A stretch of 64,000 nt of DNA, taken from positions 308,565 through 372,564 of the forward strand of contig NZ_KV917377.1 of assembly GCF_002019705.1 (NCBI RefSeq), given 5' to 3'. The position numbers and the translations under genes were made by a program. The DNA is from Shouchella patagoniensis. Its GTDB lineage: Bacteria > Bacillota > Bacilli > Bacillales > Bacillaceae_D. This document shows positions 1 to 64,000 of the stretch, piece by piece (the stretch's first letter is position 1; the number at the start of each line of letters is the position of its first letter). The notes beneath the pieces were generated by a model. It worked only from the letters and a program-made list of their open reading frames with translations, was not told the origin of the DNA and ran no database searches.

Positions 1-118
1 CGGAGATTAAAATTGTGATGGAACTTGGGGCGAACGTGTAGGCGGCTTGTTTGCAATCGAATAATTGATTATGGTACAACCATACGTAGTGACTACATCG
101 TGAAAGGGTCGATTAAAA

Positions 119-451
119 GTGGGACAATTAAAAGAGCTAACAACAGTTGAAGAATGGGAGCAATTTCTTATTGGTTCGAATGAAACAGTTTCATTATTAT
201 TTAAACATAGTACACAGTGCCCGATTAGTGCAGAAGCATATGAGGAATTTCAAAGCTTTGCGAACGAGAATGAGCAATTTCAATTTGGAGTAGTAAAAGT
301 CATTGAGTCTCGTCCAGTGTCTAACCAAATAGCAGAAAAGCTAGAAGTTGTTCACAAGTCACCACAACTATTCGTCCTAGAGGATCAAAAAGTAAAGTGG
401 ACAGAATCACATTGGAACATAAAACAACAATCAATTCAAGACCATGTATAA
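119..451 (+). CDS. ytxJ: YtxJ, bacillithiol-system thioredoxin-like protein
   Basis: A 110-residue thioredoxin-fold protein of the YtxJ family, thought to act as a bacilliredoxin-like partner of bacillithiol in the cytoplasm. The active-site-like motif CPIS lies at about residues 34-37, where thioredoxins carry CxxC, so a monothiol mechanism is likely. Length matches the family. Translation starts at GTG 119 after a weak purine-rich stretch. It is followed by a strong hairpin terminator shared with a small convergent gene. The bacillithiol deacetylase bshB2 lies 2.4 kb away, so two genes of the same thiol system are in this window. The family call is firm; the redox role is from family knowledge. 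Confidence 0.85.
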   Translation: MGQLKELTTVEEWEQFLIGSNETVSLLFKHSTQCPISAEAYEEFQSFANENEQFQFGVVKVIESRPVSNQIAEKLEVVHKSPQLFVLEDQKVKWTESHWNIKQQSIQDHV

Positions 452-478
452 AACGAGCTTTATTGCTCGTTTTTTTTC
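450..478. terminator. Terminator between ytxJ and a small minus-strand gene
   Basis: A 9-bp stem (AAAACGAGC / GCTCGTTTT) with a 6-base loop and a run of eight T on the plus strand. It begins at the ytxJ stop and overlaps the end of the convergent small ORF. Confidence 0.85.
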
Positions 479-579
479 TTTGCAGCATGATCTTGTTTCA
501 TGATGCAATAATACGTAAATAGTAAAAACGCGATCACGAGTAAAGAACAGATTCTTTTAGTCACGGAAAACCAATCCAA
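460..579 (-). CDS. Small single-pass membrane protein, 39 aa
   Basis: Starts at TTG 579 after AAGGAGTGAT, which is well spaced. The 39-residue product has a short amphipathic start (MDWFSVTKRI), one hydrophobic segment at about residues 10-26 and a lysine-rich tail ending KKKNEQ. It converges on ytxJ and its stop lies inside the shared terminator. The good ribosome-binding site and membrane-type composition argue for a real gene, but I recognise no family. It may be a small membrane protein of unknown role. Confidence 0.5.
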   Translation of the reverse strand: MDWFSVTKRICSLLVIAFLLFTYYCIMKQDHAAKKKNEQ

Positions 580-718
580 ATCAATCACTCCTTAACTAAA
601 GTTTAACCAATTCATACCTGTCCATTCACGGAAAAAGCCTGTTTTATAAGATTCAAGACAAACAAACAAGACAAGGTATCGAGTGATGCATACATTGAAA
701 GTCAAGGAGGTGTTTTTG

Positions 719-940
719 ATGGGTCCGACAGTTTACGCAACCTCTCTCTTTATTTTCAGTTTGTTAGGAATTACGGGAGCTTTTACTGCCATACTCGCAT
801 TTTCATCTGGCTGGAGTATTTGGGCTGGACTAGCATGGCTTTTTGTTGCGGCACTTTCTGTATTGGCGATCATAGTGACTGATATAGTTCAAAGGGTTTT
901 TGAGATAGAAGCTCGTTTAGATGAGGAAGAAGAAGAATAA
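719..940 (+). CDS. Small two-helix membrane protein
   Basis: I chose ATG 719 over the upstream ATG at 683 because AAGGAGGTG sits 8 bases before it. The 73-residue product has two hydrophobic segments (about 5-27 and 31-55) and ends in a strongly acidic tail of glutamates. It is a single-gene unit closed by a terminator. I do not recognise a named family; it is a predicted cytoplasmic-membrane protein of unknown function. Confidence 0.65.
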   Translation: MGPTVYATSLFIFSLLGITGAFTAILAFSSGWSIWAGLAWLFVAALSVLAIIVTDIVQRVFEIEARLDEEEEE

Positions 941-963
941 AAAGCGACGAAATGTCGCTTTTC
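938..963 (+). terminator. Terminator after the 73-aa membrane protein
   Basis: Stem AAAAGCGAC / GTCGCTTTT with a short loop, immediately after the stop codon. Confidence 0.75.
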
Positions 964-1020
964 TAAAGGAATTGGTAGAGCTAGATAGAATGAATAGGGT
1001 GAATGACTGATGGGAAATAT

Positions 1021-1164
1021 TCAACTGTGTTTATTCTTAATAGGAGTTATCTTCCTTTTTGCAAGTTCCTTTTCTAAAATAGAGATAAAGTCCTTTTCTA
1101 AATTATTTTGACATGCTTTTTTATACGCCTCTAAGAGTACCGAATTGGTTAATTGATTCAGCAT
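1021..1164 (-). CDS. sda: Sda, checkpoint inhibitor of sporulation kinases
   Basis: A 47-residue protein starting at ATG 1164 behind AAAGGAGAG. Its core (LLEAYKKACQNNLEKDFI, then SILEKELAKRKI) lines up with B. subtilis Sda, a two-helix hairpin that binds the dimerisation/phosphotransfer domain of KinA and KinB and blocks Spo0A phosphorylation when replication is perturbed. The conserved N-L-x-x-D-F-I segment is present. It is too short for routine gene callers. In B. subtilis sda transcription is DnaA-controlled; I see no clear DnaA box here, only a 7-bp inverted repeat upstream. Identity is by family recall of the pattern. Confidence 0.85.
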   Translation of the reverse strand: MLNQLTNSVLLEAYKKACQNNLEKDFISILEKELAKRKITPIKNKHS

Positions 1165-1200
1165 TTTTATAGACTCTCCTTTAAATCCCTAATTTATTTA

Positions 1201-1219
1201 TTGTTTGTACCCAAACAAA
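1201..1219. promoter_or_regulatory. Inverted repeat upstream of sda
   Basis: TTGTTTG-TACC-CAAACAA, 7-bp arms with a 4-base spacer, about 40 bases upstream of the sda start. It could be a protein-binding site; no known consensus is recognised. Confidence 0.25.
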
Positions 1220-1247
1220 ATGATTATTAAACTAGTAAAAAACGACA

Positions 1248-1274
1248 AAAACCTAGCATTAGCTGCTAGGTTTT
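1248..1274 (-). terminator. Terminator after the GNAT gene
   Basis: Stem AAAACCTAGC / GCTAGGTTTT overlapping the stop codon region of the minus-strand acetyltransferase. Confidence 0.75.
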
Positions 1275-1758
1275 ACATACCGGTCCAGTACACTTGGCCG
1301 GCTTTTTCTGTTTCATCGACAAAAACAGAAAAGGAATGTTTCTTATAAAAATGTGTGAGTCTATCCAAATGACCCCAGTCACGTTTAGCCAAATCTCCAG
1401 TAATTTTACAGTTGTTTGACCAAGCTGTTTCTTTTAAATACTCCATACAAATTGAACCGAAACCACGACAAGGTTCTCCTTTGATATCACCGATAAATAA
1501 ATGATGGCTGTCCTTGTACTCTACTTGCAAAGCAAAGTCCCATGAACCTCGATATGGAGAAGTACAATCATTAATCATAAACTGGAGTGTGCTGCCTTCC
1601 TCTTTTTTGGATACAATCACCCATTCTTCTCCTGCTGTTTGTTCAATGCCAATCACTTCTTTATGTTTTTCTCGGGCAATATCTTTAACTTGTTGTTGCA
1701 TACGAAGAAGCTGTAATTCAGTTTCATTTGCTTCTCGTATTTCCATTGTTGTCACCAA
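1273..1758 (-). CDS. GNAT-type N-acetyltransferase family protein
   Basis: A protein of about 160 residues. The C-terminal half has the look of a GNAT fold: a strand plus acetyl-CoA-binding-like turn (IGDIKGEPCRGFGSICMEYL, about 90-110) followed by TGDLAKRDWGHLDRLTHFYK and KHSFSVF, the usual HFYKKxGF terminal motif. The N-terminal third is glutamine/glutamate-rich and probably helical. The start may be TTG 1758 or the next codon GTG, which is better spaced from TAGGAGTG. It lies between sda and ypcP and seems to be its own unit. The substrate cannot be inferred. Confidence 0.7.
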   Translation of the reverse strand: MVTTMEIREANETELQLLRMQQQVKDIAREKHKEVIGIEQTAGEEWVIVSKKEEGSTLQFMINDCTSPYRGSWDFALQVEYKDSHHLFIGDIKGEPCRGFGSICMEYLKETAWSNNCKITGDLAKRDWGHLDRLTHFYKKHSFSVFVDETEKAGQVYWTGM

Positions 1759-1874
1759 ATCACTCCTAAGTTCATTTTCGCCTATATCATTATAAATGAA
1801 GTGTTGAATAAAAGCAAAAAAAAGATCTGACAGAGTAGGGAACTAAGGTTAAGGTAATAGTGGGTTTAAAGAAG

Positions 1875-1904
1875 GTCCAGCAAACTACGTTGGTTTGCTG
1901 GACT
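1875..1904 (-). terminator. Probable terminator after ypcP
   Basis: Stem TCCAGCAAAC / GTTTGCTGGA with a 6-base loop, located just past the ypcP stop. The T-rich tract on the minus strand (CCTTCTTT) is imperfect. Confidence 0.5.
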
Positions 1905-1911
1905 GAATTGT

Positions 1912-2811
1912 TTAAGAAACAAAAGCGTGGAAATCTTCAAAAGGAACGCGAATCGAAATGCGGGTTAGTTCATTTTCAACATGCTGTCGATTTAATGATA
2001 GCTTTAGGTTACTGCATTCACAAATATCAGGAATATCACGAATAATCGTAGCGAGTCGCTTGGAAAGTTCAACTTGAGCTTGACCAGCAATGAGTTTTTT
2101 ATAGGCTCGTTGAAAAAGGGGACTGAGTTGATCAATTTGTTTATACAAAGAGTCAACTGAACCATAGGCAGAAATTAACGGCAAAGCTGTTTTCTCTCCA
2201 ATGCCTAAGCAACCAGGTATATTATCGCTAGGGTCCCCTAACAATGCTTTCACATCAACCCACTGATATGGGTGAATACCAAATTCTTCTTCAAAAGAAG
2301 CCTTTGAGTAAATAAGTTCCTCTTTTTTCTTGCTTATAATCTGGTGAGTTTGATCACTCACCAATTGAAGTAAGTCCCGATCATTGGAATACATCAAGCA
2401 AGGTCCGTCCATTTCTTTTTCCCAATTTGCCGTAATTGTACCTATGATATCATCAGCCTCGTAAGGAGACATCGTTAACTGTGGAATTCCAATTGTTGTG
2501 AGGATTTGTTGCAAATGGATAAACTGTTCAATTAAAGGCTCGGGAAGTTCACCTCTTGTTTGTTTATAAGGTGGATATTCTAGTCTGCGGATCGATTCTT
2601 CACGAGGGACATCCCAAGTAACAGCGCAATGAGTAATGTTATGTTGGCGAATAAGTTTAAATAATTTTTGCAAGAATACACGAAGACCATTTATCACTTG
2701 TCCTTCATCATTTCTTTCTAATTTATCAATGGGGCGATTATAACTTGTTGCAAAATATCCTCGACTAAGTAAATTAAAACCATCGATAAGCAACAATGCA
2801 TTTGTTTTCAA
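1912..2811 (-). CDS. ypcP: 5'-3' exonuclease YpcP (FEN-like)
   Basis: A 299-residue stand-alone PolI-type 5'-3' exonuclease. The N-terminal LLLIDGFNLLSRGYF carries the first metal-binding Asp; the central SPYEADDIIGT and MYSNDRDLLQLV hold the acidic cluster; the DVKALLGDPSDNIPG and GIGEKTALPLI segments form the helix-3-turn motif that binds DNA. Such enzymes remove RNA primers and flaps during Okazaki fragment processing or repair, in parallel with PolA. Length fits the YpcP family. It is monocistronic and lies next to bshB2. Confidence 0.92.
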   Translation of the reverse strand: MKTNALLLIDGFNLLSRGYFATSYNRPIDKLERNDEGQVINGLRVFLQKLFKLIRQHNITHCAVTWDVPREESIRRLEYPPYKQTRGELPEPLIEQFIHLQQILTTIGIPQLTMSPYEADDIIGTITANWEKEMDGPCLMYSNDRDLLQLVSDQTHQIISKKKEELIYSKASFEEEFGIHPYQWVDVKALLGDPSDNIPGCLGIGEKTALPLISAYGSVDSLYKQIDQLSPLFQRAYKKLIAGQAQVELSKRLATIIRDIPDICECSNLKLSLNRQHVENELTRISIRVPFEDFHAFVS

Positions 2812-2851
2812 ATTAAACCATTCCTTTGTTGGATAATATAACGAACCCCAT

Positions 2852-2890
2852 AACTATCTAAAAACCGCTGAATGGCGGTTTTTAGATAGT
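2852..2890 (-). terminator. Terminator at the end of bshB2
   Basis: A 16-bp perfect stem (ACTATCTAAAAACCGC and its complement) with a 5-base loop. The bshB2 stop codon lies within the stem. Confidence 0.8.
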
Positions 2891-3550
2891 GGTATACGTC
2901 CAAAAACGTTCTTGAGTTAATCGATCTACAGCTTCTTGTACGCCATCATGATAAGCTTTTTCAAGGCCAGGTAGAGTCCATGCAAGTTGAGAAGCATGGG
3001 CCCGGAGAGTATCTAGCTTGAGCAATGCATAATTTGATACATCGTGTACAACATCAGCTTTGCCAATTTCTTCTTCATGATTGTTTGAGAAAGCAACCGC
3101 ATGAAAAACCGGGCGCTGTTCTTTAGGTAATTCAGCTAATGCGTCAACCACAGCTTCACCCGTTGCATCATGATCTGGATGGACCGCATAGCCCGGATAA
3201 AAAGAAATAACTAGTGATGGATTTAATTCAGAAATTAAATTGAGTACGATGTTTTTAAGACGGCCAGGCGTTTCAAATTCGATTGTTTTATCTCGAAAGC
3301 CGAGCATCCGGAGATCCGTTATTCCCATGACGGATGCGGCATTTTTTAATTCAGATTTACGAATTTCAGGGAGTGATTCTCTTGTAGCAAATGGAGGGTT
3401 CCCAAGATTTCTACCCATTTCTCCCAGTGTCAAGCATGCATAGGTAACAGGCGTTCCAACATCAATGTGGGAAGCGATTGTTCCGGAGACGCCAAACGCT
3501 TCATCATCTGGGTGCGGAAAGATGACCAATACATGTCTTTCTTTTTTCAT
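2882..3550 (-). CDS. bshB2: Bacillithiol biosynthesis deacetylase BshB2
   Basis: A 222-residue LmbE/PIG-L family zinc deacetylase. The zinc/catalytic motif FPHPDDEAFG is at about residues 11-20 and the second histidine motif HPDHDATGE at about 122-130. It hydrolyses GlcNAc-malate to GlcN-malate, the second step of bacillithiol synthesis, before BshC adds cysteine. Upstream and probably co-transcribed is the YojF-family gene, as in the B. subtilis yojF-yojG pair. BshB1 is usually the main enzyme and BshB2 the backup; whether bshB1 exists elsewhere cannot be seen. Confidence 0.9.
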   Translation of the reverse strand: MKKERHVLVIFPHPDDEAFGVSGTIASHIDVGTPVTYACLTLGEMGRNLGNPPFATRESLPEIRKSELKNAASVMGITDLRMLGFRDKTIEFETPGRLKNIVLNLISELNPSLVISFYPGYAVHPDHDATGEAVVDALAELPKEQRPVFHAVAFSNNHEEEIGKADVVHDVSNYALLKLDTLRAHASQLAWTLPGLEKAYHDGVQEAVDRLTQERFWTYTTI

Positions 3551-3579
3551 AGTATAACTACTCCTCTACTAAGTCCTTG

Positions 3580-3930
3580 TTAATTATCAAATGGGGTATG
3601 TGAAAGTTCAAGGGCGATGGCCAACTTGCCATCTGTTCCATGTCCGGCAAGCAACAAACGACCTTGTTGATCGACTTCATAATGAGTTAAGCCCTCGCCA
3701 TAAACCCAGCCGATTTCAAGTTTTAAGCCTACGCGGTAAGGCCCATCTCCTGATATTTTGCCGTTTGCATAAGAAATATTTGCGTTACGGATATAGGCGC
3801 TAGCCGAAAAAAAAGATTCATCAAAGTGCGATGCGTAGGCCCCGTTTGTTGTTTCCAAATGTAAGTAAACTTTTTCGTTCGAGAACGAATCAATATGTTG
3901 TTGAACTTTTTCTTTATCGATTAATTCCAC
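3580..3930 (-). CDS. yojF: YojF family (DUF1806) protein
   Basis: A 116-residue cytoplasmic protein resembling B. subtilis YojF, with a typical KVYLHLETTNGAYA segment near residue 20 and GDGPYRVGLKLE..GWVYGEGL in the middle. It precedes bshB2 by about 30 bases with the same orientation, an arrangement conserved in Bacillus, which suggests a link to bacillithiol metabolism. No enzymatic motif is visible. Confidence 0.8.
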   Translation of the reverse strand: MELIDKEKVQQHIDSFSNEKVYLHLETTNGAYASHFDESFFSASAYIRNANISYANGKISGDGPYRVGLKLEIGWVYGEGLTHYEVDQQGRLLLAGHGTDGKLAIALELSHTPFDN

Positions 3931-4124
3931 GTAGCATCCTCCAGCACATTCTAGATTTTCAACCTAGTTAAGATTGCTTTTATTTGTATCTATATTATTA
4001 TAAGCGAATGAAGCGCTGTGTTCAATTTAGAAGGTTTTACGGAGTAGAAGTGGATTAAATGGAGATGGAAGTCATTGTGATGATATAATAGGCATTAACT
4101 GTACTGTAGTAGGAGGTTTATTTA

Positions 4125-4919
4125 ATGCTAGACAAGATAATAAAGCAAGCAGAATTATTAATGAAAGTACTTGACTACACGCGGGTTGGGGTTTTGGTGA
4201 CAGACCCTGATCAAGAAGACAATCCGATTGTTTATATGAGTGAAGGTTTTACAAAAATGACGGGGTATTCGAAAGAGGAAGTATTAGGTAAGAATTGTCG
4301 TTTTTTACAAGGAGAGGACACGGATCGAAAACAAATTACATTGATTAAAGAAGCAATCGCAAAAAAGGAGCCTGTTTTAGTGGAGATTCTAAATTATACA
4401 AAGGATGGTCACCGTTTTTGGAATGAACTAACAATCGATCCTGTATACTTAGAAGAAGAGGACAAGCTCTATTTTGTTGGTGTACAGAGAGAGATTACAA
4501 AACAAAAACTTGCTGAAAAAGAATATAAACAATCTGTCCAACAGATTCGCTCGATCTCGACACCCATTGTCCCGCTTTTAGATGGACTTGCTGTTTTACC
4601 ATTAGTGGGAGAAATGAACAAAGAACGGTTTGATTTAATGTTTGATTCCGTTACTTCGAACGCAGTTAAGCTTTCCATTAAACAATTGTTAATAGATGTT
4701 TCTGGATTAACAGAATATGATGCTTTTATCGTTGAAGGCATTTATCAACTTCGAGATGTATTGAGGCTCATTGGCACTGAATTAATCGTATGTGGCATGT
4801 CATCTGAATTAGCCATGCAAGCAGTTACAATTGATGGCAACAAACTAGATTCTATTCGTACCTCTAGGTCAGTCCAACAAATATTAACGGAAGCATTTGA
4901 AGTCAGTGCCAAAAAGTAA
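4125..4919 (+). CDS. ytvA: YtvA blue-light receptor (LOV-STAS)
   Basis: A 264-residue photoreceptor. The LOV/PAS domain covers about residues 18-125 and includes the flavin-adduct motif GKNCRFLQG with the reactive cysteine at residue 58. A linker helix follows, then a STAS domain (about 145-258) with the LLIDVSGLTEYD strand-loop. In B. subtilis YtvA sits in the stressosome and feeds blue-light input to sigma-B. The start has a clear AGGAGG at 7-8 bases. The next gene, a protease, overlaps its 3' end by 23 bases, implying coupled translation. Confidence 0.93.
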   Translation: MLDKIIKQAELLMKVLDYTRVGVLVTDPDQEDNPIVYMSEGFTKMTGYSKEEVLGKNCRFLQGEDTDRKQITLIKEAIAKKEPVLVEILNYTKDGHRFWNELTIDPVYLEEEDKLYFVGVQREITKQKLAEKEYKQSVQQIRSISTPIVPLLDGLAVLPLVGEMNKERFDLMFDSVTSNAVKLSIKQLLIDVSGLTEYDAFIVEGIYQLRDVLRLIGTELIVCGMSSELAMQAVTIDGNKLDSIRTSRSVQQILTEAFEVSAKK

Positions 4920-5691
4920 GCAGGATGATCTGAATGAGGAGCCCTATACTCATGATGAAATGGAGCACGAAGAGCCGCTAATAGAAGCATTTGAAGAAGA
5001 GGAATTAAAGAATAAGTCAAGTGGGATTCGTAAGCTTGTTATTCGTCTGGTTGCTGCTGTTATTACGGTTGCGATGATCGTTCAAGCTGGTTCTTTTTTG
5101 CTGGAACATTTTAGTTTAGACGCACTGCGCTTTATGAGTGAGAGTGAAGAACTTACGGAAGATGGTTCATTTGAGGAGTTTGAAAAGGCAGTGGTCACTG
5201 TACAAACCGGCTCTGGTCATGGTACTGGCTTCGTTATTTCTGAAACGGGTGAAGTCTTGACAAATGAACATGTTGTCCGTGATGCCGGTCAAATTCATGT
5301 TGCTTTTTCAGACGGTACGATGCATGAGGCTGATGTTGTAAAGTCTGATCCGAATTATGATTTAGCATTATTGCATATTTCAGATGAAACAAGTTTCCCG
5401 GCATTATCTCTTGCAGATGTGCCTGCAGAAGCAGAGGATCGTGTATATGTTATTGGACATCCCTTAACTCATTCTTTCATTGTAAATACAGGAAAGGTGA
5501 AAGAATCTACGAGTTCTTTTCAAGTGATTGAAATAACAAATTCTGTATTTCCTGGTCACAGTGGATCTCCTGTATTGTCTGTAGGTGGAGAGGTAGTTGG
5601 GGTGGTTTATGCAAGGCAGCAAGGTGGGGAACAGAGTGGTGAAGGACTTGCAGTTCCTTTACATCATATACATTCTTTTCTAGATGATTAG
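4897..5691 (+). CDS. Membrane-anchored trypsin-like serine protease
   Basis: A 264-residue protein with an acidic cytoplasmic N-terminus (about 1-44), one transmembrane helix (about 47-66) and an extracytoplasmic S1C/trypsin-like domain. The triad is visible as NEHVV, NYDLALL and FPGHSGSPV. No PDZ domain follows, so it is HtrA-like but shorter. The TTG start at 4897 lies inside ytvA in another frame (23-base overlap), suggesting translational coupling; an exact start is uncertain. Terminator follows. A role in envelope protein quality control or regulated proteolysis is an inference. Confidence 0.8.
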   Translation: MKSVPKSKQDDLNEEPYTHDEMEHEEPLIEAFEEEELKNKSSGIRKLVIRLVAAVITVAMIVQAGSFLLEHFSLDALRFMSESEELTEDGSFEEFEKAVVTVQTGSGHGTGFVISETGEVLTNEHVVRDAGQIHVAFSDGTMHEADVVKSDPNYDLALLHISDETSFPALSLADVPAEAEDRVYVIGHPLTHSFIVNTGKVKESTSSFQVIEITNSVFPGHSGSPVLSVGGEVVGVVYARQQGGEQSGEGLAVPLHHIHSFLDD

Positions 5692-5702
5692 TCAGGATTT
5701 TT

Positions 5703-5731
5703 ACCCGTTCTTTTTTTGAACGGGTTTTTTA
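5703..5731 (+). terminator. Terminator of the ytvA-protease unit
   Basis: Stem ACCCGTTC / GAACGGGT followed by a T tract. Confidence 0.8.
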
Positions 5732-5792
5732 GGATTTAGTTATGTGTGAAAAGGGTATTCTAAGAATGTAGAGTTGAAAGGAAGTGGAAATA

Positions 5793-5927
5793 ATGGCTGA
5801 AGACAAAAAAAATTCCTCTAAAACTGGTGAAGAAGAAGTAAAGCGCCAGTTTGATAAATCGTTGGAACAAGGTACTGCAGAGGATGATAAAGAAAAAGAA
5901 TCAAAAAAGAATAAAGATGATCGTTAA
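5793..5927 (+). CDS. Small, highly charged protein, 44 aa
   Basis: ATG 5793 follows GAAAGGAAGTGG. The 44-residue product is almost entirely hydrophilic (about a third lysine/arginine and a third acidic, no hydrophobic segment), starts MAEDKKNSSK and ends KKNKDDR. It is probably disordered or helical. Such peptides in Bacillus are often spore or stress associated, but no family is recognised. A strong terminator follows directly, supporting a real transcription unit. Confidence 0.5.
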   Translation: MAEDKKNSSKTGEEEVKRQFDKSLEQGTAEDDKEKESKKNKDDR

Positions 5928-5955
5928 GCATGTGCGCACTCGTACATGCTTTTTT
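5927..5955 (+). terminator. Terminator after the 44-aa gene
   Basis: Stem AGCATGT / ACATGCT with a 10-base loop and TTTTTT. Confidence 0.75.
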
Positions 5956-5996
5956 GTGGTATAATTTGACCGGAATAATCGGATAAAGGAGTGGCC

Positions 5997-7145
5997 ATGT
6001 TGTCCATCTTGCACAAGCAAACAACAGAAGAAAGAATGCAAGAATTACGCTTGATTATAAAGCCGTTCGCTGAAGTTGGTGAACGTCATGATCAGACTCA
6101 AACTGTACCAATTGAAAACATCAATGCATTACGCAAGTCAGGATACACAGCGTTGCCGTTGGAGAGAAAAGTAGGCGGTCAGCATATTTCCCTTTCTGAA
6201 TTAATTTCGTTGCAGGAAGCAATTGCAACCGCAGATGGACCAACAGCACTTTGTATAGGTTGGCATATGGGCACGATGTATCAACTTGCAACAGAAAAGA
6301 ACTGGCCAGCTACCACTTATGATCACATTGCCAAAGAGGTTGTTGAAAATGGAGTTTTACTTAACACTGCAGCAACTGAAAAGTCGACGGGGAGTCCTAC
6401 AAGAGGTGGGGTTTTTACGACTGTAGCCAAAGATTTAGGTACCAATTGGTTGATCAATGGAACAAAAACGTTTACAACCTTAGCTGAAGAACTGGATTAT
6501 TTTTTACTACTAGCAACGATAGAAGAAAGTAGCCAAACAGGTCTTTTTCTTGTTCCAAAAGGGACCGCAGGTGTCGATATTGAAAAGAATTGGGATATGA
6601 TGTCAATGGGTACAACAGGCAGCCATGATTTGCACTTAAGGGATGTGTCAATTCCGAAAGAGGGGCTTATTCGAATGCAATCAAGGTCTGGCTTGCCAAC
6701 AGCATGGCTTTTGCATATACCAGCTTGCTATCTTGGAATCGCCAAATCTGCCTTACAAGAGGCTGTACAATTTGCTAATTCGTATTCACCAAACAGTATT
6801 TCTGGGACTATTTCACAGCTTCCACAAGTGAAACAGAAGTTAGGGGAAGCTGCAATTCTTTATGAACAAGCCAGACACTTTCTATACGGGGTGGCAAAGG
6901 ATTGGGATGAAGGGGATATCGAAGTTAAAAAATCTTTAGCGCCACAATTAATGATGGCTAAATATTCGGTGGCGAATAGTGCCATTCAAATAGTTGATTT
7001 ATCGATGCGTGTTGTTGGCGCTCATAGTTTAGCTAACTCATCACCATTATCAAGACATTACCGAAACGTGCGTGCGGGTTTACACAACCCACCAATGGAC
7101 GACAAGACGATAGAAGTAGCTGCAGATTGGATTTTACAGAATTAA
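5997..7145 (+). CDS. Acyl-CoA dehydrogenase family flavoprotein (YdbM-like)
   Basis: A 382-residue flavoprotein starting at ATG 5997 behind AAAGGAG. The acyl-CoA dehydrogenase layout is seen: N-terminal helical domain, a beta domain around NTAATEKSTGSP and NGTKTFTT, and a C-terminal four-helix domain ending in VVGAHSLANSSPLSRHYRNVRAG. The R-H-Y-R-D/N-VR pattern near the end resembles YdbM and the DszC-like monooxygenase branch of the superfamily rather than classical fatty-acid dehydrogenases. The exact substrate is unknown. Monocistronic; converges on the split permease gene. Confidence 0.75.
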   Translation: MLSILHKQTTEERMQELRLIIKPFAEVGERHDQTQTVPIENINALRKSGYTALPLERKVGGQHISLSELISLQEAIATADGPTALCIGWHMGTMYQLATEKNWPATTYDHIAKEVVENGVLLNTAATEKSTGSPTRGGVFTTVAKDLGTNWLINGTKTFTTLAEELDYFLLLATIEESSQTGLFLVPKGTAGVDIEKNWDMMSMGTTGSHDLHLRDVSIPKEGLIRMQSRSGLPTAWLLHIPACYLGIAKSALQEAVQFANSYSPNSISGTISQLPQVKQKLGEAAILYEQARHFLYGVAKDWDEGDIEVKKSLAPQLMMAKYSVANSAIQIVDLSMRVVGAHSLANSSPLSRHYRNVRAGLHNPPMDDKTIEVAADWILQN

Positions 7146-7237
7146 TATACATGGTTCATTTACGTACATTCAATCGTTTAAAAAGAATAATGCGGAAAAA
7201 GCCATTTTACATTTTCTTTTGTCAGTAACTAATCGTT

Positions 7238-7274
7238 ATAAAAACACTCGGTTTATCACACCGAGTGTTTTTAT
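7238..7274. terminator. Bidirectional terminator
   Basis: A 14-bp perfect stem (ATAAAAACACTCGG) with a 9-base loop between the acyl-CoA dehydrogenase gene and the 3' end of the permease gene; A/T runs on both sides serve both strands. Confidence 0.85.
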
Positions 7275-7277
7275 AAT

Positions 7278-8297
7278 CTACCAAATTACAAGAGCAAGAA
7301 CAGTTGCGACTAAAAGCCCGCTTATAACTGGAATGAAACAAAGTCTTACTAATTCTTGTACATTTACTTTTGCAACGCCGGCAACGGCCACAAGTGATGA
7401 CCATGCAATTAGAGTCCCACCACCTACCCAAATGGCTCCCATCTGACCAATAGCGGCGAGTGTAGCAGCATCAATTCCCGATACTGGTGCTAAGGCGCCT
7501 GAAAGGGCCCCGGTAAGTGGAAGTCCTGAAAAACCAGATCCATCAAGACCCGTAATCATACCGATAGTAAGTAACCCGAACGCCGTCCAGGCGGGATGAG
7601 CAGGAATGAATTCTTCACCCGACTGCACTAGGTCAAATAAAAAAGCAGGCGTTTGCTCGACTCCAAGAATAGAAGGAGAAAAGTCATTGCTTCCAAGAAA
7701 AAAGAAACCAGCTATTGGGATAACTGGGCCCATTGCTTTAAACGCAAATATAAATCCTTCAACAAGGTGATTGCTGGCATCATCAAATAATTTTTTCGGT
7801 CGATCGAAGAAACATATGACGAGAAGCAATAAAGTAGCCATTCCACCTATTAGGGCAGCTCCAGCACCACCCTCAAGCTGCAATTCCGTAAAAAAAGCTG
7901 TGTAAAGCATGTAAAGAACAACAGCTGCAAAAACAATTGGAGTAATGAAAGCAAAGGTAGTAGATTTCCATGTAACTTTTGGAACATGTTTAGGTTTGAA
8001 TTGCTTGAGCCAAGCTTTTGCAGTTTTGTTCGCTTGTTTATTTGTTTGTTTTTTTAACATGTAATACAAAATGCTAATAGCTGTTCCGCCTGTAATTAAG
8101 GATAAGACGAGCGCGCGGTCAGCAACATCAGTTACAGGCACACCTGCTGCAGTCGCACTTAGCATTGGCGCAATTTGTATCATATAATCACTTGATAAAG
8201 CCATACCTTGACCCGCTATTGCAATTGCAGCAGCTGCAAAAAGAGGCGGTAACCCAGAGCGAATGGCTACTGGGATTAAAAGTGCACCTACTAATGG
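7278..8297 (-). pseudogene. C-terminal part of a permease gene split by the recombinase element
   Basis: This reading frame encodes the last 339 residues of a multi-pass membrane transporter. The longest ATG ORF inside it (from 8204) is only part of it; the frame stays open to 8298, reading PLVGALLIPVAIRSG at the junction. About eight hydrophobic segments and the glycine-rich ITGLDGSGFSGLPLTGAL near residue 220 of the piece are typical of ion-transporter-superfamily permeases. The missing first 125 codons are at 14497-14871. The two pieces join in frame (375 + 1020 nt) giving a 464-residue protein containing LFFWPTPAVPLVGALL. Substrate unknown. Unless excision occurs or an internal start is used, this part is not made as a full transporter. 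Confidence 0.75.
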
Positions 8298-8311
8298 TAC
8301 AGCAGGAGTAG
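8298..8311. repeat. Left attachment-site half (attL-like)
   Basis: TACAGCAGGAGTAG. Together with 14497-14510 (TACAGCGGGAGTAG) it flanks the element. It lies within permease codons T-P-A-V. The exact crossover dinucleotide cannot be fixed from sequence. Confidence 0.65.
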
Positions 8312-8346
8312 TGGAAGATACAAAAAAGAGGTCATTGTCTCGCTAT

Positions 8347-9789
8347 CTATCTGAATATAAAATTAGAAAGTGCTAATACTCGCTTGGAATGCGTCCTTCG
8401 TTTACCGTTCTCTGCATTAACCTCAAACCTTTCTAACAAGAGCATAACTGCTTGCTTTTTCTCCATAGGTTCTAATTGATTCCAGTTAGTTAAAAAGTTA
8501 GAAAGGATAGCAACGACTTGAACAGGGGAGTGGTTTAGGGGGGGCTTCGCTTCTACACGTAATAGTTCATTTTCTAATTCTTCATATCTTTTTCGATCTT
8601 GATTCATGTGCTCGCGTAGATCATTTAATGAGATAACGTCATCCGCATAGGCCATTTGCCATTTCTTTTTTCGTTCTTTAATTGCTTGCATTTGTTTTCT
8701 AATCTGAGCGACTCGCTGGTTTACTCCACTATTTTCTTGATCGACTGAAGCTGCAATTTCATTGGCTTCATCGAACTGGCTAACAAGAAGTAATTGCAGT
8801 TCATTAAGAAAACGCTTCTCGACATTTTGTTCACTAATAATAGGAAGGTCGCATTTACGTTCTCTTTGATTTGTGCAAACCAGATAAGTGTATGTGGTTT
8901 GATTTGTTGTTTTGCGCATTCTACCTTTTAACGAAGCGCCGCAACGACCACATTTAAGGGTTCCTGTAAAAATGTAAGTAGAGGAGACCGCTTTTGCTGA
9001 GACTTTACTTTTGGCAGAGCGCAAGTCCATTAACCGTTCATAACGCTCTTTAGAAACGATGCCATCACAAAAGCCTTCGTACACTTTTCCTCCCCATTGT
9101 AATGCTCCGTATGCGATAGGGTTTTTTAAGATATCTCTTACAGTTTTAGCAGAAAACGAATTTCCTAATCGGGTTTTCTTTTTTAACCCATGATTTAAGA
9201 TGATCGAGATCGCATTGTCGCCTTTAAAATCTTCATAGAGATCGTACATGTATTCATAGAGGCTTAGTTCATCGGGGTTAATTTGGAGCCTAGAATGTTT
9301 ATCAAGCTTGTAACCGAAAGGAGCAGGACCTCCTGGCCAGCGCCCCTCCTCAACCATTTGTTCCATTCCTAATTTAACACGGTCAGCCAAATTTTCACGT
9401 TCCCACTGTGCAACCGCTGCAACTAATGTAATAAAGAGTCTACCCGTAGGAGTAGTCGTATCAAATACCTCAGTCGCTGATTTAAACATACAGCCATGCT
9501 TCTCAAACCGTTCGAGTAAATGGTAAAGGTCCATAACGGATCTAGTGAGACGGTCTAACTTGTACACGAGTACAACTTCAATTTTACATTCAGAAATATC
9601 ATTTAGCATACGTTGCAATTCAGGTCGCCCCGTATCCTTAGCAGAGCGCCCTTCATCAACATAATAATCAACGGTTTCCCAGTCTTGAGAACGCGCAAAC
9701 ATTTCCAGACGTTCATGTTGTGCTCGAATAGAAAAACCTTCCTTCGCTTGCTCCTCGGTCGAAACACGCAAATAGATAGCTGCTTTCAT
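8347..9789 (-). CDS. Large serine recombinase (site-specific integrase)
   Basis: A 480-residue recombinase. The N-terminal resolvase domain has IYLRVSTEEQ with the catalytic serine at residue 10 and the arginines of LDRLTRS near 78-84. Residues about 150-250 form the recombinase domain (GPAPFGYKLD..). A zinc ribbon follows (CGRCGASLKGR...CTNQ..KCD, about 285-325), then a coiled coil (about 355-415). This is the architecture of phiC31/SpoIVCA-type integrases that need only short att sites. Its stop lies about 36 bases from attL. The upstream gene ends one base before its start, so the two are co-transcribed; RBS is GAAGGAG. It most likely integrates and, with a directionality factor, excises the element. 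Confidence 0.93.
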   Translation of the reverse strand: MKAAIYLRVSTEEQAKEGFSIRAQHERLEMFARSQDWETVDYYVDEGRSAKDTGRPELQRMLNDISECKIEVVLVYKLDRLTRSVMDLYHLLERFEKHGCMFKSATEVFDTTTPTGRLFITLVAAVAQWERENLADRVKLGMEQMVEEGRWPGGPAPFGYKLDKHSRLQINPDELSLYEYMYDLYEDFKGDNAISIILNHGLKKKTRLGNSFSAKTVRDILKNPIAYGALQWGGKVYEGFCDGIVSKERYERLMDLRSAKSKVSAKAVSSTYIFTGTLKCGRCGASLKGRMRKTTNQTTYTYLVCTNQRERKCDLPIISEQNVEKRFLNELQLLLVSQFDEANEIAASVDQENSGVNQRVAQIRKQMQAIKERKKKWQMAYADDVISLNDLREHMNQDRKRYEELENELLRVEAKPPLNHSPVQVVAILSNFLTNWNQLEPMEKKQAVMLLLERFEVNAENGKRRTHSKRVLALSNFIFR

Positions 9790-9790
9790 G

Positions 9791-10147
9791 TTAATCTCCT
9801 TCCATATAGAGTCGTCGTACTTCTAATTGCAACAGCTCTTCTACATCACTTACTTGCAAAATGAAATAATCGGCTTCATTTAATCGTTCTGGGTCATACC
9901 CAGTCAGGAGAATTTCTTTTTGTACGGTTGGAATATGGATTGTAATATCGTACGGATCAAACGGTCCTTTAGATAATGCACTCATTGTAACAGTGACAGC
10001 TGACAGTGAATCATGGAAATCCTCTATACGCTCAAAGGGGGCAGCTATGTTAAATGTTTTGTATTCTTCTTTTGTATTTACTGGGAGGAGTAACCATACG
10101 GGTAATAGGTCTCCATCGCGTTCTTCATAGTAAATTCCTATCTTCAT
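9791..10147 (-). CDS. Unknown protein co-transcribed with the recombinase
   Basis: A 118-residue soluble, acidic protein starting MKIGIYYEERDGDLLPVW and ending RRLYMEGD; no signal peptide, membrane segment or DNA-binding motif is evident. It contains mixed beta/alpha-type sequence with an LQVSDVEELLQLE helix near the end. The stop codon is one base from the recombinase start, and the recombinase RBS lies within its last codons, so the two are translationally linked. Its position makes it a candidate recombination accessory or directionality factor, but this is inference only; no family is recognised. Confidence 0.6.
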   Translation of the reverse strand: MKIGIYYEERDGDLLPVWLLLPVNTKEEYKTFNIAAPFERIEDFHDSLSAVTVTMSALSKGPFDPYDITIHIPTVQKEILLTGYDPERLNEADYFILQVSDVEELLQLEVRRLYMEGD

Positions 10148-10876
10148 TATTTATTGACTCCTCTATAGTTTTAGAAGCAAGTAAGTGTAATGATTTTTTT
10201 GTAACAGTTCGCAGTTGAAGATTTGTTCATTTTTTATTAATGGGCTTTGATTGAAAAAGAGACGCCGCTCCAAAAATATTTGCTAAAACAGCTGAAAAAA
10301 CCATTGTACAACTGAGATTGATTAATAGTCTTTTAATAAATGTATGATAAAGAGACGTGTTTTAGCAAAGTATAAGGAAACAAAGCGGACCAGTTCTTCT
10401 TATGACAGTATCATTGTGGATGTGGTCTGTCGATTCGCCTAGTACTATAAAGAACCTCATGTGGATAAATGAGAATGTATGTTTGTTTCAGATTCAAAGA
10501 AATTACCCTGATTAACAGGGTGGAAGTTTCGATAACTTAGAATTTTTAATTGTCGCTATTAATTTCATTTAATTAACCTCCGAATATTTTAATGATTTTA
10601 AACCATTTATATGTAACCTGATACTTTAGATTCCGTTAAGACATCCTTAGATTAGCAAGTTAAAAAGGTCCAAAAAGAAACGAGATACAAAGCAATGTTG
10701 GTATAAGAAGACATTATTATGTAATGGTCGATAATAAGTATGTATCCCACCTGTATAAACTGTTTAAGCGATAGTGAATGTGCTTGCTATAAAGTGATAT
10801 TTTTTGATGGGTCACAGTTTAGTTGGTCAGTCCCACCGTCTTAGATACATACCCTAACAAAAAGGAGGCGATCTAG
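10148..10876. other. Gene-free stretch within the element
   Basis: About 730 bases with stops in all frames and no open frame with a credible RBS. It holds the promoter region for the recombinase operon at its left end. A short hairpin (ACCCTG ATTAA CAGGGT, about 10505-10521) is the only structure noticed. It may be decayed sequence. Confidence 0.5.
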
Positions 10877-11005
10877 ATGGAGGAACGCGATACAAGCAAA
10901 CCATCGAAAGAGGCGGTTAAGAATTTATACAGATTGTTCATGAGAACCTCTGTCCCAAGAATTATAAAGAAACAGCAAGATGAGGCAAATCGAAAAAGTT
11001 CTTAA
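10877..11005 (+). CDS. Small basic protein, 42 aa, within the element
   Basis: ATG 10877 is preceded by AAAGGAGGCG at an ideal spacing, one of the best ribosome-binding sites in the window. The product MEERDTSKPSKEAVKNLY... (42 residues) has a charged N-terminus and a probable basic helix (NLYRLFMRTSVPRIIKKQ). No signal peptide. I do not recognise a named family. A weak hairpin at 11016-11036 follows the stop. The RBS is the main support. Confidence 0.5.
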   Translation: MEERDTSKPSKEAVKNLYRLFMRTSVPRIIKKQQDEANRKSS

Positions 11006-11613
11006 AGTTAATGCAGGACTCACTTAGATGAGTCTTGTTGGTGATAAGTTGGACAAGTTGATTAAGGAAGCTCTATCCTACTGGGCAATAAGCAAAGTCC
11101 TGTCAACAGATATGTTTTTACTCACTTGCTCTTTTTGATAGTCTCAACTTTGATACGGCAATGAAGAAGGCATATAGCTCTATGTAAGGACGACAGGTCA
11201 TACTCTCGTATCATTGGAAGATTGTATTTGAGTGAGACGAAATTGATGAGGGCTTATAGGAAGGCTCTGCAATGCGCTAATCAGATTTTTGTTTCTTTGA
11301 CTCGAACGTAGCTGAAAGGGAAAAAGCCGATAGCGGTAGAAACGGAACAACCTACAAAAATGGACTAGCTCCTAAGAAAAATTGTCCGCTTGCCAATAAG
11401 AGAAAAATTACAGACGCAATGTAGTATCGTTTTATCATAAGACTTACCTCATAGGAAATTTACGTTTTTATACCTTCAAACGTTTCATTACATAGTATCG
11501 TAAATTGATAAAATCGAAAACGTACTCTCTTGACAGAGCGGATAAGTTTCACTAGTGAGATTATGGTATGAGGATTAAGTTCCGAAATATTTGAGCCCTG
11601 CCTCTGCAGGGCG
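11006..11613. other. Gene-free stretch within the element
   Basis: About 600 bases with no supportable ORF. A hairpin GACTCA...TGAGTC at 11017-11034 could end the 42-aa gene, and GCCCTG CCTCTG CAGGGC (11595-11612) sits at the end of the next minus-strand gene. The rest looks like degenerate non-coding sequence. Confidence 0.45.
11595..11612 (-). terminator. Possible terminator of the 55-aa gene
   Basis: Perfect 6-bp GC-rich stem GCCCTG / CAGGGC with a 6-base loop just beyond the minus-strand stop; the trailing U tract is poor. Confidence 0.4.
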
Positions 11614-11781
11614 TCACACTCTTTTTTTAGGTGAAGCAAAGATCGTCCAAATTAAGAACACAATAAATGTTGTGAGAATAATGGCGCTCCAGCTTACCGC
11701 TCCAGGAAAAATAAATCTTAATACAATGCCCCCTCCAAACACCATCAGTGTTACTATTATAACTTCTATCCAGCGTTTCAT
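11614..11781 (-). CDS. Small two-helix membrane protein, 55 aa
   Basis: ATG 11781 follows TTGGAGGATTTAAA, a good RBS. The 55-residue product has two hydrophobic helices (about 5-25 and 30-49) separated by RFIFPGAVS and a basic tail SPKKRV. This composition and the RBS support a real gene and show that the plus-strand ORF over the same bases is a shadow. Family unknown; it is cargo of the element. Confidence 0.6.
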   Translation of the reverse strand: MKRWIEVIIVTLMVFGGGIVLRFIFPGAVSWSAIILTTFIVFLIWTIFASPKKRV

Positions 11782-12146
11782 TTTAAATCCTCCAATCTAA
11801 CTATAGGAGTATTTTACCCGCTGAAGAGTTAGTAAAAACATAGCTCTTTCATAATTGCAAAACTGTATATTGGTTGTTTACGTAGAAACTGAAGGGGGTG
11901 GGTTGAGGACAGCTAAGCCATCGTTTATGGTCTTACAGCTTGAAGAATAAAAAATGATAGAAGATAAAAGTCAATCTATATCTATGCGCATTAGCTATCT
12001 TCTGGCGTCTTAAATTCGATGCTGACCGACATAGTAGACAATGAATTGTGATTGATTAGGTGGCAGAGCATAAAGAAATTGATATGTCTAAAAGAAATGA
12101 ATATACAGTGATACGAAGGGAACAGTAAAAAGAAAAGGGTGTCGGT
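11782..12146. other. Gene-free stretch within the element
   Basis: About 365 bases without a convincing ORF. It includes the promoter regions of two divergent small membrane-protein genes. Confidence 0.45.
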
Positions 12147-12266
12147 ATGCTGTATTTTATTACTCAATTTATGACGTTAGGCCTAATAGTCTACGCAGTT
12201 TTATTCTTTATAATCTTTGTTATAATTATGGTAATCAAGTTATTCAGCAGAAATAAAAAGCATTAA
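12147..12266 (+). CDS. Small single-pass membrane peptide, 39 aa
   Basis: ATG 12147 behind AAAAGGGTGTCGG. The peptide starts MLYFITQFMT, is almost entirely hydrophobic to about residue 31 and ends LFSRNKKH, a topology typical of tiny membrane proteins or type-I-toxin-like peptides. No antisense RNA gene was recognised. Family unknown. Confidence 0.4.
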   Translation: MLYFITQFMTLGLIVYAVLFFIIFVIIMVIKLFSRNKKH

Positions 12267-12435
12267 CGTGGGATCCATGAATATAGAGCTGAAAATGACC
12301 TGTTTACGATCTTCCACCACGTTCTAATACGAAAGAGAATATTTAGTAATCGGGTACATAGAAGGAATCACTGCGTTAAGTGCAGTTTTATTTTTCGTGA
12401 TAAAATAAAGAAAATGATTTTAGCGAGGTTGTATC

Positions 12436-12790
12436 ATGACTAAACATAAGATTTATACAATGAGTTTTGCAAGTGTCTATCCCCATTATGTTACGAAGGC
12501 GGAAAAAAAAAGGACGCACGAAGAAAGAAGTCGATGACATCATTTGTTGGTTGACAGGATATAGTCAAGAAGAGTTAGAAACGCAACTGAGAAAACAAAC
12601 AGACTTTGAGACTTTCTTTGTGGAAGCTCCACAACTTAACCCTTCGCGTGATTTGATTAAAGGTGTGATTTGTGGCGTTCGGGTAGAAAACATCACGGAA
12701 CCAACTATGCAGGAAATCCGCTATTTAGATAAATTAATTGATGAATTGGCAAAGGGTAAAGCACTGGAGAAGATCTTGAGAAAGGAATAG
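12436..12790 (+). pseudogene. DUF2200 family gene with a +1 frameshift in a nine-A run
   Basis: Start ATG 12436 reads [25 protein letters not shown], the conserved DUF2200 N-terminus, but after the run of nine A at 12503-12511 the frame runs out. Reading on in the next frame gives [18 protein letters not shown]... through to ILRKE, the conserved remainder (stop 12790). With eight A the gene would be intact at about 117 residues. The second half alone opens an ORF from 12467, which is not a true start. DUF2200 proteins are small, uncharacterised and widespread. The indel may be a pseudogene mutation, slippage-based variation or a sequencing error. Confidence 0.8.
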
Positions 12791-12801
12791 TAAAAACAAA
12801 G

Positions 12802-12834
12802 AAACACTGATTTTATATTGATCGGTGTTTTTTG
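12802..12834 (+). terminator. Terminator of the DUF2200 gene
   Basis: Stem AAACACTGAT / ATCGGTGTTT (one G-U pair) followed by TTTTTTG. Confidence 0.75.
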
Positions 12835-12951
12835 TTACAAACAAAATTTAAACTTCGAACAAGCGAATGTAGTGTCTTGAGGAAATAAAGTAATTCTTTG
12901 ATATGATACCAAGCAATCCGAATACACTGTTTTATTTTTTTGGCAAGACCA

Positions 12952-13098
12952 CTAATTAAACCAAGTGGTTTTCAACCTTCCTACATAACGATAGTTAATA
13001 TCAACATGAACCATAATCGAGTAAAGAATCAAAACACCTAGTGCAAGAGTAGTGCTATGAATGTTTTCTTTACTAAAAACCATTCTAAAGAATTTCAC
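12952..13098 (-). CDS. Small membrane protein, 48 aa
   Basis: GTG 13098 is preceded by AGGAGG at 9 bases. The 48-residue product starts with a basic segment (KFFRMVFSKENIH), contains one hydrophobic helix (about 16-32, TLALGVLILYSIMVH) and ends in a polar tail. A hairpin ACCACT...AGTGGT overlaps the stop. Unknown family; cargo of the element. Confidence 0.5.
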   Translation of the reverse strand: MKFFRMVFSKENIHSTTLALGVLILYSIMVHVDINYRYVGRLKTTWFN

Positions 13099-13325
13099 GA
13101 AAAACAACCTCCTGGTTTTTGGTTTATTCTAACATAAAGCTAATTGAAGGGATGAATGAATAAAGGTATATAAACATGTGCTATGCAGGATTTATTACAA
13201 ATTTCACCAACTAACCATATTAAAATTTTGTAATATGGGTTGGGAAATGTCGCTATTCTATAATGTTACTGCAGATTTTAAGCTATGCTTATGCTGAAGT
13301 GAAAATTGAGGAGGATGATTTACAC

Positions 13326-14162
13326 ATGTTTAAACGTATGTCATCACTATCGACACTAACCTTATTTGCAATGATCGTGCTTACGTCTCAGCCTTCAGAA
13401 GCGAAGTTTGCTCAGCAGTCGATAACGATTATAGAATATCTTGACGTAGGTCAAGGCGACAGCACCTTAATTAGATCAGAAGATACAACGATTCTAATTG
13501 ATACAGGAGGCAATAGATCAACACTAGAACATTTAGAAGAACGTGGTGTGAATGACGTAGATTTACTTATATTGACACATGCACATGCTGATCACATTAT
13601 GAATGCGGATACAATCATCCATGAGATGTCGCCTCAGGAAGTGTGGATGTCAGAAACAAAAGCAACGTCTCAAGTCTATGAAAGGTTACTTGATGCGTTA
13701 ATTGAGACTAGCACGTTTGTGACATATCCAGAAGTTGGGGAATCGTACTCTGTTGGTCCGCTAGATTTTACTATCATTCATCCTTCAGGCCTTACAGGTG
13801 ATTTGAATGATGATTCACTGGGGTTTCAAATGGTAGCAGAAAATACAAGCTTTTTATTTACAGGCGATGCTGAAGAAAGAGCTGAACATAGGATGCTTGA
13901 TTCAGGTTTGGATTTACAAAGCGATATCTATCATATGGGTCACCATGGCTCAAACACGTCCAGTAGTGAGGCGTTTATATCTGCAATTCAACCCGAAGTG
14001 GCTATTTATTCTGCAGGCGTGGATAATCGTTACGGACACCCTCATTCAGAGGCTATCGAACGTGTGCAATCAGTCGGAGCGCAAGTACATGGAACAGCTG
14101 AAGACGGGACTGTAACGGTCAATGTAACGAATACTGGCTATATGGTTCAGACAGAGAGGTGA
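13326..14162 (+). CDS. Secreted metallo-beta-lactamase-fold hydrolase (ComEC/Rec2-like)
   Basis: I chose ATG 13326 (RBS GAGGAGGATG) over the upstream 13263 ATG because it begins a clean signal peptide, MFKRMSSLSTLTLFAMIVLT...PSEA. The 278-residue product then has the MBL core: LDVGQGDSTLI, ILIDTGGN, LTHAHADHIMN (metal ligands), LFTGDAEE, and MGHHGSN. This is the ComEC C-terminal-like subfamily of extracellular MBL proteins, often nuclease or phosphodiesterase-like. Its stop overlaps the beginning of a DUF3006 gene, a pairing common in Firmicutes. The protein lies within the recombinase element. Confidence 0.85.
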   Translation: MFKRMSSLSTLTLFAMIVLTSQPSEAKFAQQSITIIEYLDVGQGDSTLIRSEDTTILIDTGGNRSTLEHLEERGVNDVDLLILTHAHADHIMNADTIIHEMSPQEVWMSETKATSQVYERLLDALIETSTFVTYPEVGESYSVGPLDFTIIHPSGLTGDLNDDSLGFQMVAENTSFLFTGDAEERAEHRMLDSGLDLQSDIYHMGHHGSNTSSSEAFISAIQPEVAIYSAGVDNRYGHPHSEAIERVQSVGAQVHGTAEDGTVTVNVTNTGYMVQTER

Positions 14163-14167
14163 TAAAG

Positions 14168-14428
14168 GTGAGAGTAAAAGCAAATCTCGATCGAATAGAG
14201 GATGGTATTGCAACCTTATTAATTGGTAAAAAGGATGATGAATACAATCTAGCAGCCGATCAGCTTCCAAACGACGCTCTTGAAGGATCTTGGTTAATCG
14301 TTGAATTTGAAGGAAACAAAATGATTAATATTCAATTAGATGTTGATGAAACAGTAGGAGCGAAACAAAGAATTAATGAAAAAAAAGAAAGTTTAAATGT
14401 CAGTAAGAGTAAATATAAAAGAAACTAA
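14168..14428 (+). CDS. DUF3006 domain protein
   Basis: An 86-residue protein; GTG 14168 fits the AGAGGTGAT ribosome-binding site better than the overlapping GTG at 14159. The sequence (DRIEDGIATLLIGKKDDE, then GSWLIVEFEGN) is typical of DUF3006, a small beta-rich domain found next to secreted ComEC-like MBL proteins. It probably partners or regulates the preceding hydrolase; the mechanism is not known. A strong terminator follows and the element ends about 70 bases later. Confidence 0.8.
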   Translation: MRVKANLDRIEDGIATLLIGKKDDEYNLAADQLPNDALEGSWLIVEFEGNKMINIQLDVDETVGAKQRINEKKESLNVSKSKYKRN

Positions 14429-14463
14429 AACCAACGCTCCTTTGTGGGCGTTGGTTTTAGTTT
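14425..14463. terminator. Terminator at the right end of the element
   Basis: A 13-bp perfect stem (CTAAAACCAACGC and complement) with a 10-base loop, placed between the DUF3006 gene and the right attachment half. Confidence 0.85.
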
Positions 14464-14496
14464 AGGCAACATATTTGTTGCTACTGATACTTTAGC

Positions 14497-14510
14497 TACA
14501 GCGGGAGTAG
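14497..14510. repeat. Right attachment-site half (attR-like)
   Basis: TACAGCGGGAGTAG, matching the left copy at 8298-8311 at 13 of 14 positions. It lies at the codons for P-T-P-A-V in the truncated permease. Confidence 0.65.
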
Positions 14511-15142
14511 GCCAGAAAAATAAAGAGATACCATAGGTGACAACTAAGATAATTGTATAAGAAGCGGTAGCATTTTTCATTACTTTAGAAAAGGGACGAA
14601 TCATTTGCTCATTTGCGCCAATCGAGTCCAAACTACGTAACAAGGCAGTCATAATAGCAATAATTAAAAAAATATTAAACAGTTCTCCCGCCGCCACAAG
14701 GCTTGCTAAAAAGACGGTCTGGATACCTGATAGTAGAGAGCCTGTAAAGAATAGACCAACAATAAATGTCATTACAATAGCTGGTACAACTACATTTTTG
14801 CGAGCTAGCATAGTCAATACAATAAATACAATACCAACTAAATAGATCCAGTGGACGGCAAGGAGATCCATATTGTACCCTTCTTTCGTTATAGAGGCTA
14901 TGATAGTGTATGAAAAAATAGGAGTGTAGGTGAACATCAGGGTTCCTTTATATTAGTGAAACCAATCGTTGGAAATAACGGAATGGAATAACGATGTGCT
15001 GACTGTCACTTAGAACGATTATGAACGAATGAATTCATCACTGCTTAGAATGATGGATAATGGGTATTTAAAGGAAGAAGAGGATCGAAATAATAGGACC
15101 CTGAATAATGTGAGTCGTTTAAGCATAAAAAGAGGTGACGAT

Positions 15143-15493
15143 ATGAATAGAGGGAATATGTTTTCGGAGGTAGAGAAATCAACAGTTGGGTCAACAAAGA
15201 GAGTGAGTGTTAAGTTTGTAACAGAGGAACTAAGTGAAGAAGATGTAAAAAAACTAGTATCAATTCTTTTAGAGAATGTACGAGAGGATAACGATGTCGT
15301 TAATCTTTATTTATATAAACATGTTGAACAAAAAGAAACATTTAATTGTTATTGCCGGGTTCAGTGGTCAAATGATGAGGCTCAATCCGTGCCACAAATC
15401 CAATTCGATGAGATATGTGACGATCATGTTTATTTAAAATGGATGAATGAGCGTGGAGAGTTAAAAGAAATGGTTCAAAAAGAAGAAAATTAA
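15143..15493 (+). CDS. Hypothetical protein, 116 aa
   Basis: ATG 15143 is preceded by AGAGGTGACG at good spacing; the longer ORF from 15029 lacks an RBS. The product is acidic and soluble, with a likely helix ELSEEDVKKLVSILLEN and a C-terminal beta-like part (CRVQWSNDE...YLKWMNERG). No motif or family recognised. It has no close partner genes. Confidence 0.55.
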   Translation: MNRGNMFSEVEKSTVGSTKRVSVKFVTEELSEEDVKKLVSILLENVREDNDVVNLYLYKHVEQKETFNCYCRVQWSNDEAQSVPQIQFDEICDDHVYLKWMNERGELKEMVQKEEN

Positions 15494-15672
15494 AGGATTT
15501 ATATAAAATAGCAAATTTTGCTGGTTAACCCATTATTGAATAGAGGTAGCAGTTATTTATGTCGCCAATATTTGTAATGATATTGCGCTAAGTTCACGTT
15601 CTTTCTTTTAAATAAATCCTCCGAATAAGTTTGTCAATTTTGACTATTCATTTAAGGAAGGTGTTACGTGTT

Positions 15673-15705
15673 ACTCACAGACATTTTTTGTGAGTTTCTT
15701 TCATT
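15673..15705 (+). terminator. Hairpin with T-rich tail
   Basis: ACTCAC / GTGAGT stem with an 11-base loop and TTCTTT tail in the gap between two hypothetical genes; weak terminator for the 116-aa gene. Confidence 0.4.
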
Positions 15706-15778
15706 TTTGGTCGTATGGATCGGTATTAGGCTTCATAGGATAGAGGTAAGATGATGTTGAGAATAGGGCGGTGGTGCT

Positions 15779-16021
15779 TTGAACGTCGAGTTTATTGATA
15801 TTGACAGTCAAGAAGTGTTGCATCAACTAAATGGGGCGGAAGCAGAAACGTTTTTATCTTATGTCGCAACAGTCAATAAAGTCCATTTACGTATAAGTAA
15901 AGATTTATCTTTTCTTGGAGCGATTGCAGAAATCGTTTATGATTTGGATTACATCCGTGGGAATCCATCAAGACGCATCGTCATTCGATTAACAAATATC
16001 CAGATAAAGAGACTAAATTAA
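15779..16021 (+). CDS. Hypothetical protein, 80 aa
   Basis: The frame begins at TTG 15779 after GGGCGGTGGTG, an acceptable RBS. The product begins MNVEFIDIDSQEVLHQL and ends NPSRRIVIRLTNIQIKRLN; soluble, mixed alpha/beta. A good hairpin terminator follows within 10 bases of the stop, which supports expression. No family recognised. Confidence 0.5.
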   Translation: MNVEFIDIDSQEVLHQLNGAEAETFLSYVATVNKVHLRISKDLSFLGAIAEIVYDLDYIRGNPSRRIVIRLTNIQIKRLN

Positions 16022-16027
16022 ATAAAA

Positions 16028-16056
16028 GTGGTTGAGCTAATGAAGTGCTCGACCAC
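16028..16056. terminator. Bidirectional terminator
   Basis: Stem GTGGTTGAGC / GCTCGACCAC (one G-U pair) between convergent genes. Confidence 0.7.
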
Positions 16057-16063
16057 CTATTTA

Positions 16064-16489
16064 TTAGAACGATTTTTTCATTAATAAATGTGGAATACCA
16101 TCTTCCATAAATAAATCCGAAGCTGTTTTATAACCTAAAGAATGATAAAAACCTTCTGCATGTTCTTGCCCGTGTAAAACTACTTCTGAAGCATGTTGTT
16201 TATGAGCAATGTCTTCTAGTGTCCGCACAATATCTTTCCCAATACCTTTGCCTCTAAACTGTTTAAGTATGCAAATGCGTTCTAGTTTTGCCGTTTTTTC
16301 TTTGAATCGAACACGGCCAGTTCCAGCTGGCTGTCCTTCTTGATAAGCGAGTATATGAAAACACGCTGCGTCTAAATGGTCATATTCGTCAAATTCATCT
16401 TCAATCGGGCACTGTTGTTCTTGGACAAATACAACTTCTCTTATATGAAATGCTTTCTCTAATTCTGAAATGGATGTAATAGGGTTCAT
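16064..16489 (-). CDS. GNAT acetyltransferase (YjcF/ElaA-like)
   Basis: A 141-residue GNAT enzyme. The N-terminal REVVFVQEQQCPIEDEFDEYD is characteristic of the YjcF/ElaA branch; the acetyl-CoA pyrophosphate-binding loop is QFRGKGIGKDIV (about 80-91); the end has HAEGFYHSLGYK. Cytoplasmic; acceptor substrate unknown. Monocistronic, starting at ATG 16489 with AAAGGAGAG upstream. Confidence 0.85.
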   Translation of the reverse strand: MNPITSISELEKAFHIREVVFVQEQQCPIEDEFDEYDHLDAACFHILAYQEGQPAGTGRVRFKEKTAKLERICILKQFRGKGIGKDIVRTLEDIAHKQHASEVVLHGQEHAEGFYHSLGYKTASDLFMEDGIPHLLMKKSF

Positions 16490-16578
16490 CTTGACTTTCT
16501 CTCCTTTTCAGTCTCTTCGTCAATTTACTCTTAGTATACTTGAAAAAGGTGGGCGATTATATAGGGATATTAAAAATG

Positions 16579-16607
16579 AAAAAAGACGGTGCAGACCGTC
16601 TTTTTTT
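16579..16607 (-). terminator. Terminator after the IDEAL-like gene
   Basis: Stem AAAGACGGT / ACCGTCTTT with flanking A/T runs, at the 3' end of the minus-strand gene at 16606. Confidence 0.75.
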
Positions 16608-16911
16608 AGAATGCATGGGTAAGTTGATTACTTAATTCCAAAAACCATTGCTTGTCCTTGGTCAAGAGGGCGATTTCTTGGAGAGCTCGAATATCTGTTG
16701 CCTTTAATTTGGCTTTGCTTAATTGCAGATCTTCCTCGTTGGCAAGTAAGGGTTGTTTTCCATTTAAGACACGTTGTTTTGTATAAAATTGATACATTGT
16801 TTTGATAGGTGCATTAGAAGAATCGGATGCAACCACTCGAGTTTCACTAATCCAACCTAGTATACTTGTTCGGCCTGCTTTATAGACAACCCAATCTCCA
16901 TTTCCGTACAT
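16606..16911 (-). CDS. Hypothetical protein with IDEAL-like C-terminus, 101 aa
   Basis: ATG 16911 is well placed after AAAGGAG; a TTG nine bases upstream is too near the RBS. The N-terminal half (YGNGDWVVYKAGRTSILGWI) looks like a small beta-barrel. The C-terminal 30 residues (about 70-97, IALLTKDKQWFLELSNQL) resemble the short IDEAL domain of Bacillus proteins such as the ComK-associated or Spo0-linked small proteins. Function unknown. Confidence 0.6.
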   Translation of the reverse strand: MYGNGDWVVYKAGRTSILGWISETRVVASDSSNAPIKTMYQFYTKQRVLNGKQPLLANEEDLQLSKAKLKATDIRALQEIALLTKDKQWFLELSNQLTHAF

Positions 16912-16995
16912 CCCTATCAACTCCTTTTAAAGAAGGTATTCAGGAGAATGAAAATTTATGATAAGAATGGTTGAATGGAAAAAACAAAACAAAAG

Positions 16996-17018
16996 CATGC
17001 TGGTCAAAGACCAGCATG
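16996..17018 (-). terminator. Terminator after the 97-aa gene
   Basis: Stem CATGCTGGTC / GACCAGCATG with a 3-base loop, followed on the minus strand by a T-rich tract. Confidence 0.75.
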
Positions 17019-17023
17019 AGCGT

Positions 17024-17317
17024 TTAAACCGGTATAATTGAACAGATTGATGTTGTAGGAAAACGCAGTGTAGCTCCAGTTCCTGCGTCTACGAATACAA
17101 TAGTTCCAGTTGCTACATCAAGTCCAATAAATGTTCCTGTATACGTGTTGGCATTGACAGTCAATGTAACGATTGTGTTTGCTGGAAGCGAGAGAACTGT
17201 TAGAATGACTGTTGCTAACGGTTGGCAACCATCACCTCGTGAGACAGGAAAAGGGAATGGAGGGCATGGTCTAAAAAAACGGTAACAATCACAATGATTT
17301 TCTTTATCATGAGACAT
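17024..17317 (-). CDS. Small cysteine-containing, spore-surface-like protein
   Basis: A 97-residue product from ATG 17317 (RBS AAAGGTGG). The N-terminus is rich in H, C and P (HCDCYRFFRPCPPFPFPV), followed by a beta-rich domain with VTLTVNANTYTGTFIGLD and IVFVDAGTG. The Cys-rich head and Sm/beta-sandwich-like body resemble spore coat or exosporium small proteins, but no specific family was recognised. The sporulation link is inference. Confidence 0.5.
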   Translation of the reverse strand: MSHDKENHCDCYRFFRPCPPFPFPVSRGDGCQPLATVILTVLSLPANTIVTLTVNANTYTGTFIGLDVATGTIVFVDAGTGATLRFPTTSICSIIPV

Positions 17318-17510
17318 ATTATCCACCACCTTTAGTTCGGAATAATATAGCTTATTCATCTACATGGAAGAAAGGGTAGACAAAACATCTAGTTAAATCA
17401 CACATTTAATTAAATTTCACTTACCGTAATGTAATTCACAGAAATTTTAACCCTAGACAAAAAGGAAATATAACGTACACTATTTAAAAGTAGTACAGAA
17501 GGGAAGAGGT

Positions 17511-18475
17511 ATGAGCGTGGAAAAGCAGACACGATTTTCTTGGATGTTGGCCAGTGGATTATTTATGACAGGAGTCCTAGTTGGCGCAACAGAGTATTTT
17601 TATCGAACGGCAGTCAAACGAACGACAGAAAAAGCAATTCTAGAAAGGAGTTCTGACTTACCAGAACTTCTAAAAACAAATGAAGAACAAGAGGAAGAAT
17701 TAGAATAGAATGGTTATCACAGCAAGAAACAAAGCATGTGGCTTTAAATTCTGAGGATGGATTGAAATTACATGCACTTTATATTCCAGCTAGACTCGAA
17801 ACATTGAAGTGTGTGATTTTGGCCCATGGATACACAGGTGAAGGTAAAGAGATGCTTGGATTTGCCCGATTATATGCAGAAAAACTGAATTATAATGTAT
17901 TGATTCCAGATGCAAGAGGACACGGAAAAAGTGATGTGGATTATATTGGCTTTGGTTGGCATGAACGTCATGATTATGTAAAATGGATTCATTTTTTACT
18001 TGTACAATTTGGAAGACAAGCATCAATTGTACTTCACGGTATATCTATGGGTGGAGCAACTGTTTTAATGACGAGTGGCGAATCTTTACCAAAACAGGTG
18101 AAAGCCATTATTTCTGATTGTGCATATACGTCTGCAGCAGATGTATTGAAGCATCAGTTAAAGGAGCTTTATCAGTTACCAGCATTCCCTTTTTTACCTT
18201 TAGCTAGCTTGTATACTAAGATTAGAAGTGGCAATTCATTTTATGAAGCATCGGCGATTAAACAAGTTAAACATTCAACCGTGCCTATTTTATTGATACA
18301 TGGTGAAGAAGATACGTTTGTTCCATTTAACATGGTTTACCAATTGCATCAAGCTGGAAAAAATATGAACGAATTACTAGTTATTCCTGGAGCTGAACAC
18401 GGAATGTCCTTTTCTCTATCTCGCGATTTGTATGAAGAGAAAATGAGAAGTTTTCTTGGTAAGTATGTACGCTAA
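17511..18475 (+). pseudogene. Membrane-anchored alpha/beta hydrolase split by a frameshift
   Basis: The first frame (ATG 17511, RBS GAAGAGG, stop 17708) encodes 65 residues with a transmembrane helix (WMLASGLFMTGVLVGATEYF) and an acidic stretch. The second frame, open from 17684 and usually started at GTG 17738, encodes the hydrolase: HGYTGEGKEML (oxyanion loop), ARGHGKSDVD, nucleophile elbow HGISMGG, acid D in HGEEDTFVP and the catalytic H in GAEHGMS. Homologues of the YqkD type have anchor and hydrolase in one chain, and the sequence WLSQQETKHVALNSEDG just before 17738 is coding-like in the hydrolase frame. A loss of one base near 17700 explains the split. Real mutation or sequencing error cannot be told apart. 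Confidence 0.65.
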
Positions 18476-18788
18476 ATCTAAGAAACGACAAAAAAAACAT
18501 TCTGCTGGGAAAGGCAGAATGTCTCTAAAAGGAATATTATTAAGGCTATCTAACAATACCACATTACGCCGAATATGCAAAGCAAAACACATAAGCAAAA
18601 AATGGCAAAACGCAGTTATGAGATTATGCATCTTTATGAAAACAGAGGTATAATAAGAAAAGTCACTTTCAACGATTCATTTTAAGCAAATATGCATCAT
18701 TCATGATCAATTTTAGGTATACTAAATAAGGTCAAATGAAATAAAAACAATTGTAGTAGTTTGTATGATGAAAAGAGGTTTTGGATTA
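18476..18788. other. Intergenic region before zwf
   Basis: About 310 bases. A stem CATTCTGC / GCAGAATG at 18498-18521 probably ends the hydrolase transcript. An open frame over 18456-18653 lacks an RBS and is not credited. The zwf promoter should lie in 18660-18770, but I cannot mark the boxes with confidence. Confidence 0.5.
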
Positions 18789-20273
18789 ATGAATACTGAG
18801 CAAGCGGAAACCGTTTTTGTGATTTTTGGTTCAACTGGTGATTTAGCGAAACGCAAGTTATTTCCTTCGATTTATAACTTGTATCGCAAGGGGAATTTAA
18901 CAGATAAGTTTGCGGTTTTAGGTTTAGGTCGAAGAAATTGGGATAATGAAACGCTAAGGGATGTAGTGAAAGAATCGATTGTAACTGAACATGGACAAGA
19001 TGCTGCTTCAGAGGCAGAATCTTTTTTGAACCATTTTTCATATATGCCATTTGATGTTACGAATCGGGAGTCCTATCAACAATTAGGAGATCAGTTAGCG
19101 ATATTGGATGAAACCTTTCAAATTCCAGGAAATCGTATTTTCTATATGGCAATGGCGCCGGAATTTTTTGGGTTAATTGCTCAATCAATAAATAATGAAG
19201 GGTTAAAAGAAACAAAAGGGTGGTCTAGACTTGTTATCGAAAAGCCTTTTGGGACCGATTTAAAGTCTGCCATTCAGTTAAATGAAGAAATCCGGAAAGC
19301 TTTTTCGGAGGATGAGATCTATCGAATTGATCATTATTTAGGGAAAGAAATGGTCCAAAATATCCAAGTGATCCGTTTTGCAAATGGTATTTTCGGACCT
19401 TTGTGGAATAATCGTAATATCGCCAACATCCAAGTGACTTCAAGTGAACAATTGGGTGTAGAAGGTCGCGGTAGTTATTATGAAAAGTCAGGCGCATTGC
19501 GAGATATGGTTCAAAATCATATGCTACAAATGGTTTCGCTGCTTGCGATGGATGTACCACTACAACTATCTACAGATGATATCCGAAGTGAGAAGATTAA
19601 AGTGCTTCGAGCTTTGCGTCCTGTAATGGGAGAAACGATCTCTAAAAATGTTGTCCGAGCCCAGTATTCTGAAGGAACGATGAATGGGGAGCGAGTCAAA
19701 GGATATTTGCAGGAAGAAAATGTGAGTGAGACTTCACATACTGAAACGTACGTGGCGGCTAGATTAATGATTGATAATCATGTCTGGGCAGGCGTGCCGT
19801 TTTACATTCGTACTGGCAAGCGTATGGCAGTAAAGTCCACTAAGATTGTTGTTGAGTTTAAAGAACTTCCTCTAAACTTGTACAGAAAAGAAGAAAAACA
19901 AACTGGACCGAATTTATTAATTATCCATATTCAGCCAGATGAAGGCATTACAATTGTATTAAACGGAAAAAGAATTGGTTCAGCAGATACGACTCCTGTT
20001 CATCTGGAGTATCGTCATGATAGTGAGGACCGAGTCAACACACCGGAAGCATATGAAAGATTGTTGTTCGACTGCATGATGGGAGACGCGACAAACTTTG
20101 CTCACTGGGATGAGGTAAGTTTGTCTTGGTCACTCGTAGATGCAATATCAAATGCTTGGGAGAAGAGTGATAAAGTTCTTGCTAGCTACGAGGCAGGATC
20201 TATGGGTCCAAAAGAAGCAGATCAGTTGTTAGAAGCGGATGGTAATTCATGGTGGCCAGTTGAGAATATGTAA
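18789..20273 (+). CDS. zwf: Glucose-6-phosphate 1-dehydrogenase
   Basis: A 494-residue enzyme, first step of the oxidative pentose-phosphate pathway (G6P + NADP to 6-phosphogluconolactone). NADP-binding GSTGDLAKRKLFPS is near residue 15, the EKPFG motif near 160 and the substrate-binding/catalytic RIDHYLGKE near 185. ATG 18789 is preceded by AAGAGG; an ATG at 18765 is further upstream with no RBS. It converges on gnd with a shared strong terminator, an arrangement also seen in B. subtilis. Confidence 0.96.
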   Translation: MNTEQAETVFVIFGSTGDLAKRKLFPSIYNLYRKGNLTDKFAVLGLGRRNWDNETLRDVVKESIVTEHGQDAASEAESFLNHFSYMPFDVTNRESYQQLGDQLAILDETFQIPGNRIFYMAMAPEFFGLIAQSINNEGLKETKGWSRLVIEKPFGTDLKSAIQLNEEIRKAFSEDEIYRIDHYLGKEMVQNIQVIRFANGIFGPLWNNRNIANIQVTSSEQLGVEGRGSYYEKSGALRDMVQNHMLQMVSLLAMDVPLQLSTDDIRSEKIKVLRALRPVMGETISKNVVRAQYSEGTMNGERVKGYLQEENVSETSHTETYVAARLMIDNHVWAGVPFYIRTGKRMAVKSTKIVVEFKELPLNLYRKEEKQTGPNLLIIHIQPDEGITIVLNGKRIGSADTTPVHLEYRHDSEDRVNTPEAYERLLFDCMMGDATNFAHWDEVSLSWSLVDAISNAWEKSDKVLASYEAGSMGPKEADQLLEADGNSWWPVENM

Positions 20274-20276
20274 TAA

Positions 20277-20314
20277 AAAACAAGCTTTCATGCACATGCA
20301 TGAAAGCTTGTTTT
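20277..20314. terminator. Bidirectional terminator between zwf and gnd
   Basis: An 18-bp perfect stem (AAAACAAGCTTTCATGCA and complement) with a 2-base loop core; A and T runs on both sides. Confidence 0.85.
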
Positions 20315-20320
20315 GTTTTA

Positions 20321-21727
20321 TTAAATCCAATTTGTGTGAAAAATACCTTCTTTATCAATTCGCTTGTACGTATGAGCTCCAAAATAATCACGTTGCGCTT
20401 GAAGAAGATTGGCTGGTAAACGCTCGCTCCGATAGCTATCATAATAAGAAATGGCGCTTGCGAAACCTGGAACAGGAATGCCGTGAGAGATCGCCATTGA
20501 AAGTACTTTACGAAGGGATTGTTGGTACTCTTTAGCAATCTTTTCAAAGTATGGATCTAAAAGCAAGTTCGGGAGTTCGGCATCTTTAGAAAAAGCATCT
20601 GTAATGTTCTGTAGAAATGCAGCACGGATGATGCATCCACCACGGAAAATTTTCGCAATTTCTCCGTACTGTAAATCCCATTGATGTTCTTCTGACATTG
20701 CTTTTAACTGAGCAAAGCCTTGTGCGTAAGAAAGAACCTTACTGAAATAAAGTGCTTTCCGGATTTCTTCAATGAAGGCATCTTTATCGTCAGTAAATTT
20801 GGTTTGACTTGGTCCTGATAAGATCTTACTTGCTTTTACACGTTCTTTTTTCATGGCAGAAAGAAAACGGGCAAATACGGATTCCGTAATAACAGGCAAA
20901 GGAACACCTAGGTCGAGTGAGCTTTTGCTTGTCCATTTTCCAGTGCCTTTTTGTCCAGCCGTATCAAGAATCAGGTCAACAAGCGGTTCTCCTGTTTCTT
21001 CATCGATTTTGGTGAAGATATCAGCTGTGATCTCAATCAAATAACTATCAAGTTCTCCTTCATTCCATTCCTTAAACACGCTATGAAGTTGTTTTGCATC
21101 AAGTCCAAGCACATCTTTAAGTAAAGAATAAGCTTCGCAAATTAATTGCATGTCACCATATTCAATACCATTATGCACCATTTTTACATAATGACCCGAG
21201 CCGTCAGGACCAATGTATGTTGTACAAGGTTCACCATTAACTTGGGCGGCAATTTTTTCGAAGATGGGTTTAACTAATTCGTATGCTTCTTTTTGACCGC
21301 CAGGCATGATAGAAGGTCCTTTTAATGCCCCTTCTTCTCCCCCTGATACACCAGTGCCTATAAAGTGAATTCCGTGCTGTTCTACTAATTGAGAGCGGCG
21401 GACTGTATCTGTATAGTAAGTATTACCACCATCAATGAGAATATCTTTTTCATCCAGTAAAGGGATAAGTGAATCGATTACCTGGTCTGTTACCGAACCA
21501 GCTTGGACCATCAGCATTATTTTACGTGGTTTTTCTAGTGAGGCGACAAATTCTTCTAATGAATATGTACCGACTAAACGTTCTTTTTTTTCTAAAGAGA
21601 TAATCTGATTAATACGCTCTTTGGAAACATCATAAAGAGACACAGAAAATCCTTTACTTTCAAAGTTTAGAGCCAAACTACGACCCATAACCCCAACACC
21701 AACAACGCCAATATTTTGCTTTGTCAT
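20321..21727 (-). CDS. gndA: 6-phosphogluconate dehydrogenase (NADP, decarboxylating)
   Basis: A 468-residue enzyme making ribulose-5-phosphate. N-terminal Rossmann motif [15 protein letters not shown], substrate motifs [21 protein letters not shown] (about 125-145) and [18 protein letters not shown] (about 180), ending with the C-terminal tail [17 protein letters not shown] 21727 follows GAAAGGAAG; the 21 residues upstream in the same frame are not credited. It supplies NADPH together with zwf. Confidence 0.95.
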
Positions 21728-21906
21728 TCTCTTCTTCCTTTCTAACTGAAACATCTGATAATCATGTGGTTTAGATCTAAATCGAAACAAGGCCTTTATG
21801 AGTTAGGAAAATCAGTAGTCTTTCACACAAAGGCCGATGTACTTATAAATCTTTATGAACATACCATATGAAAGCGATTTCGTTCAAGTAGCTTCATTTT
21901 TTCCTT

Positions 21907-22620
21907 TTATTTTGTTGCTATTATGAGAGCGTGACCGATTTTATCTCCGAAAACATTCATTGTTTGTTGATGAGATTGAAGTGTTGCAAAGCTTGATGGT
22001 GAGATTGTTTTAGATGGCATCATATCGTTTCCTTTATCACTGTCGTCATGCTGCAATTGCGAAGCACTTACCTTACCGGAAACCTCAACTGATGAAAAAC
22101 CAAGCGCAAGTAATGTTTTTTTCCACTCAGATTCAGTAAACAATGAAGTGAAACCATAAATGGAAGAGAGTTGTTTTTTTTCTTCTGGCATTAAAGATTC
22201 TGTGCAAATGAGTTCATTTGCATACATAAGGCTTCCTTGTTTCATAACCCGAAAGATTTCGCTAACGGCTTGATCAAGCTGACAAAATGATAAGACAGAT
22301 TCAGCAACTGCTACATCAACACTTTCATTTCCAAGAGGCATGGACTCGATTTTTTCTTGCAAAAGAACAATTGGTAACTGATTTTGCTCAAAGCGCTGTT
22401 TTGCTTTTGCAGCCATAACGGGGTGGGCTTCGATAGCAATTACACGACAATCATATAGTTGCTGTAGATAAGCTGCTGTTTGACCCGTGCCACACCCACA
22501 TTCCATTACCGTCATTGTTTCTTGTATATCGATGTCCATTAGCATTTGTTTTGTTTTCGAAAAACCGCCTGGATGGGCACTGCCAATACCGAATTCAGCT
22601 AGCATGTCTGTATATTTCAT
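21907..22620 (-). CDS. Class I SAM-dependent methyltransferase
   Basis: A 237-residue protein with the SAM-binding motif VMECGCGTGQTAAYL (about 38-52), the acidic end of strand 2 (AIEAHP) and motif IV-like VDVAVAESVLSFCQ. The GGF near residue 20 (SAHPGGFSKT) and the order of motifs resemble methyltransferases acting on small molecules. The start is ATG 22620, spaced from a GTGAG-type RBS. Substrate unknown; monocistronic. Confidence 0.8.
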   Translation of the reverse strand: MKYTDMLAEFGIGSAHPGGFSKTKQMLMDIDIQETMTVMECGCGTGQTAAYLQQLYDCRVIAIEAHPVMAAKAKQRFEQNQLPIVLLQEKIESMPLGNESVDVAVAESVLSFCQLDQAVSEIFRVMKQGSLMYANELICTESLMPEEKKQLSSIYGFTSLFTESEWKKTLLALGFSSVEVSGKVSASQLQHDDSDKGNDMMPSKTISPSSFATLQSHQQTMNVFGDKIGHALIIATK

Positions 22621-23003
22621 TATTATCAACTCACTTTCTCTGCATATACATTAGGCTATGCAAAAGGCTAAAGTAAGTGTTATATGACAATTAGATTTCA
22701 TTTGTAATTGCAAACCATGCTGAAAGAAGCGAAAATGTATATGAAAATGTAGAATCATGCCAATGAAAGACCGTTTGCGTTGAAAATCTAGGACAACCCG
22801 TATTTATAGGTGATGAATAATGTGAAAATATGAATAAATACCAAAATTTAATTGTTTGTCTATTCATTATACTGTGATAATATGACTGAGCCGTAACGAT
22901 TGTTACAGTTCGATGTCTAAAGCGTTAAGAAAGGTGAATTGCGATTGTACCGCGCTTCAAAGGCTGGTAATATCCAAATCAGAAAGATTCGAAGGAGGGG
23001 TTT
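22621..23003. other. Intergenic region upstream of the first wall-protein gene
   Basis: About 380 bases with no ORF. A 5-bp palindrome GTAAC-GATT-GTTAC (about 22893-22906) lies about 100 bases before the start codon. No riboswitch was recognised. Confidence 0.45.
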
Positions 23004-24035
23004 ATGTTGAAAAAACATATTCCAGTGAATGTACTGCGTTCGATTACAATTCCTGTTCTAACTGCAGGATTTATCTTTTTCATTACTCCGTCATCAGCAG
23101 ATGCTGCCATTGAATCTCCACTTCAAGAAGGAGCTAGCGGAGAAGAGGTAGAGCAATTGCAACAGTTGTTAGTAGACAATGGCCTATTAAATAAAGAAGA
23201 CCTAACTGGAGAGTATAAAGCAACGACTTCAGAGGCGGTAAAAGAGTTTCAAGGTTCTCAAAATCTACTAGTCGATGGCATAGCTGGTTTGCAAACATTT
23301 GGTGCACTTAGTCATCTAGAAGCTGGTGATGAAGGAGAGTTTGTTGAAGAGTTGCAGAGTAGATTAAGTGATTTTAATTATTATAATGGCGACTTGGACG
23401 GGCTATACGGTCCATTGACAGAAAAAGCTGTTAAACAATTCCAAGAGCAAAATGACTTAGAAGTAAATGGAATCGCAAATCCAGCTACATATAGTAAACT
23501 TTACTATAATAACTCTACCGTTTATAAAAAAGAACAACAGAAAAAAGCGGCGTTAGCAATAGAGCAGGAAGAAAAAGAGCACCCTGTGGAAAAAAATAAT
23601 GAAGAGAAACATGAAAAAACTGAAGTAGAAACAAAAGGAGTAGTTGAAGAAAAGACGCAACCAGTTGAAGAGAAAAAAGAAACTGAAGAAACAAGTCAGA
23701 ATCAAGTAGAATCACCTAAAAAAGAAGTGGACAAAGAAGATGACTCCCTTACATATCAAATGGAAGCAACAGCTTATACGGCGAATTGTAATGGATGCTC
23801 GGGTGTAACTGCGACTGGAATTGATTTAAACGCAAACCCAAACCAGAAAGTGGTTGCAGTTGATCCGAATGTTATTCCACTTGGAACGAAAGTTTATGTA
23901 GAGGGTTATGGAGAAGCAATCGCTGGTGATACGGGTGGTGCTATTAACGGTCAAAAAATAGATCTTTACATGCAATCAAAAAGTGATGCACAGAATTTCG
24001 GCCGAAAAACGGTTAAAGTAACGGTTTTAAACTAA
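23004..24035 (+). CDS. Secreted wall protein: two peptidoglycan-binding domains plus 3D domain
   Basis: 343 residues from ATG 23004 with GAAGGAGGGG. A signal peptide ends near SSADAA (about 33). Two PG_binding_1 repeats (about 38-95 and 98-155), each with a central L-L-V-D-G-I-A-G or N-G-I-A-N motif, are followed by a long Glu/Lys-rich linker (about 170-245) and a C-terminal 3D (MltA-like) domain with the three aspartates in AVDPNV, AGDTGG and KIDLYM. Such YocH-type proteins are putative muralytic enzymes of the cell wall. A close paralogue lies immediately downstream. Terminated by a hairpin at 24048. Confidence 0.88.
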   Translation: MLKKHIPVNVLRSITIPVLTAGFIFFITPSSADAAIESPLQEGASGEEVEQLQQLLVDNGLLNKEDLTGEYKATTSEAVKEFQGSQNLLVDGIAGLQTFGALSHLEAGDEGEFVEELQSRLSDFNYYNGDLDGLYGPLTEKAVKQFQEQNDLEVNGIANPATYSKLYYNNSTVYKKEQQKKAALAIEQEEKEHPVEKNNEEKHEKTEVETKGVVEEKTQPVEEKKETEETSQNQVESPKKEVDKEDDSLTYQMEATAYTANCNGCSGVTATGIDLNANPNQKVVAVDPNVIPLGTKVYVEGYGEAIAGDTGGAINGQKIDLYMQSKSDAQNFGRKTVKVTVLN

Positions 24036-24047
24036 TAGCTACGGACT

Positions 24048-24077
24048 AAAAAAGACACGCTCTTGCGTGTCTTTTTT
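24048..24077 (+). terminator. Terminator between the two wall-protein genes
   Basis: A 13-bp stem AAAAAAGACACGC / GCGTGTCTTTTTT with a 4-base loop. Confidence 0.85.
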
Positions 24078-24087
24078 ATTTTGCATT

Positions 24088-24104
24088 GTTACAAAAAGAT
24101 TACA
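24088..24104 (-). promoter_or_regulatory. WalR box, reverse orientation
   Basis: On the minus strand this reads TGTAAT-CTTTT-TGTAAC, a full match to the WalR consensus TGTWAH-N5-TGTWAH. It lies about 90 bases upstream of the second 3D-domain gene but inverted relative to it. Known WalR targets include autolysins and YocH-type proteins. Binding is inferred from the consensus. Confidence 0.55.
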
Positions 24105-24272
24105 AAAACATTAAATAGTATGTAACTTGTTTTATTGTAGGACACGAATGAGTAGGTATATTAGCAGGTTACTAGAAAGGGAGGCGCCACTATGAGTCGA
24201 TTAACTTACATGATTACACGCCACCGCCAGTCTGATCGTTTTGAACCCAAAAAAGGTAAGGAGTGCATCGAA

Positions 24273-25250
24273 ATGAAACTAAAATTAATCATTACAACCA
24301 TTGGAATGTGTTTAATGTTCATCCTGTTAGCCCCAAACTTGGTGGAGGGTCAATCGTTTGAACAATTACATAAAGGCGATGAAGGAGAGCGTGTAGAATG
24401 GTTGCAAACAGAATTAGCTAAACTTGGTTATTTAGACGATGAGCAATTAACTGATATTATAGATGGAAGCACAATCGAAGCGGTCAGCCAATATCAAAAA
24501 GACCACGGTTTATCAACTGATGGCGTAGCTGGTAAACAAACGATTGGTGCGTTAAAAATGTTACAAGAAGGTAGTGAAGGAGTTCTCGTTTATGAGCTTC
24601 AGAGAAAACTCTCTGATTTAAACTACTATCATTCAACTATTGATGGAATTTATGGACCACTAACAACGGCAGCTGTTGTGTCTTTTCAGCAAGAACACCA
24701 ATTAATGGTAGATGGAATTGCAGGGCCACAAACGCATAAATACATCTATTATGATCAAGCACGAGCGAAACAAGAACCCTTAACCAACCCAAATTCTTCC
24801 CAAAAAAATGAAGAAGAAAAACAAGAAAATTTGGATGAGACTGCACAAGTAGAGAATAACGAAGAAGAGACGTCAAATCCATCTCAAAGTATTGAGACAG
24901 AAGACAATTCAGTAGAAGCAAGTGCTTCAGAAGCAAGTGAATCTGTTCAAGTTCAAGAAGGGAAAACGATGCAGATGGAAGCCACTGCATATACTGCCTA
25001 TTGTAATGGATGTTCTGGAGTAACGCGTACAGGGATTGATTTACGAGCAAATCCGAACCAGAAAGTCGTGGCAGTCGATCCTGCGGTCATTCCTTTAGGC
25101 AGTCGTGTTTATGTAGAAGGCTATGGAGAAGCAATTGCCGGTGATACAGGAGGAGCAATAAAAGGCCACAAGATTGATCTGTTTGTGCAAACAAAAGATG
25201 AAGCGTATGCTTTTGGAAGAAGACAAGTAACGGTAACTGTAATCGAATAA
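24273..25250 (+). CDS. Second secreted wall protein with two peptidoglycan-binding domains plus 3D domain
   Basis: 325 residues from ATG 24273, giving a normal signal peptide (MKLKLIITTIGMCLMFILLA). Two PG_binding_1 repeats (about 33-145), Glu/Ser-rich linker, and a 3D domain (about 235-325) nearly identical in motif order to the upstream paralogue, so the two arose by duplication. A second in-frame start, ATG 24192, has an even better RBS (AAAGGGAGG at 7 bases) and would add a 27-residue basic extension; either is possible. Likely a wall hydrolase. Its 3' end shares a strong terminator with the CDF gene. Confidence 0.86.
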   Translation: MKLKLIITTIGMCLMFILLAPNLVEGQSFEQLHKGDEGERVEWLQTELAKLGYLDDEQLTDIIDGSTIEAVSQYQKDHGLSTDGVAGKQTIGALKMLQEGSEGVLVYELQRKLSDLNYYHSTIDGIYGPLTTAAVVSFQQEHQLMVDGIAGPQTHKYIYYDQARAKQEPLTNPNSSQKNEEEKQENLDETAQVENNEEETSNPSQSIETEDNSVEASASEASESVQVQEGKTMQMEATAYTAYCNGCSGVTRTGIDLRANPNQKVVAVDPAVIPLGSRVYVEGYGEAIAGDTGGAIKGHKIDLFVQTKDEAYAFGRRQVTVTVIE

Positions 25251-25257
25251 AGACATA

Positions 25258-25294
25258 GAGTAAAAAAGCGAAACATCATTTCGCTTTTTTACTC
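25258..25294. terminator. Bidirectional terminator
   Basis: 14-bp perfect stem (GAGTAAAAAAGCGA and complement) with a 9-base loop, between convergent genes. Confidence 0.85.
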
Positions 25295-26170
25295 TTTTTT
25301 TGGTTTTTGGGGCTCTATATGAACCGTTGTATGAACAATATCATGATCGTTTCGTAGCTTTTGTTCGATTTGATCTGCAATATGGTGGCTTGTTTCGACT
25401 GTTAAATGGGGATGAACTTCTATAGTGACATCTGCATAAATTGAGCTTCCAACTTGACGCGCTTTAAATAATCTTACTTTTTGAACCTGGTCAAGTTTTT
25501 CAATGGTCCGCTTAAAGGGCAGTAGCGCCGTTTCATTGAAACCATCGGTCAGTGAATGGGTGGTGTCTTTAAAAATGGTCCACGCGGTGTAGCAAATAAT
25601 TAAGCCTATTAGAAAAGCTGTGAGCGAATCAATCCACCCTAGGTGCAAATGAGAACCGATAATCCCAATGACAACACCAACGCTCACAAGCGCATCATTT
25701 TTATTATCTTGAGCGGCAGCCTCCAAGGCCTGACTGTTTATTCTTTTGGCCAGTTTTTTATTGTAACGATAAACAAAAAACATAATGATCGCACCGCCAG
25801 CCGCGACCCAAGCCGTTAAGATATTAGGTGGTTCTACATTAGAACTGCTGAATAACGATGTTCCAGCTTCAAATAAAACTTGGAGCCCTATTACTGCCAT
25901 AATAAAAGATGCTAACAAGGCGGCTATATGTTCTGCTCGGAAATGACCGTATGGATGGTCATGATCAGGTGGCTTTTGCGATATACGCAACCCAATTAGT
26001 ACAGCAACAGAAACGATAATATCCGCAGCATTATTAAATCCATCTGCGACTAATGCTTGTGACGTAAACTGATAGCCAATTGTCAGCTTTATTGCTGCCA
26101 AAAACAGATAAGTGAAAATGCTCAACCAAGCTCCAGACTCCCCTTTTCGCAATTCATTATATCTCTCCAC
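25289..26170 (-). CDS. Cation diffusion facilitator (MneS/MneP-like)
   Basis: A 293-residue CDF exporter: six transmembrane helices, metal site pattern DGFNNAADI (TM2) and DNKNDALVS (TM5), a His-containing loop HDHPYGHFRAEH, and a C-terminal cytoplasmic domain (about 205-290) with VHPHLTVE. The DxxND/DxxxD pattern and length resemble the manganese exporters YdfM/YeaB of B. subtilis rather than the zinc type, though the metal cannot be proven from sequence. No MntR box was spotted upstream. Confidence 0.85.
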   Translation of the reverse strand: MERYNELRKGESGAWLSIFTYLFLAAIKLTIGYQFTSQALVADGFNNAADIIVSVAVLIGLRISQKPPDHDHPYGHFRAEHIAALLASFIMAVIGLQVLFEAGTSLFSSSNVEPPNILTAWVAAGGAIIMFFVYRYNKKLAKRINSQALEAAAQDNKNDALVSVGVVIGIIGSHLHLGWIDSLTAFLIGLIICYTAWTIFKDTTHSLTDGFNETALLPFKRTIEKLDQVQKVRLFKARQVGSSIYADVTIEVHPHLTVETSHHIADQIEQKLRNDHDIVHTTVHIEPQKPKKE

Positions 26171-26378
26171 GTTTTTAACCCCTCTCGTATTAATTAATTT
26201 ATTACCACTTACTTAGAAGTTGCCATATAAAATTGGATACAAAAAAACTGTTTGAATAAATGAATTCATGATATAGTTGTGGGATAGTAACCTATAGTGT
26301 TCAGTATGGACAAGGTTTCTGTTTTTATGGGGAGATCGTATAAATAAAGAGAAAAAACTGAAGGAGCGCTCTTTTTTT

Positions 26379-27467
26379 ATGACTATTCAAACGCTGGAAA
26401 TTATGAAATGTACACATGAAAAGCAAAAACCCGAAGCAGACCAATTAGAATTTGGTAAATATTTCACAGATCATATGTTTATTATGGATTATGCGGAAGG
26501 GAAAGGTTGGTATAGTCCACGTATCATTCCCTATCAGCCGTTAACGCTAGACCCGGCATCAATGGTTTTCCATTATGGACAAACTGTTTTTGAAGGTTTA
26601 AAGGCTTATCGTTCTGAAGAAGATGGATCGGTGCGACTGTTTCGTCCAGAAGAAAATTTTAAACGATTAAATCAATCAAGCGATCGCTTGAGCATTCCGC
26701 CTATCGACGAGGCGCAATTATTTGCTTATTTAAAAGAATTAATTCGAATTGATAAGGAATGGATTCCAACAAAACCAGGAACGTCCTTGTACATCCGACC
26801 TTTTATTATTTCTACACAATCGAATTTAAGTGTAGCCCCATCTCAATCATATAAATTTATGATTATTTTATCACCGGTTGGCGCTTATTATAAAGAAGGT
26901 ATCAACCCGGTAGGTATTTTTGTTGAAGATCAGTATACAAGAGCAGCTCAAGGTGGCACAGGTATGGCAAAGACAGCTGGAAATTACTGTGCAGCTTATA
27001 AAGCCCAAGAGAGAGCGACAAGCCATCAAAAAGCACAAGTGCTATGGTTAGATGGTATGGAAAAGAAATACATTGAAGAAGTTGGTAGTATGAATGTATT
27101 TTTTAAGATAAATGGTGAAATTCATACACCAGAATTATCAGGCAGCATTTTAGAAGGGATTACACGTAGGAGTGTAATTGAATTACTTCAAAGTTGGAAT
27201 GTGCCCGTGCATGAACGTCGCATTTCGATGGAAGAAATACTAAGTGCAAGCAAGAGTGGAACGCTAGAGGAAGTATTTGGTACAGGTACTGCTGCTGTTA
27301 TATCACCAGTTGGAGAGTTACTTTGGAAAGATCATCAAATGACTGTCAATGATTACAAAACTGGTGAAATTGCAAAAAAACTTTATGATGAATTAACTGG
27401 CATCCAAACTGGGAAGCGGGAAGATCCATTTGGCTGGTCCATTATTTTGAATGAAGATTACGAATGA
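26379..27467 (+). CDS. ilvE: Branched-chain amino-acid aminotransferase
   Basis: A 362-residue class IV PLP enzyme. Substrate/cofactor motifs include FEGLKAYRSEEDG, the PLP-lysine region GGTGMAKTAGNYCAAYKAQ (about 190-208), VLWLDGMEKKYIEEVGSMN and GTGTAAVISPVG. Catalyses the last step of Ile, Leu and Val synthesis or the first of their degradation. RBS is AAGGAGCG. Start ATG 26379. Followed by a HAD gene with a 16-base gap. Confidence 0.93.
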   Translation: MTIQTLEIMKCTHEKQKPEADQLEFGKYFTDHMFIMDYAEGKGWYSPRIIPYQPLTLDPASMVFHYGQTVFEGLKAYRSEEDGSVRLFRPEENFKRLNQSSDRLSIPPIDEAQLFAYLKELIRIDKEWIPTKPGTSLYIRPFIISTQSNLSVAPSQSYKFMIILSPVGAYYKEGINPVGIFVEDQYTRAAQGGTGMAKTAGNYCAAYKAQERATSHQKAQVLWLDGMEKKYIEEVGSMNVFFKINGEIHTPELSGSILEGITRRSVIELLQSWNVPVHERRISMEEILSASKSGTLEEVFGTGTAAVISPVGELLWKDHQMTVNDYKTGEIAKKLYDELTGIQTGKREDPFGWSIILNEDYE

Positions 27468-27483
27468 GAAAACGGAGGACCAC

Positions 27484-28275
27484 ATGATAAAAGCGGTTTT
27501 CTTTGATTTAGACGATACATTATTATGGGATGAGAAAAGTATTGATCAAGCATTTAAAGAGACTTGCCGATATGCCCAAACAATTAGACAAGAGATTGAT
27601 CCAATTGAACTCGAAACAAATGTACGGCACGAAGCCAAATGTTTGTACGAATCATACGGAACTTATCCATTTACAAAATTAATCGGTATTAATCCATTTG
27701 AAGGCTTATGGGGACAATTTCGTGATGATATGGAAGGGTTCGAAGAATTGCGTGATATTGCCCCAACCTATCAGTTAGCGGCATGGGCAAGAGGTCTTGA
27801 AGCTATCGGAGTTAATGATACGGATTTAGCAAATAGTTTAGCGGTTCAGTTTCCATTAGAAAGACGCAAACATCCGTTTGTCTATGACGAGACGTTTGAA
27901 GTTTTAGATGAATTACACCAGTCTTATAAGTTGTTTCTTTTAACGAATGGTTCTCCGGATTTGCAAAATACAAAATTAGAAATGACGCCGCAACTTGTTC
28001 CTTATTTTGATCATATTCTTATTTCTGGCGCTTACGGTAAGGGGAAACCAGATATAATGCTGTTTAATGAGGCACTCCGGTTAGCTGATTTGCCAAAAGA
28101 AGAAGTTTTAATGGTCGGGGACAACCTGCATACGGACATTACAGGAGCAAATGCTGCTGGAATTAAGTCCGTTTGGGTTAATAGGAAAGGCATGACTAAT
28201 CATACGGATATTCGTCCTTCAGAAGAAGTAACTAATTTACATCAACTTAAAGAATTGGCTCTTTTGACTAATTAG
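27484..28275 (+). CDS. HAD-family hydrolase (YsaA-like phosphatase)
   Basis: 263 residues from ATG 27484 (RBS AACGGAGG). HAD motif I FFDLDDTLLWD near the start, motif II LLTNGSPD, motif III lysine in GKGKPDIML, and motif IV GDNLHTDITGA. The cap is helical (about 16-110). These enzymes dephosphorylate small molecules; the substrate is not evident. It lies 16 bases after ilvE, so probably co-transcribed. Confidence 0.85.
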   Translation: MIKAVFFDLDDTLLWDEKSIDQAFKETCRYAQTIRQEIDPIELETNVRHEAKCLYESYGTYPFTKLIGINPFEGLWGQFRDDMEGFEELRDIAPTYQLAAWARGLEAIGVNDTDLANSLAVQFPLERRKHPFVYDETFEVLDELHQSYKLFLLTNGSPDLQNTKLEMTPQLVPYFDHILISGAYGKGKPDIMLFNEALRLADLPKEEVLMVGDNLHTDITGANAAGIKSVWVNRKGMTNHTDIRPSEEVTNLHQLKELALLTN

Positions 28276-28363
28276 TAATTGTCAAGAGAAGCAATTTGTG
28301 TTCTAATGAAATGGAACTCCCATCTTTGGGGCCCAATGAAGGTCGTTCACTAAATAAATATAC

Positions 28364-28452
28364 AACCACTAGGGGTGCGTCTTGCTGAGAGAGGCTTTTT
28401 GCCTTAACCCTTTACCTGATCTAGATAATGCTAGCGAAGGGAAGTGCGGTGT
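28364..28452 (+). promoter_or_regulatory. TPP riboswitch (THI element)
   Basis: Shows the conserved THI-box pieces in order: AGGGGTGC, GCTGAGA, then CCCTTTACCTGATCTAGATAATGCTAGCG and AGGGAAGTG. It lies upstream of ykoEDC and is followed by a terminator hairpin at 28495-28527, so it should switch off the operon when thiamine pyrophosphate is plentiful. Confidence 0.95.
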
Positions 28453-28494
28453 GACTAATGTAATCTTATCAACTGATAGGTTTCGTTTAGTTCG

Positions 28495-28527
28495 TCGTTC
28501 CATCCGTTCAGGTGGAGCGATTTTTTT
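28495..28527 (+). terminator. Riboswitch-controlled terminator
   Basis: Stem TCGTTCCATC / GGTGGAGCGA (two G-U pairs) followed by TTTTTTT, just before the ykoE RBS. Confidence 0.8.
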
Positions 28528-28555
28528 ATGCCCTTAAGTGGAAAAGGAGTCGAGA

Positions 28556-29161
28556 ATGAAAAATAGAAAAAAATTAACGTTAACGGATATTATTGTAACA
28601 GTCATGATTGCAGTGGTCTTTGCCATTGTTTACAGATTATGGACGACCGTAACAGATGTTTTGAGTTTACCAGGACTTCAAGTAGATCAACTTATTTATG
28701 GAATGTGGTTTATTGCTGGAACGATTGCTGCACTATTAATTCGTAAGCCTGGGATAGCACTTCTAGCTGAAACCGCCGCGGCTTCAGGAGAATTTTTTGC
28801 GGGGTCCCCTTATGGACCATTATTACTTCTTTATGGTTTGTTACAAGGGGTTGGAATGGAACTAGCATTCGCATTATTCAGATACCGCTTTTATAATGTT
28901 TTGGTAGCAGGATTAGGTGGTGTTTTTGCTTCATTTGCATCACTTGGACTTGATTATTTTAATGCGTATTTAACTGATTTAAGTACGTGGAACTTAGTTT
29001 TGCGCATCGTTTTCCGTACGATTGGAGCCATATTAATTGCTGGATTTTTTGCAACAGCAATCGTTAGGGCACTTGAAAAGACTGGAGTTACGGATTTATT
29101 GAGACCAGTAAACGATAAGGACTATGAGATACTAAAGAAAAAGAACGGGAGAAGCGGATGA
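28556..29161 (+). CDS. ykoE: YkoE, ECF-transporter substrate-binding (S) component for thiamine precursor
   Basis: A 201-residue integral membrane protein with five to six hydrophobic helices. ATG 28556 is preceded by AAAAGGAGTC. The motifs TLTDIIVTVMIAVVFAIVYR and AETAAASGEFFAGSPYG match the YkoE family, which captures hydroxymethylpyrimidine/thiamine in group I ECF transporters. Its stop overlaps ykoD by ATGA. The TPP riboswitch immediately upstream fits. YkoF, the soluble binding protein found in the B. subtilis operon, is absent here. Confidence 0.9.
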   Translation: MKNRKKLTLTDIIVTVMIAVVFAIVYRLWTTVTDVLSLPGLQVDQLIYGMWFIAGTIAALLIRKPGIALLAETAAASGEFFAGSPYGPLLLLYGLLQGVGMELAFALFRYRFYNVLVAGLGGVFASFASLGLDYFNAYLTDLSTWNLVLRIVFRTIGAILIAGFFATAIVRALEKTGVTDLLRPVNDKDYEILKKKNGRSG

Positions 29162-30609
29162 TACAGGAGAATCCAGCAATTGTAGTTGATCGTTTGTCTC
29201 TCGCTTATCCAATGGCTGAGAAGTTGTTGTTTGAAGATCTTTCCATTCAGATTAATAAAGGGGACAAGGTACTTCTTTTAGGTCCGAGTGGTTCTGGAAA
29301 ATCTACCCTGCTTCAGGTGATGGCGGGGTTAATACCACAAGCGATTCAACTGCCAATGGAAGCAGAAGAACTCGTTCTTCCGAAAAAATATGGCATCGTA
29401 TTTCAAGATCCGGATAGTCAATTTTGTATGCCTTATGTGGATGAAGAATTAGCCTTTGTATTAGAGAATATTGGTGTTAAAAGGAAAGAAATGTCCGGCA
29501 TTATTTCTACACTTCTGAATCGTGTAGGATTAGACAAGCTAGCAAGCCATACTCTTATTCAATCTTTGTCTCAAGGGATGAAACAGCGCTTAGCAATTGC
29601 TTGTGCGCTCGCCGTCGAAGGAGATACATTGTTTTTAGATGAACCAACGGCTTTGTTGGATCCTCAAGGTACAACGGATATGTGGAAGGCAATTAACGAA
29701 ATCTGCACCAATCAAACAGTTGTCATTGTTGAACATAAAATTTCTGAAGTACTTCCTTTTATTAATCGGATCGTTTTGTTTAATGACTGCGGAGAAATCG
29801 TTGCAGATAACAAGCCGAGCGACGTTTTTGCAAAGCATAAGGAAGAAATAGATAAATATGGTGTCTGGCATCCTGAATCTTGGAAGCAATTTTTATCTAA
29901 ACGAACACTTCGCTATAGAGAACGTGGAACAACAGAAACAATTCGATTAAGTAACTGGAAGCTGACTCGTAGAAAAAAAGATGTATTAGAAGTGAAGAGT
30001 GCACTTGTGAGGGAAAAGGATTGGATATGCGTCACAGGAGAAAATGGTGCCGGAAAAACGACTTTACTGTATGGCCTAATGAATTTATTACAATCGAGAG
30101 GTACGTATGTGTTAAATGGAAAACAGGTTCAGAAAAAACAATCGCTTGTGAGTGACATTGCATTTGTGTTTCAAAATCCTGAGCACCAATTTTTAGCTGA
30201 CAGTGCTCTAAAGGAATTGTTAATTGGACATGAACAAAGTACAGGAGAGAAGAAAGCGTTAGAGATTTTAGACCAATTTCAATTGATAAATAAAAAGGAT
30301 GTTCATCCATATAAATTATCTATTGGACAAAAACGAAGATTGAGTGTCGCGACCGCTTTTATGAATCCAAGGCCTGTTCTTGTCTTAGACGAACCGACTT
30401 TTGGACAAGATGCAAAAAATACGTTCCAATTAATCGACTGCTTAGAACACTTTCGATTAAACGGTGGGACGATTGTTATGGTGACACATGATATGGAAAT
30501 CGTACGTCATTTTTCAACCCAACAATGGACAATAGAATCTGTGCTCTTGGAAACAAAATATCGGGGAGGTACACAAGATGACGTACGAGTGGAAAGAAAC
30601 ATGGCTTAG
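29158..30609 (+). CDS. ykoD: YkoD, dual ATP-binding ECF energy-coupling protein
   Basis: 483 residues with two ABC ATPase modules. Module 1: Walker A GPSGSGKST, Q-loop FQDPDSQF, signature LSQGMKQR, Walker B DTLFLDEP. Module 2: Walker A GENGAGKTT, FQNPEHQF, LSIGQKRRLS, VLVLDEPTFGQ. It powers the YkoE/YkoC membrane pair in thiamine precursor uptake. It overlaps ykoE by 4 bases and ykoC by 32 bases. Confidence 0.92.
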   Translation: MIQENPAIVVDRLSLAYPMAEKLLFEDLSIQINKGDKVLLLGPSGSGKSTLLQVMAGLIPQAIQLPMEAEELVLPKKYGIVFQDPDSQFCMPYVDEELAFVLENIGVKRKEMSGIISTLLNRVGLDKLASHTLIQSLSQGMKQRLAIACALAVEGDTLFLDEPTALLDPQGTTDMWKAINEICTNQTVVIVEHKISEVLPFINRIVLFNDCGEIVADNKPSDVFAKHKEEIDKYGVWHPESWKQFLSKRTLRYRERGTTETIRLSNWKLTRRKKDVLEVKSALVREKDWICVTGENGAGKTTLLYGLMNLLQSRGTYVLNGKQVQKKQSLVSDIAFVFQNPEHQFLADSALKELLIGHEQSTGEKKALEILDQFQLINKKDVHPYKLSIGQKRRLSVATAFMNPRPVLVLDEPTFGQDAKNTFQLIDCLEHFRLNGGTIVMVTHDMEIVRHFSTQQWTIESVLLETKYRGGTQDDVRVERNMA

Positions 30610-31384
30610 CGATGTGAATCCTAGCTTGAAATTAATCATAACGGTCTGCTTCTTTATCCTTGTCATCTTTATTCATAACCCAAACACGTTGCTGCTTATA
30701 GTCGTTTTTTCCTTTTTGTTACTATTTTTTTATTCGGGGCATCCTTTGCTATTCCTGTTCCTTTATTGTGCCCCTTTTCTCTTGTTATTTGTATCCTCAT
30801 CGAGCGCAATGATGCTATTTGGAAAAGGCGACACAACTTGGTTTCAGTATGGGATCATTCATATTACTGAAGAAAGCTTTTTTAGAGGGATCCATTTAGG
30901 TATGAGAGCAACCGTTTTCGCTGTATTGGGACTCCTTTTTGCTTTAACCACAAAGCCAGTTCGTCTTTTTTATTCACTAATGCAACAATTGAAATTTCCA
31001 ACCAATTTAGCTTATTCGTTTATGGCATCTATTCGAATGCTGCCAATTATGGTGTCTGAATTTCAAACGTTAGTATATGCATATGAAATTCGAGGTCTCA
31101 ATAAAGATAAAGGTATATCCAGTTTTTACAAAAAACTGATCTTTTTTAGTATTCCGTTGCTCGCGCAAGCAATCCGGAGAGCGCAACGGATTGCGATTGC
31201 AATGGAGGCAAAACAATTTAAAACGAGTGGAAAAAGAAGCCATTTTTATCATATAGGTTTTGGTAAAACTGATCTTTATTTTGTGTCTGTCGTTGGAATA
31301 TTGATAGTGTCAAGTTCTTGGATTGGGCAGCTAGAGTGGTTTATTCCTGTTTCAGATGTACGTTACTTTGAAGCAAGCATGTAA
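30578..31384 (+). CDS. ykoC: YkoC, ECF-transporter transmembrane (T) component
   Basis: A 268-residue membrane protein with a helical bundle at the N-terminus and the CbiQ-type A-R-x signature in SIRMLPIMVSEFQTLVYAYEIRG and RRAQRIAIAMEAKQF, the coupling helices that contact YkoD. RBS GGGGAGGT sits inside the end of ykoD; the start at 30578 overlaps ykoD by 32 bases in another frame. Works with ykoE/ykoD. Confidence 0.9.
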   Translation: MTYEWKETWLSDVNPSLKLIITVCFFILVIFIHNPNTLLLIVVFSFLLLFFYSGHPLLFLFLYCAPFLLLFVSSSSAMMLFGKGDTTWFQYGIIHITEESFFRGIHLGMRATVFAVLGLLFALTTKPVRLFYSLMQQLKFPTNLAYSFMASIRMLPIMVSEFQTLVYAYEIRGLNKDKGISSFYKKLIFFSIPLLAQAIRRAQRIAIAMEAKQFKTSGKRSHFYHIGFGKTDLYFVSVVGILIVSSSWIGQLEWFIPVSDVRYFEASM

Positions 31385-31428
31385 TGTGGTTTAATAGAAA
31401 GGAAGTGTGAAAAGAAAGGAAAGGGCCC

Positions 31429-32028
31429 ATGCATTTTTTTTCTCCAGTAGATCACTCATTTTATATGCAACCGACTCTGTTGTTAGCAAAATCGTTAATA
31501 GGAAAATATCTAATTCATTTTTTAGATGATGAGTACTTGGTTGGTCAAATTACGGAAACAGAAGCTTATTTAGGTGTGCTTGATCCAGCATGCCATAGCT
31601 TTGGAAGAAAAAAGACGAAGCGTACACAAGTTTTATACGGGGAACCAGGACGCATTTATACGTATTCGATGCATACGCATTGCTTACTGAATATAGTCTG
31701 TGAAAAACCAGGACAACCTGAAGCCGTCTTGATACGAGCAATTGAACCAATTTCTGGTATTGAAAAGATGGAAAAACTTAGAGGGATGCCATTAAGAAAC
31801 AAGCAATTTAGTAATGGGCCTGGCAAATTAACAAAGGCAATGGGGATTACAATGGATTATTATGGGCATTCGTTGTTCAATCAATCACTTTATATTGCAA
31901 AAGGGAGTATCGAATCTCCTGTGGTTGCAACAAAGCGGGTAGGGATTGGCGGTGCGCGTCAAGCAAAACATTATCCATGGCGCTTTATTAATAGCGCAAC
32001 TCCCTTTGTCTCAACCTATCGCGTATAA
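31429..32028 (+). CDS. 3-methyladenine DNA glycosylase (Mpg/AAG type)
   Basis: A 199-residue enzyme of the AAG/Mpg fold: ITETEAYLGVLDPACHSFGRKKTKRT (the acid E of TEAY activates water), the intercalating GRIYTYSMHTHCLLNIV, and the terminal GPGKLTKAMGI and RVGIGGARQAKHYPWRF. Excises alkylated purines in base-excision repair; like B. subtilis YxlJ. It is followed 27 bases later by a LOG-family gene on the same strand. Confidence 0.93.
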   Translation: MHFFSPVDHSFYMQPTLLLAKSLIGKYLIHFLDDEYLVGQITETEAYLGVLDPACHSFGRKKTKRTQVLYGEPGRIYTYSMHTHCLLNIVCEKPGQPEAVLIRAIEPISGIEKMEKLRGMPLRNKQFSNGPGKLTKAMGITMDYYGHSLFNQSLYIAKGSIESPVVATKRVGIGGARQAKHYPWRFINSATPFVSTYRV

Positions 32029-32054
32029 ATTCTAAAAGAGGAGATGAAAACAAG

Positions 32055-32627
32055 ATGAAAGCAATTGCAGTGTTTTGTGGTTCTAGTGTAGGGAATAAAC
32101 CTGGTTATCTTCAACAAGCCGAACGATTTGGCGAACGTTTGGCAGAAAAGGGGATCACACTTGTTTATGGTGGTGCTCAAGTTGGATGTATGGGAGCGGT
32201 AGCAAATGCATGTTTAAGTGCTGGTGGCCGTGTTATTGGGGTAATTCCTGAAAAGCTAAAGCGGGTTGAGATCGCTCATCAGAATCTATCAGAGCTTCAT
32301 GTCGTTAAAACAATGCATGAACGTAAAGCGTTGATGGCGGAATTGGCAGATGGTTTTGTCGCTTTACCAGGTGGGGCTGGAACGCTTGAAGAGTGGTTCG
32401 AAGTGTTTACTTGGTCACAATTAGACTATCATAATAAGCCATGTAGTTTTTTAAATGTAGACAATTTTTTTGATCCGCTGCTAAGAATGCTTGACCATAC
32501 AATCGAGCAGGGATTTATGAATGAAGCTTATAAGGAATTATATTTAGTGGAACAAGAAGTAGATGTACTTATTGATAACCTAATAAACTACGAACATAAG
32601 ACAATCTCAAAGTGGACGACAAATTAA
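32055..32627 (+). CDS. LOG family protein (cytokinin-riboside phosphoribohydrolase-like, YvdD-type)
   Basis: 190 residues with the nucleotide-binding/catalytic motif ALPGGAGTLEEWFEV (about 103-117) and the conserved R of MHERKALM. Lonely-guy enzymes cleave nucleoside 5'-monophosphates to base and ribose-5-phosphate. RBS GAGGAG. Function in Bacillus is poorly defined; a nucleotide-salvage role is an inference. Confidence 0.9.
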   Translation: MKAIAVFCGSSVGNKPGYLQQAERFGERLAEKGITLVYGGAQVGCMGAVANACLSAGGRVIGVIPEKLKRVEIAHQNLSELHVVKTMHERKALMAELADGFVALPGGAGTLEEWFEVFTWSQLDYHNKPCSFLNVDNFFDPLLRMLDHTIEQGFMNEAYKELYLVEQEVDVLIDNLINYEHKTISKWTTN

Positions 32628-32659
32628 AACCAAGGGCTATAAGCCCTTGGTTTTAATTT
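32621..32659. terminator. Bidirectional terminator
   Basis: 18-bp perfect stem (AAATTAAAACCAAGGGCT and complement) with a 3-base loop between the LOG gene and kynA. Confidence 0.85.
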
Positions 32660-33488
32660 ATAAAGATGTTCGGAGTTGCCATAATTCCGGAAAAAAGTAC
32701 TCGTCTAATATTGCCTTTAAGTAGTGAACCCCTTTTGAACCTCCTGTACCGCTTTTCAATCCGATAATACGCTCAACTGTTTTTAAGTGGCGAAACCGCC
32801 ATTGTTGATGCCTGTCTTCTAGATCGACAAGTTTTTCTGCCAATTGATATAAATTCCAATATTGGTCTGTGTTTTGATATACTTTTTGCCATGCCTTTAA
32901 CACAGAAGAAGATGTGGTATGTGATTGTGTGATATCACGTTGCAGAAGATCATCATCTATTGAGAGTCCTGCTCGAGAAAGTGCATAAATGGCCTCATCG
33001 TATAAACTTGGTTTCTCATAATCAGTTAACAGGTCCTCATGTAAGGCTTGATCATGGGCATAAATTTTTAAGATATGATCTGATTTCTTACCTAGTGCAA
33101 ACTCAAGTTGTCGATGTTGATACGATTGAAAACCTGAAGCTTGTCCAAGGGAGTCTCTGAATTCACTATATTCACTTGGAGTTAGGGTGGATAGAACATC
33201 CCAGGCTTGTATAATTTGAGCCTGGGTTTTTGAAACGCGGGAAAGTTGTTTAAACGCCGGTTGGAATTGATCATGCTTGATCGAATGAATCGCACCTTTG
33301 ATCTCATGGATCATTAGTTTCATCCATAATTCGCTTACTTGATGGATGATGATAAAAAGCATCTCATCATGGTGACCAGAAAGCCTGTTTTGACTTGATA
33401 ATAATGAATCCAGTTGCAAATAATCACCATAAGTCATTTTTTCTTTAAAATCCGTATGCAAACCCGAATAATGATCTTTATTTGTCAT
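32658..33488 (-). CDS. kynA: Tryptophan 2,3-dioxygenase
   Basis: A 276-residue haem enzyme. The conserved [18 protein letters not shown] (His and active-site residues) is near residues 41-58, [20 protein letters not shown] near 108-128, and [23 protein letters not shown] near the end. Opens the indole ring of tryptophan to N-formylkynurenine. Its start lies inside the end of kynB, so kynU-kynB-kynA is one operon transcribed leftward. No regulator is adjacent. Confidence 0.95.
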
Positions 33489-34125
33489 TTGAATCGAACC
33501 CTTCTTTAATTAACTTAATAACTGCCCGGACAGGACTACCATCAGCTCCATGAAGCAATAAAGGCAGTGCAATTAATTCATAAATTCCTTCGGCTATTTG
33601 ATCGAGAACAAGGTTTTCTAGAATGGCAATACCTGCCTGATCAAGAGAGTGGTGGCCAGGTAGATCTTTGCTTGTAATCGAATCAACACTTGGAGCATCA
33701 ACGCCAATCAATTTTATACCTTGTTCTGCTAAATATGCCGCTCCATTGGGTGTTACTGTCGGAAAATCTGAAGAGAATTCTTCTAAATTTCTGTTTTCAG
33801 TTGTTTTAATTAAAAGTCTTGTCTTGTTTTCTAATGGAAATTGTTCAAATAATGAACGATCAAGTGAAGAAGCCCCAATAGCATTAATAACCATTGCTTT
33901 TCCTATATAGAGTTCGAGAGGCAAATCATTGATTTTTGAGCCATTATTTTTGTAATGATACGGTGCATCAGCATGAGTTCCAGTATGCGTACTCATTGTT
34001 ATACTACCCACATTTACTGATCCTGTTTCTTCTTTTGTGGCTGATAAAGAATAAGAGAAAGGAGTGTCTCCTGGCCAATGGGCGATCTTATTGTTTAATG
34101 GCATCGTAATGTCAATCCAAGTCAT
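33478..34125 (-). CDS. kynB: Kynurenine formamidase
   Basis: A 215-residue cyclase-family metal hydrolase. Metal motif [15 protein letters not shown] (about 45-59) is diagnostic; [17 protein letters not shown] and [15 protein letters not shown] complete the fold. Hydrolyses N-formylkynurenine to kynurenine. It overlaps kynU by TAATG at its start and kynA by 11 bases at its end. Confidence 0.94.
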
Positions 34126-35405
34126 TATGCAATCACTCCTCGAGTATTTTCATAATTTTTATACGTGCGGTTCTTAAGTATAGTTGCGAGAGTTAAAGCG
34201 CAATGAAGTACATCACTGTAAGAATTATAGAGAGCTACAGGAGCAATTCGAATACCGTTTGGACTACGAAAATCTGGTATAATTCCTTCTGATTTTAATG
34301 CTTTGCATATTCTCGCTGCTTCTGGATGCTCAATGAGTATGTGACCACCCCTACGTTCATCGTTTTTTGGGGTACGTATAAGAAGATTGGTTGTTTCTGG
34401 AAGCGATTCCAAAAGATCGCGTAAGTATTGTGTTAAGTTTAGTGATTTTTCACGCATAGGCCCAATTCCAGCTTCTTCAATTAATTCAAGTGAGCCGATT
34501 AAAGGAGAGAGTGACAAGAGATGTGGTGTGCCTAATTGATAAGCTCCAGCTCCAGCAGCTTTTGTAAATGTTGGTTCCATATCAAATTGTACTTGTTTAT
34601 CAGAACCAAACCAACCAAGCAATCCAGGCGTTTTAGCATGATGACGTTCGTTAACATAAAGTCCAGCCACACTACCTGGTCCTCCGTTTAAGTGTTTGTA
34701 CGTACACCAAAAAGCGAAATCTACACCCATCTCGCTTAATTGATGGGGAACAGAACCAATTGAATGACATAAGTCAAAACCGATTAAAATTCCACGTTCA
34801 TGTGCAGCAGTAGTTAGTTTTCTCATGTTAAGCAGCTGTCCACTTCGATAAAGAACACTTGAAAGAATAATGATCTTTATATCATCGGTCATTGCTTCAA
34901 TAATTGCATCTTCAGATAGTGTGTAACCGTCTTCGCTTTTGATAAGCTTTAAGTGTTTCTCAGAATGTAGACCATGAATCTTTAAATGAGATTGCATTGC
35001 GTAGATATCAGTCGGAAAATTTAAGGTTTCACTTAGTATAAATGGTTTTTTATCAGTTGGTTCATAAAAAGTTGCGAGTAATTGATGCAAATTAATAGTC
35101 GTTGAACCAGTGGCGATGACTTCATGTGCATTCGCACCAATTAGGTTTGCCATTTTTGCTCCGATTGTCTCTGATAAAGTAAACCAAGGCTGTTGTGTAT
35201 CAGACCAACCATCAATTGCGTGCGTTTTCCAAGCTTCAAGTAACTTGATGACGCTCTGCTCTGATCGCTTACTTAATAACCCAAGGGAATTGCCATCAAG
35301 ATACGTTTTTCCTTTTTGTATGTAAAACTCTTTTGCGAATCGAGCCAGTGGATCTTTCTTATCTTTTTCAGCAGCATAATCAATCGTGTTTAATTGTTTT
35401 GTCAA
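34125..35405 (-). CDS. kynU: Kynureninase
   Basis: A 426-residue PLP enzyme. N-terminal FYIQKGKTYLDGNSLGLL, GFDLCHSIGSVPHQLSEMGVDFAFWCTYKHLNGGPGS with the PLP lysine in TYKHLNGG, and the C-terminal EGIIPDFRSPNGIRIAPV typical of kynureninase. Cleaves kynurenine to anthranilate and alanine. First gene of the kynUBA operon, which degrades tryptophan to anthranilate. Confidence 0.95.
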   Translation of the reverse strand: MTKQLNTIDYAAEKDKKDPLARFAKEFYIQKGKTYLDGNSLGLLSKRSEQSVIKLLEAWKTHAIDGWSDTQQPWFTLSETIGAKMANLIGANAHEVIATGSTTINLHQLLATFYEPTDKKPFILSETLNFPTDIYAMQSHLKIHGLHSEKHLKLIKSEDGYTLSEDAIIEAMTDDIKIIILSSVLYRSGQLLNMRKLTTAAHERGILIGFDLCHSIGSVPHQLSEMGVDFAFWCTYKHLNGGPGSVAGLYVNERHHAKTPGLLGWFGSDKQVQFDMEPTFTKAAGAGAYQLGTPHLLSLSPLIGSLELIEEAGIGPMREKSLNLTQYLRDLLESLPETTNLLIRTPKNDERRGGHILIEHPEAARICKALKSEGIIPDFRSPNGIRIAPVALYNSYSDVLHCALTLATILKNRTYKNYENTRGVIA

Positions 35406-35542
35406 TTAAGTAACCTCCCAATCACTATACGTCTATCTTAACGTATCAAATGGAGGATCGACTGACAATCATTTTATCTACGTTTAAGAATAATTAAGAA
35501 AGGAAATAAGATAAGGGAGAGGAATAAAGGAGGATTTTTAAA

Positions 35543-36523
35543 ATGACTTTTCAAGCATATGTATTAAGAAAAGATGGAGACAATGTGATAAATCAGATTG
35601 AGCAATGGGAACCTGAACAGTTAACGCAGGGAAATACACTTATAAAAGTCGCTTATTCAAGTGTTAATTATAAAGATGCCTTGGTTGCTCGAAAAGGTGA
35701 TTTAGCGGATATCACCCCGCTTATTCCTGGTATCGATTTAGCTGGAACAGTCATTGAGTCATCAGAACCTTCCCTCCAAGAAGGGCAAGAAGTTATCGCA
35801 ACAAGTTATCGTATCGGAACTGGTCATAATGGTGGTTATGCACAACTTGCTCGGGTACCAAGTGAATGGGTCATTCCGTTGCCTGACGGGTTGTCATTAA
35901 AGGAAGCGATGGCGCTTGGAACCGCTGGACTGACAGCTGCTTTATCGATTCGAAAATTAGAGAACAATGGATTAAATCCAAGTAAGGGACCGGTTGTTGT
36001 TCCTGGAGCAACAGGTGGGGTAGGCAGTTTAGCGGTTCATATGTTAGCGAATCTGGGATATGAGGTGATTGCCGGTACAGGGAAAAAAGAGGCTCACTCA
36101 TTTTTAAAACAACTTGGCGCTTCAAAAGTAGTAGATCGTAGCGATTTAGAAGAAACGAATCGTAAAACAACGCGTAAAGCAGAGTGGGCAGGAGCTGTTG
36201 ATGCGGTTGGTGGAAAAACACTCTCGTATCTATTAACAACAATAAAACGAGGGGGTTCAGTTGCCACAAGTGGGTTTACAGGAGGAATAGACATTGAAAC
36301 AAACGTAATGCCTTTTATCGGAAGGGGAATCAATTGGCTCGGGATTGATTCAGTGACATGTTCAATGTCAGAGCGCTCACATGCGTGGAAAAGGTTAGGA
36401 AGTGACTTAAAGCCGACACGATTGAACGAGCTGATAAGAGAAGTATCGTTAGAACAATTAGAAGAAGTATTTGATGAGGTGCTTGCAGGAGAAGGTATAG
36501 GTAGAACGGTGGTAAAACTATAA
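35543..36523 (+). CDS. YhdH/YhfP-family NADPH-dependent reductase
   Basis: A 326-residue MDR-superfamily quinone oxidoreductase/acryloyl-CoA-reductase-type protein. Zinc-free medium-chain fold with VAYSSVNYKDALVARKG, the cofactor loop GATGGVGSLAVHML and terminal EGIGRTVVKL. RBS AAAGGAGG. Reduces activated double bonds or quinones; the substrate is unknown. Terminates at a hairpin shared with the convergent NlpC/P60 gene. Confidence 0.88.
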   Translation: MTFQAYVLRKDGDNVINQIEQWEPEQLTQGNTLIKVAYSSVNYKDALVARKGDLADITPLIPGIDLAGTVIESSEPSLQEGQEVIATSYRIGTGHNGGYAQLARVPSEWVIPLPDGLSLKEAMALGTAGLTAALSIRKLENNGLNPSKGPVVVPGATGGVGSLAVHMLANLGYEVIAGTGKKEAHSFLKQLGASKVVDRSDLEETNRKTTRKAEWAGAVDAVGGKTLSYLLTTIKRGGSVATSGFTGGIDIETNVMPFIGRGINWLGIDSVTCSMSERSHAWKRLGSDLKPTRLNELIREVSLEQLEEVFDEVLAGEGIGRTVVKL

Positions 36524-36525
36524 AG

Positions 36526-36560
36526 AAAGAAGAGCCATCCCAGAGGTGGCTCTTCTTTTA
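36526..36560. terminator. Bidirectional terminator
   Basis: 12-bp stem AAAGAAGAGCCA / TGGCTCTTCTTT between convergent genes. Confidence 0.8.
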
Positions 36561-36572
36561 ATAACTTTGCTA

Positions 36573-37490
36573 TTAAAGGCTTCCAGCACCAACATAGTGT
36601 TGGCTCCAATAAGAATTGTTTAAGCTAGCTGTCTCAACGCCTCGTGATCCAGCATGAACGAATTCATTATTTCCAATATAGATTCCTGCATGAGAGATAT
36701 ATGAACCAGAGTCATATGTACCAGAGAAGAAGACAATGTCACCAACACTTGGGCTTCCTTTAGAAGAAGCATCATACATAGCTTGAGCAGTTCTTGGAAT
36801 GCTTTTACCTTGTGAATTAAATACATAATTGATAAAGCCACTGCAATCAAATCCGCTTGGAGAAGTACCACCCCATGCGTAAGGAGCACCAGTTTGGTTT
36901 AAAGCAGTTTGTACAAGACCACCTGATGAAGCTGGCGCTTTATTTGAAACTGTTTCACCTGCAACTTCTGTGCTTACTTCTTCATTTACTTCAGGAGTAG
37001 ATGCAGTTGAAGTAGAGTTAGAAGAGCTTGATTCTGTATTAGTAGTAGCTGTAGAGTTGTTAGTTGTAGTATTAGTAGATACGTTGCTAGTAGAAGCTGT
37101 AGCTTGTCCACCTGCGTTTAAAGCTTTTTGCGTGGCAGGACCGGCAATACCATCAACTTGTAAATTGTTATTTTCTTGGAATTTACGAACAGATTGTTCT
37201 GTTTGAGGTCCGTAAATATTATCTTGTGGAATTCCAAGCTGTCCTTGAATTTTACCAACTGTTTCATTCGTATCACCATAACGAACTGTTGTAACCGCTG
37301 CTTGGTTTGTATTTGATTCTGTTTGTTCAGAAGTTGTTTGAGTTTGAGCTTGTTTCTTTTCAGCTGCATCAACTTTATTCATATCAACATTTGCGTCAGC
37401 CGTTTGACTTGTTGCAATTGTTGCTGTAGTAGCTAGTCCCATTATTACTGATGTACGTACAACTAATTTCTTAACATTTGCCTTAAACAT
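36573..37490 (-). CDS. Secreted NlpC/P60 peptidoglycan endopeptidase with PG-binding domain
   Basis: 305 residues from ATG 37490 (RBS GGGGGA). Signal peptide to about TSQTADA (33). One PG_binding_1 domain (about 65-125) with LQVDGIAGPATQ, a Ser/Thr-rich linker (about 130-185), then the NlpC/P60 domain (about 190-305) with catalytic Cys in FDCSGFINYVF and His in SHAGIYIGN. Cleaves peptide stems in wall turnover. A WalR box upstream fits an autolysin controlled by the essential WalRK system. Confidence 0.9.
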   Translation of the reverse strand: MFKANVKKLVVRTSVIMGLATTATIATSQTADANVDMNKVDAAEKKQAQTQTTSEQTESNTNQAAVTTVRYGDTNETVGKIQGQLGIPQDNIYGPQTEQSVRKFQENNNLQVDGIAGPATQKALNAGGQATASTSNVSTNTTTNNSTATTNTESSSSNSTSTASTPEVNEEVSTEVAGETVSNKAPASSGGLVQTALNQTGAPYAWGGTSPSGFDCSGFINYVFNSQGKSIPRTAQAMYDASSKGSPSVGDIVFFSGTYDSGSYISHAGIYIGNNEFVHAGSRGVETASLNNSYWSQHYVGAGSL

Positions 37491-37596
37491 AATATATTCC
37501 CCCATAAGTTTAAATAATAAACATGACGTAATGTCATCGATTTGTTTTCCCAGTTCCTAATCTAACGTACGAACATCACAATCAGTTTGTGATTAT

Positions 37597-37613
37597 GTTA
37601 CAAACTGATTACA
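37597..37613 (-). promoter_or_regulatory. WalR box upstream of the NlpC/P60 gene
   Basis: On the minus strand, in the gene's own orientation: TGTAAT-CAGTT-TGTAAC, matching TGTWAH-N5-TGTWAH exactly, about 107 bases before the start codon. Confidence 0.65.
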
Positions 37614-38524
37614 ATTGGTTTTCTTTACCTATGAAATTTGTAATCTAACAAATCATTTTAGGTGATAATGGCTAAATTCGTAGCTCATTCCCGACAAAAA
37701 CTGCATGTAGCGTACTGTATTTGGCAATTTCTCATCAATCCAAAACAGAATTGTGTGTTTTTTGTATGCATTTGCTCTAAACGTAAAAATAATTGGAACA
37801 TAAACTAATGAAAAAGGCGGAGATGTGTCGCTTACGATCGAATGAAGGGATCGGTCTGGTGAAAAACATTCCTCTGAGGAGCAGGATGGTGTGATAGAAA
37901 CAGTTTCGTTTATGTAAGTAAAGACGTTATCGGAAAACTTATTTTTATATCCAAATCAAACGTATCAGTTGTTACTAGGAGATGAATTAAAAAACGGCCA
38001 ACAACCGGCCTATTGCTCGGGAACCGTCCAAAGGATTATACGCCTGAATACACGTAAGAACATTATAGTGACAGAATGATTGCTCAATCATTTCTGAAGA
38101 TGAATGTGGTGGCATTTTCGCTTGACTGGATTAATTTAAAGGAAATGCACGTTAAAGGTCTTGTATATAAAGCGAGCACGAATAGGTGGGTCTTCAATAT
38201 GTACCAGTGCCAACTCATATTTATCGTAGACATCTACATCAAAAAGGGTTTAATACATTTTTGAAGAACTTCGAATTAAAAAACGGGACCGTCAGAGGAA
38301 ATTACGCATTTGTCGAAAGGTCTCACGCCCTCAGTTTAAATACTGTAAAAAAGAGGCGACTTGTATTAATTGAGGTCAATTTCAGACATGGATATAAAGG
38401 GTTGAAAATAATTGATCAGAATGCTTATTTTAATGTAAGTTGGCAGCCTTTCCGTTATGTATCAGCAGCACAGGGATCTACACCATAAATAAGTAAAAAT
38501 AAGTTGATGACTCATGACAATACG
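37614..38524. other. Long gene-poor region between the NlpC/P60 gene and clpE
   Basis: About 900 bases. The only coding-like trace is the degraded frame at 37810-38079 listed separately. ORFs at 38076-38264 and 38186-38488 have no RBS and unconvincing composition and were not credited. Confidence 0.45.
37810..38079 (+). pseudogene. Possible decayed gene (weakly YwpF-like)
   Basis: One frame reads, with stops at about 37843 and 37915, GDVSLTIE...SSEEQDGVIETVSFM...LSENLFLYPNQTYQLLLGDE then SGTVQRIIRLNTRKNIIV, ending at 38079. The part from 37918 is open for 53 codons and looks like real protein. The pattern vaguely recalls YwpF-type proteins, but this is not secure. Several stops and a possible frame change argue for a decayed gene. 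Confidence 0.25.
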
Positions 38525-38557
38525 AAAACCCCGCACCAACAAAGGTGCGGGGTTTTG
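38525..38557 (-). terminator. Terminator after clpE
   Basis: 13-bp GC-rich stem AAAACCCCGCACC / GGTGCGGGGTTTT with a 6-base loop. Confidence 0.8.
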
Positions 38558-38558
38558 T

Positions 38559-40667
38559 TTAAGCCTTCGTAACAATGATTTTACCTTCTTTAGCATCCAC
38601 GCTCACATGGCTAATTTGATCATCATCGATCACGAGCTCAGTAATGTCATCTTCAATTGTATCCTGGATAACACGACGGAGTGGTCTTGCGCCAAATGAT
38701 GGGTGGTAACCTTGTTTTGCAAGTTCTTTTTTGGCTTGCTCACTTACGTCCATCGTAATGTTTTGAAGTGCAAGACGATTATTCAAGTCATCCAACATCA
38801 CATCAACAATTTCAACTAAATTATCTTCAGTCAATTGGTTAAACTCGATTAGGGCATCAAAACGATTAAGGAATTCTGGCTTAAAGTAATCGTTTAGATT
38901 TTCTAAAATACCTAGTGTTTTTTGTTGTTCTGCATTAAAGCCAAGAGAAGGCTTGTTAATGCCAACACCTGCATTCGAGGTCATAATCACCATTGTATCT
39001 TTGAATGATACAACACGACCTTGACTATCCGTTAACCGGCCATCTTCCATGATTTGTAGAAACATATGCTGTACGTCAGGATGTGCTTTTTCAATTTCAT
39101 CGAGCAAAATAATGCTGTAAGGGTTATGACGTACTTGTTCAGTTAGTTGTCCACCTTCTTCATGACCAACATAGCCAGGAGGAGAACCAATTAGTTTTGA
39201 AACGGAGTGCTTCTCCATAAATTCACTCATATCAAGGCGAATCATACTTTCTTTCTTACCATATACTTCTTGAGCTAACTGCTTTGTCAACTCGGTTTTA
39301 CCGACACCTGTGGGGCCGACAAATAAGAAACTAATCGGACGGTTACCAGCTTTGAGACCCGCACGACTTCGTTTGACTGCTTTAGCTGTTTTTGAAACAG
39401 CATCTTCTTGTCCAATTACTTTACTGGCAAGCCGAGAACCCAAATCTCTCATTTTTTGTTGTTCAGCTTTTTGAAGTTTTTGTACTGGAATACCTGTTTG
39501 TCGTTCAATTAAACCTTGTATATCTTCAAGCTTTACTTCAATCGGTTTTATTTCTGATTCAGCTGCTTGAAGTTTGGTTTTAAGTGTCGCTTCTTCATCA
39601 CGTAAAGATGCGGCTTCTTCGTAGCGTTCTTGTCTCGTCGCTGCTTGTTTCCGGTCTTGAATATCAGCTAGTCGTTTTTCAATTGTCGCTTTATCCTCGT
39701 GGTTAGAGGCTAAGGATAAACGTGAACCAACTTCATCAAGTAAATCAATCGCCTTATCAGGTAAGAAACGATCTTGAATGTAGCGGTCAGATAAGTTTAT
39801 ACATGCTTCTAATATGTCATCAGAGTAGCGAACACCATGATAACGCTCATAAACTGTTTTTAGACCTTTAAGAATTTCAAGTGCTTGATCGAGTGTAGGT
39901 TCTTTTACAGTGACAGGTTGAAAACGACGTTCAAGCGCAGCATCTTTTTCAATTTTGCGGTACTCAGAAAGAGTTGTAGCCCCAATCAATTGCATGTTTC
40001 CACGTGCAAGAGCTGGTTTCAGTAAATTGCTTGCATCCATATTGCCTTCTCCTGATGCTCCGGCTCCAACCATCATGTGTAGTTCATCAATAAACAAAAT
40101 CATATCTTCACGTTCGCTAATTTCATCAATTAATTGTTGCATTCGCTCTTCAAACTGCCCCCGATAACTTGTACCTGCAACCAATGAAGCAAAGTCAAGT
40201 GAAAAAATCTGCTTGTTTGCTAATTTAATTGGCACATTACCGTTTGCGATTCGTAAAGCCAACCCTTCGGCGATAGCTGTTTTACCAACACCGGCCTCGC
40301 CAATTAAAACGGGGTTGTTTTTCGTACGACGGCTTAGGACTTGTATAACCCGTTCAACTTCATCGTCGCGTCCAATAACTGGATCGATTTCTCCATTACG
40401 TGCAGAAGAAGTCAAATTATGACCAAATTGATTCAGAAAACTTTCTTCTTCAGGTTCTTGTTCTTTCGTTCGTATATGTCCACTTTGGTCAGAAGATTGT
40501 TGACCCATAAATTGATTAAACAGAGATTGAAATTGATTTGATTGTCCTTGAGATTGTTGCATTTCACGGAAACAAGTCTCACACAATGCGACTTGTTTTT
40601 TATGTTGATTTAAAACTACATTCAACGATACCGCAGCTTCACGAGATTGACAGTGTTGACATTTCAT
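38559..40667 (-). CDS. clpE: ClpE AAA+ ATPase of the Clp protease
   Basis: 702 residues. N-terminal zinc finger CQHCQ...CETC (about 3-32), first AAA module with [14 protein letters not shown] and [14 protein letters not shown], a UVR/coiled-coil linker (about 330-385), second AAA module with [16 protein letters not shown] and [13 protein letters not shown], and a ClpB D2-small domain. Unfolds damaged proteins for ClpP after heat stress. The start is ATG 40667. Two CtsR operators upstream give heat-shock control. Confidence 0.95.
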
Positions 40668-40706
40668 GGACTCATTCCTCCTAATATAATAAATGTACGT
40701 TTTGAC

Positions 40707-40723
40707 TTTGACTATATTTGACC
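40707..40723 (-). promoter_or_regulatory. CtsR operator 1 at clpE
   Basis: Minus strand reads GGTCAAA-TAT-AGTCAAA, an exact match to the CtsR heptad repeat RGTCAAA-NAN-RGTCAAA, about 40 bases upstream of the start codon. An additional AGTCAAA heptad abuts it. Confidence 0.85.
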
Positions 40724-40782
40724 TTTTTGTTGTAAAAAAAAGCCATTAACGAGTAGTGGCTGATTACTATACGTTTATTATA

Positions 40783-40799
40783 ACTGACCATTTTTGACT
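40783..40799 (-). promoter_or_regulatory. CtsR operator 2 at clpE
   Basis: Minus strand reads AGTCAAA-AAT-GGTCAGT; first heptad perfect, second with two mismatches. B. subtilis clpE also carries multiple CtsR sites. Confidence 0.6.
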
Positions 40800-41086
40800 T
40801 TTCAAGTAGTCTGCTTAAATTTTTTATTTAAAAGGTCAGGAAACATAAGATATCACTTGTTGAATCCAATGTCAAACTCTCGCAGAAAACAGTTAGTTGT
40901 AAAAGAATAGATGTTTTTAAACGAAGTGATTGTTTTTTGTGAGTAAGCACATTTTCGTTATTTGGGAAACTCTTTTAACCAAAATGTGTTTATGATTCAA
41001 AAATGGGTCGTAAAGCACATAAATTGAATCTTCCTTATGACAACTATACAATATGGACAGTCACGATAAAAAGGAAGGTTTAATTA

Positions 41087-42085
41087 ATGAAAAAAAATAT
41101 AAAGTTATCTGCATTGAATTTAGCTCCGGTACAAGAGGGGAAATCAGTTGGAGAAGCGCTTAATCGAACAATAACGAGCGCTAAGGCGATTGAATCATAC
41201 GGTTATCATCGTTTTTGGGTCGCTGAACACCACAATATGCCTGGAATTGCTAGTTCCGCAACAGCTGTCTTAATTGGTCAAATTGCTCAAGCAACGTCAA
41301 CAATTCGAGTTGGGTCAGGCGGAATTATGTTACCAAACCATGCGCCTCTTGTTATTGCCGAACAATTTGGTACACTAAATGCACTTTTTCCAAATCGAAT
41401 TGATTTAGGTTTAGGAAGAGCTCCAGGCACAGATCAGCTTACTGCTCACGCGCTCCGGCGTCACGGGCAAGACGCAAATGACTTTCCTGCATTAGTTGAC
41501 GAACTGCAACAGTATTTTCAACCAGAAAATGCAACGAATCGGGTTCGTGCAATTCCTGGGGAAGGAGAACAAGTGCCAGTTTGGCTTCTTGGTTCAAGTG
41601 GTTTTAGTGCGCAATTGGCAGGAGAACTCGGGTTGCCTTTTGCGTTTGCAGGGCATTTTTCACCAAAGCACATAATTCCGGCATTAAATATTTATCGTGA
41701 TTCGTTTAAACCATCGGCACAAATGAGTGAGCCTTATAGTATGGTAGCAATTAATGCTATTTCTGCGACAACTTCCGAAGAAGCAGAAATACTAGCCTCA
41801 ACTTTGTACCAACAATTTCTTTCAATGATACGAAATAGACCAGGAAAAATTCAATCAGCCGTTTCGAACATGGAAGAGTTATGGTCGCCTTACGAAAAAC
41901 AATTAGTTATGGAACAACTTGGGGGGTCATTTATTGGGCATGCAAATGAGGTTGCCAACCAACTTCGAGAATTCGCTTTTAAAACCGGAGCTAATGAATT
42001 AATGCTTCATACAAATATATACGACGAACAAAAACAACTTCAGTCATTTAAGTTAATCGCTGAAGCATGGAATAAAGAAGATTAA
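41087..42085 (+). CDS. LLM-class flavin-dependent oxidoreductase
   Basis: A 332-residue bacterial luciferase-like protein with [30 protein letters not shown] near residue 40-70, [26 protein letters not shown] and [13 protein letters not shown]. These motifs mark the group often annotated as MsnO8/YceB-like, flavin-dependent with unknown substrate. RBS AAGGAAGG. It is one of two paralogues that flank the toxin-antitoxin pair spoIISAB. Confidence 0.88.
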
Positions 42086-42092
42086 TAATGAG

Positions 42093-42129
42093 AAAAGACC
42101 TGATTTCCATAAAAATCAGGTCTTTTTTT
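42093..42129 (+). terminator. Terminator after the first LLM gene
   Basis: 12-bp stem AAAAGACCTGAT / ATCAGGTCTTTT followed by a T tract. Confidence 0.85.
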
Positions 42130-42212
42130 ATGGATTGTATTGGGAAATAAACTACTTTGGCGCTTGCCCTCATACACTTTATAAACAACGTGCAAAAGGG
42201 GGCCAGAAAGCA

Positions 42213-42989
42213 ATGCTTTTTATTTTTCAAGTTCTTGTTTGGCTGAGCGTAAGCGGGCTAGCCTTCTATGTATTTGCATCATGGAAATGGGCAGAACAGA
42301 CAAAGAAGCGGCTTCCCATTATTCGAAAAGCATGGTATGCCTTGTTTACAGTTGGAGCGGCTCTTACTTGGACGATCTATCCAGATAGTTTGTTTATAAA
42401 GTGGCACCATTATTTGATTGTAGCTTGTTTATTTGTTGTTGTAGACATATTTATTTTCTTAAGTGCTTATATTCAACGAATTGGCTCAAATGTATTTACA
42501 ATCGATACAGGTCAGTTGATTGAAGCAAATGATCAAGTCTTACAAACACAACAAGAACGACTAAAAGCATTTTTTCGTTTATTAAAAAGTGATCCGATCA
42601 ATGTCTATTACGGGGGGGATCGTGCATATATTACGGGTGTGAGAGAAATTCTTATGAAATATGCCGAGAAGACAGAGGTCGAGGCTAGTGTTTTCCCTTT
42701 CATGACAAAAGGGGATAAAGATCATTTGCTTACCCATTTTAAAGATCGCATTACAGTTAGCGCTACTTTAGAACGCCAAGATGTTTATTATGGAGAGAAA
42801 GAAAAGTTAATCTTTATACCTGTGATTTTACAAGGCAACCATCATGTAATAAAACTGTCATCAGAGGAACGTTTAACAGAGTTTGATGCACTATTGTTTG
42901 CGACACTAGTGGCGATTTATGACTTGCTGTCTTCTGGCAGTGAAGAGGAGCAAGACGACCCTTTGAATCAGGCGCACCAGATTAACTAG
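42213..42989 (+). CDS. spoIISA: SpoIISA membrane toxin
   Basis: 258 residues from ATG 42213 (AAAAGGGGG upstream; an ORF from 42135 is not credited). Three predicted N-terminal transmembrane helices (about 3-22, 40-58, 64-82) with the family hallmarks FQVLVWL, IRKAWYALFTVGA, HHYLIVA and FIFLSAYIQR, then the soluble GAF-like domain with DPINVYYGG, RQDVYYGEKEK, VIKLSSEE and EFDALLFATLVAIYDL. This matches B. subtilis SpoIISA, which holes the membrane unless bound by SpoIISB. The antitoxin gene follows 49 bases downstream. Confidence 0.92.
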   Translation: MLFIFQVLVWLSVSGLAFYVFASWKWAEQTKKRLPIIRKAWYALFTVGAALTWTIYPDSLFIKWHHYLIVACLFVVVDIFIFLSAYIQRIGSNVFTIDTGQLIEANDQVLQTQQERLKAFFRLLKSDPINVYYGGDRAYITGVREILMKYAEKTEVEASVFPFMTKGDKDHLLTHFKDRITVSATLERQDVYYGEKEKLIFIPVILQGNHHVIKLSSEERLTEFDALLFATLVAIYDLLSSGSEEEQDDPLNQAHQIN

Positions 42990-43038
42990 GGAGGAATAGG
43001 GTATTGTATAACAAAACGTCCCGAGTAGGTGAAAGTTA

Positions 43039-43185
43039 ATGAAGAAAAAGACGAAGAAGTCAACAAGCAGTGTGCTGCCAGCTTTTGCTGCTTCTCCGTT
43101 TACGGTTAATTTACAAAAGAAAAACAAGGAAGCGATTCAATTGTACGAGAAATGGAAATCAGGAAAAATAAAAAAAGCACGCTAA
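43039..43185 (+). CDS. spoIISB: SpoIISB antitoxin
   Basis: A 48-residue basic protein from ATG 43039 (RBS AGGTGAAAG). The middle, STSSVLPAFAASPFTVNLQ, then KKNKEAIQLYEKWK, follows the SpoIISB pattern S-T-x-S-V...SP-x-T...E-x-x-Y. SpoIISB is intrinsically disordered and wraps the SpoIISA cytoplasmic domain. Directly downstream of spoIISA and followed by a terminator. Too short for routine gene calling. Confidence 0.85.
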   Translation: MKKKTKKSTSSVLPAFAASPFTVNLQKKNKEAIQLYEKWKSGKIKKAR

Positions 43186-43218
43186 AAGCAGAATGGGCCC
43201 TTTCCATTCTGCTTTTTT
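43185..43218 (+). terminator. Terminator of the spoIISAB operon
   Basis: 13-bp stem AAAAGCAGAATGG / CCATTCTGCTTTT with TTT run. Confidence 0.85.
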
Positions 43219-43293
43219 AATGGTTATCATTTGCTAAAATCGACTAAATTCGATACGGTAAGAGGAACACAAAATGAAAGAAGGCTTAATTGG

Positions 43294-44295
43294 ATGAAGC
43301 TCAGTATCCTCGACCAAGTACCGCGCTCTAGCGAAACAACAAATGAAATTGCTTTAAAAGAAACCGCAGATCTCGCTTTGGCTGCAGAAAGCTTGGGGTA
43401 CCACCGCTATTGGGTTGCTGAACACCACGATTTACATGGGCTTTTGTCACCGGCTCCTGAAATACTACTTGCTTATATTGGAGCAAAGACGAATTCGATT
43501 CGACTTGGCGCTGGTGCGATATTGCTTCCTCACTATGCACCATACAAGGTCGCGGAAACCTTTAATATGTTAGCAAATTTGTTTCCGGGAAGAGTTGATT
43601 TAGGTCTTGGCCGTTCTCCTGGTGGCTCAGCAGAGTCCTCGGAAGCATTATCAGGCAACTTTATTGAACGGGTTCATACAATGGATGAACGAGTGGAGGA
43701 GTTGATGCACTTCTTGGAGCGGGATTTTCCTGACGATCACAAATACAGCAAGCTTCAAGCTGTTCCTATCCCATTTGAGGCACCAACGGCCTACATTTTA
43801 GGAACATCAAAAAAGAGTGCTGCACTCGCCGCAAAACATAATCTACATTATGTGTACGGACATTTTATGAATCAGAAAGATAGTGACGAGGTGATCGCGC
43901 ATTATCGTAAGCGTCAGACAGGAAACCAAAAGGCAATCGTAGGTGTTTCTGTTCTATGTGCTGAAACGCAAGAACGAGCTGAGAAGCTATACCGTTCTGT
44001 TCAAATATGGCATGCTTATAATGAACAACAAGAACCACTTAACTCAATTCCTACTTTGGCAGAAGCAGACTACTTGTTAAGGCAATTAGACGAGAAGAAA
44101 CGTAAAGAGATCACATCCAAAAAACATGGAGCGATTGTTGGGGACAAGTACCATGTCAAAAGAAAACTTGATGAACTTTCTCTTGAGCTGAATGTAGATG
44201 AGTTTATTGTACTTACGCACGCTCCAGAGCTTCGTGATCGCTTGCACTCGTATCGTTTACTAGCAGAAGTATATCCTCAATTAGTATCTCTGTAA
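43294..44295 (+). CDS. LLM-class flavin-dependent oxidoreductase (second paralogue)
   Basis: 333 residues; ATG 43294 begins MKLSILDQVPRSSE, the usual first residues of this group, so the upstream in-frame ATG (43231) is not favoured. Motifs LGYHRYWVAEHHDLHG, IRLGAGAILLPHYAPYKVAE and RVDLGLGRSPGG match the paralogue at 41087-42085. Flavin-dependent; substrate unknown. Confidence 0.88.
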   Translation: MKLSILDQVPRSSETTNEIALKETADLALAAESLGYHRYWVAEHHDLHGLLSPAPEILLAYIGAKTNSIRLGAGAILLPHYAPYKVAETFNMLANLFPGRVDLGLGRSPGGSAESSEALSGNFIERVHTMDERVEELMHFLERDFPDDHKYSKLQAVPIPFEAPTAYILGTSKKSAALAAKHNLHYVYGHFMNQKDSDEVIAHYRKRQTGNQKAIVGVSVLCAETQERAEKLYRSVQIWHAYNEQQEPLNSIPTLAEADYLLRQLDEKKRKEITSKKHGAIVGDKYHVKRKLDELSLELNVDEFIVLTHAPELRDRLHSYRLLAEVYPQLVSL

Positions 44296-44321
44296 AAAAA
44301 GACCTTCGCGGGTCTTTTTTT
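44294..44321 (+). terminator. Terminator after the second LLM gene
   Basis: Stem AAAAAAAGACC / GGTCTTTTTTT. Confidence 0.85.
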
Positions 44322-44430
44322 ATTTGCGTAAATAATTTCACATACCGAATGATGAAACTAAAGAAAAACAAGCACCAACCTACACTAAACGCATAGGCTA
44401 CAACAAAAGCTTAACAAATGAGGTGTCCTG

Positions 44431-45357
44431 ATGGATGTATACAAAAATGTCCATGAATTGATTGGTCGTACACCAATGATCGAGTTAACATCGTTTGTTT
44501 TGCCAAACAATGTACGGTTATTTGCAAAACTAGAATTTTTAAATCCAGGAGGCAGTATTAAAGACCGATTAGGAGTGAAGTTATTACGTGATGCAATTGA
44601 GAAGAATAAAATTACTTCTTCCGGTACTTTAATTGAACCAACTGCTGGTAATACGGGAATCGCATTGGCACTTGCAGCTATAGGAACCGAGGTTAAAGTA
44701 ATATGTGTTGTGCCTAATTCATTTAGTATTGAAAAGCAACAAATCATGAGAGCATTAGGTGCTACTGTCATTAATACGCCAAGTGAATACGGTATAAAAG
44801 GGGCAATTGCTCATGCAAAAAAATTAGAACAATCAATGAAAGATACGTTTTGCCCACAGCAATTTCATAATCATGCAAACCCTGCAACCTATTTTGAAAC
44901 ACTTGGTCCAGAAATTGATGCTCAATTAAATGGCCATATCGATGTATTTATCGCAGGTGCAGGGTCGGGAGGAACGTTTTCTGGAACAGCAACCTATTTA
45001 AAGAAACAGTACCCTGGAATTCGGACAGTGGTTGTTGAACCTGAAGGATCGATTTTAAATGGCGGGGAAATTGGCCCGCATCGAACAGAAGGAATTGGGA
45101 TGGAGTTTATTCCTGATTTCGTTCATACAACTTATTTTGACGAAATTTATACAGTTTCAGATAAAGTCGCATTTAAACGAACAGCGGAAATTGCCAGGAA
45201 AGCAGGCTTGTTAGTTGGGAGTTCCTCTGGAGCAGTGCTAGAAGCTGCTCTACATGAAGCATATTTGGCTAAAGCAGGTTCTCATTTAGTTACTGTGTTT
45301 CCAGATGGCGCAGAACGATATTTAAGTAAGGGTATATATGAGGGGGGAATCGATTGA
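44431..45357 (+). CDS. mccA: Cystathionine beta-synthase (O-acetylserine-dependent), MccA
   Basis: A 308-residue PLP enzyme of the cysteine-synthase/CBS family, with PLP lysine in NPGGSIKDRLG, TAGNTGIAL substrate loop, GAGSGGTFSGTATYLK phosphate loop and SSSGAVLEAAL. Gene pairing with mccB, whose start overlaps its end by 4 bases, marks it as MccA of reverse transsulfuration (homocysteine to cystathionine), rather than CysK. Confidence 0.9.
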   Translation: MDVYKNVHELIGRTPMIELTSFVLPNNVRLFAKLEFLNPGGSIKDRLGVKLLRDAIEKNKITSSGTLIEPTAGNTGIALALAAIGTEVKVICVVPNSFSIEKQQIMRALGATVINTPSEYGIKGAIAHAKKLEQSMKDTFCPQQFHNHANPATYFETLGPEIDAQLNGHIDVFIAGAGSGGTFSGTATYLKKQYPGIRTVVVEPEGSILNGGEIGPHRTEGIGMEFIPDFVHTTYFDEIYTVSDKVAFKRTAEIARKAGLLVGSSSGAVLEAALHEAYLAKAGSHLVTVFPDGAERYLSKGIYEGGID

Positions 45358-46484
45358 GGAAAAAAACGCAACTTATACATGGTGGGATAGGGATTGACCA
45401 AGTGACTGGTGCAGTAACGCAACCGATTCAGCTAGCAAGTACGTTTAAGCAAGATGGCATTGGCAACTTCTTGTATGAATATGGTCGCACCGGAAATCCT
45501 ACACGGAATGCTCTTGAATCTTTATTAGCTGATTTAGAAAGTGGCGTACAGGGTTTTGCTTTTTCATCCGGGATGGCAGCGATCACTGCAGTTATGAAAC
45601 TGTTCTCTGCTGGTGATCATATCCTTGTAACCGATGACGTTTACGGTGGGACCTTTCGGTTATTTACAAAAGTGTTGAATGAAGAAGGAATTCATGTCGA
45701 TTTTGTTGATACTGCGGATTTAAGCGCTGTGGAGACACGGATACACGCGAAAACGAAAGCCTTGTTTTTGGAAACACCAACAAACCCACTTCTAAAAGTG
45801 ACAGACATACGGAAAATAGCTGCATTAGCTACTAGTCATAAACTCATTACCATTGTGGATAATACCTTCGCCACACCTTATTGGCAAAATCCATTGCTGC
45901 TTGGTGCTGATATCGTTTTGCATAGTGCAACCAAATATTTAGGGGGCCATAGTGATCTCATAGCTGGTGCAGTCATTGTAAAAGAAGAAAAGATTGCAGA
46001 AAGAATTGGTTTTATTCAAAATGCAACTGGAGCCGTCCTTGGTCCTAGTGACAGCTGGCTACTAATGAGGGGGATAAAAACTCTTGGCGTTAGGATGGAA
46101 GAGATTGAAACAAATGCTCGTCAGATCGTGAAGTATTTGCGAAGTCATCCAAATGTTGATCGTGTCTACTATCCAGGGATTGTTGATCATCCGGGTCATA
46201 CCACGCATGCTTTGCAAGCTAGGGGTTTTGGAGGAATTATCTCATTTACAACATTGACAGAAGAAATCGCAAACAATGTCATTACGAATACCACTTACTT
46301 TACGTTAGCAGAAAGCCTTGGCGCAGTTGAAAGTCTCATTTCAATTCCAGCAAAAATGACACATGCATCCATTCCTATCGAAAGAAGAGAAGCTTTAGGC
46401 ATCACGAACTCGCTAATCCGCTTATCAATTGGCTTAGAAGATGTGGAAGACTTAGCTGAAGATTTGGAAATTGGATTAACCTAA
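45354..46484 (+). CDS. mccB: Cystathionine gamma-lyase, MccB
   Basis: A 376-residue Cys/Met-metabolism PLP enzyme. YEYGRTGNPTRNALE, SSGMAAITAVM, DVYGGTFRLF, PLP lysine in LHSATKYLGGHSD and SLGAVESLISIPAKMTHASIP are all present. TTG start at 45354 inside the end of mccA. Converts cystathionine to cysteine. Operon here is mccAB only, without yrrT or mtnN seen in B. subtilis. Confidence 0.92.
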   Translation: MRKKTQLIHGGIGIDQVTGAVTQPIQLASTFKQDGIGNFLYEYGRTGNPTRNALESLLADLESGVQGFAFSSGMAAITAVMKLFSAGDHILVTDDVYGGTFRLFTKVLNEEGIHVDFVDTADLSAVETRIHAKTKALFLETPTNPLLKVTDIRKIAALATSHKLITIVDNTFATPYWQNPLLLGADIVLHSATKYLGGHSDLIAGAVIVKEEKIAERIGFIQNATGAVLGPSDSWLLMRGIKTLGVRMEEIETNARQIVKYLRSHPNVDRVYYPGIVDHPGHTTHALQARGFGGIISFTTLTEEIANNVITNTTYFTLAESLGAVESLISIPAKMTHASIPIERREALGITNSLIRLSIGLEDVEDLAEDLEIGLT

Positions 46485-46511
46485 AGGTCGCAGCCAGAAG
46501 CGACCTTTTTT
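46483..46511 (+). terminator. Terminator of mccAB
   Basis: Stem AAAGGTCGC / GCGACCTTT followed by TTT. Confidence 0.85.
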
Positions 46512-46575
46512 GTGTTTGTGTTTTTTGTTCTATGCTACACTATGAAAGAATGAATACAAAGGAGTCTTACAATCA

Positions 46576-47346
46576 ATGAAATTTGTCTCATGGAATGTGA
46601 ATGGAATCCGAGCATGCGTTAAAAAAGGATTTTTAGACTTTTTTAATGAGATTGATGCCGACTTTTTCTGTTTACAAGAAACAAAATTACAAGAAGGTCA
46701 AATTGAGCTTCATTTAGCTGGTTATGAACAATATTGGAATTATGCAGAGAGAAAAGGCTACTCTGGCACAGCCATTTTCACTAAACATACTCCTCTGGCC
46801 ATTACATATGGTATTGGTGAAGAGTTTCCTGATGATGAAGGCCGTGTTGTTACATTAGAGTACGAGCGATTTTTTTTAGTGACGATGTATACGCCAAACG
46901 CTAAACGTGATTTAAGTCGTTTGACGTATCGTTTACAATGGGAAAAAGCAGCTACCGCCTATTTAACTCAATTAAAAGAACAGAAGTCTGTTATTTTTTG
47001 TGGTGATTTAAATGTGGCTCATCAGCCAATTGATGTAAGAAATGACCGTTCAAATATCGGCAATGCTGGTTTTACCGATGAAGAGCGAGGGGCGTTTAAT
47101 AGGTTGCTTGATGCTGGGTTTATTGATACATACCGCTACTTTTATCCAGATGATGCCGATTCATTTACGTGGTGGTCGTACATGGCAAAGGTTAGAGAAC
47201 GGAATATTGGATGGCGGATTGATTATTTCTTAGTTGACCAACAACTACGACCAGCTCTAGTAGATGCGCATATTCATTCCTCCATATTCGGAAGCGATCA
47301 TTGTCCTGTATCTGTTGATCTTCAGCTCACGACGACAAATAAATAA
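46576..47346 (+). CDS. exoA: Exodeoxyribonuclease III / AP endonuclease ExoA
   Basis: 256 residues of the EEP fold: SWNVNGIRA, CLQETKLQEG (metal-binding E), YSGTAIFTK, MYTPNAKRDLSRL, FCGDLNVAHQPIDVRN and the terminal WRIDYFLVD and FGSDHCPVSVDL. Repairs abasic sites. ATG 46576 with AAAGGAG. Monocistronic, ending in a shared terminator. Confidence 0.96.
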   Translation: MKFVSWNVNGIRACVKKGFLDFFNEIDADFFCLQETKLQEGQIELHLAGYEQYWNYAERKGYSGTAIFTKHTPLAITYGIGEEFPDDEGRVVTLEYERFFLVTMYTPNAKRDLSRLTYRLQWEKAATAYLTQLKEQKSVIFCGDLNVAHQPIDVRNDRSNIGNAGFTDEERGAFNRLLDAGFIDTYRYFYPDDADSFTWWSYMAKVRERNIGWRIDYFLVDQQLRPALVDAHIHSSIFGSDHCPVSVDLQLTTTNK

Positions 47347-47370
47347 GACGCGCATTAGCGCGTCTTATTT
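47341..47370. terminator. Bidirectional terminator
   Basis: 13-bp stem AAATAAGACGCGC / GCGCGTCTTATTT between convergent genes. Confidence 0.85.
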
Positions 47371-47658
47371 ATTTGCGTATGAAGAAACAACAAATGCTAA
47401 ATCTTCATTTCCGAAAAGTTGTAGCACTTGTAGTACTGTTTCGCTAGCGATAGGTTCAGATTCTTCTTTTGAAACGGTTAATTCGAGCGCTCGGTTTAGC
47501 TCTTCATTTTCGGCTTGGTGTGGGTAGGCTTCAAAGTAAAGCGTTTTTGGATCCAGGTCGGAATTAACACACCACTGAGCAAAAACTAAGATCATCATTG
47601 CTTCATCTTGTTTAAAGGAAGCAATGATGTTTTTTTCGAGTTCGTTTTGGTCATTCAT
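47365..47658 (-). CDS. Hypothetical protein, 97 aa
   Basis: ATG 47658 after AAAGGGTGAG. An acidic, helix-rich soluble protein (EEMMILVFAQWCV, NEELNRALELTVSKEE, VLQVLQLFGNEDLAFVV). No recognised family. It ends at the shared terminator with exoA. Confidence 0.55.
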   Translation of the reverse strand: MNDQNELEKNIIASFKQDEAMMILVFAQWCVNSDLDPKTLYFEAYPHQAENEELNRALELTVSKEESEPIASETVLQVLQLFGNEDLAFVVSSYANK

Positions 47659-47717
47659 TTGGCTCACCCTTTGTTTTAATGTGTTTTCATCTTATCATAT
47701 TAGTGGAGGTGACGAGA

Positions 47718-48716
47718 TTGATTCGATTTGCTGTAGGCGCAATTATTATTATGGAGAATGAATTTCTTCTCGTGAAAAAACAAACAGTTGAAACACTGAC
47801 AGGAAAACAATCAATCGCTTATGAGATTGATTTTGTCAAAGGAGGTCTAGAAACTGAGGAATGTAATGAAGCCGCATTATTACGGGAGCTTTATGAAGAA
47901 ACCGGTAGTAAAGACTATCAAATCATCGAACAAATAAATCAGAAACTCCATTTTTCATTCCCGGATGATATTGCCAAAAAAATTGGCTATTCACATCAAC
48001 AAACAACTTTTTTTCTCGTACGATATATAGCAGCAGCACAAAAAATCTATTTTAACTACACCACACAGCTTTTTTATCAAGATATGCGTGTAGAAGATAT
48101 TTTTTATGAATTAGGGACGTTTTATCCTAATTGGAATGTAGAGTTGGCAATGACGTTATGTGAGCAATTTTCGCTTTCAATAAAAGCACGTTATCACCGC
48201 TTATCCACTGGTCAAGCAAGTGTCATGCGAACCATTTGTTCTCTAGCTGTTAGAACGCCAGTAACATTACTTGATGAACCAACGACGGGAATGGATGAAA
48301 CAATGAGAGTTTTGTTCCACAAAGTACTTCTTAAAGAATTTCTTGATTCTCCACGTTTGTTTCTAATGACCACACATCATCTGGAAGAAACCGAATTCAT
48401 TCTTGATCATATTCTTCTTATGAAAAAGGGGAAAATTGTACGACATGATGATTTAGAATCAATTAAGGAAAATGGATTAATTGTGGAAGGCCCAAGGGAG
48501 AAGGTGACTGAATTCTCAAAGGGTTACGTGATCGATCAATTACAAGAAAGTTCGATAGCGGAGTATTCAAGATTATTAGTGAAAAACAGCTTCAATTATT
48601 CTGATTACCGTGCCGCTGCTGAAGCAGGGCTTACGGTTCGCCCAATGACGGTTAGTGAGTTTTGTTCATACCACACTCATGATGAAAGAGGGAGAATAGA
48701 AGATGTTTTCCAATAA
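47718..48716 (+). CDS. NUDIX hydrolase fused to an ABC ATPase lacking Walker A
   Basis: 332 residues from TTG 47718 (RBS GGAGGTGA). Residues 1 to about 103 are a NUDIX domain with the complete box at 42-64 (G-x5-E-x7-REL-x-EE-x-G). From about residue 108 the sequence matches the C-terminal two thirds of the YtrB-type ATPase encoded at 50524: FYPNWNVELAMTL, signature LSTGQAS, Walker B VTLLDEPTTGMD and H-loop TTHH. The P-loop and first ~85 residues of the ATPase are missing. Start codon, RBS and downstream permease overlap show a single unit. Likely result of a deletion that removed a GntR gene and the ATPase head. Function is uncertain. Confidence 0.75.
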   Translation: MIRFAVGAIIIMENEFLLVKKQTVETLTGKQSIAYEIDFVKGGLETEECNEAALLRELYEETGSKDYQIIEQINQKLHFSFPDDIAKKIGYSHQQTTFFLVRYIAAAQKIYFNYTTQLFYQDMRVEDIFYELGTFYPNWNVELAMTLCEQFSLSIKARYHRLSTGQASVMRTICSLAVRTPVTLLDEPTTGMDETMRVLFHKVLLKEFLDSPRLFLMTTHHLEETEFILDHILLMKKGKIVRHDDLESIKENGLIVEGPREKVTEFSKGYVIDQLQESSIAEYSRLLVKNSFNYSDYRAAAEAGLTVRPMTVSEFCSYHTHDERGRIEDVFQ

Positions 48717-49434
48717 AGAAGGAGAGAACCAATTGTTTTGGCCTGTAGTCAAACAACAGTATTTTTATAAACTACGACATAACTTTCTGTTTGTTTTTTT
48801 CTTATTATTTATGCAACTAGTTGGACTGTTTGTTTCCGTTTCGCCACATAGTGATTTTGATTATTATGGTGGTCAAGTACAAGTCTATTATTTGTCAACT
48901 GAGCTTGTAACAGTCCTATCCATTATTACAATCGGCATAATTGCTGTCGTGATGACTTTTAAAGCCCAACGTTATTCTTTGACTACATTCGTTAGTAATA
49001 CAAAAAGCCAACACCTTTCTTCTATTCTTTATTTACTTACTCTAGCAATTTTTGCGGGGACAACAGCTTTTTCAGCTTCATTTCTTCAAAAAATCTATGT
49101 TATTAGCTTTACTTCGGCGGTTCTAGATCATGTGTTACCAGCACATATGTCCTCTATTAGTGGCTTCATATCAAGTCTCGCCGTCTCAATTACGTATATG
49201 GTATTCGTTGCTTCAATTGGCTATTTTGTTGGCACTCTCCTCCAAGTTCATAAAGTATTTATCCTCTTATTTCTAGCACTTGTTTTCTTCTTTTTTAGTA
49301 GTTTAGAGAATTTCCTGTCCTATTTCTTTCTAGAATCAGACCCATTTTTCTTTTTTCTTAAGATGGGCAGTGCATCAATCATTCTTACGTTATTAGCGTT
49401 CATAAGCTTAAGGAATGAAGAGGTGAGCGTATGA
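48703..49434 (+). CDS. ABC transporter permease (module 1)
   Basis: 243 residues with about six hydrophobic segments, starting FSNKEGENQLFWPVVKQQYFY (cytoplasmic elbow helix) and including LLTLAIFAGTTAFSASF. Overlaps the chimeric ATPase gene by 14 bases and the next gene by 4. It is similar in size and layout to the module-2 permease (51407-52135). YtrC/YtrD-type permease family is likely. Confidence 0.75.
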   Translation: MFSNKEGENQLFWPVVKQQYFYKLRHNFLFVFFLLFMQLVGLFVSVSPHSDFDYYGGQVQVYYLSTELVTVLSIITIGIIAVVMTFKAQRYSLTTFVSNTKSQHLSSILYLLTLAIFAGTTAFSASFLQKIYVISFTSAVLDHVLPAHMSSISGFISSLAVSITYMVFVASIGYFVGTLLQVHKVFILLFLALVFFFFSSLENFLSYFFLESDPFFFFLKMGSASIILTLLAFISLRNEEVSV

Positions 49435-50150
49435 TAACTGCTTTGCTTTTTATCTTACTCATGATCATTATGATTGGCGGAAGTATATATTTGAGACGTT
49501 TTGCATCGAGGCAAGCAACAAAAGTCGGTTATATCATTGTAGCCCTTTATTTTAGCCTAATGATCGCTTCTATTCCTGTTGCTTATTTTCTTCCTACTAG
49601 TAATGTCTTTATTCACGATCTTTCTACCGAACAGGAACTAGAAAATCAGTATAAAACGTTTTCTGAAGAATTGAGACATTCATTAGAAATTAGTGATACT
49701 GAAGAAAAATTTCTTGTAAATAAGCAATCATTTCAAGTAAAGGGTGATTCACTTATTATTGGAGAATCACTTTCGGCTAATGGGCATGATGCCATTTTTC
49801 TTATTCGTCCAACCGGTAAAGAAAAAATCGTCGTACGTGAGTATCAATATGCCATTCAAGATGATCAGATGATAAAACCGGAATTTATGCCAAGTATCAC
49901 AGTTGAATACAACAGGGGTCATCTTAAAATTTTACGGTCGAACGAGAAATCAATCCTTGCATTAATGGATGAAGAACTGTTTTCAACTCAATTTACTCAA
50001 AAAAGTCATTCATCTTCATTTTTTTTAAATGAATTTACATCATCATCAGTAACATATGCACGCACCATTGAAATCGAAGTACCAACAAATCTGGTTCTGC
50101 ATTATCCTACAGATGATTGGTTATTAATCGGAGAGGAGCAGCTTAATTGA
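49431..50150 (+). CDS. Membrane protein of module 1 (accessory, extracytoplasmic domain)
   Basis: 239 residues with two N-terminal helices (about 2-20, 31-52) and a long polar part (about 60-239) with beta-strand character. ATG 49431 overlaps the permease stop. Its counterpart in module 2 is at 52135-52845. No named family; probably a transporter accessory subunit facing the outside. Confidence 0.65.
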   Translation: MITALLFILLMIIMIGGSIYLRRFASRQATKVGYIIVALYFSLMIASIPVAYFLPTSNVFIHDLSTEQELENQYKTFSEELRHSLEISDTEEKFLVNKQSFQVKGDSLIIGESLSANGHDAIFLIRPTGKEKIVVREYQYAIQDDQMIKPEFMPSITVEYNRGHLKILRSNEKSILALMDEELFSTQFTQKSHSSSFFLNEFTSSSVTYARTIEIEVPTNLVLHYPTDDWLLIGEEQLN

Positions 50151-50527
50151 TTTTTCAAGATAGCACCAAACCGATTTATATTCAACTATCGGAATGGCTT
50201 GAAGGAGAAATAATGTCAGGTCATTTTCAAACAAATGACAAGATCTATTCGCAATATCAGTTAGCAGAGATGTTTACTATTAATCCTGCGACTGCAGCAA
50301 AAGGGTTAACTCGCTTATTAGATGAAAACATTCTATATAAAAAACGAGGACTCGGCATGTTTGTATCAGAAAATGCAGCGCAACAGATTCAAGCTAAAAG
50401 ACGAGGAGGCTCATTAGTGGACTTAGTCGAACAACTTGTGAACGAAGCGCAGCAATTAGGTGTTTCATATGAGGAATTAATATCCTTACTTCATACTTCA
50501 TATAGCAAAGGAGACAAGAAAGCATGA
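50147..50527 (+). CDS. GntR-family regulator (YtrA type)
   Basis: 126 residues. Winged helix at the N-terminus: PIYIQLSEWLEGEIMSGHF...YSQYQLAEMFTINPATAAKGLTRLLDENI, followed by KKRGLGMFVSENA. The short C-terminal helical tail places it in the YtrA subfamily, which represses neighbouring ABC transporters and responds to cell-wall antibiotics in B. subtilis. It overlaps the ATPase gene by 4 bases. The first module has lost its copy. Confidence 0.88.
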   Translation: MIFQDSTKPIYIQLSEWLEGEIMSGHFQTNDKIYSQYQLAEMFTINPATAAKGLTRLLDENILYKKRGLGMFVSENAAQQIQAKRRGGSLVDLVEQLVNEAQQLGVSYEELISLLHTSYSKGDKKA

Positions 50528-51417
50528 AAAATCCCATTCGAATTGAACATGTATCGAAAAAGTATAAGTCCAAGCTTGCTTTGGATAATGTGTCCTTTTC
50601 TTTAGAAGATGTTGGTATTACTGGGTTAATCGGTGCAAATGGAGCAGGTAAAACAACTTTGCTTCAATTATTAGCAGGAGAGATAAGAGCATCAAAAGGT
50701 GAAGTAGTTGTTTATGAGAACAATCCGTTTGTCTCTCTGAAAGGTTCACAGTCTATTTTCTTCTTTCGTTCGGATACACCAATCGCTCCAACGATGACTG
50801 TTAAACGTCTTTTTAAACAGATGAAACGGTTTTATCCGAACTGGAATAATGAGTTGGCGGAAAAACTGATGGCTTTTTTTCACATCCCAACTAATGCCTT
50901 GGTATCAGAACTTTCAACAGGCAAAGCTAGTCTAATCCGTGGGCTTATCGGTATATGCGTTAATTGTCCGCTTACCATTTTTGATGAGCCAACGCTTGGA
51001 ATGGATGAACCGACAAGAGAAGCGTTTTTTCGAGCGCTATTAAAAAGCTATTTACTCAATCCTCGGGCAATCATTATTTCGACCCATTATATAAGTGAGA
51101 TTGATAAATTGTGTGACCATCTTGTTGTAATTAATAAAGGCAGATTATTAATTTCTATGAATAAAGAAGAGCTCGAACAGTATGCAATTGGAATATCCGG
51201 TTCAAAAGAGACAGTTGACCGTGCCACTAGTGAAAAAAACATTTTGTTTCAAGAGGTTTTTGCTGAACATCATAAATATGTTGTCGTTGCCAATGTGACG
51301 TTAGACGACGTGCAAAACTATAAACAAAAGGGACTGACAATTCATTCAGTAGCGATCGCTGACCTTTGTCGCTATTTAACTTCAGAAGATAAAGTGGGTA
51401 TTCACAATGTTCATTAA
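50524..51417 (+). CDS. ABC transporter ATP-binding protein (module 2, YtrB-like)
   Basis: 297 residues with an intact ATPase: Walker A GANGAGKTTLLQ, Q-loop region SIFFFRSD, signature LSTGKAS, Walker B LTIFDEPTLGMD, H-loop STHY. C-terminal extension of about 80 residues. It overlaps the GntR gene by 4 and the permease by 11 bases. It is the complete paralogue of the truncated ATPase in the NUDIX fusion. Confidence 0.9.
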   Translation: MKNPIRIEHVSKKYKSKLALDNVSFSLEDVGITGLIGANGAGKTTLLQLLAGEIRASKGEVVVYENNPFVSLKGSQSIFFFRSDTPIAPTMTVKRLFKQMKRFYPNWNNELAEKLMAFFHIPTNALVSELSTGKASLIRGLIGICVNCPLTIFDEPTLGMDEPTREAFFRALLKSYLLNPRAIIISTHYISEIDKLCDHLVVINKGRLLISMNKEELEQYAIGISGSKETVDRATSEKNILFQEVFAEHHKYVVVANVTLDDVQNYKQKGLTIHSVAIADLCRYLTSEDKVGIHNVH

Positions 51418-52135
51418 GATGATACGATTGCAACTGTTATTTAAAATAGAAGCATTTTATCCAATCTTTATCAATGCTTTATTTATTCAATTTATTGGGT
51501 TATTCATTAGTTTAACTGTGCAGAGGTCAGAGAGTTATGAAGCATTCAATCTCACTTATTATTCGACGGACATGTTGTTTATTATGACATTGCTATCGAT
51601 CGTGTATGTTGCACTTCTGTTAACAAGAAAACGGTATGATTCACTAGTAGTACCTTTTGTAACAAACGGACTCGTTAATGTCGTTAGCACTTACTTTTGC
51701 CTCTTTCTGTTTAGCTTTATTTCAGCACTTGTGTTTGCATTCTCTTCTTATACGCATCGTGTTTTACTGTCTCTGTTTGCTGGAGTAGATGAATTTGAAC
51801 AAACGTTGTCCATTTCCAGCCAATTCATAGAATTTAGTGCATCTTTTCTTTTTTACTTATCTTTAGCAACTTCCACATTACTAGCCGTATGGCTCGTCCA
51901 ATGGAAGCGATTTTTACTCGTTATGATTCTATCGGGAATCGGATTCTTTCTTTACGGTTGGTTATCTTTAGGGTATGGCAATTCAAATGTGGCTAGTCAT
52001 CTTGTCTCGTTTGTTTTTGATTTTCTGTTTCTTACATCGTCTTTAGGCCGTTGGGCATTAAAAATGATGATTGTTTGCACTCTTTTATTCCTGCTCATGT
52101 TTATTCCAGCACCTAGATTAGAGGTGAATCGCTAG
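51407..52135 (+). CDS. ABC transporter permease (module 2)
   Basis: 242 residues with six hydrophobic segments, N-terminal FIKMIRLQLLFKIEAFYPIF. Overlaps the ATPase gene by 11 bases and the next gene by one. Works with the ATPase 50524-51417. Confidence 0.75.
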   Translation: MFIKMIRLQLLFKIEAFYPIFINALFIQFIGLFISLTVQRSESYEAFNLTYYSTDMLFIMTLLSIVYVALLLTRKRYDSLVVPFVTNGLVNVVSTYFCLFLFSFISALVFAFSSYTHRVLLSLFAGVDEFEQTLSISSQFIEFSASFLFYLSLATSTLLAVWLVQWKRFLLVMILSGIGFFLYGWLSLGYGNSNVASHLVSFVFDFLFLTSSLGRWALKMMIVCTLLFLLMFIPAPRLEVNR

Positions 52136-52845
52136 TGTCCATGTTTCTTGGTTTGTTTGTTATTATTGGCGTAATTATTGGTTTATTGATACTAGCAATC
52201 GTTTCTTCAAAACTGTTACAAAAGTGGCACATCATCTATTACCTTGTTGGTTTGTTTCTTTTTCTTCTATTGTTAAGCCCAATTATGTATCACGCCTTAT
52301 CAATTGATTATAAAGACGAACAAAGTTTATATCCAGAATCTTATTATCAATTTACAGCAGAATTCGAACAACTTCAGATGAACTCACCATTAGATTTAGA
52401 ACTGACTACATTAACAGATGAGAAAACAATTCCACTATCTCATTTTAAGCATTTAACTATCACTCCTAACAATTACGATCATCACCAGTTTTACTTAGAA
52501 AAACGAAAAGATTTAGATGATGAAATGAGAATTTGGCAGTATCATGCAGATAAGCCACTTCACTTAAATGAGGTGAATGTAGGTAAAGAAGGGGATGAAT
52601 TGGTCATAGAATTAACTGCAGACTATCAGGACCGCATTCCACTTTCTTTGTTCAAACAACCTTTTGTAACAGCAGCGATGAGAGGCGAATATCAAGGCGA
52701 AGTACTAACAGAGGCTACTAATGAGTCAGGAAGGAGAGAGAGTACTAACGAAGATGAAAGGCTTTACAACGGTGGGGTGTATATTCAGATTCCTTTTGAT
52801 GTAACCGTTGACTTATGGGGAGAGTATCAATGGATTGATCATTAG
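52135..52845 (+). CDS. Membrane protein of module 2 (accessory, extracytoplasmic domain)
   Basis: 236 residues. The GTG start overlaps the upstream stop by one base. Two N-terminal helices ([20 protein letters not shown] and [18 protein letters not shown]) then a long polar domain. Topology equals the module-1 protein at 49431-50150. Unknown family. Confidence 0.65.
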
Positions 52846-52928
52846 AATTGTTTCCCGCATATGTAAAGAATTTGCGTTATAATGGAAGGGATTCATTTGA
52901 ATATATTGTGAAAGTGAGTGACACGAAT

Positions 52929-53648
52929 ATGGGGCGCAAATGGAATAATATTAAAGAAAAGAAAGCGTCAAAGGACGCAAACACAAGTCGGGTTTATGCA
53001 AAATTTGGACGTGAAATTTACGTAGCAGCCAAACAAGGAGAACCTGATCCTGAAGCCAATCAAGCATTAAAAGTTGTTCTTGAACGAGCGAAAACATACA
53101 ATGTGCCAAAAGCGATTATTGATCGAGCAATCGAAAAAGCAAAAGGCGGGTCAGAAGAAAATTATGATGAATTGCGGTACGAGGGTTTTGGACCTAATGG
53201 CTCAATGGTTATCGTTGATGCCTTAACAAATAATGTGAATCGAACAGCGTCAGATGTGAGAGCTGCATTCGGTAAAAACGGTGGCAACATGGGTGTAAGT
53301 GGATCTGTAGCGTATATGTTTGATGCAACTGCAGTCATTGGATTTGAAGGAAAAACAGCTGATGAAGCATTAGAAATACTGATGGACGCAGATGTTGATG
53401 CAAAAGACATTCTTGAAGAAGATGAAGTGGTTATTGTTTATGCAGAACCTGATCAGTTTCAAGCGGTTCAACAAGCTTTTCGTGAAGCTGGCGTAGAAGA
53501 ATTTAAAGTAGCTGAATTATCGATGCTTGCACAAAGCGACGTTGAGTTACCGGAAGATACACAAACGCAGTTTGAGAAGATGGTTGATGCACTTGAGGAT
53601 TTGGAAGATGTGCAACAAGTGTACCATAATGTTGATTTGTCTCATTGA
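52929..53648 (+). CDS. yeeI: YebC/PmpR-family protein YeeI
   Basis: 239 residues from ATG 52929, beginning [20 protein letters not shown], the characteristic YeeI/YebC start. Motifs [31 protein letters not shown] and [19 protein letters not shown] are conserved. YebC-type proteins act as DNA-binding regulators or as ribosome-associated polyproline rescue factors. The upstream extension to 52848 is not credited. Confidence 0.93.
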
Positions 53649-53673
53649 TCGCATGATCTTTGTGAAATGATGT

Positions 53674-53699
53674 AGCCAAGCTAAGCTGCTTGGCTTTTT
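53674..53699 (+). terminator. Terminator after yeeI
   Basis: Stem AGCCAAGC / GCTTGGCT with TTTTT. Confidence 0.75.
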
Positions 53700-53754
53700 A
53701 AAATACACGACTATACTTAGTGAATTTGGTATGCATGGGCGGGAGGCAGAATAT

Positions 53755-54690
53755 ATGAAGATTTATGTTATACATGAAAATGATGAATGGACAGCCCCAT
53801 TGTTTAAGCATTTTGAAGAATTAAATGTACCTTATGAAAATTGGCATCTAGCGAGTGGCATCGTGAACTTAAATGAGGTGCCGCCGGAAGGCATTTTTTA
53901 TAATCGAATGAGTGCTTCTTCACATACACGCAATCATCGATATGCGCCAGAGTTGGCTAGTGCAATCTTGGCTTGGCTCGAACGCTACGGAAGAACAGTC
54001 GTAAATGGTACAATGGCGCTTAGACTTGAGTTAAGTAAAGCAGCTCAATACATGGAGCTTGAGAAATTTGGTATCCGTACCCCAAAAACAATTGTTGCGG
54101 TTGGCAAAAACGAACTGATAGAAGCGAGTAAAGCGTTTATCGGTGAACCATTTATAACAAAACATAATCGAGCTGGCAAAGGACTTGGTGTCCAACTTTT
54201 CCGTTCAACAGATGCTTTAGCAGAGTATGTTGAAAGCGACGCATTTGAAATACCAGTTGATGGCATCACGTTATTGCAACAGTACATTGAATCAGAAGAG
54301 CCTTTTATTACTCGATGTGAATTTGTAGGTGGAAAATTTATTTATGCGGTAAAAGTCAATACCTCTGAAGGGTTTGAACTCTGTCCTGCAGATGCTTGCT
54401 CAATTGAAGACCTTTACTGTCCAGTTGGAGAAGAACCCGAAGCTAAATTTGAAATTGATGCTTCGTTTTCAAATTCGATCACTGAGCAATATGTTGAAAT
54501 GCTAAAAGCGAACGACATTCAAATTGCTGGGATTGAATGTATTAAAGATAGAAATGGATTGCTATATACTTACGATATAAACACAAATACAAATTACAAT
54601 TCAGATGCGGAAGCAAGGGCAGGTAAAGATGGAATGCTTGAGATTGCCAATTATTTAACTCAATTATTAAAAACAAATATCGCTTCATAA
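53755..54690 (+). CDS. RimK-like ATP-grasp ligase
   Basis: 311 residues from ATG 53755 (RBS GGGAGG). ATP-grasp fold with FITKHNRAGKGLGVQLF (ATP-binding lysine and glycine-rich loop, about 139-155), ESEEPFITRCEFVGGKFIYA (about 185) and the metal-binding end TYDINTNTNYN. Cytoplasmic; RimK-like enzymes add amino acids to peptides or proteins. The acceptor cannot be told from sequence. Terminator follows. Confidence 0.82.
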   Translation: MKIYVIHENDEWTAPLFKHFEELNVPYENWHLASGIVNLNEVPPEGIFYNRMSASSHTRNHRYAPELASAILAWLERYGRTVVNGTMALRLELSKAAQYMELEKFGIRTPKTIVAVGKNELIEASKAFIGEPFITKHNRAGKGLGVQLFRSTDALAEYVESDAFEIPVDGITLLQQYIESEEPFITRCEFVGGKFIYAVKVNTSEGFELCPADACSIEDLYCPVGEEPEAKFEIDASFSNSITEQYVEMLKANDIQIAGIECIKDRNGLLYTYDINTNTNYNSDAEARAGKDGMLEIANYLTQLLKTNIAS

Positions 54691-54717
54691 ATCAGGTGCT
54701 TTCACCTGATTTTTTTA
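54691..54717 (+). terminator. Terminator after the ATP-grasp gene
   Basis: Stem ATCAGGTG / CACCTGAT with a run of seven T. Confidence 0.85.
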
Positions 54718-54921
54718 TTTTTCTGATAAATAATTGACTTTTAAAGTAACTTAAATTACTCTTTAAAGTGGACTGATACAGAAGAAGAACGAATGGCACC
54801 TAATTTTGGTCACGCATTACTTGGGCCGATTGCTATTAGGCCTAGTCACAGGGTTGCTGCTCTAGTCCGTCAGATGATTTACATAAAATGTAATTTAAAC
54901 AACCAACTTATTGAGACAACC

Positions 54922-55476
54922 CTAGTGCGCCTTGTCTAAATACCTATACAGCGTGGTCTTACTGATACCAGCCGCCACTGTAATTTGCTTAATTGTATAG
55001 TCTTTACTCTTATACATCTTAATAGCCATTTCCACTTTATCTTCTTTCTTAGTAGGTCTCCCACCTTTCTTTCCTCTTGATCTTGCTGCTTGAAGACCCG
55101 ACTTTGTTCGTTCACTAATAATATCTCTTTCTAGTTCAGCGATGCTTGCCATTGTACGAAAGAAAAACTTTCCAATTGCGGTTGAAGTGTCAATACTGTC
55201 ATTAATTGATACAAAATGTACACCCCTATCGTTAAATAACTCGCTCAGTTCTATCAAATGCTTTGTGGAACGTGAAATACGGTCAAGTTTATATACAACA
55301 ATTTTATCGCCACTTCGTAAAACTTTTAAAAGCTCTTCTAATTGAGGCCTATCTCTTCGAGTGCCCGTTAATTTTTCTTTATAAATCTTCTCAACCCCGA
55401 ATTTTGTTAATGCATCAACTTGCATATCTAAATTTTGTTCTTCCGTACTTACTCGCGCGTAACCAAAAATCATCAT
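54922..55476 (-). CDS. tnpR: Tn3-type resolvase (serine recombinase)
   Basis: 184 residues starting MMIFGYARVSTEEQNLDMQ with the catalytic serine at residue 10. YKLDRISRSTKHL and TSTAIGKFFFRTMASIAELERDIISERT follow; C-terminal helix-turn-helix GGRPTKK...TIKQITVAAGISKTTLYRYL. It belongs to the resolvase/invertase branch used by Tn3-family transposons to resolve cointegrates. It lies upstream of a decayed Tn3 transposase in the same orientation. No clear res site was identified. Confidence 0.9.
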   Translation of the reverse strand: MMIFGYARVSTEEQNLDMQVDALTKFGVEKIYKEKLTGTRRDRPQLEELLKVLRSGDKIVVYKLDRISRSTKHLIELSELFNDRGVHFVSINDSIDTSTAIGKFFFRTMASIAELERDIISERTKSGLQAARSRGKKGGRPTKKEDKVEMAIKMYKSKDYTIKQITVAAGISKTTLYRYLDKAH

Positions 55477-55847
55477 TCGTCACCTTCTCAAGACTAGTTA
55501 TATATATTTTAGCACCAAAAACGGTACTTGTTAGAGAAAATGTTACTTTGTTTTTGGGAATGAGTTTTAGTACCGTCAAACGAGAAAAATAGAATGTTTG
55601 TTTCCGTGATAAGAAATAGCCCCATAAACGTCCGTTTATGGGGCTATTTCTTATTAAACTAACCAGCCGCAGGATGGCTGAAGAGAGTTCTTTTACTTTT
55701 GTTCCGCAATAGGGCCAGATTATTGAATTGATTGTACTAATAATGAGTTTCACCTTCTGTAATTGTAGACTACAATAATAATTTTAAAAGAGCAACGCTG
55801 AATCTGCGTTGCTCTGCATTAATCCTCAATAGAATGCTTACTATTGT
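55477..55847. other. Intergenic region with a long perfect palindrome
   Basis: About 370 bases between resolvase and the AraC gene, containing the 21-bp inverted repeat at 55609-55654 and no supported ORF. A short coding-like frame at 55415-55753 on the minus strand is not credited. Confidence 0.45.
55609..55654. repeat. 21-bp perfect inverted repeat
   Basis: Arms of 21 bases (5' arm starts ATAAGAAATAGCCCCATAAAC) separated by GTCC. It would form a strong hairpin and may act as a bidirectional terminator, or mark old transposon ends because the arms include GGGGC. Confidence 0.8.
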
Positions 55848-56711
55848 TTATTTCTTTCGCACGGGAAGCCAAACTTCACTATAAGCGTAATCTTTTTTAT
55901 GCTTATCCATTTTAGTAAAAGAAAAAGTAGGAGCATTGATTACTTCGTAATCAGAAGAAGGAAGCCATTCTGAATAGGTTTTTGCCATTGTATCCTGCAA
56001 CGTAGATGGAAATGGCCCTTCACTTGGAAATACTGCCCAAGTATAAGCTTCAACAGGCACAACGTCTAAAAAATCGCTGACTTGATTTTTAGTCGTTAAT
56101 ACACCTATTAAGTGGGTTAAATCCCCTTCTTCTTTTAGGAAATTTTGGTCAGCGTTGTAAGAAGCATTAACAATTTCATAAGGCTCTATATTTTGAAGAG
56201 AATGCATTTCTTTTCTTTGCTCTTCTGTTATGCTTTCTGCAAGCTTTACTATTTCGTTGTTCACACCTTCAAATTGTATAGGGACACGTTTACTTATACC
56301 AACTAGATTAAACGCTGGTTTGTCTTCGATTCTAAATTCCATAGATATTCCTCCTTTTACAGTAATTACGAATGAAAGTTTGGGAAATGATTTGCTTACC
56401 CTTTTTTTTATTACATCTGAGGGCAAAAAACCACACCATTTTTTAAATGCCCTAGTAAAACCGTCCATTGATTGATAACCATATTTTAAAGCAACATCTG
56501 TTACCTTTTCTCCACTCAATAAATCCTTATTTGCTTCCGATAGTTTTCTGTTTTTTACATATTCATTTAGTGTCATGCCTGAAAGATGAAAAAATACCGT
56601 TCTCAAGTGGTAATCGGAAATCCCAGCATAATTGGAAATACTTTCAAGAGAGAGGTCATCGGTTAAATGAACTTCAATATAGTCAATCACTTGGTTCAAT
56701 TCTTTTAACAT
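55848..56711 (-). CDS. AraC-family regulator with GyrI-like effector-binding domain
   Basis: 287 residues from ATG 56711 (RBS GAAAGGAGGG; ATGATG doublet). Two AraC helix-turn-helix motifs at the N-terminus (LSLESISNYAGISDYHLRTVF, then VTDVALKYGYQSMDGFTRAFKKW) followed by a GyrI-like domain (about 130-287) starting EFRIEDKPAFNLVGISKRV. This fusion is typical of multidrug-responsive regulators (Rob/BmrR-like ligand binding). It lies between the Tn3 resolvase and transposase genes and may be transposon cargo, or a native gene next to an insertion. Confidence 0.88.
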   Translation of the reverse strand: MLKELNQVIDYIEVHLTDDLSLESISNYAGISDYHLRTVFFHLSGMTLNEYVKNRKLSEANKDLLSGEKVTDVALKYGYQSMDGFTRAFKKWCGFLPSDVIKKRVSKSFPKLSFVITVKGGISMEFRIEDKPAFNLVGISKRVPIQFEGVNNEIVKLAESITEEQRKEMHSLQNIEPYEIVNASYNADQNFLKEEGDLTHLIGVLTTKNQVSDFLDVVPVEAYTWAVFPSEGPFPSTLQDTMAKTYSEWLPSSDYEVINAPTFSFTKMDKHKKDYAYSEVWLPVRKK

Positions 56712-56910
56712 CATATCCCTCCTTTCATGAATACATAATATCAAAGCCGGTATAAACACACTCGACATTTTTAATCTAAAGTTGTCGGATTGTTTAATCT
56801 TTATTATTCAAAAAATGTAATTAAAATATATTAATGTTTCCCGATGTTCAAGAATCGGGCGCGATTGTTGAGGAAGGATTGCGCTCTTTTCGCATCTATG
56901 TGTTTATTGC

Positions 56911-56952
56911 AAAAACCAGCTAATATCATGACAAGATATTAGCTGGTTTTTT
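56911..56952 (-). terminator. Terminator downstream of the transposase remnant
   Basis: 15-bp stem AAAACCAGCTAATAT / ATATTAGCTGGTTTT with a 9-base loop. Confidence 0.8.
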
Positions 56953-56975
56953 GTCACCGATCAAAATGATGAAAG

Positions 56976-58128
56976 CTATGACACTTTCAACTTAATAGGT
57001 ATTCGCTGATCCATATTGAGTTCAAAGGTTCCATAAGGATTCACATGGTTATAGAATAAAGGCGTTAATCCTCTAAAATCTTCAAGAGTCATTTTCTTCA
57101 GCCAATATTGGTTGTTATTATAGAGAATCTCTTGAACCATTAAGGTATTGATGTAAACTAAACAGTTTTGAAGCAATTGGAGCGATAACGCAGACACCTC
57201 TTGGTCTTCTAGAGAATTGAAACGAATCTCACTATTTTTCCCGTAAAAAATGTAGTTATTAACGGAGTTCCAGTGTTCAACGGTGTTTAGCCCTTCATGG
57301 ATCTCTCTACGAATCTCCTCAAAGTGTAAATAATCACATAAGAAGATGGTTTTGATCGCTTTTCCTAATTCACATAAAGCCAGATAAGTCGGATGTTTCG
57401 TATCTCTGGTAAATCGCTTTAAAATAGCTTCTGCTGATGCGGTTCCTAATCTTAGAGCAGTTGCAAACTTAATGATTTGCTCATACTGTTGACGAATAAG
57501 ATCCCAGTTGATCGGTCTACTTAAAACAGGCTGCAAGTGAGGATATTCCTCATTCATCCCAGCTTCAGGACGATACAATTTTTGAGAACCGATATTTTTG
57601 AAGCGCGGCATCAGTTTAAAACCAAGCAGATGACAAAAGGCAAAAGCAACAACACTTTGTCCATGCGTATCGACATAATTTCGGTCTATTTCCATGTCTG
57701 TACAGTGACGGAGAACACCCTCCATCATAGCTGCAACTTCAGAAGAGAGACAGGTTTTAAGCTGTTAGATACATGCTGACTTTCGATCTGTATGCCAATA
57801 AATCATGACTCCATGTCTTTTATAACGGGGATGCCATTCGGTAAGAAGATTCTGAACCCACGATCCAAAATGTTTCGAATCGGAAGCACAGGCTGTAGTA
57901 GCTTCTCCCCATACCTCTTTCATTCGATAGTAGATGATATGGTTGGTAACCTCCGCATTGGCTTTTCGTAAATGATCTTTATGAATAAATTTATTACGGA
58001 TATATTGAAGTTCCCGATAACTATCTAAGTTGTTTCCAGCAGAAACAGCTTTCAAACCTGTATTGGTTCCTAATCCAAATAAACTAAGAAGGAGAGGGCG
58101 TTGGATGGTTTCTTGATCTAAAATCGCT
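56976..58128 (-). pseudogene. tnpA: Tn3-family transposase, 5'-truncated and interrupted by a stop codon
   Basis: One continuous reading frame encodes about 384 C-terminal residues of a Tn3 transposase (full length is near 990): [61 protein letters not shown] and [13 protein letters not shown]. The DDE residues are seen as D in SDSK, D in VDTHG and E in VEHWN. A TAA at 57765-57767 breaks the chain right after SACI, where homologues have a tyrosine, and the first ~600 codons are lost at the junction with the fmdA remnant. Not functional as it stands. Confidence 0.85.
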
Positions 58129-58131
58129 CGA

Positions 58132-58320
58132 TCAGAGGATCTTGATGAAGCGATGTGGGTTGCTTTAAATGATATGCTAGATTGGATGATGGAGGTGTAT
58201 CAATTTACTCGCTCGGAGGCAAGTGCTTGGGCCTCGATGACCGTACAACTAAGAATTACTCAAATTGTAAATGGGAATAAAGGTGTTCATGCATTGTTGC
58301 CAAATCAGGCAATTTTCTAA
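58132..58320 (+). pseudogene. C-terminal remnant of an acetamidase/formamidase gene
   Basis: About 62 codons open from the transposon junction: DLDEAMWVALNDMLDWMMEVYQ, then SEASAWASMTVQLRITQIV, NGNKGVHALLPNQAIF, the characteristic end of FmdA/AmdA-type acetamidase-formamidases (usually ~300 residues). The N-terminal four fifths are gone. The remnant abuts the Tn3 transposase remnant, so deletion after transposon insertion is likely. Followed 20 bases later by the F1-beta-like gene on the same strand. Confidence 0.75.
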
Positions 58321-58340
58321 ATAGGAAGGACGAGAAGGGC

Positions 58341-59084
58341 ATGGAATCAATCCGTTTAAACGTACCTCTTTTAAGAAAGAGAGTACCGAATTTAACAAAA
58401 GCGGCAAAGTCGGTTGGCTTACGCCCAGCAACGGTATCAAATCTTTGCACAGGTAAAATCCCTATTGCTCGTGCAGAAGTAAAAACACTTGTTTTACTCG
58501 CGTCTCTAGCTAAATGCAGCATAGATGAACTTATTTTATACAAGAATGATGTGGAAATGATTCAAACCGGCATCAAAGCAATTGATTTTTTCGCACTGCT
58601 CTTTAAAAATCAAACAGTTGGTTTACTTGCAAGCCTGGAATGGGGCAACTAGCATTACTTGCCGAAGTGTTTTATAGGTTAAAAAGACAGTCATTTAAAA
58701 CGGTTGTTTTAAAGCCCAAACAAGTTTTATCCTGCTATTCATCCGTTATATTCGATTTCTGATGAATTAGCGTCCGATGAAGAAGTGCGTCTCCTTATTA
58801 GTCAATCAGTAAAAATCTTACGTCGCTACCGTGAGCTTCTTGCGTTATATGCAATTAGAGGTACACATGTGCTTCCTAATAGTGAACGGCTTGTCTATAC
58901 ACGTGGAAAACAGTTAGAAGCTTATTTTACCCAACCGTTTTATATAGCAGAACCGTACACAAACAAAGCCGGGGTCTTTGTAGAGCCACGTTGTTTGTAC
59001 AAAGACGTAAAAAAAATCCTTGACGGTGGAGCCGACGAGATTGAAAGTGCGCACCTTTATTATATAGGTTCTCTTATGAATTAA
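58341..59084 (+). pseudogene. Broken hybrid gene: DNA-binding-like head plus F1-ATPase beta-like body
   Basis: ATG 58341 (upstream GGAAGG) encodes ~70 residues resembling a Cro-type helix-turn-helix (NLTKAAKSVGLRPATVSNLC), then MIQTGIKAIDFFALLFKNQTVGLLAS, the F1-beta/V-type motif before the P-loop. After 58630 a lost base shifts the frame (restoring it gives PGMGQLALLAEVFYRLKRQ). Further on, in another frame, PAIHPLYSISDELASDEE and LLISQSVKILRRYRELLALYA...QPFYIAEPYTNKAGVFVEP...KKILDGGADEIESAHLYYIG match the C-terminal domain of F1 beta. About 200 residues between the two parts are missing. Not an ordinary ATP synthase subunit; not functional now. Confidence 0.6.
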
Positions 59085-59190
59085 GTTCGGTCGGAATTAG
59101 AAAGAATTACCTAAAAAATGCCTTAGTAGTCTGACTTAAACCTTATTCTGAAAGACTATTATGGTGATAATAAACCCTATCATTTACACT

Positions 59191-59214
59191 AGAGCCTAAA
59201 AAGGCTCTTTTTTA
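59191..59214 (+). terminator. Terminator
   Basis: Stem AGAGCC / GGCTCT followed by TTTTTTAT. Confidence 0.6.
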
Positions 59215-59220
59215 TAGACT

Positions 59221-59249
59221 TATCAAATTGGTTTAATTAACCAATTTGA
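59221..59249. promoter_or_regulatory. Long palindrome upstream of bpr
   Basis: ATCAAATTGGTT-TAATT-AACCAATTTGAT, two perfect 12-base arms with a 5-base spacer, about 380 bases before the bpr start. Could be an operator; no consensus recognised. Confidence 0.4.
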
Positions 59250-59632
59250 TCCTTATTAAGACAAAAAAAGAAGACTTATCACACTTTTAAATCTAAATAT
59301 TTATTAAATCATATACTTAATAAGGGAAAATATACGATAAAAGCATTATTTTTTAATCATCCATAGAAAAATGTTGCTTTATATACCGACTTTACGTTCA
59401 AAAAAAGATCGATAACAGGAAAGAAGGGACTTTATGTGGTTGGGAAACAAAGAGTAAAGTATCAATTGTTTGATTATTTAGAATCAAGCGGAGTTAAATG
59501 ACAAATTACGACAACATTTTGGCTAGGTTCATTATTATACTAAGGTCATCTTCCATGAATCGGCATCTTTTAGCATAGGAAAAGGGGGCATACGACAAGA
59601 TCAGAGTAACTTAAGAATAGGGAGGAATGAAT

Positions 59633-62600
59633 TTGAAAAGACGGATTCAGCAAAAAAGTTTCGCTATTGCAGCTGCATCTTTAATGGTAGTTAGTTTAAG
59701 CACACCAACTTTCGCAAATGGACAAGGATCCATTCATGACTCACTACGTAATTCAATGATTTATTCTGATGAAAAGGTCAGTGAGCGGGTTCTGGATTTA
59801 TTTGAAGATCAAGAAAAGGCAACATTCTTAGTAAAATTCGCAGAAAATGCAGACACATTATCAATTGCAAAAGAAGCGAAAAAGAGTGCTTCTTCTCTGT
59901 CTAAGCACGAAGCTTTGACTATCCAGCGTTCGGCAGTCGTATCAGAATTGAAGGAAACGGCTTTAACATCGCAAGAAGATGTGCACGTTTTTCTGGAAGA
60001 AGCGATCGACAATGGTGATGTGGAAGAGTTTACTTCATACTTTATCGTAAACGGCATCGCAGTAACTGCAACAAAAGAAATTGCCGAAAAACTAGCAACG
60101 TTTGATTCGGTTGAAAAGATTCTGCCAAACGAAGATCGTACATTGTATACAACCGTTACAGAAGATGCAGAGGAAATAGAATCTACAATTGAAAATGTAG
60201 AATGGAATGTTGAAAGAGTTAGAGCACCAGAAGTATGGGATATGGGAATTGACGGATCAGGAATTGTTGTAGCAAGTATCGATACTGGGGCACAGTGGGA
60301 CCACCCTGGCTTAAAAGAACAGTATCGAGGGTATGATCCATTGACTGGTGAAGTCGATCATGGTTTTTCATTTTTTGATGCAACTAATGCGGGTCAAAGT
60401 GATGCTTATGATGATAATGGTCACGGAACACATGTGACTGGGACAATGGTTGGAGCAGAACCCAACGGTTCAAACCAAGTTGGCGTAGCGCCAGGCGCCG
60501 AATGGATTGCTGTTAAAGCATTTACGTCATCAGGTGGTGCTACAGATGCTAGCCTCTTATCAGCAGCAGAGTGGATTTTAGCACCAACTGACGAAGATGG
60601 GAACACTCGTGTTGATTTAGCGCCAGATGTTGTCAATAATTCGTGGGGAGGAGGCGCAGGGCTTGACGAGTGGTATCGAGACGTTGTCACAAATTGGCGT
60701 GCCGCAGAGATTTTTCCGGAATTTTCCGCAGGAAACACTACTCTCAGTAATCCAGGAGGACCTGGGTCGGTCGCTGTGCCTGCTAATTACCCAGAATCAT
60801 TTGCCACAGGGGCAACTGATGTTAATGATGTTGTAGCTGGCTTTTCATTGAGAGGACCATCACCTTATGATGAGATTAAACCGGATATTTCTGCTCCTGG
60901 GGTTAATATACGATCAACCGTTCCTGGCAGTGGTTATGAAGGTGGTTGGAATGGAACATCGATGGCCGGTCCTGCCGTCTCTGGGGTGGTCGCTTTATTA
61001 AAACAAGCCAATGCCAATTTAACCGTTGAGGAAATGGAAGAAATCTTACTTCATACGGCGATTCCGTTAACCGATTCTACGTATCCTGAATCACCGAATC
61101 ATGGGTATGGGTATGGTTTAGTAAATGCATATGATGCTGTAAATTCGATTGTTGATGGACTCGGTACACTATCAGGGCAAGTAACCGAAGAAGGTGACGA
61201 TACAGAGGAACCTTCTTATGCACACACACCTCCTAACGAAACGTATGAGGGTATGGATTTGACACTTACGATTGAAGCCTCTGATAATGTTTCCATTTCC
61301 TCAGTTATTTTAGCTTTCACAAATAAGAATGGCGAGAATATTTCAATCGATGCGGAGCGAATCTCTGGAAATTATGAATCAGGTACTTATTCAGCCACGA
61401 TTCCTGGAGAAGACATTGCTGGTGATGAATTCAATTATTCTTTTGCCATAACAGACTTTGGACAAAATGAAGTAGTCACTGAAACTTATGTGATTCCGGT
61501 ATTACAAGGGATCAGCGTTGGTTATTTGGAAGACTTTGAAGAGGAACCGACTGGATGGCAAATTTTCGGTCAAAACTCAAGCTGGGAATGGGGCGTTCCA
61601 ACTTCCGGACCTAATTCCGCTGCCTCGGGTGAACATGTCTATGCAACAAACCTTTCTGGTCCATATGGGAATAACACAAATGCCACACTTGTTATGCCTC
61701 CAATCGATTTACCAGAAGGAGCTGCTTATTTGCAGTACAAACGGTGGTTTAATTTAGAGTCAAACTACGATTTTGCACATGTATTCATCTCAACAGATAT
61801 GGAAGATTGGACACAATTAGAGCGTATGAATGGCTTAACGGCCGATTGGGAAGAGGCCGAAATTGATTTGTCCGAATACTCCGGTGAACGTGTTTATATC
61901 GGTTTCAACTTAACGACGGATTTTAGTGTAGTACGGGATGGATTATACATTGATGATGTGACTCTTTCAGATGAATCCATTCAGACTGGGACTAGTCTGA
62001 AACCCCCAACACCAAGCCCTACTTTAGGAGTTGCAGTGAATCAAGTTGGTCTTGGAGCTAGTAATGAAAAAGTTTCTTTAAAAGAGAAAGTCAACCCTTC
62101 AACAATTACACCTGAAATATCAGACCTAATCGAAGAGGATATTGACAATAAAGTTGGGCCTCAAGCTTTGCCTTTGGCTGCAACGGTTGAAGTAAAAGAA
62201 TCGGGTCGTGCCGTTCAAACCAATCCAGCTAACGGTACATTCACATTGCTTCACGGTGCAGGTGAATTTACAGCAGAAGCAAGCGCGTATGGATATCACT
62301 CTGAATCACAGGCTGTTACGATTGAGGCAGAGGGAGCAACAACTGCGAATTTTATGCTTAATGAACTCGTTTCTTATGAAACGACTGGACAAGTATTAGA
62401 TGAAGCAACTGGTGAACCAATTGCTGGTGCCACTCTTATGCTAGTAGAAGATGCAAATGTGACACCTGTCCAAACAGATGAGGAAGGTGCCTTTTCATTC
62501 TCGAGTTATGAAGGCGAATACACATTGCGCGTCACTGCGCGTGGGTTTCACGCTACCGATATTCCACTCTCAGTAACAGAAAATCGTACTTTAACAGTTG

Positions 62601-63943
62601 AACTTGAACCGTTTTACACGATTCCTGGTGGCGAGATCGGATATGATGATGGAACAGCGGAAAATGCTCGTGCTTTTTATGAAGCTGGCAATGGCTGGGC
62701 TGTTAAAATGTCTTTACCAGATGACAAAGAAACAGCTATTGTCACAGACGGCATTTTCCGTTTCTGGGATACGGAATGGCCTGTTCCAGGAGGGACGGAA
62801 TTTGCAGTTGAAGTATGGGATGCATCAGGTGAGAATGGCTTACCAGGAGATAAGTTAGCTGGTCCGATCGAAGCCGAAGCATTACGAAATGGCGAGTGGA
62901 CTTTCGTTGACTTGTCCGAACACGCTATTCAAGTTAGCGGAGATTTTTACATGGTCTATATTCAAACACAAGGAAACCCGAACACGCCAGGTCTTGCAAC
63001 GGATGAAAACGGTCCACTTGCGGAACGAAGTTATCAATATGTCGATGGAAGTTGGAGTCCAACACCTGCTGCAGAAGGGAACTACATGATTAGAGCTGGT
63101 GTTGATTATGAAGTAAGTTCACCGGTCATCACTTCACCAGCAGAAGACTTTCTAACAAATGAAACAGAACTCACTGTTGAAGGTACAGCTTCCCCAACAA
63201 CACAAATTTCACTCCGTAATAATGGAGAAGAAGTTGCTTTAGATGAAATTGGATCGGATGGCGAGTTCGCATTGCCAATCACATTAACTGAAGGTATTAA
63301 CGAGCTCTATGCTGTTTCTGTTTTAAACGGTACTGAAATGGATGAATCGAATATTGTTACAGTGACACTGGATACAATCGCACCAGAACTAACAATCGAT
63401 TCTCCAGCGAATGGAGATAAGATAAATCGTGAAACGGTAACAGTAGAAGGTACAGTAACGGATGAGAACCTTGATTATGTAGAGGTCAATGGTCAGACAG
63501 CTAGTATTGAAAATGGTCAGTACTCAAAACGAATCCTACTCGATAACGGTACAAACGATATCGAAGTTGTCGCAGTTGACCTCGCTGGTAATGAAACATC
63601 TGAATCTGTATCAGTAGAAGCAAAGTACGATGCTCCTGTGATTGAGAACCTCACACCAGCTGAAGATAAAAATTTATCTGCTGGTGAATCAGTGAAGATT
63701 GAATTTGAAAGTGAACCTGGACTGCGCACAACTTTCATGATTCATATGCCACTTACAAACACAACGGCAAATGCGACTGAATTGCCAATGATGGAAATAG
63801 AAGATGGCTATTATGTCGGCTATTATACAGCAACAAGCAATGTTGTTGCAGAAGGGGCCGTTATCGAAGTTAAAGCAGTTGATTCATTTGGAAATGAATC
63901 AAGAAAGAAAGCAGACGGAAAATTATTTATTAATGTAGACTGA
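59633..63943 (+). CDS. bpr: Bacillopeptidase F, large secreted subtilisin-type protease
   Basis: About 1436 residues, close to B. subtilis Bpr. I chose TTG 59633 because GGGAGG lies 7 bases before it, whereas ATG 59627 is only one base from the RBS. Signal peptide to about FANG (32), I9-type propeptide (about 60-170), then S8 peptidase with Asp219 (SIDTGAQW), His266 (DNGHGTHVTG) and Ser445 (NGTSMAGP), numbered from ATG 59627. C-terminal extension contains a MAM/immune-inhibitor-like segment (about 630-780), carboxypeptidase regulatory-like repeats (about 850-1000) and Ig-like repeats near the end. Exported, hydrolyses proteins outside the cell. Confidence 0.93.
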   Translation: MKRRIQQKSFAIAAASLMVVSLSTPTFANGQGSIHDSLRNSMIYSDEKVSERVLDLFEDQEKATFLVKFAENADTLSIAKEAKKSASSLSKHEALTIQRSAVVSELKETALTSQEDVHVFLEEAIDNGDVEEFTSYFIVNGIAVTATKEIAEKLATFDSVEKILPNEDRTLYTTVTEDAEEIESTIENVEWNVERVRAPEVWDMGIDGSGIVVASIDTGAQWDHPGLKEQYRGYDPLTGEVDHGFSFFDATNAGQSDAYDDNGHGTHVTGTMVGAEPNGSNQVGVAPGAEWIAVKAFTSSGGATDASLLSAAEWILAPTDEDGNTRVDLAPDVVNNSWGGGAGLDEWYRDVVTNWRAAEIFPEFSAGNTTLSNPGGPGSVAVPANYPESFATGATDVNDVVAGFSLRGPSPYDEIKPDISAPGVNIRSTVPGSGYEGGWNGTSMAGPAVSGVVALLKQANANLTVEEMEEILLHTAIPLTDSTYPESPNHGYGYGLVNAYDAVNSIVDGLGTLSGQVTEEGDDTEEPSYAHTPPNETYEGMDLTLTIEASDNVSISSVILAFTNKNGENISIDAERISGNYESGTYSATIPGEDIAGDEFNYSFAITDFGQNEVVTETYVIPVLQGISVGYLEDFEEEPTGWQIFGQNSSWEWGVPTSGPNSAASGEHVYATNLSGPYGNNTNATLVMPPIDLPEGAAYLQYKRWFNLESNYDFAHVFISTDMEDWTQLERMNGLTADWEEAEIDLSEYSGERVYIGFNLTTDFSVVRDGLYIDDVTLSDESIQTGTSLKPPTPSPTLGVAVNQVGLGASNEKVSLKEKVNPSTITPEISDLIEEDIDNKVGPQALPLAATVEVKESGRAVQTNPANGTFTLLHGAGEFTAEASAYGYHSESQAVTIEAEGATTANFMLNELVSYETTGQVLDEATGEPIAGATLMLVEDANVTPVQTDEEGAFSFSSYEGEYTLRVTARGFHATDIPLSVTENRTLTVELEPFYTIPGGEIGYDDGTAENARAFYEAGNGWAVKMSLPDDKETAIVTDGIFRFWDTEWPVPGGTEFAVEVWDASGENGLPGDKLAGPIEAEALRNGEWTFVDLSEHAIQVSGDFYMVYIQTQGNPNTPGLATDENGPLAERSYQYVDGSWSPTPAAEGNYMIRAGVDYEVSSPVITSPAEDFLTNETELTVEGTASPTTQISLRNNGEEVALDEIGSDGEFALPITLTEGINELYAVSVLNGTEMDESNIVTVTLDTIAPELTIDSPANGDKINRETVTVEGTVTDENLDYVEVNGQTASIENGQYSKRILLDNGTNDIEVVAVDLAGNETSESVSVEAKYDAPVIENLTPAEDKNLSAGESVKIEFESEPGLRTTFMIHMPLTNTTANATELPMMEIEDGYYVGYYTATSNVVAEGAVIEVKAVDSFGNESRKKADGKLFINVD

Positions 63944-63985
63944 AAAAAACGACCTGCAACGATGTACGTTGCGGGTCGTTTTTTC
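63944..63985 (+). terminator. Terminator of bpr
   Basis: 18-bp stem (AAAAAACGACCTGCAACG and complement, one G-U pair) followed by T run. Confidence 0.85.
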
Positions 63986-64000
63986 GCTTGTTTGATTCCA

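Follow-up and report, generated by a model that had tools for sequence, protein, structure and literature searches.

A phage-type recombinase element splitting a permease gene of Shouchella patagoniensis as a candidate sporulation gene-intervening element

A DcuC-like permease gene in Shouchella is interrupted by a 6.2-kb element carrying an intact phage-type large serine recombinase. Is the gene the casualty of a decayed insertion, or is it a regulated gene in pieces? An earlier note on this DNA, which read the permease as cut in two with exact in-frame rejoining, left both options open. The locus lies in the window, the whole stretch of 64,000 nucleotides analysed here, and the parts of the split gene and its borders with the element are as follows.

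14904 to 14932, minus strand: CACC-N16-CATACACTA, a sigma-K-type promoter motif 32 bp upstream of the permease start codon
14500 to 14871, minus strand: permease 5' part, codons 1 to 124, open frame
14473 to 14524, minus strand: attL, a 25-nt host arm and a 25-nt element arm around the GT at 14499-14498
14422 to 14463, minus strand: hairpin with 16-bp perfect arms, just within the element
8274 to 8325, minus strand: attR, a 25-nt element arm and a 25-nt host arm around the GT at 8300-8299
7278 to 8297, minus strand: permease 3' part, 339 codons and a stop, open frame, DcuC (PF03606)

The two crossover GT dinucleotides are 6,199 bp apart, and 13 nt are common to both junctions with one mismatch, TACTCC(C/T)GCTGTA. 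Rejoined, the permease is in frame and reads FFWPTPA-V-PLVGALL. The earlier count of 125 codons for the first piece had the frame and junction right but included the shared Val codon. The uninterrupted relative on which the earlier reading had been staked is present in 76 of 80 named loci, the other four being split at the same codon. In all 76 a single codon separates the two parts (Val in 75, Ile in one) within the peptide FFWPTPA(V/I)PL, exactly as the predicted junction has it. An exact empty site is found in genome G008, near-identical to the split S. miscanthi (360/360 and 1017/1020 nt compared). The locus thus shows an in-frame split of an otherwise intact gene at one site, a defining feature of gene-intervening elements. 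The 3' part matches the DcuC-type carriers of PF03606 marginally (24.9 bits, curated cut-off 23.1) and scores 28.8 bits against NCBIfam DcuC_1, for which the cut-off is 100; the 5' part matched no DcuC-type profile in the profile search. The hairpin inside the element may act as a transcription stop for the unrearranged 5' part, and an Rfam search of 7000-15500 gave no match.

The same Val codon is split in six of 41 host-family genomes, by elements of 6-55 kb with related recombinases, and in all six the recombinase lies on the 3'-part side. In a second Shouchella, the incomplete metagenome-assembled genome G006 (the window's genome being G000), the core of the mini-element is present, with the element and the permease piece on separate contigs; the recombinase was not found in this incomplete assembly, and its permease 3' part has two frame breaks. 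Comparisons based on dS were confined to the G013-G019 and G000-G006 pairs because dS was saturated for most recombinase and permease pairs. The genes within the window's element are listed below.

8347 to 9789, minus strand: large serine recombinase, 480 aa, open, with Resolvase (PF00239), Recombinase (PF07508) and zinc-ribbon (PF13408) domains
9791 to 10147, minus strand: 118-aa ORF, member of a phage family associated with ImmA, located upstream of the recombinase
10825 to 10840, plus strand: GGTCAGTCCCACCGTC, a conserved block preceding the -10
10848 to 10856, plus strand: -10-like CATACCCTA preceding the 42-aa ORF
10877 to 11005, plus strand: 42-aa ORF, candidate recombination directionality factor (RDF), phrog_30936 match
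12436 to 12790, plus strand: DUF2200 gene, its frame disrupted near 12503 in comparison with G006
13326 to 14162, plus strand: ComEC-like metallo-beta-lactamase-fold hydrolase, cargo, dN/dS about 0.20 to G006
14159 to 14428, plus strand: DUF3006 protein, cargo, dN/dS about 0.18 to G006 (60 codons)

The recombinase matches phrog_95 (E 2.2e-129) as a phage large serine integrase, and its nearest relatives are integrases of Geobacillus-type phages (NIIg3.2, PK5.2, E2, D6E), about 41% identical over nearly the whole length. The earlier description of a SpoIVCA-like large serine recombinase therefore holds for the enzyme class, but the SpoIVCA label is loose. Its Ser10, which we take to be the catalytic serine, is invariant in six aligned recombinases, and the gene ends 47 bp from the crossover dinucleotide, in keeping with its reported end at the left repeat. 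The attP arms form inverted repeats around the GT in all six elements (15-21 of 25 positions complementary, shuffle p <= 0.001), and the element thus encodes a site-specific recombinase with matching att sites, as gene-intervening elements do. A search for the N-terminal half of the permease in the pair of IMG/VR records whose recombinases are closest gave no match, which says little either way.

Elements at this site move between hosts: the recombinases of G013 and G019 differ by a dS of 0.10, against 0.47 and 0.55 for the permease parts. This mobility, the phage structural genes found in all three of the split-site elements that were checked, including head and tail genes in larger elements, and the permease genes broken without any element in G027 and G032, so that the gene is not always needed, would fit an ordinary phage attB at a conserved codon, with the permease lost in lysogens and the window's element a decaying prophage. 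We consider this unlikely. Loss from the 6.2-kb element looks selective: structural genes are gone and the DUF2200 frame is broken, whereas the element has kept its recombinase, its att sites and the 42-aa ORF together with the box preceding it. Both permease parts are open in all six split genomes, and the 3' part is conserved between G000 and G006 (dN 0.041, dS 0.646 over 209 codons). The split gene of G000 changes no faster than the uninterrupted gene of its sister G001 (34 vs 36 changes; branches 0.189 vs 0.209); in rate tests against G009, G010 and G004, the split gene of G000 tends towards the larger number of changes (p 0.14, 0.064 and 0.068). The test with G002 (68 vs 24) was left out of the argument because the tree puts G002 beside the outgroup with a support of only 0.507.

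When might the permease be used? The sigma-K-type motif precedes the gene in all six split and 38 of 76 intact copies, compared with a mean of 0.5 of 82 (maximum 3) in shuffled controls and none on the reverse strand, on which ground the permease looks like a late mother-cell gene; a looser form of the motif is absent from 31 of the 76 intact genes. The sigK gene itself is intact in the window's genome. Four features favour the regulated gene in pieces over the other option left open earlier: the sigma-K-type motifs are conserved, selection is purifying, the att sites are symmetric and the small ORF has been retained.

That small ORF, of 42 aa, is found in all six split genomes and G006 (7/41 at E<=4e-21) and is under strong purifying selection (G000 vs G006, dN 0.062, dS 1.44, dN/dS about 0.04). 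The block upstream of it is conserved, whereas the flanks barely align. CATA stands at -29 to -32 in 8/8 elements of the split-permease group, unlike the 46 other IMG/VR phage records with relatives of the ORF, where only one has it; the full CATANNNTA is present in only 4/8 elements. No -35 fitting sigma-E or sigma-K was seen upstream of the ORF, and GGTCAGTCCCACCGTC is possibly an activator site or -35 region. A SpoIIID-like site in this block was considered and dropped, since a chance match is about 20% likely by a rough estimate made by hand. Among 48 records with the ORF family, 38 carry a phrog_95 serine integrase and one a tyrosine integrase only; weak matches to the 42-aa ORF also occur in PK5.2, D6E and NIIg3.2 (E 0.001 to 0.1). 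The 42-aa protein is probably the RDF, and the conserved CATA box makes it a candidate for expression from a mother-cell-type promoter.

The 118-aa ORF, which lies directly upstream of the recombinase in 6/6 elements, was first favoured as the RDF for this skr-like position. It lost favour because in other prophages (L188, L190, L287) its neighbours are an ImmA-like HEXXH gene before it and a serine recombinase or a tyrosine integrase after it, the tyrosine integrases being called by eye from the beginnings of the proteins. The fold predicted for the 118-aa protein (mean pLDDT 88.7) had no PDB match at E <= 0.001, and it is possibly an accessory factor. The idea that the recombinase operon has a sigma-E or sigma-K promoter was likewise rejected, the motif scan having given no strict match to either motif anywhere in the element; the CATACATT strings upstream of the operon, judged by eye, may descend from a phage operator.

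The ImmA-like gene bears on whether excision would be tied to sporulation at all. Five larger elements keep it (HEXXH) before the 118-aa ORF, together with a conserved repressor-type ORF, which could allow damage-induced excision, and phages in comK of Listeria are a precedent for active lysogeny. Vegetative excision under stress or with growth phase, toggling the permease independently of sporulation, is nevertheless improbable in our judgement: the permease has a sigma-K-type motif, and the mini-element, in which the only phage genes left are the recombinase, the 118-aa ORF and the 42-aa ORF, has no trace of ImmA, repressor or structural ORFs and yet keeps the CATA box.

We therefore regard it as likely that a phage-derived mini-element at the permease Val codon is excised in the mother cell during sporulation with the 42-aa protein as RDF. 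In the course of events that we infer, the permease would be transcribed late in the mother cell from a sigma-K promoter, and its conserved FFWPTPA-V-PL segment would serve as the target of a temperate-phage lineage, whose large serine recombinase would insert the phage at the GT of the Val codon. The copy in the window would have been reduced to 6.2 kb, keeping att sites, recombinase, 118-aa ORF and probable RDF. During sporulation the mother cell would produce the 42-aa protein, whose gene would have a CATA-type promoter to itself, and this protein would shift the recombinase towards excision; the circle would be lost and the permease rejoined in frame, while the forespore chromosome would retain the element.

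Skin, SPbeta/spsM, vfbin, gin and yin were used for comparison. As described in the part of PMC4191935 drawn on here, SPbeta in spsM of Bacillus subtilis also combines a recombinase with a tiny accessory protein (SprB, 58 aa), its target is rejoined in sporulation, SPbeta cut to sprA and sprB still excises during sporulation, and the sprB promoter pairs a perfect mother-cell -10 with an imperfect -35 that fits neither sigma-E nor sigma-K. The present case, read from sequence, differs in its permease target, its natural size of 6.2 kb and a candidate RDF belonging to another named family, phrog_30936. The gin element in gerE of Bacillus cereus (girC and girX) resembles it in its serine recombinase with accessory factor, short att core and, in the sections of PMC5595907 used, lack of phage-related genes; unlike the Shouchella mini-element, gin spans 28.6 kb and has three recombinases. 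Skin in sigK (spoIVCA/skr in B. subtilis, CD1231/CD1234 in Clostridioides difficile) likewise pairs a large serine recombinase with a small RDF, of 64 and 53 aa, under mother-cell control, according to excerpts of PMC6957869, PMC5025042 and PMC10747680; its target, sigK, is intact here. In the literature sampled, sporulation gene rearrangements have a short target list (sigK, spoVFB, spoVR, spsM, gerE, yabG), and the Shouchella element is best read as a further sporulation gene-intervening element of the skin/SPbeta kind, new in itself and in its target and unusually small in its natural form.

One recombinase lineage has hit the transporter in three genera, which suggests that phages of spore formers make wider use of timed rejoining, and the permease is nominated for a role in late sporulation. 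Because the mini-element shows which parts selection preserves and which it allows to be lost, it singles out an RDF that can be tested for a large family of integrases and that would be useful in genome engineering as well. A broader proposition, to which we incline with less assurance, is that a lineage specialised on one sigma-K-controlled permease coupled a 42-aa RDF to a mother-cell-type promoter, was cut down, in two or more Shouchella species, to a 6-kb excision cassette owned by the host (nature's equivalent of the SPmini laboratory construct) silencing the transporter until late in mother-cell life, and that phrog_30936 supplies the RDFs of many phrog_95 integrases.

The hydrolase and DUF3006 protein are conserved as a cargo pair in G000 and G006 (dN/dS about 0.2) and might be what maintains the element, the split gene being incidental. 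This is very improbable, as the cargo has no match in the five larger elements and is under weaker constraint than either the permease or the 42-aa ORF. PADLOC defence models of the metallo-beta-lactamase fold matched the hydrolase only at E 3e-19 or weaker, and no defence role is claimed. A plasmid search matched a single record, in the DUF2200 region only.

The permease gene, whose 3' part marginally matches the DcuC carriers (PF03606, 24.9 bits; cut-off 23.1), lies in two parts 6.2 kb apart, and the element between them carries a large serine recombinase and several smaller genes:

14871-14500, minus strand: permease 5' part, codons 1-124
8297-7278, minus strand: permease 3' part, last 339 codons plus stop
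8347-9789: large serine recombinase, 480 aa
Directly upstream of the recombinase: 118-aa ORF
10877-11005, strand opposite to the recombinase: 42-aa ORF
12436-12790, plus strand: DUF2200 gene, frame-broken
Also inside the element: ComEC-like hydrolase and DUF3006 protein

The element's recombinase belongs to the phage integrases (phrog_95, E 2.2e-129), and its nearest counterparts among 50,697 phage records belong to Geobacillus-type phages (about 41% identity). Compared with G006, a Shouchella MAG, the element's DUF2200 gene goes out of frame near an A-run; DNA 83% identical over 388 bases to this region underlies a DUF2200 gene on a Pseudalkalibacillus plasmid. A second serine recombinase in the window (54922-55476, minus strand, 184 aa) is of the small resolvase/invertase type; it is 31% identical to the element's enzyme across residues 46-160 of the latter.

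Relatives of the permease 3' part numbered 519 after confirmation, and 80 named loci were retained from them. The permease is uninterrupted in 76, each with exactly one codon (Val in 75, Ile in one) between the window's two parts, and the junction peptide FFWPTPA(V/I)PL is found in all 76. The remaining four loci (S. miscanthi, Alkalicoccobacillus porphyridii, A. gibsonii and a record titled Bacillus suaedae) have the gene interrupted at this codon, and their recombinase and 118-aa genes are letter-identical to those of family genomes G012, G030, G013 and G025, respectively. An exact empty site is present in G008, which is near-identical to split S. miscanthi (360/360 compared nucleotides in the 5' part, 1017/1020 in the 3' part). 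An extra copy of the permease 5' part occurs in a 204-aa frame about 4.9 kb from the intact gene in another genome (G011:C23:705-1076).

The interruption recurs across the family. The permease 3' part was found at E <= 1e-40 in 36 of 41 genomes, and six are split, by elements of 6.2 kb in the window's genome (G000), 26.2 kb in G012, 54.6 kb in G013, 51.5 kb in G019, 39.8 kb in G030 and 46.4 kb in G025. A related recombinase lies on the 3'-part side in every split genome (identity to that of the window 76% in G012, 63% in G013 and G019, 62% in G030 and 49% in G025), and G012 has an additional 449-aa ORF on the opposite strand between recombinase and permease 3' part. Among nine proteins scanned in G030, G012 and G013, seven matched phage structural families (portal, head, baseplate, tail), one a phage family of unknown function, and one had no match. 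The recombinases of G013 and G019 differ by a dS of 0.10 and their permease parts by 0.47 and 0.55, indicating host-to-host movement of the elements that use this site. Some other permease copies (G027, G032) are broken without any element.

In all six split genomes the crossover is compatible with the GT of the Val codon. The 25-nt element arms, joined as attP, form inverted repeats around this GT, with complementary bases at 21, 21, 18, 18, 17 and 15 of the 25 positions (shuffle p <= 0.001 for every genome). The attB arms show less symmetry, at 6-10 of 25 (p 0.034 to 0.61). The window's attP arms, the least symmetric of the six at 15/25, still look usable.

Six-frame comparison of the window element with the five larger ones (E <= 0.01) revealed three common coding stretches: the recombinase, the 118-aa ORF and the 42-aa ORF. 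The window's 118-aa ORF had no match in Pfam, NCBIfam, PHROGs or PADLOC; members of its family lie 3' of ImmA-like (HEXXH) genes and 5' of two integrase types in many of the prophages at loci L181-L191 and family loci L272-L291. A profile of the 42-aa ORF, a candidate recombination directionality factor (RDF), matched all six split genomes plus G006 at E <= 4e-21 (7 of the 41 in the family), and three further matches were weak (1.1e-7, 6.2e-5, 0.0096). All six aligned members match phrog_30936 (unknown function). IMG/VR records bearing a relative of this ORF, many of them fragments, contain a phrog_95 integrase in 38 of 48 cases, a tyrosine integrase match in eight (one without phrog_95) and neither type in nine.

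A CATA box begins 29-32 nt 5' of the 42-aa start codon in 8/8 elements of the group by hand count (G000, G006, G012, G013, G019, G025, for which the start is the third of three possible, G030, and, irrespective of its insertion site, the record of locus L294), and the full -10-like CATANNNTA is found upstream in four (G000, G006, G012, L294). With script-picked start codons, the other 46 IMG/VR records have CATA at that position in one case and CATANNNTA within 80 nt upstream in none (Fisher p 8.6e-9 and 2.2e-4, on rows that are not independent). No fitting -35 was found upstream of the 42-aa ORF. The same pairing of a perfect -10 with an imperfect -35 has been reported for sprB, whose product is the mother-cell accessory factor of SPbeta (PMC4191935).

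Judged by nucleotide matches, the mini-element is common to two species. A 3.9-kb contig of G006 matches the paired hydrolase and DUF3006 genes, DUF2200, the 42-aa ORF and the beginning of the 118-aa ORF in six pieces (77-88% identity); the recombinase was not found in this MAG (86% complete). The 42-aa ORFs of G000 and G006 differ by 14 synonymous and six other codon differences (dN 0.062, dS 1.44), and the CATA box and an upstream block are conserved in flanking DNA that otherwise aligns poorly. Constraint is weaker on the hydrolase (dN/dS about 0.20) and on DUF3006 (about 0.18, 60 codons). The permease 3' parts of the two genomes give dN 0.041 and dS 0.646 over 209 codons. Weighing the other way, along with the incompleteness of the MAG and the missing recombinase, G006 has its element and its permease on separate contigs and two frame breaks in the permease, which may be assembly errors or real. 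The split G000 permease has evolved no faster than that of its intact sister G001 (34 vs 36 changes, p 0.9; branches 0.189 and 0.209). Rate tests against G009, G010 and G004 lean to a faster G000 without reaching 0.05, and eight comparisons for the remaining five split genes gave p 0.29 to 1.0; the G012 and G008 permeases are at zero distance.

The strict motif [AC]AC[AC]-N15-17-CATANNNTA is present upstream of the permease in 6/6 split and 38/76 intact genes (100 shuffles: mean 0.5 of 82, maximum 3; reverse strand 0). A looser AC-N15-18 form occurs in 6/6 and 45/76 (shuffle mean 1.6, maximum 5) and is absent upstream of 31/76 intact genes. The sigma-K-dependent promoter of bclA of B. thuringiensis is given as CAC-N16-CATATGTTA (PMC4750369), and sigK is uninterrupted in the window's genome. 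From its upstream motif, the permease looks like a late mother-cell gene.

Most likely, the 42-aa protein and the recombinase bring about excision in the mother cell, restoring the permease. The recombinase would be present at a low level, and the 42-aa protein, produced in the mother cell, would switch it to excision; the circle would exit, the permease would then be made from its own sigma-K promoter, and the element would stay in the spore chromosome. The analysis establishes the anatomy, the recurrence, the conservation of the promoter motif and signs of selection, and from these infers excision, the sigma factor used and the RDF role. Open PMC papers (among those consulted PMC5595907, PMC4191935, PMC5025042, PMC10747680, PMC6957869 and PMC517825) name elements in sigK, spsM, spoVFB, spoVR, gerE and yabG; judging by titles and abstract openings, none deals with a permease or a Shouchella element. 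For SPbeta, sprA and sprB by themselves are enough for excision during sporulation (PMC4191935), and the C. difficile skin element has a constitutive recombinase and an RDF that requires sigma-E and SpoIIID (PMC5025042).

Across the 80 whole loci, strict matches number 59 in 1,988,576 strand-bases, the permease ones included. Within the window, strict sigma-K-type motifs also lie about 30 bp 5' of a cysteine-synthase-like ORF (motif 44373-44400, plus strand; ORF 44431-45357) and about 22 bp 5' of a methyltransferase-like ORF (motif 22652-22681, minus strand; ORF 21907-22629, minus strand), both ORFs being named by eye.
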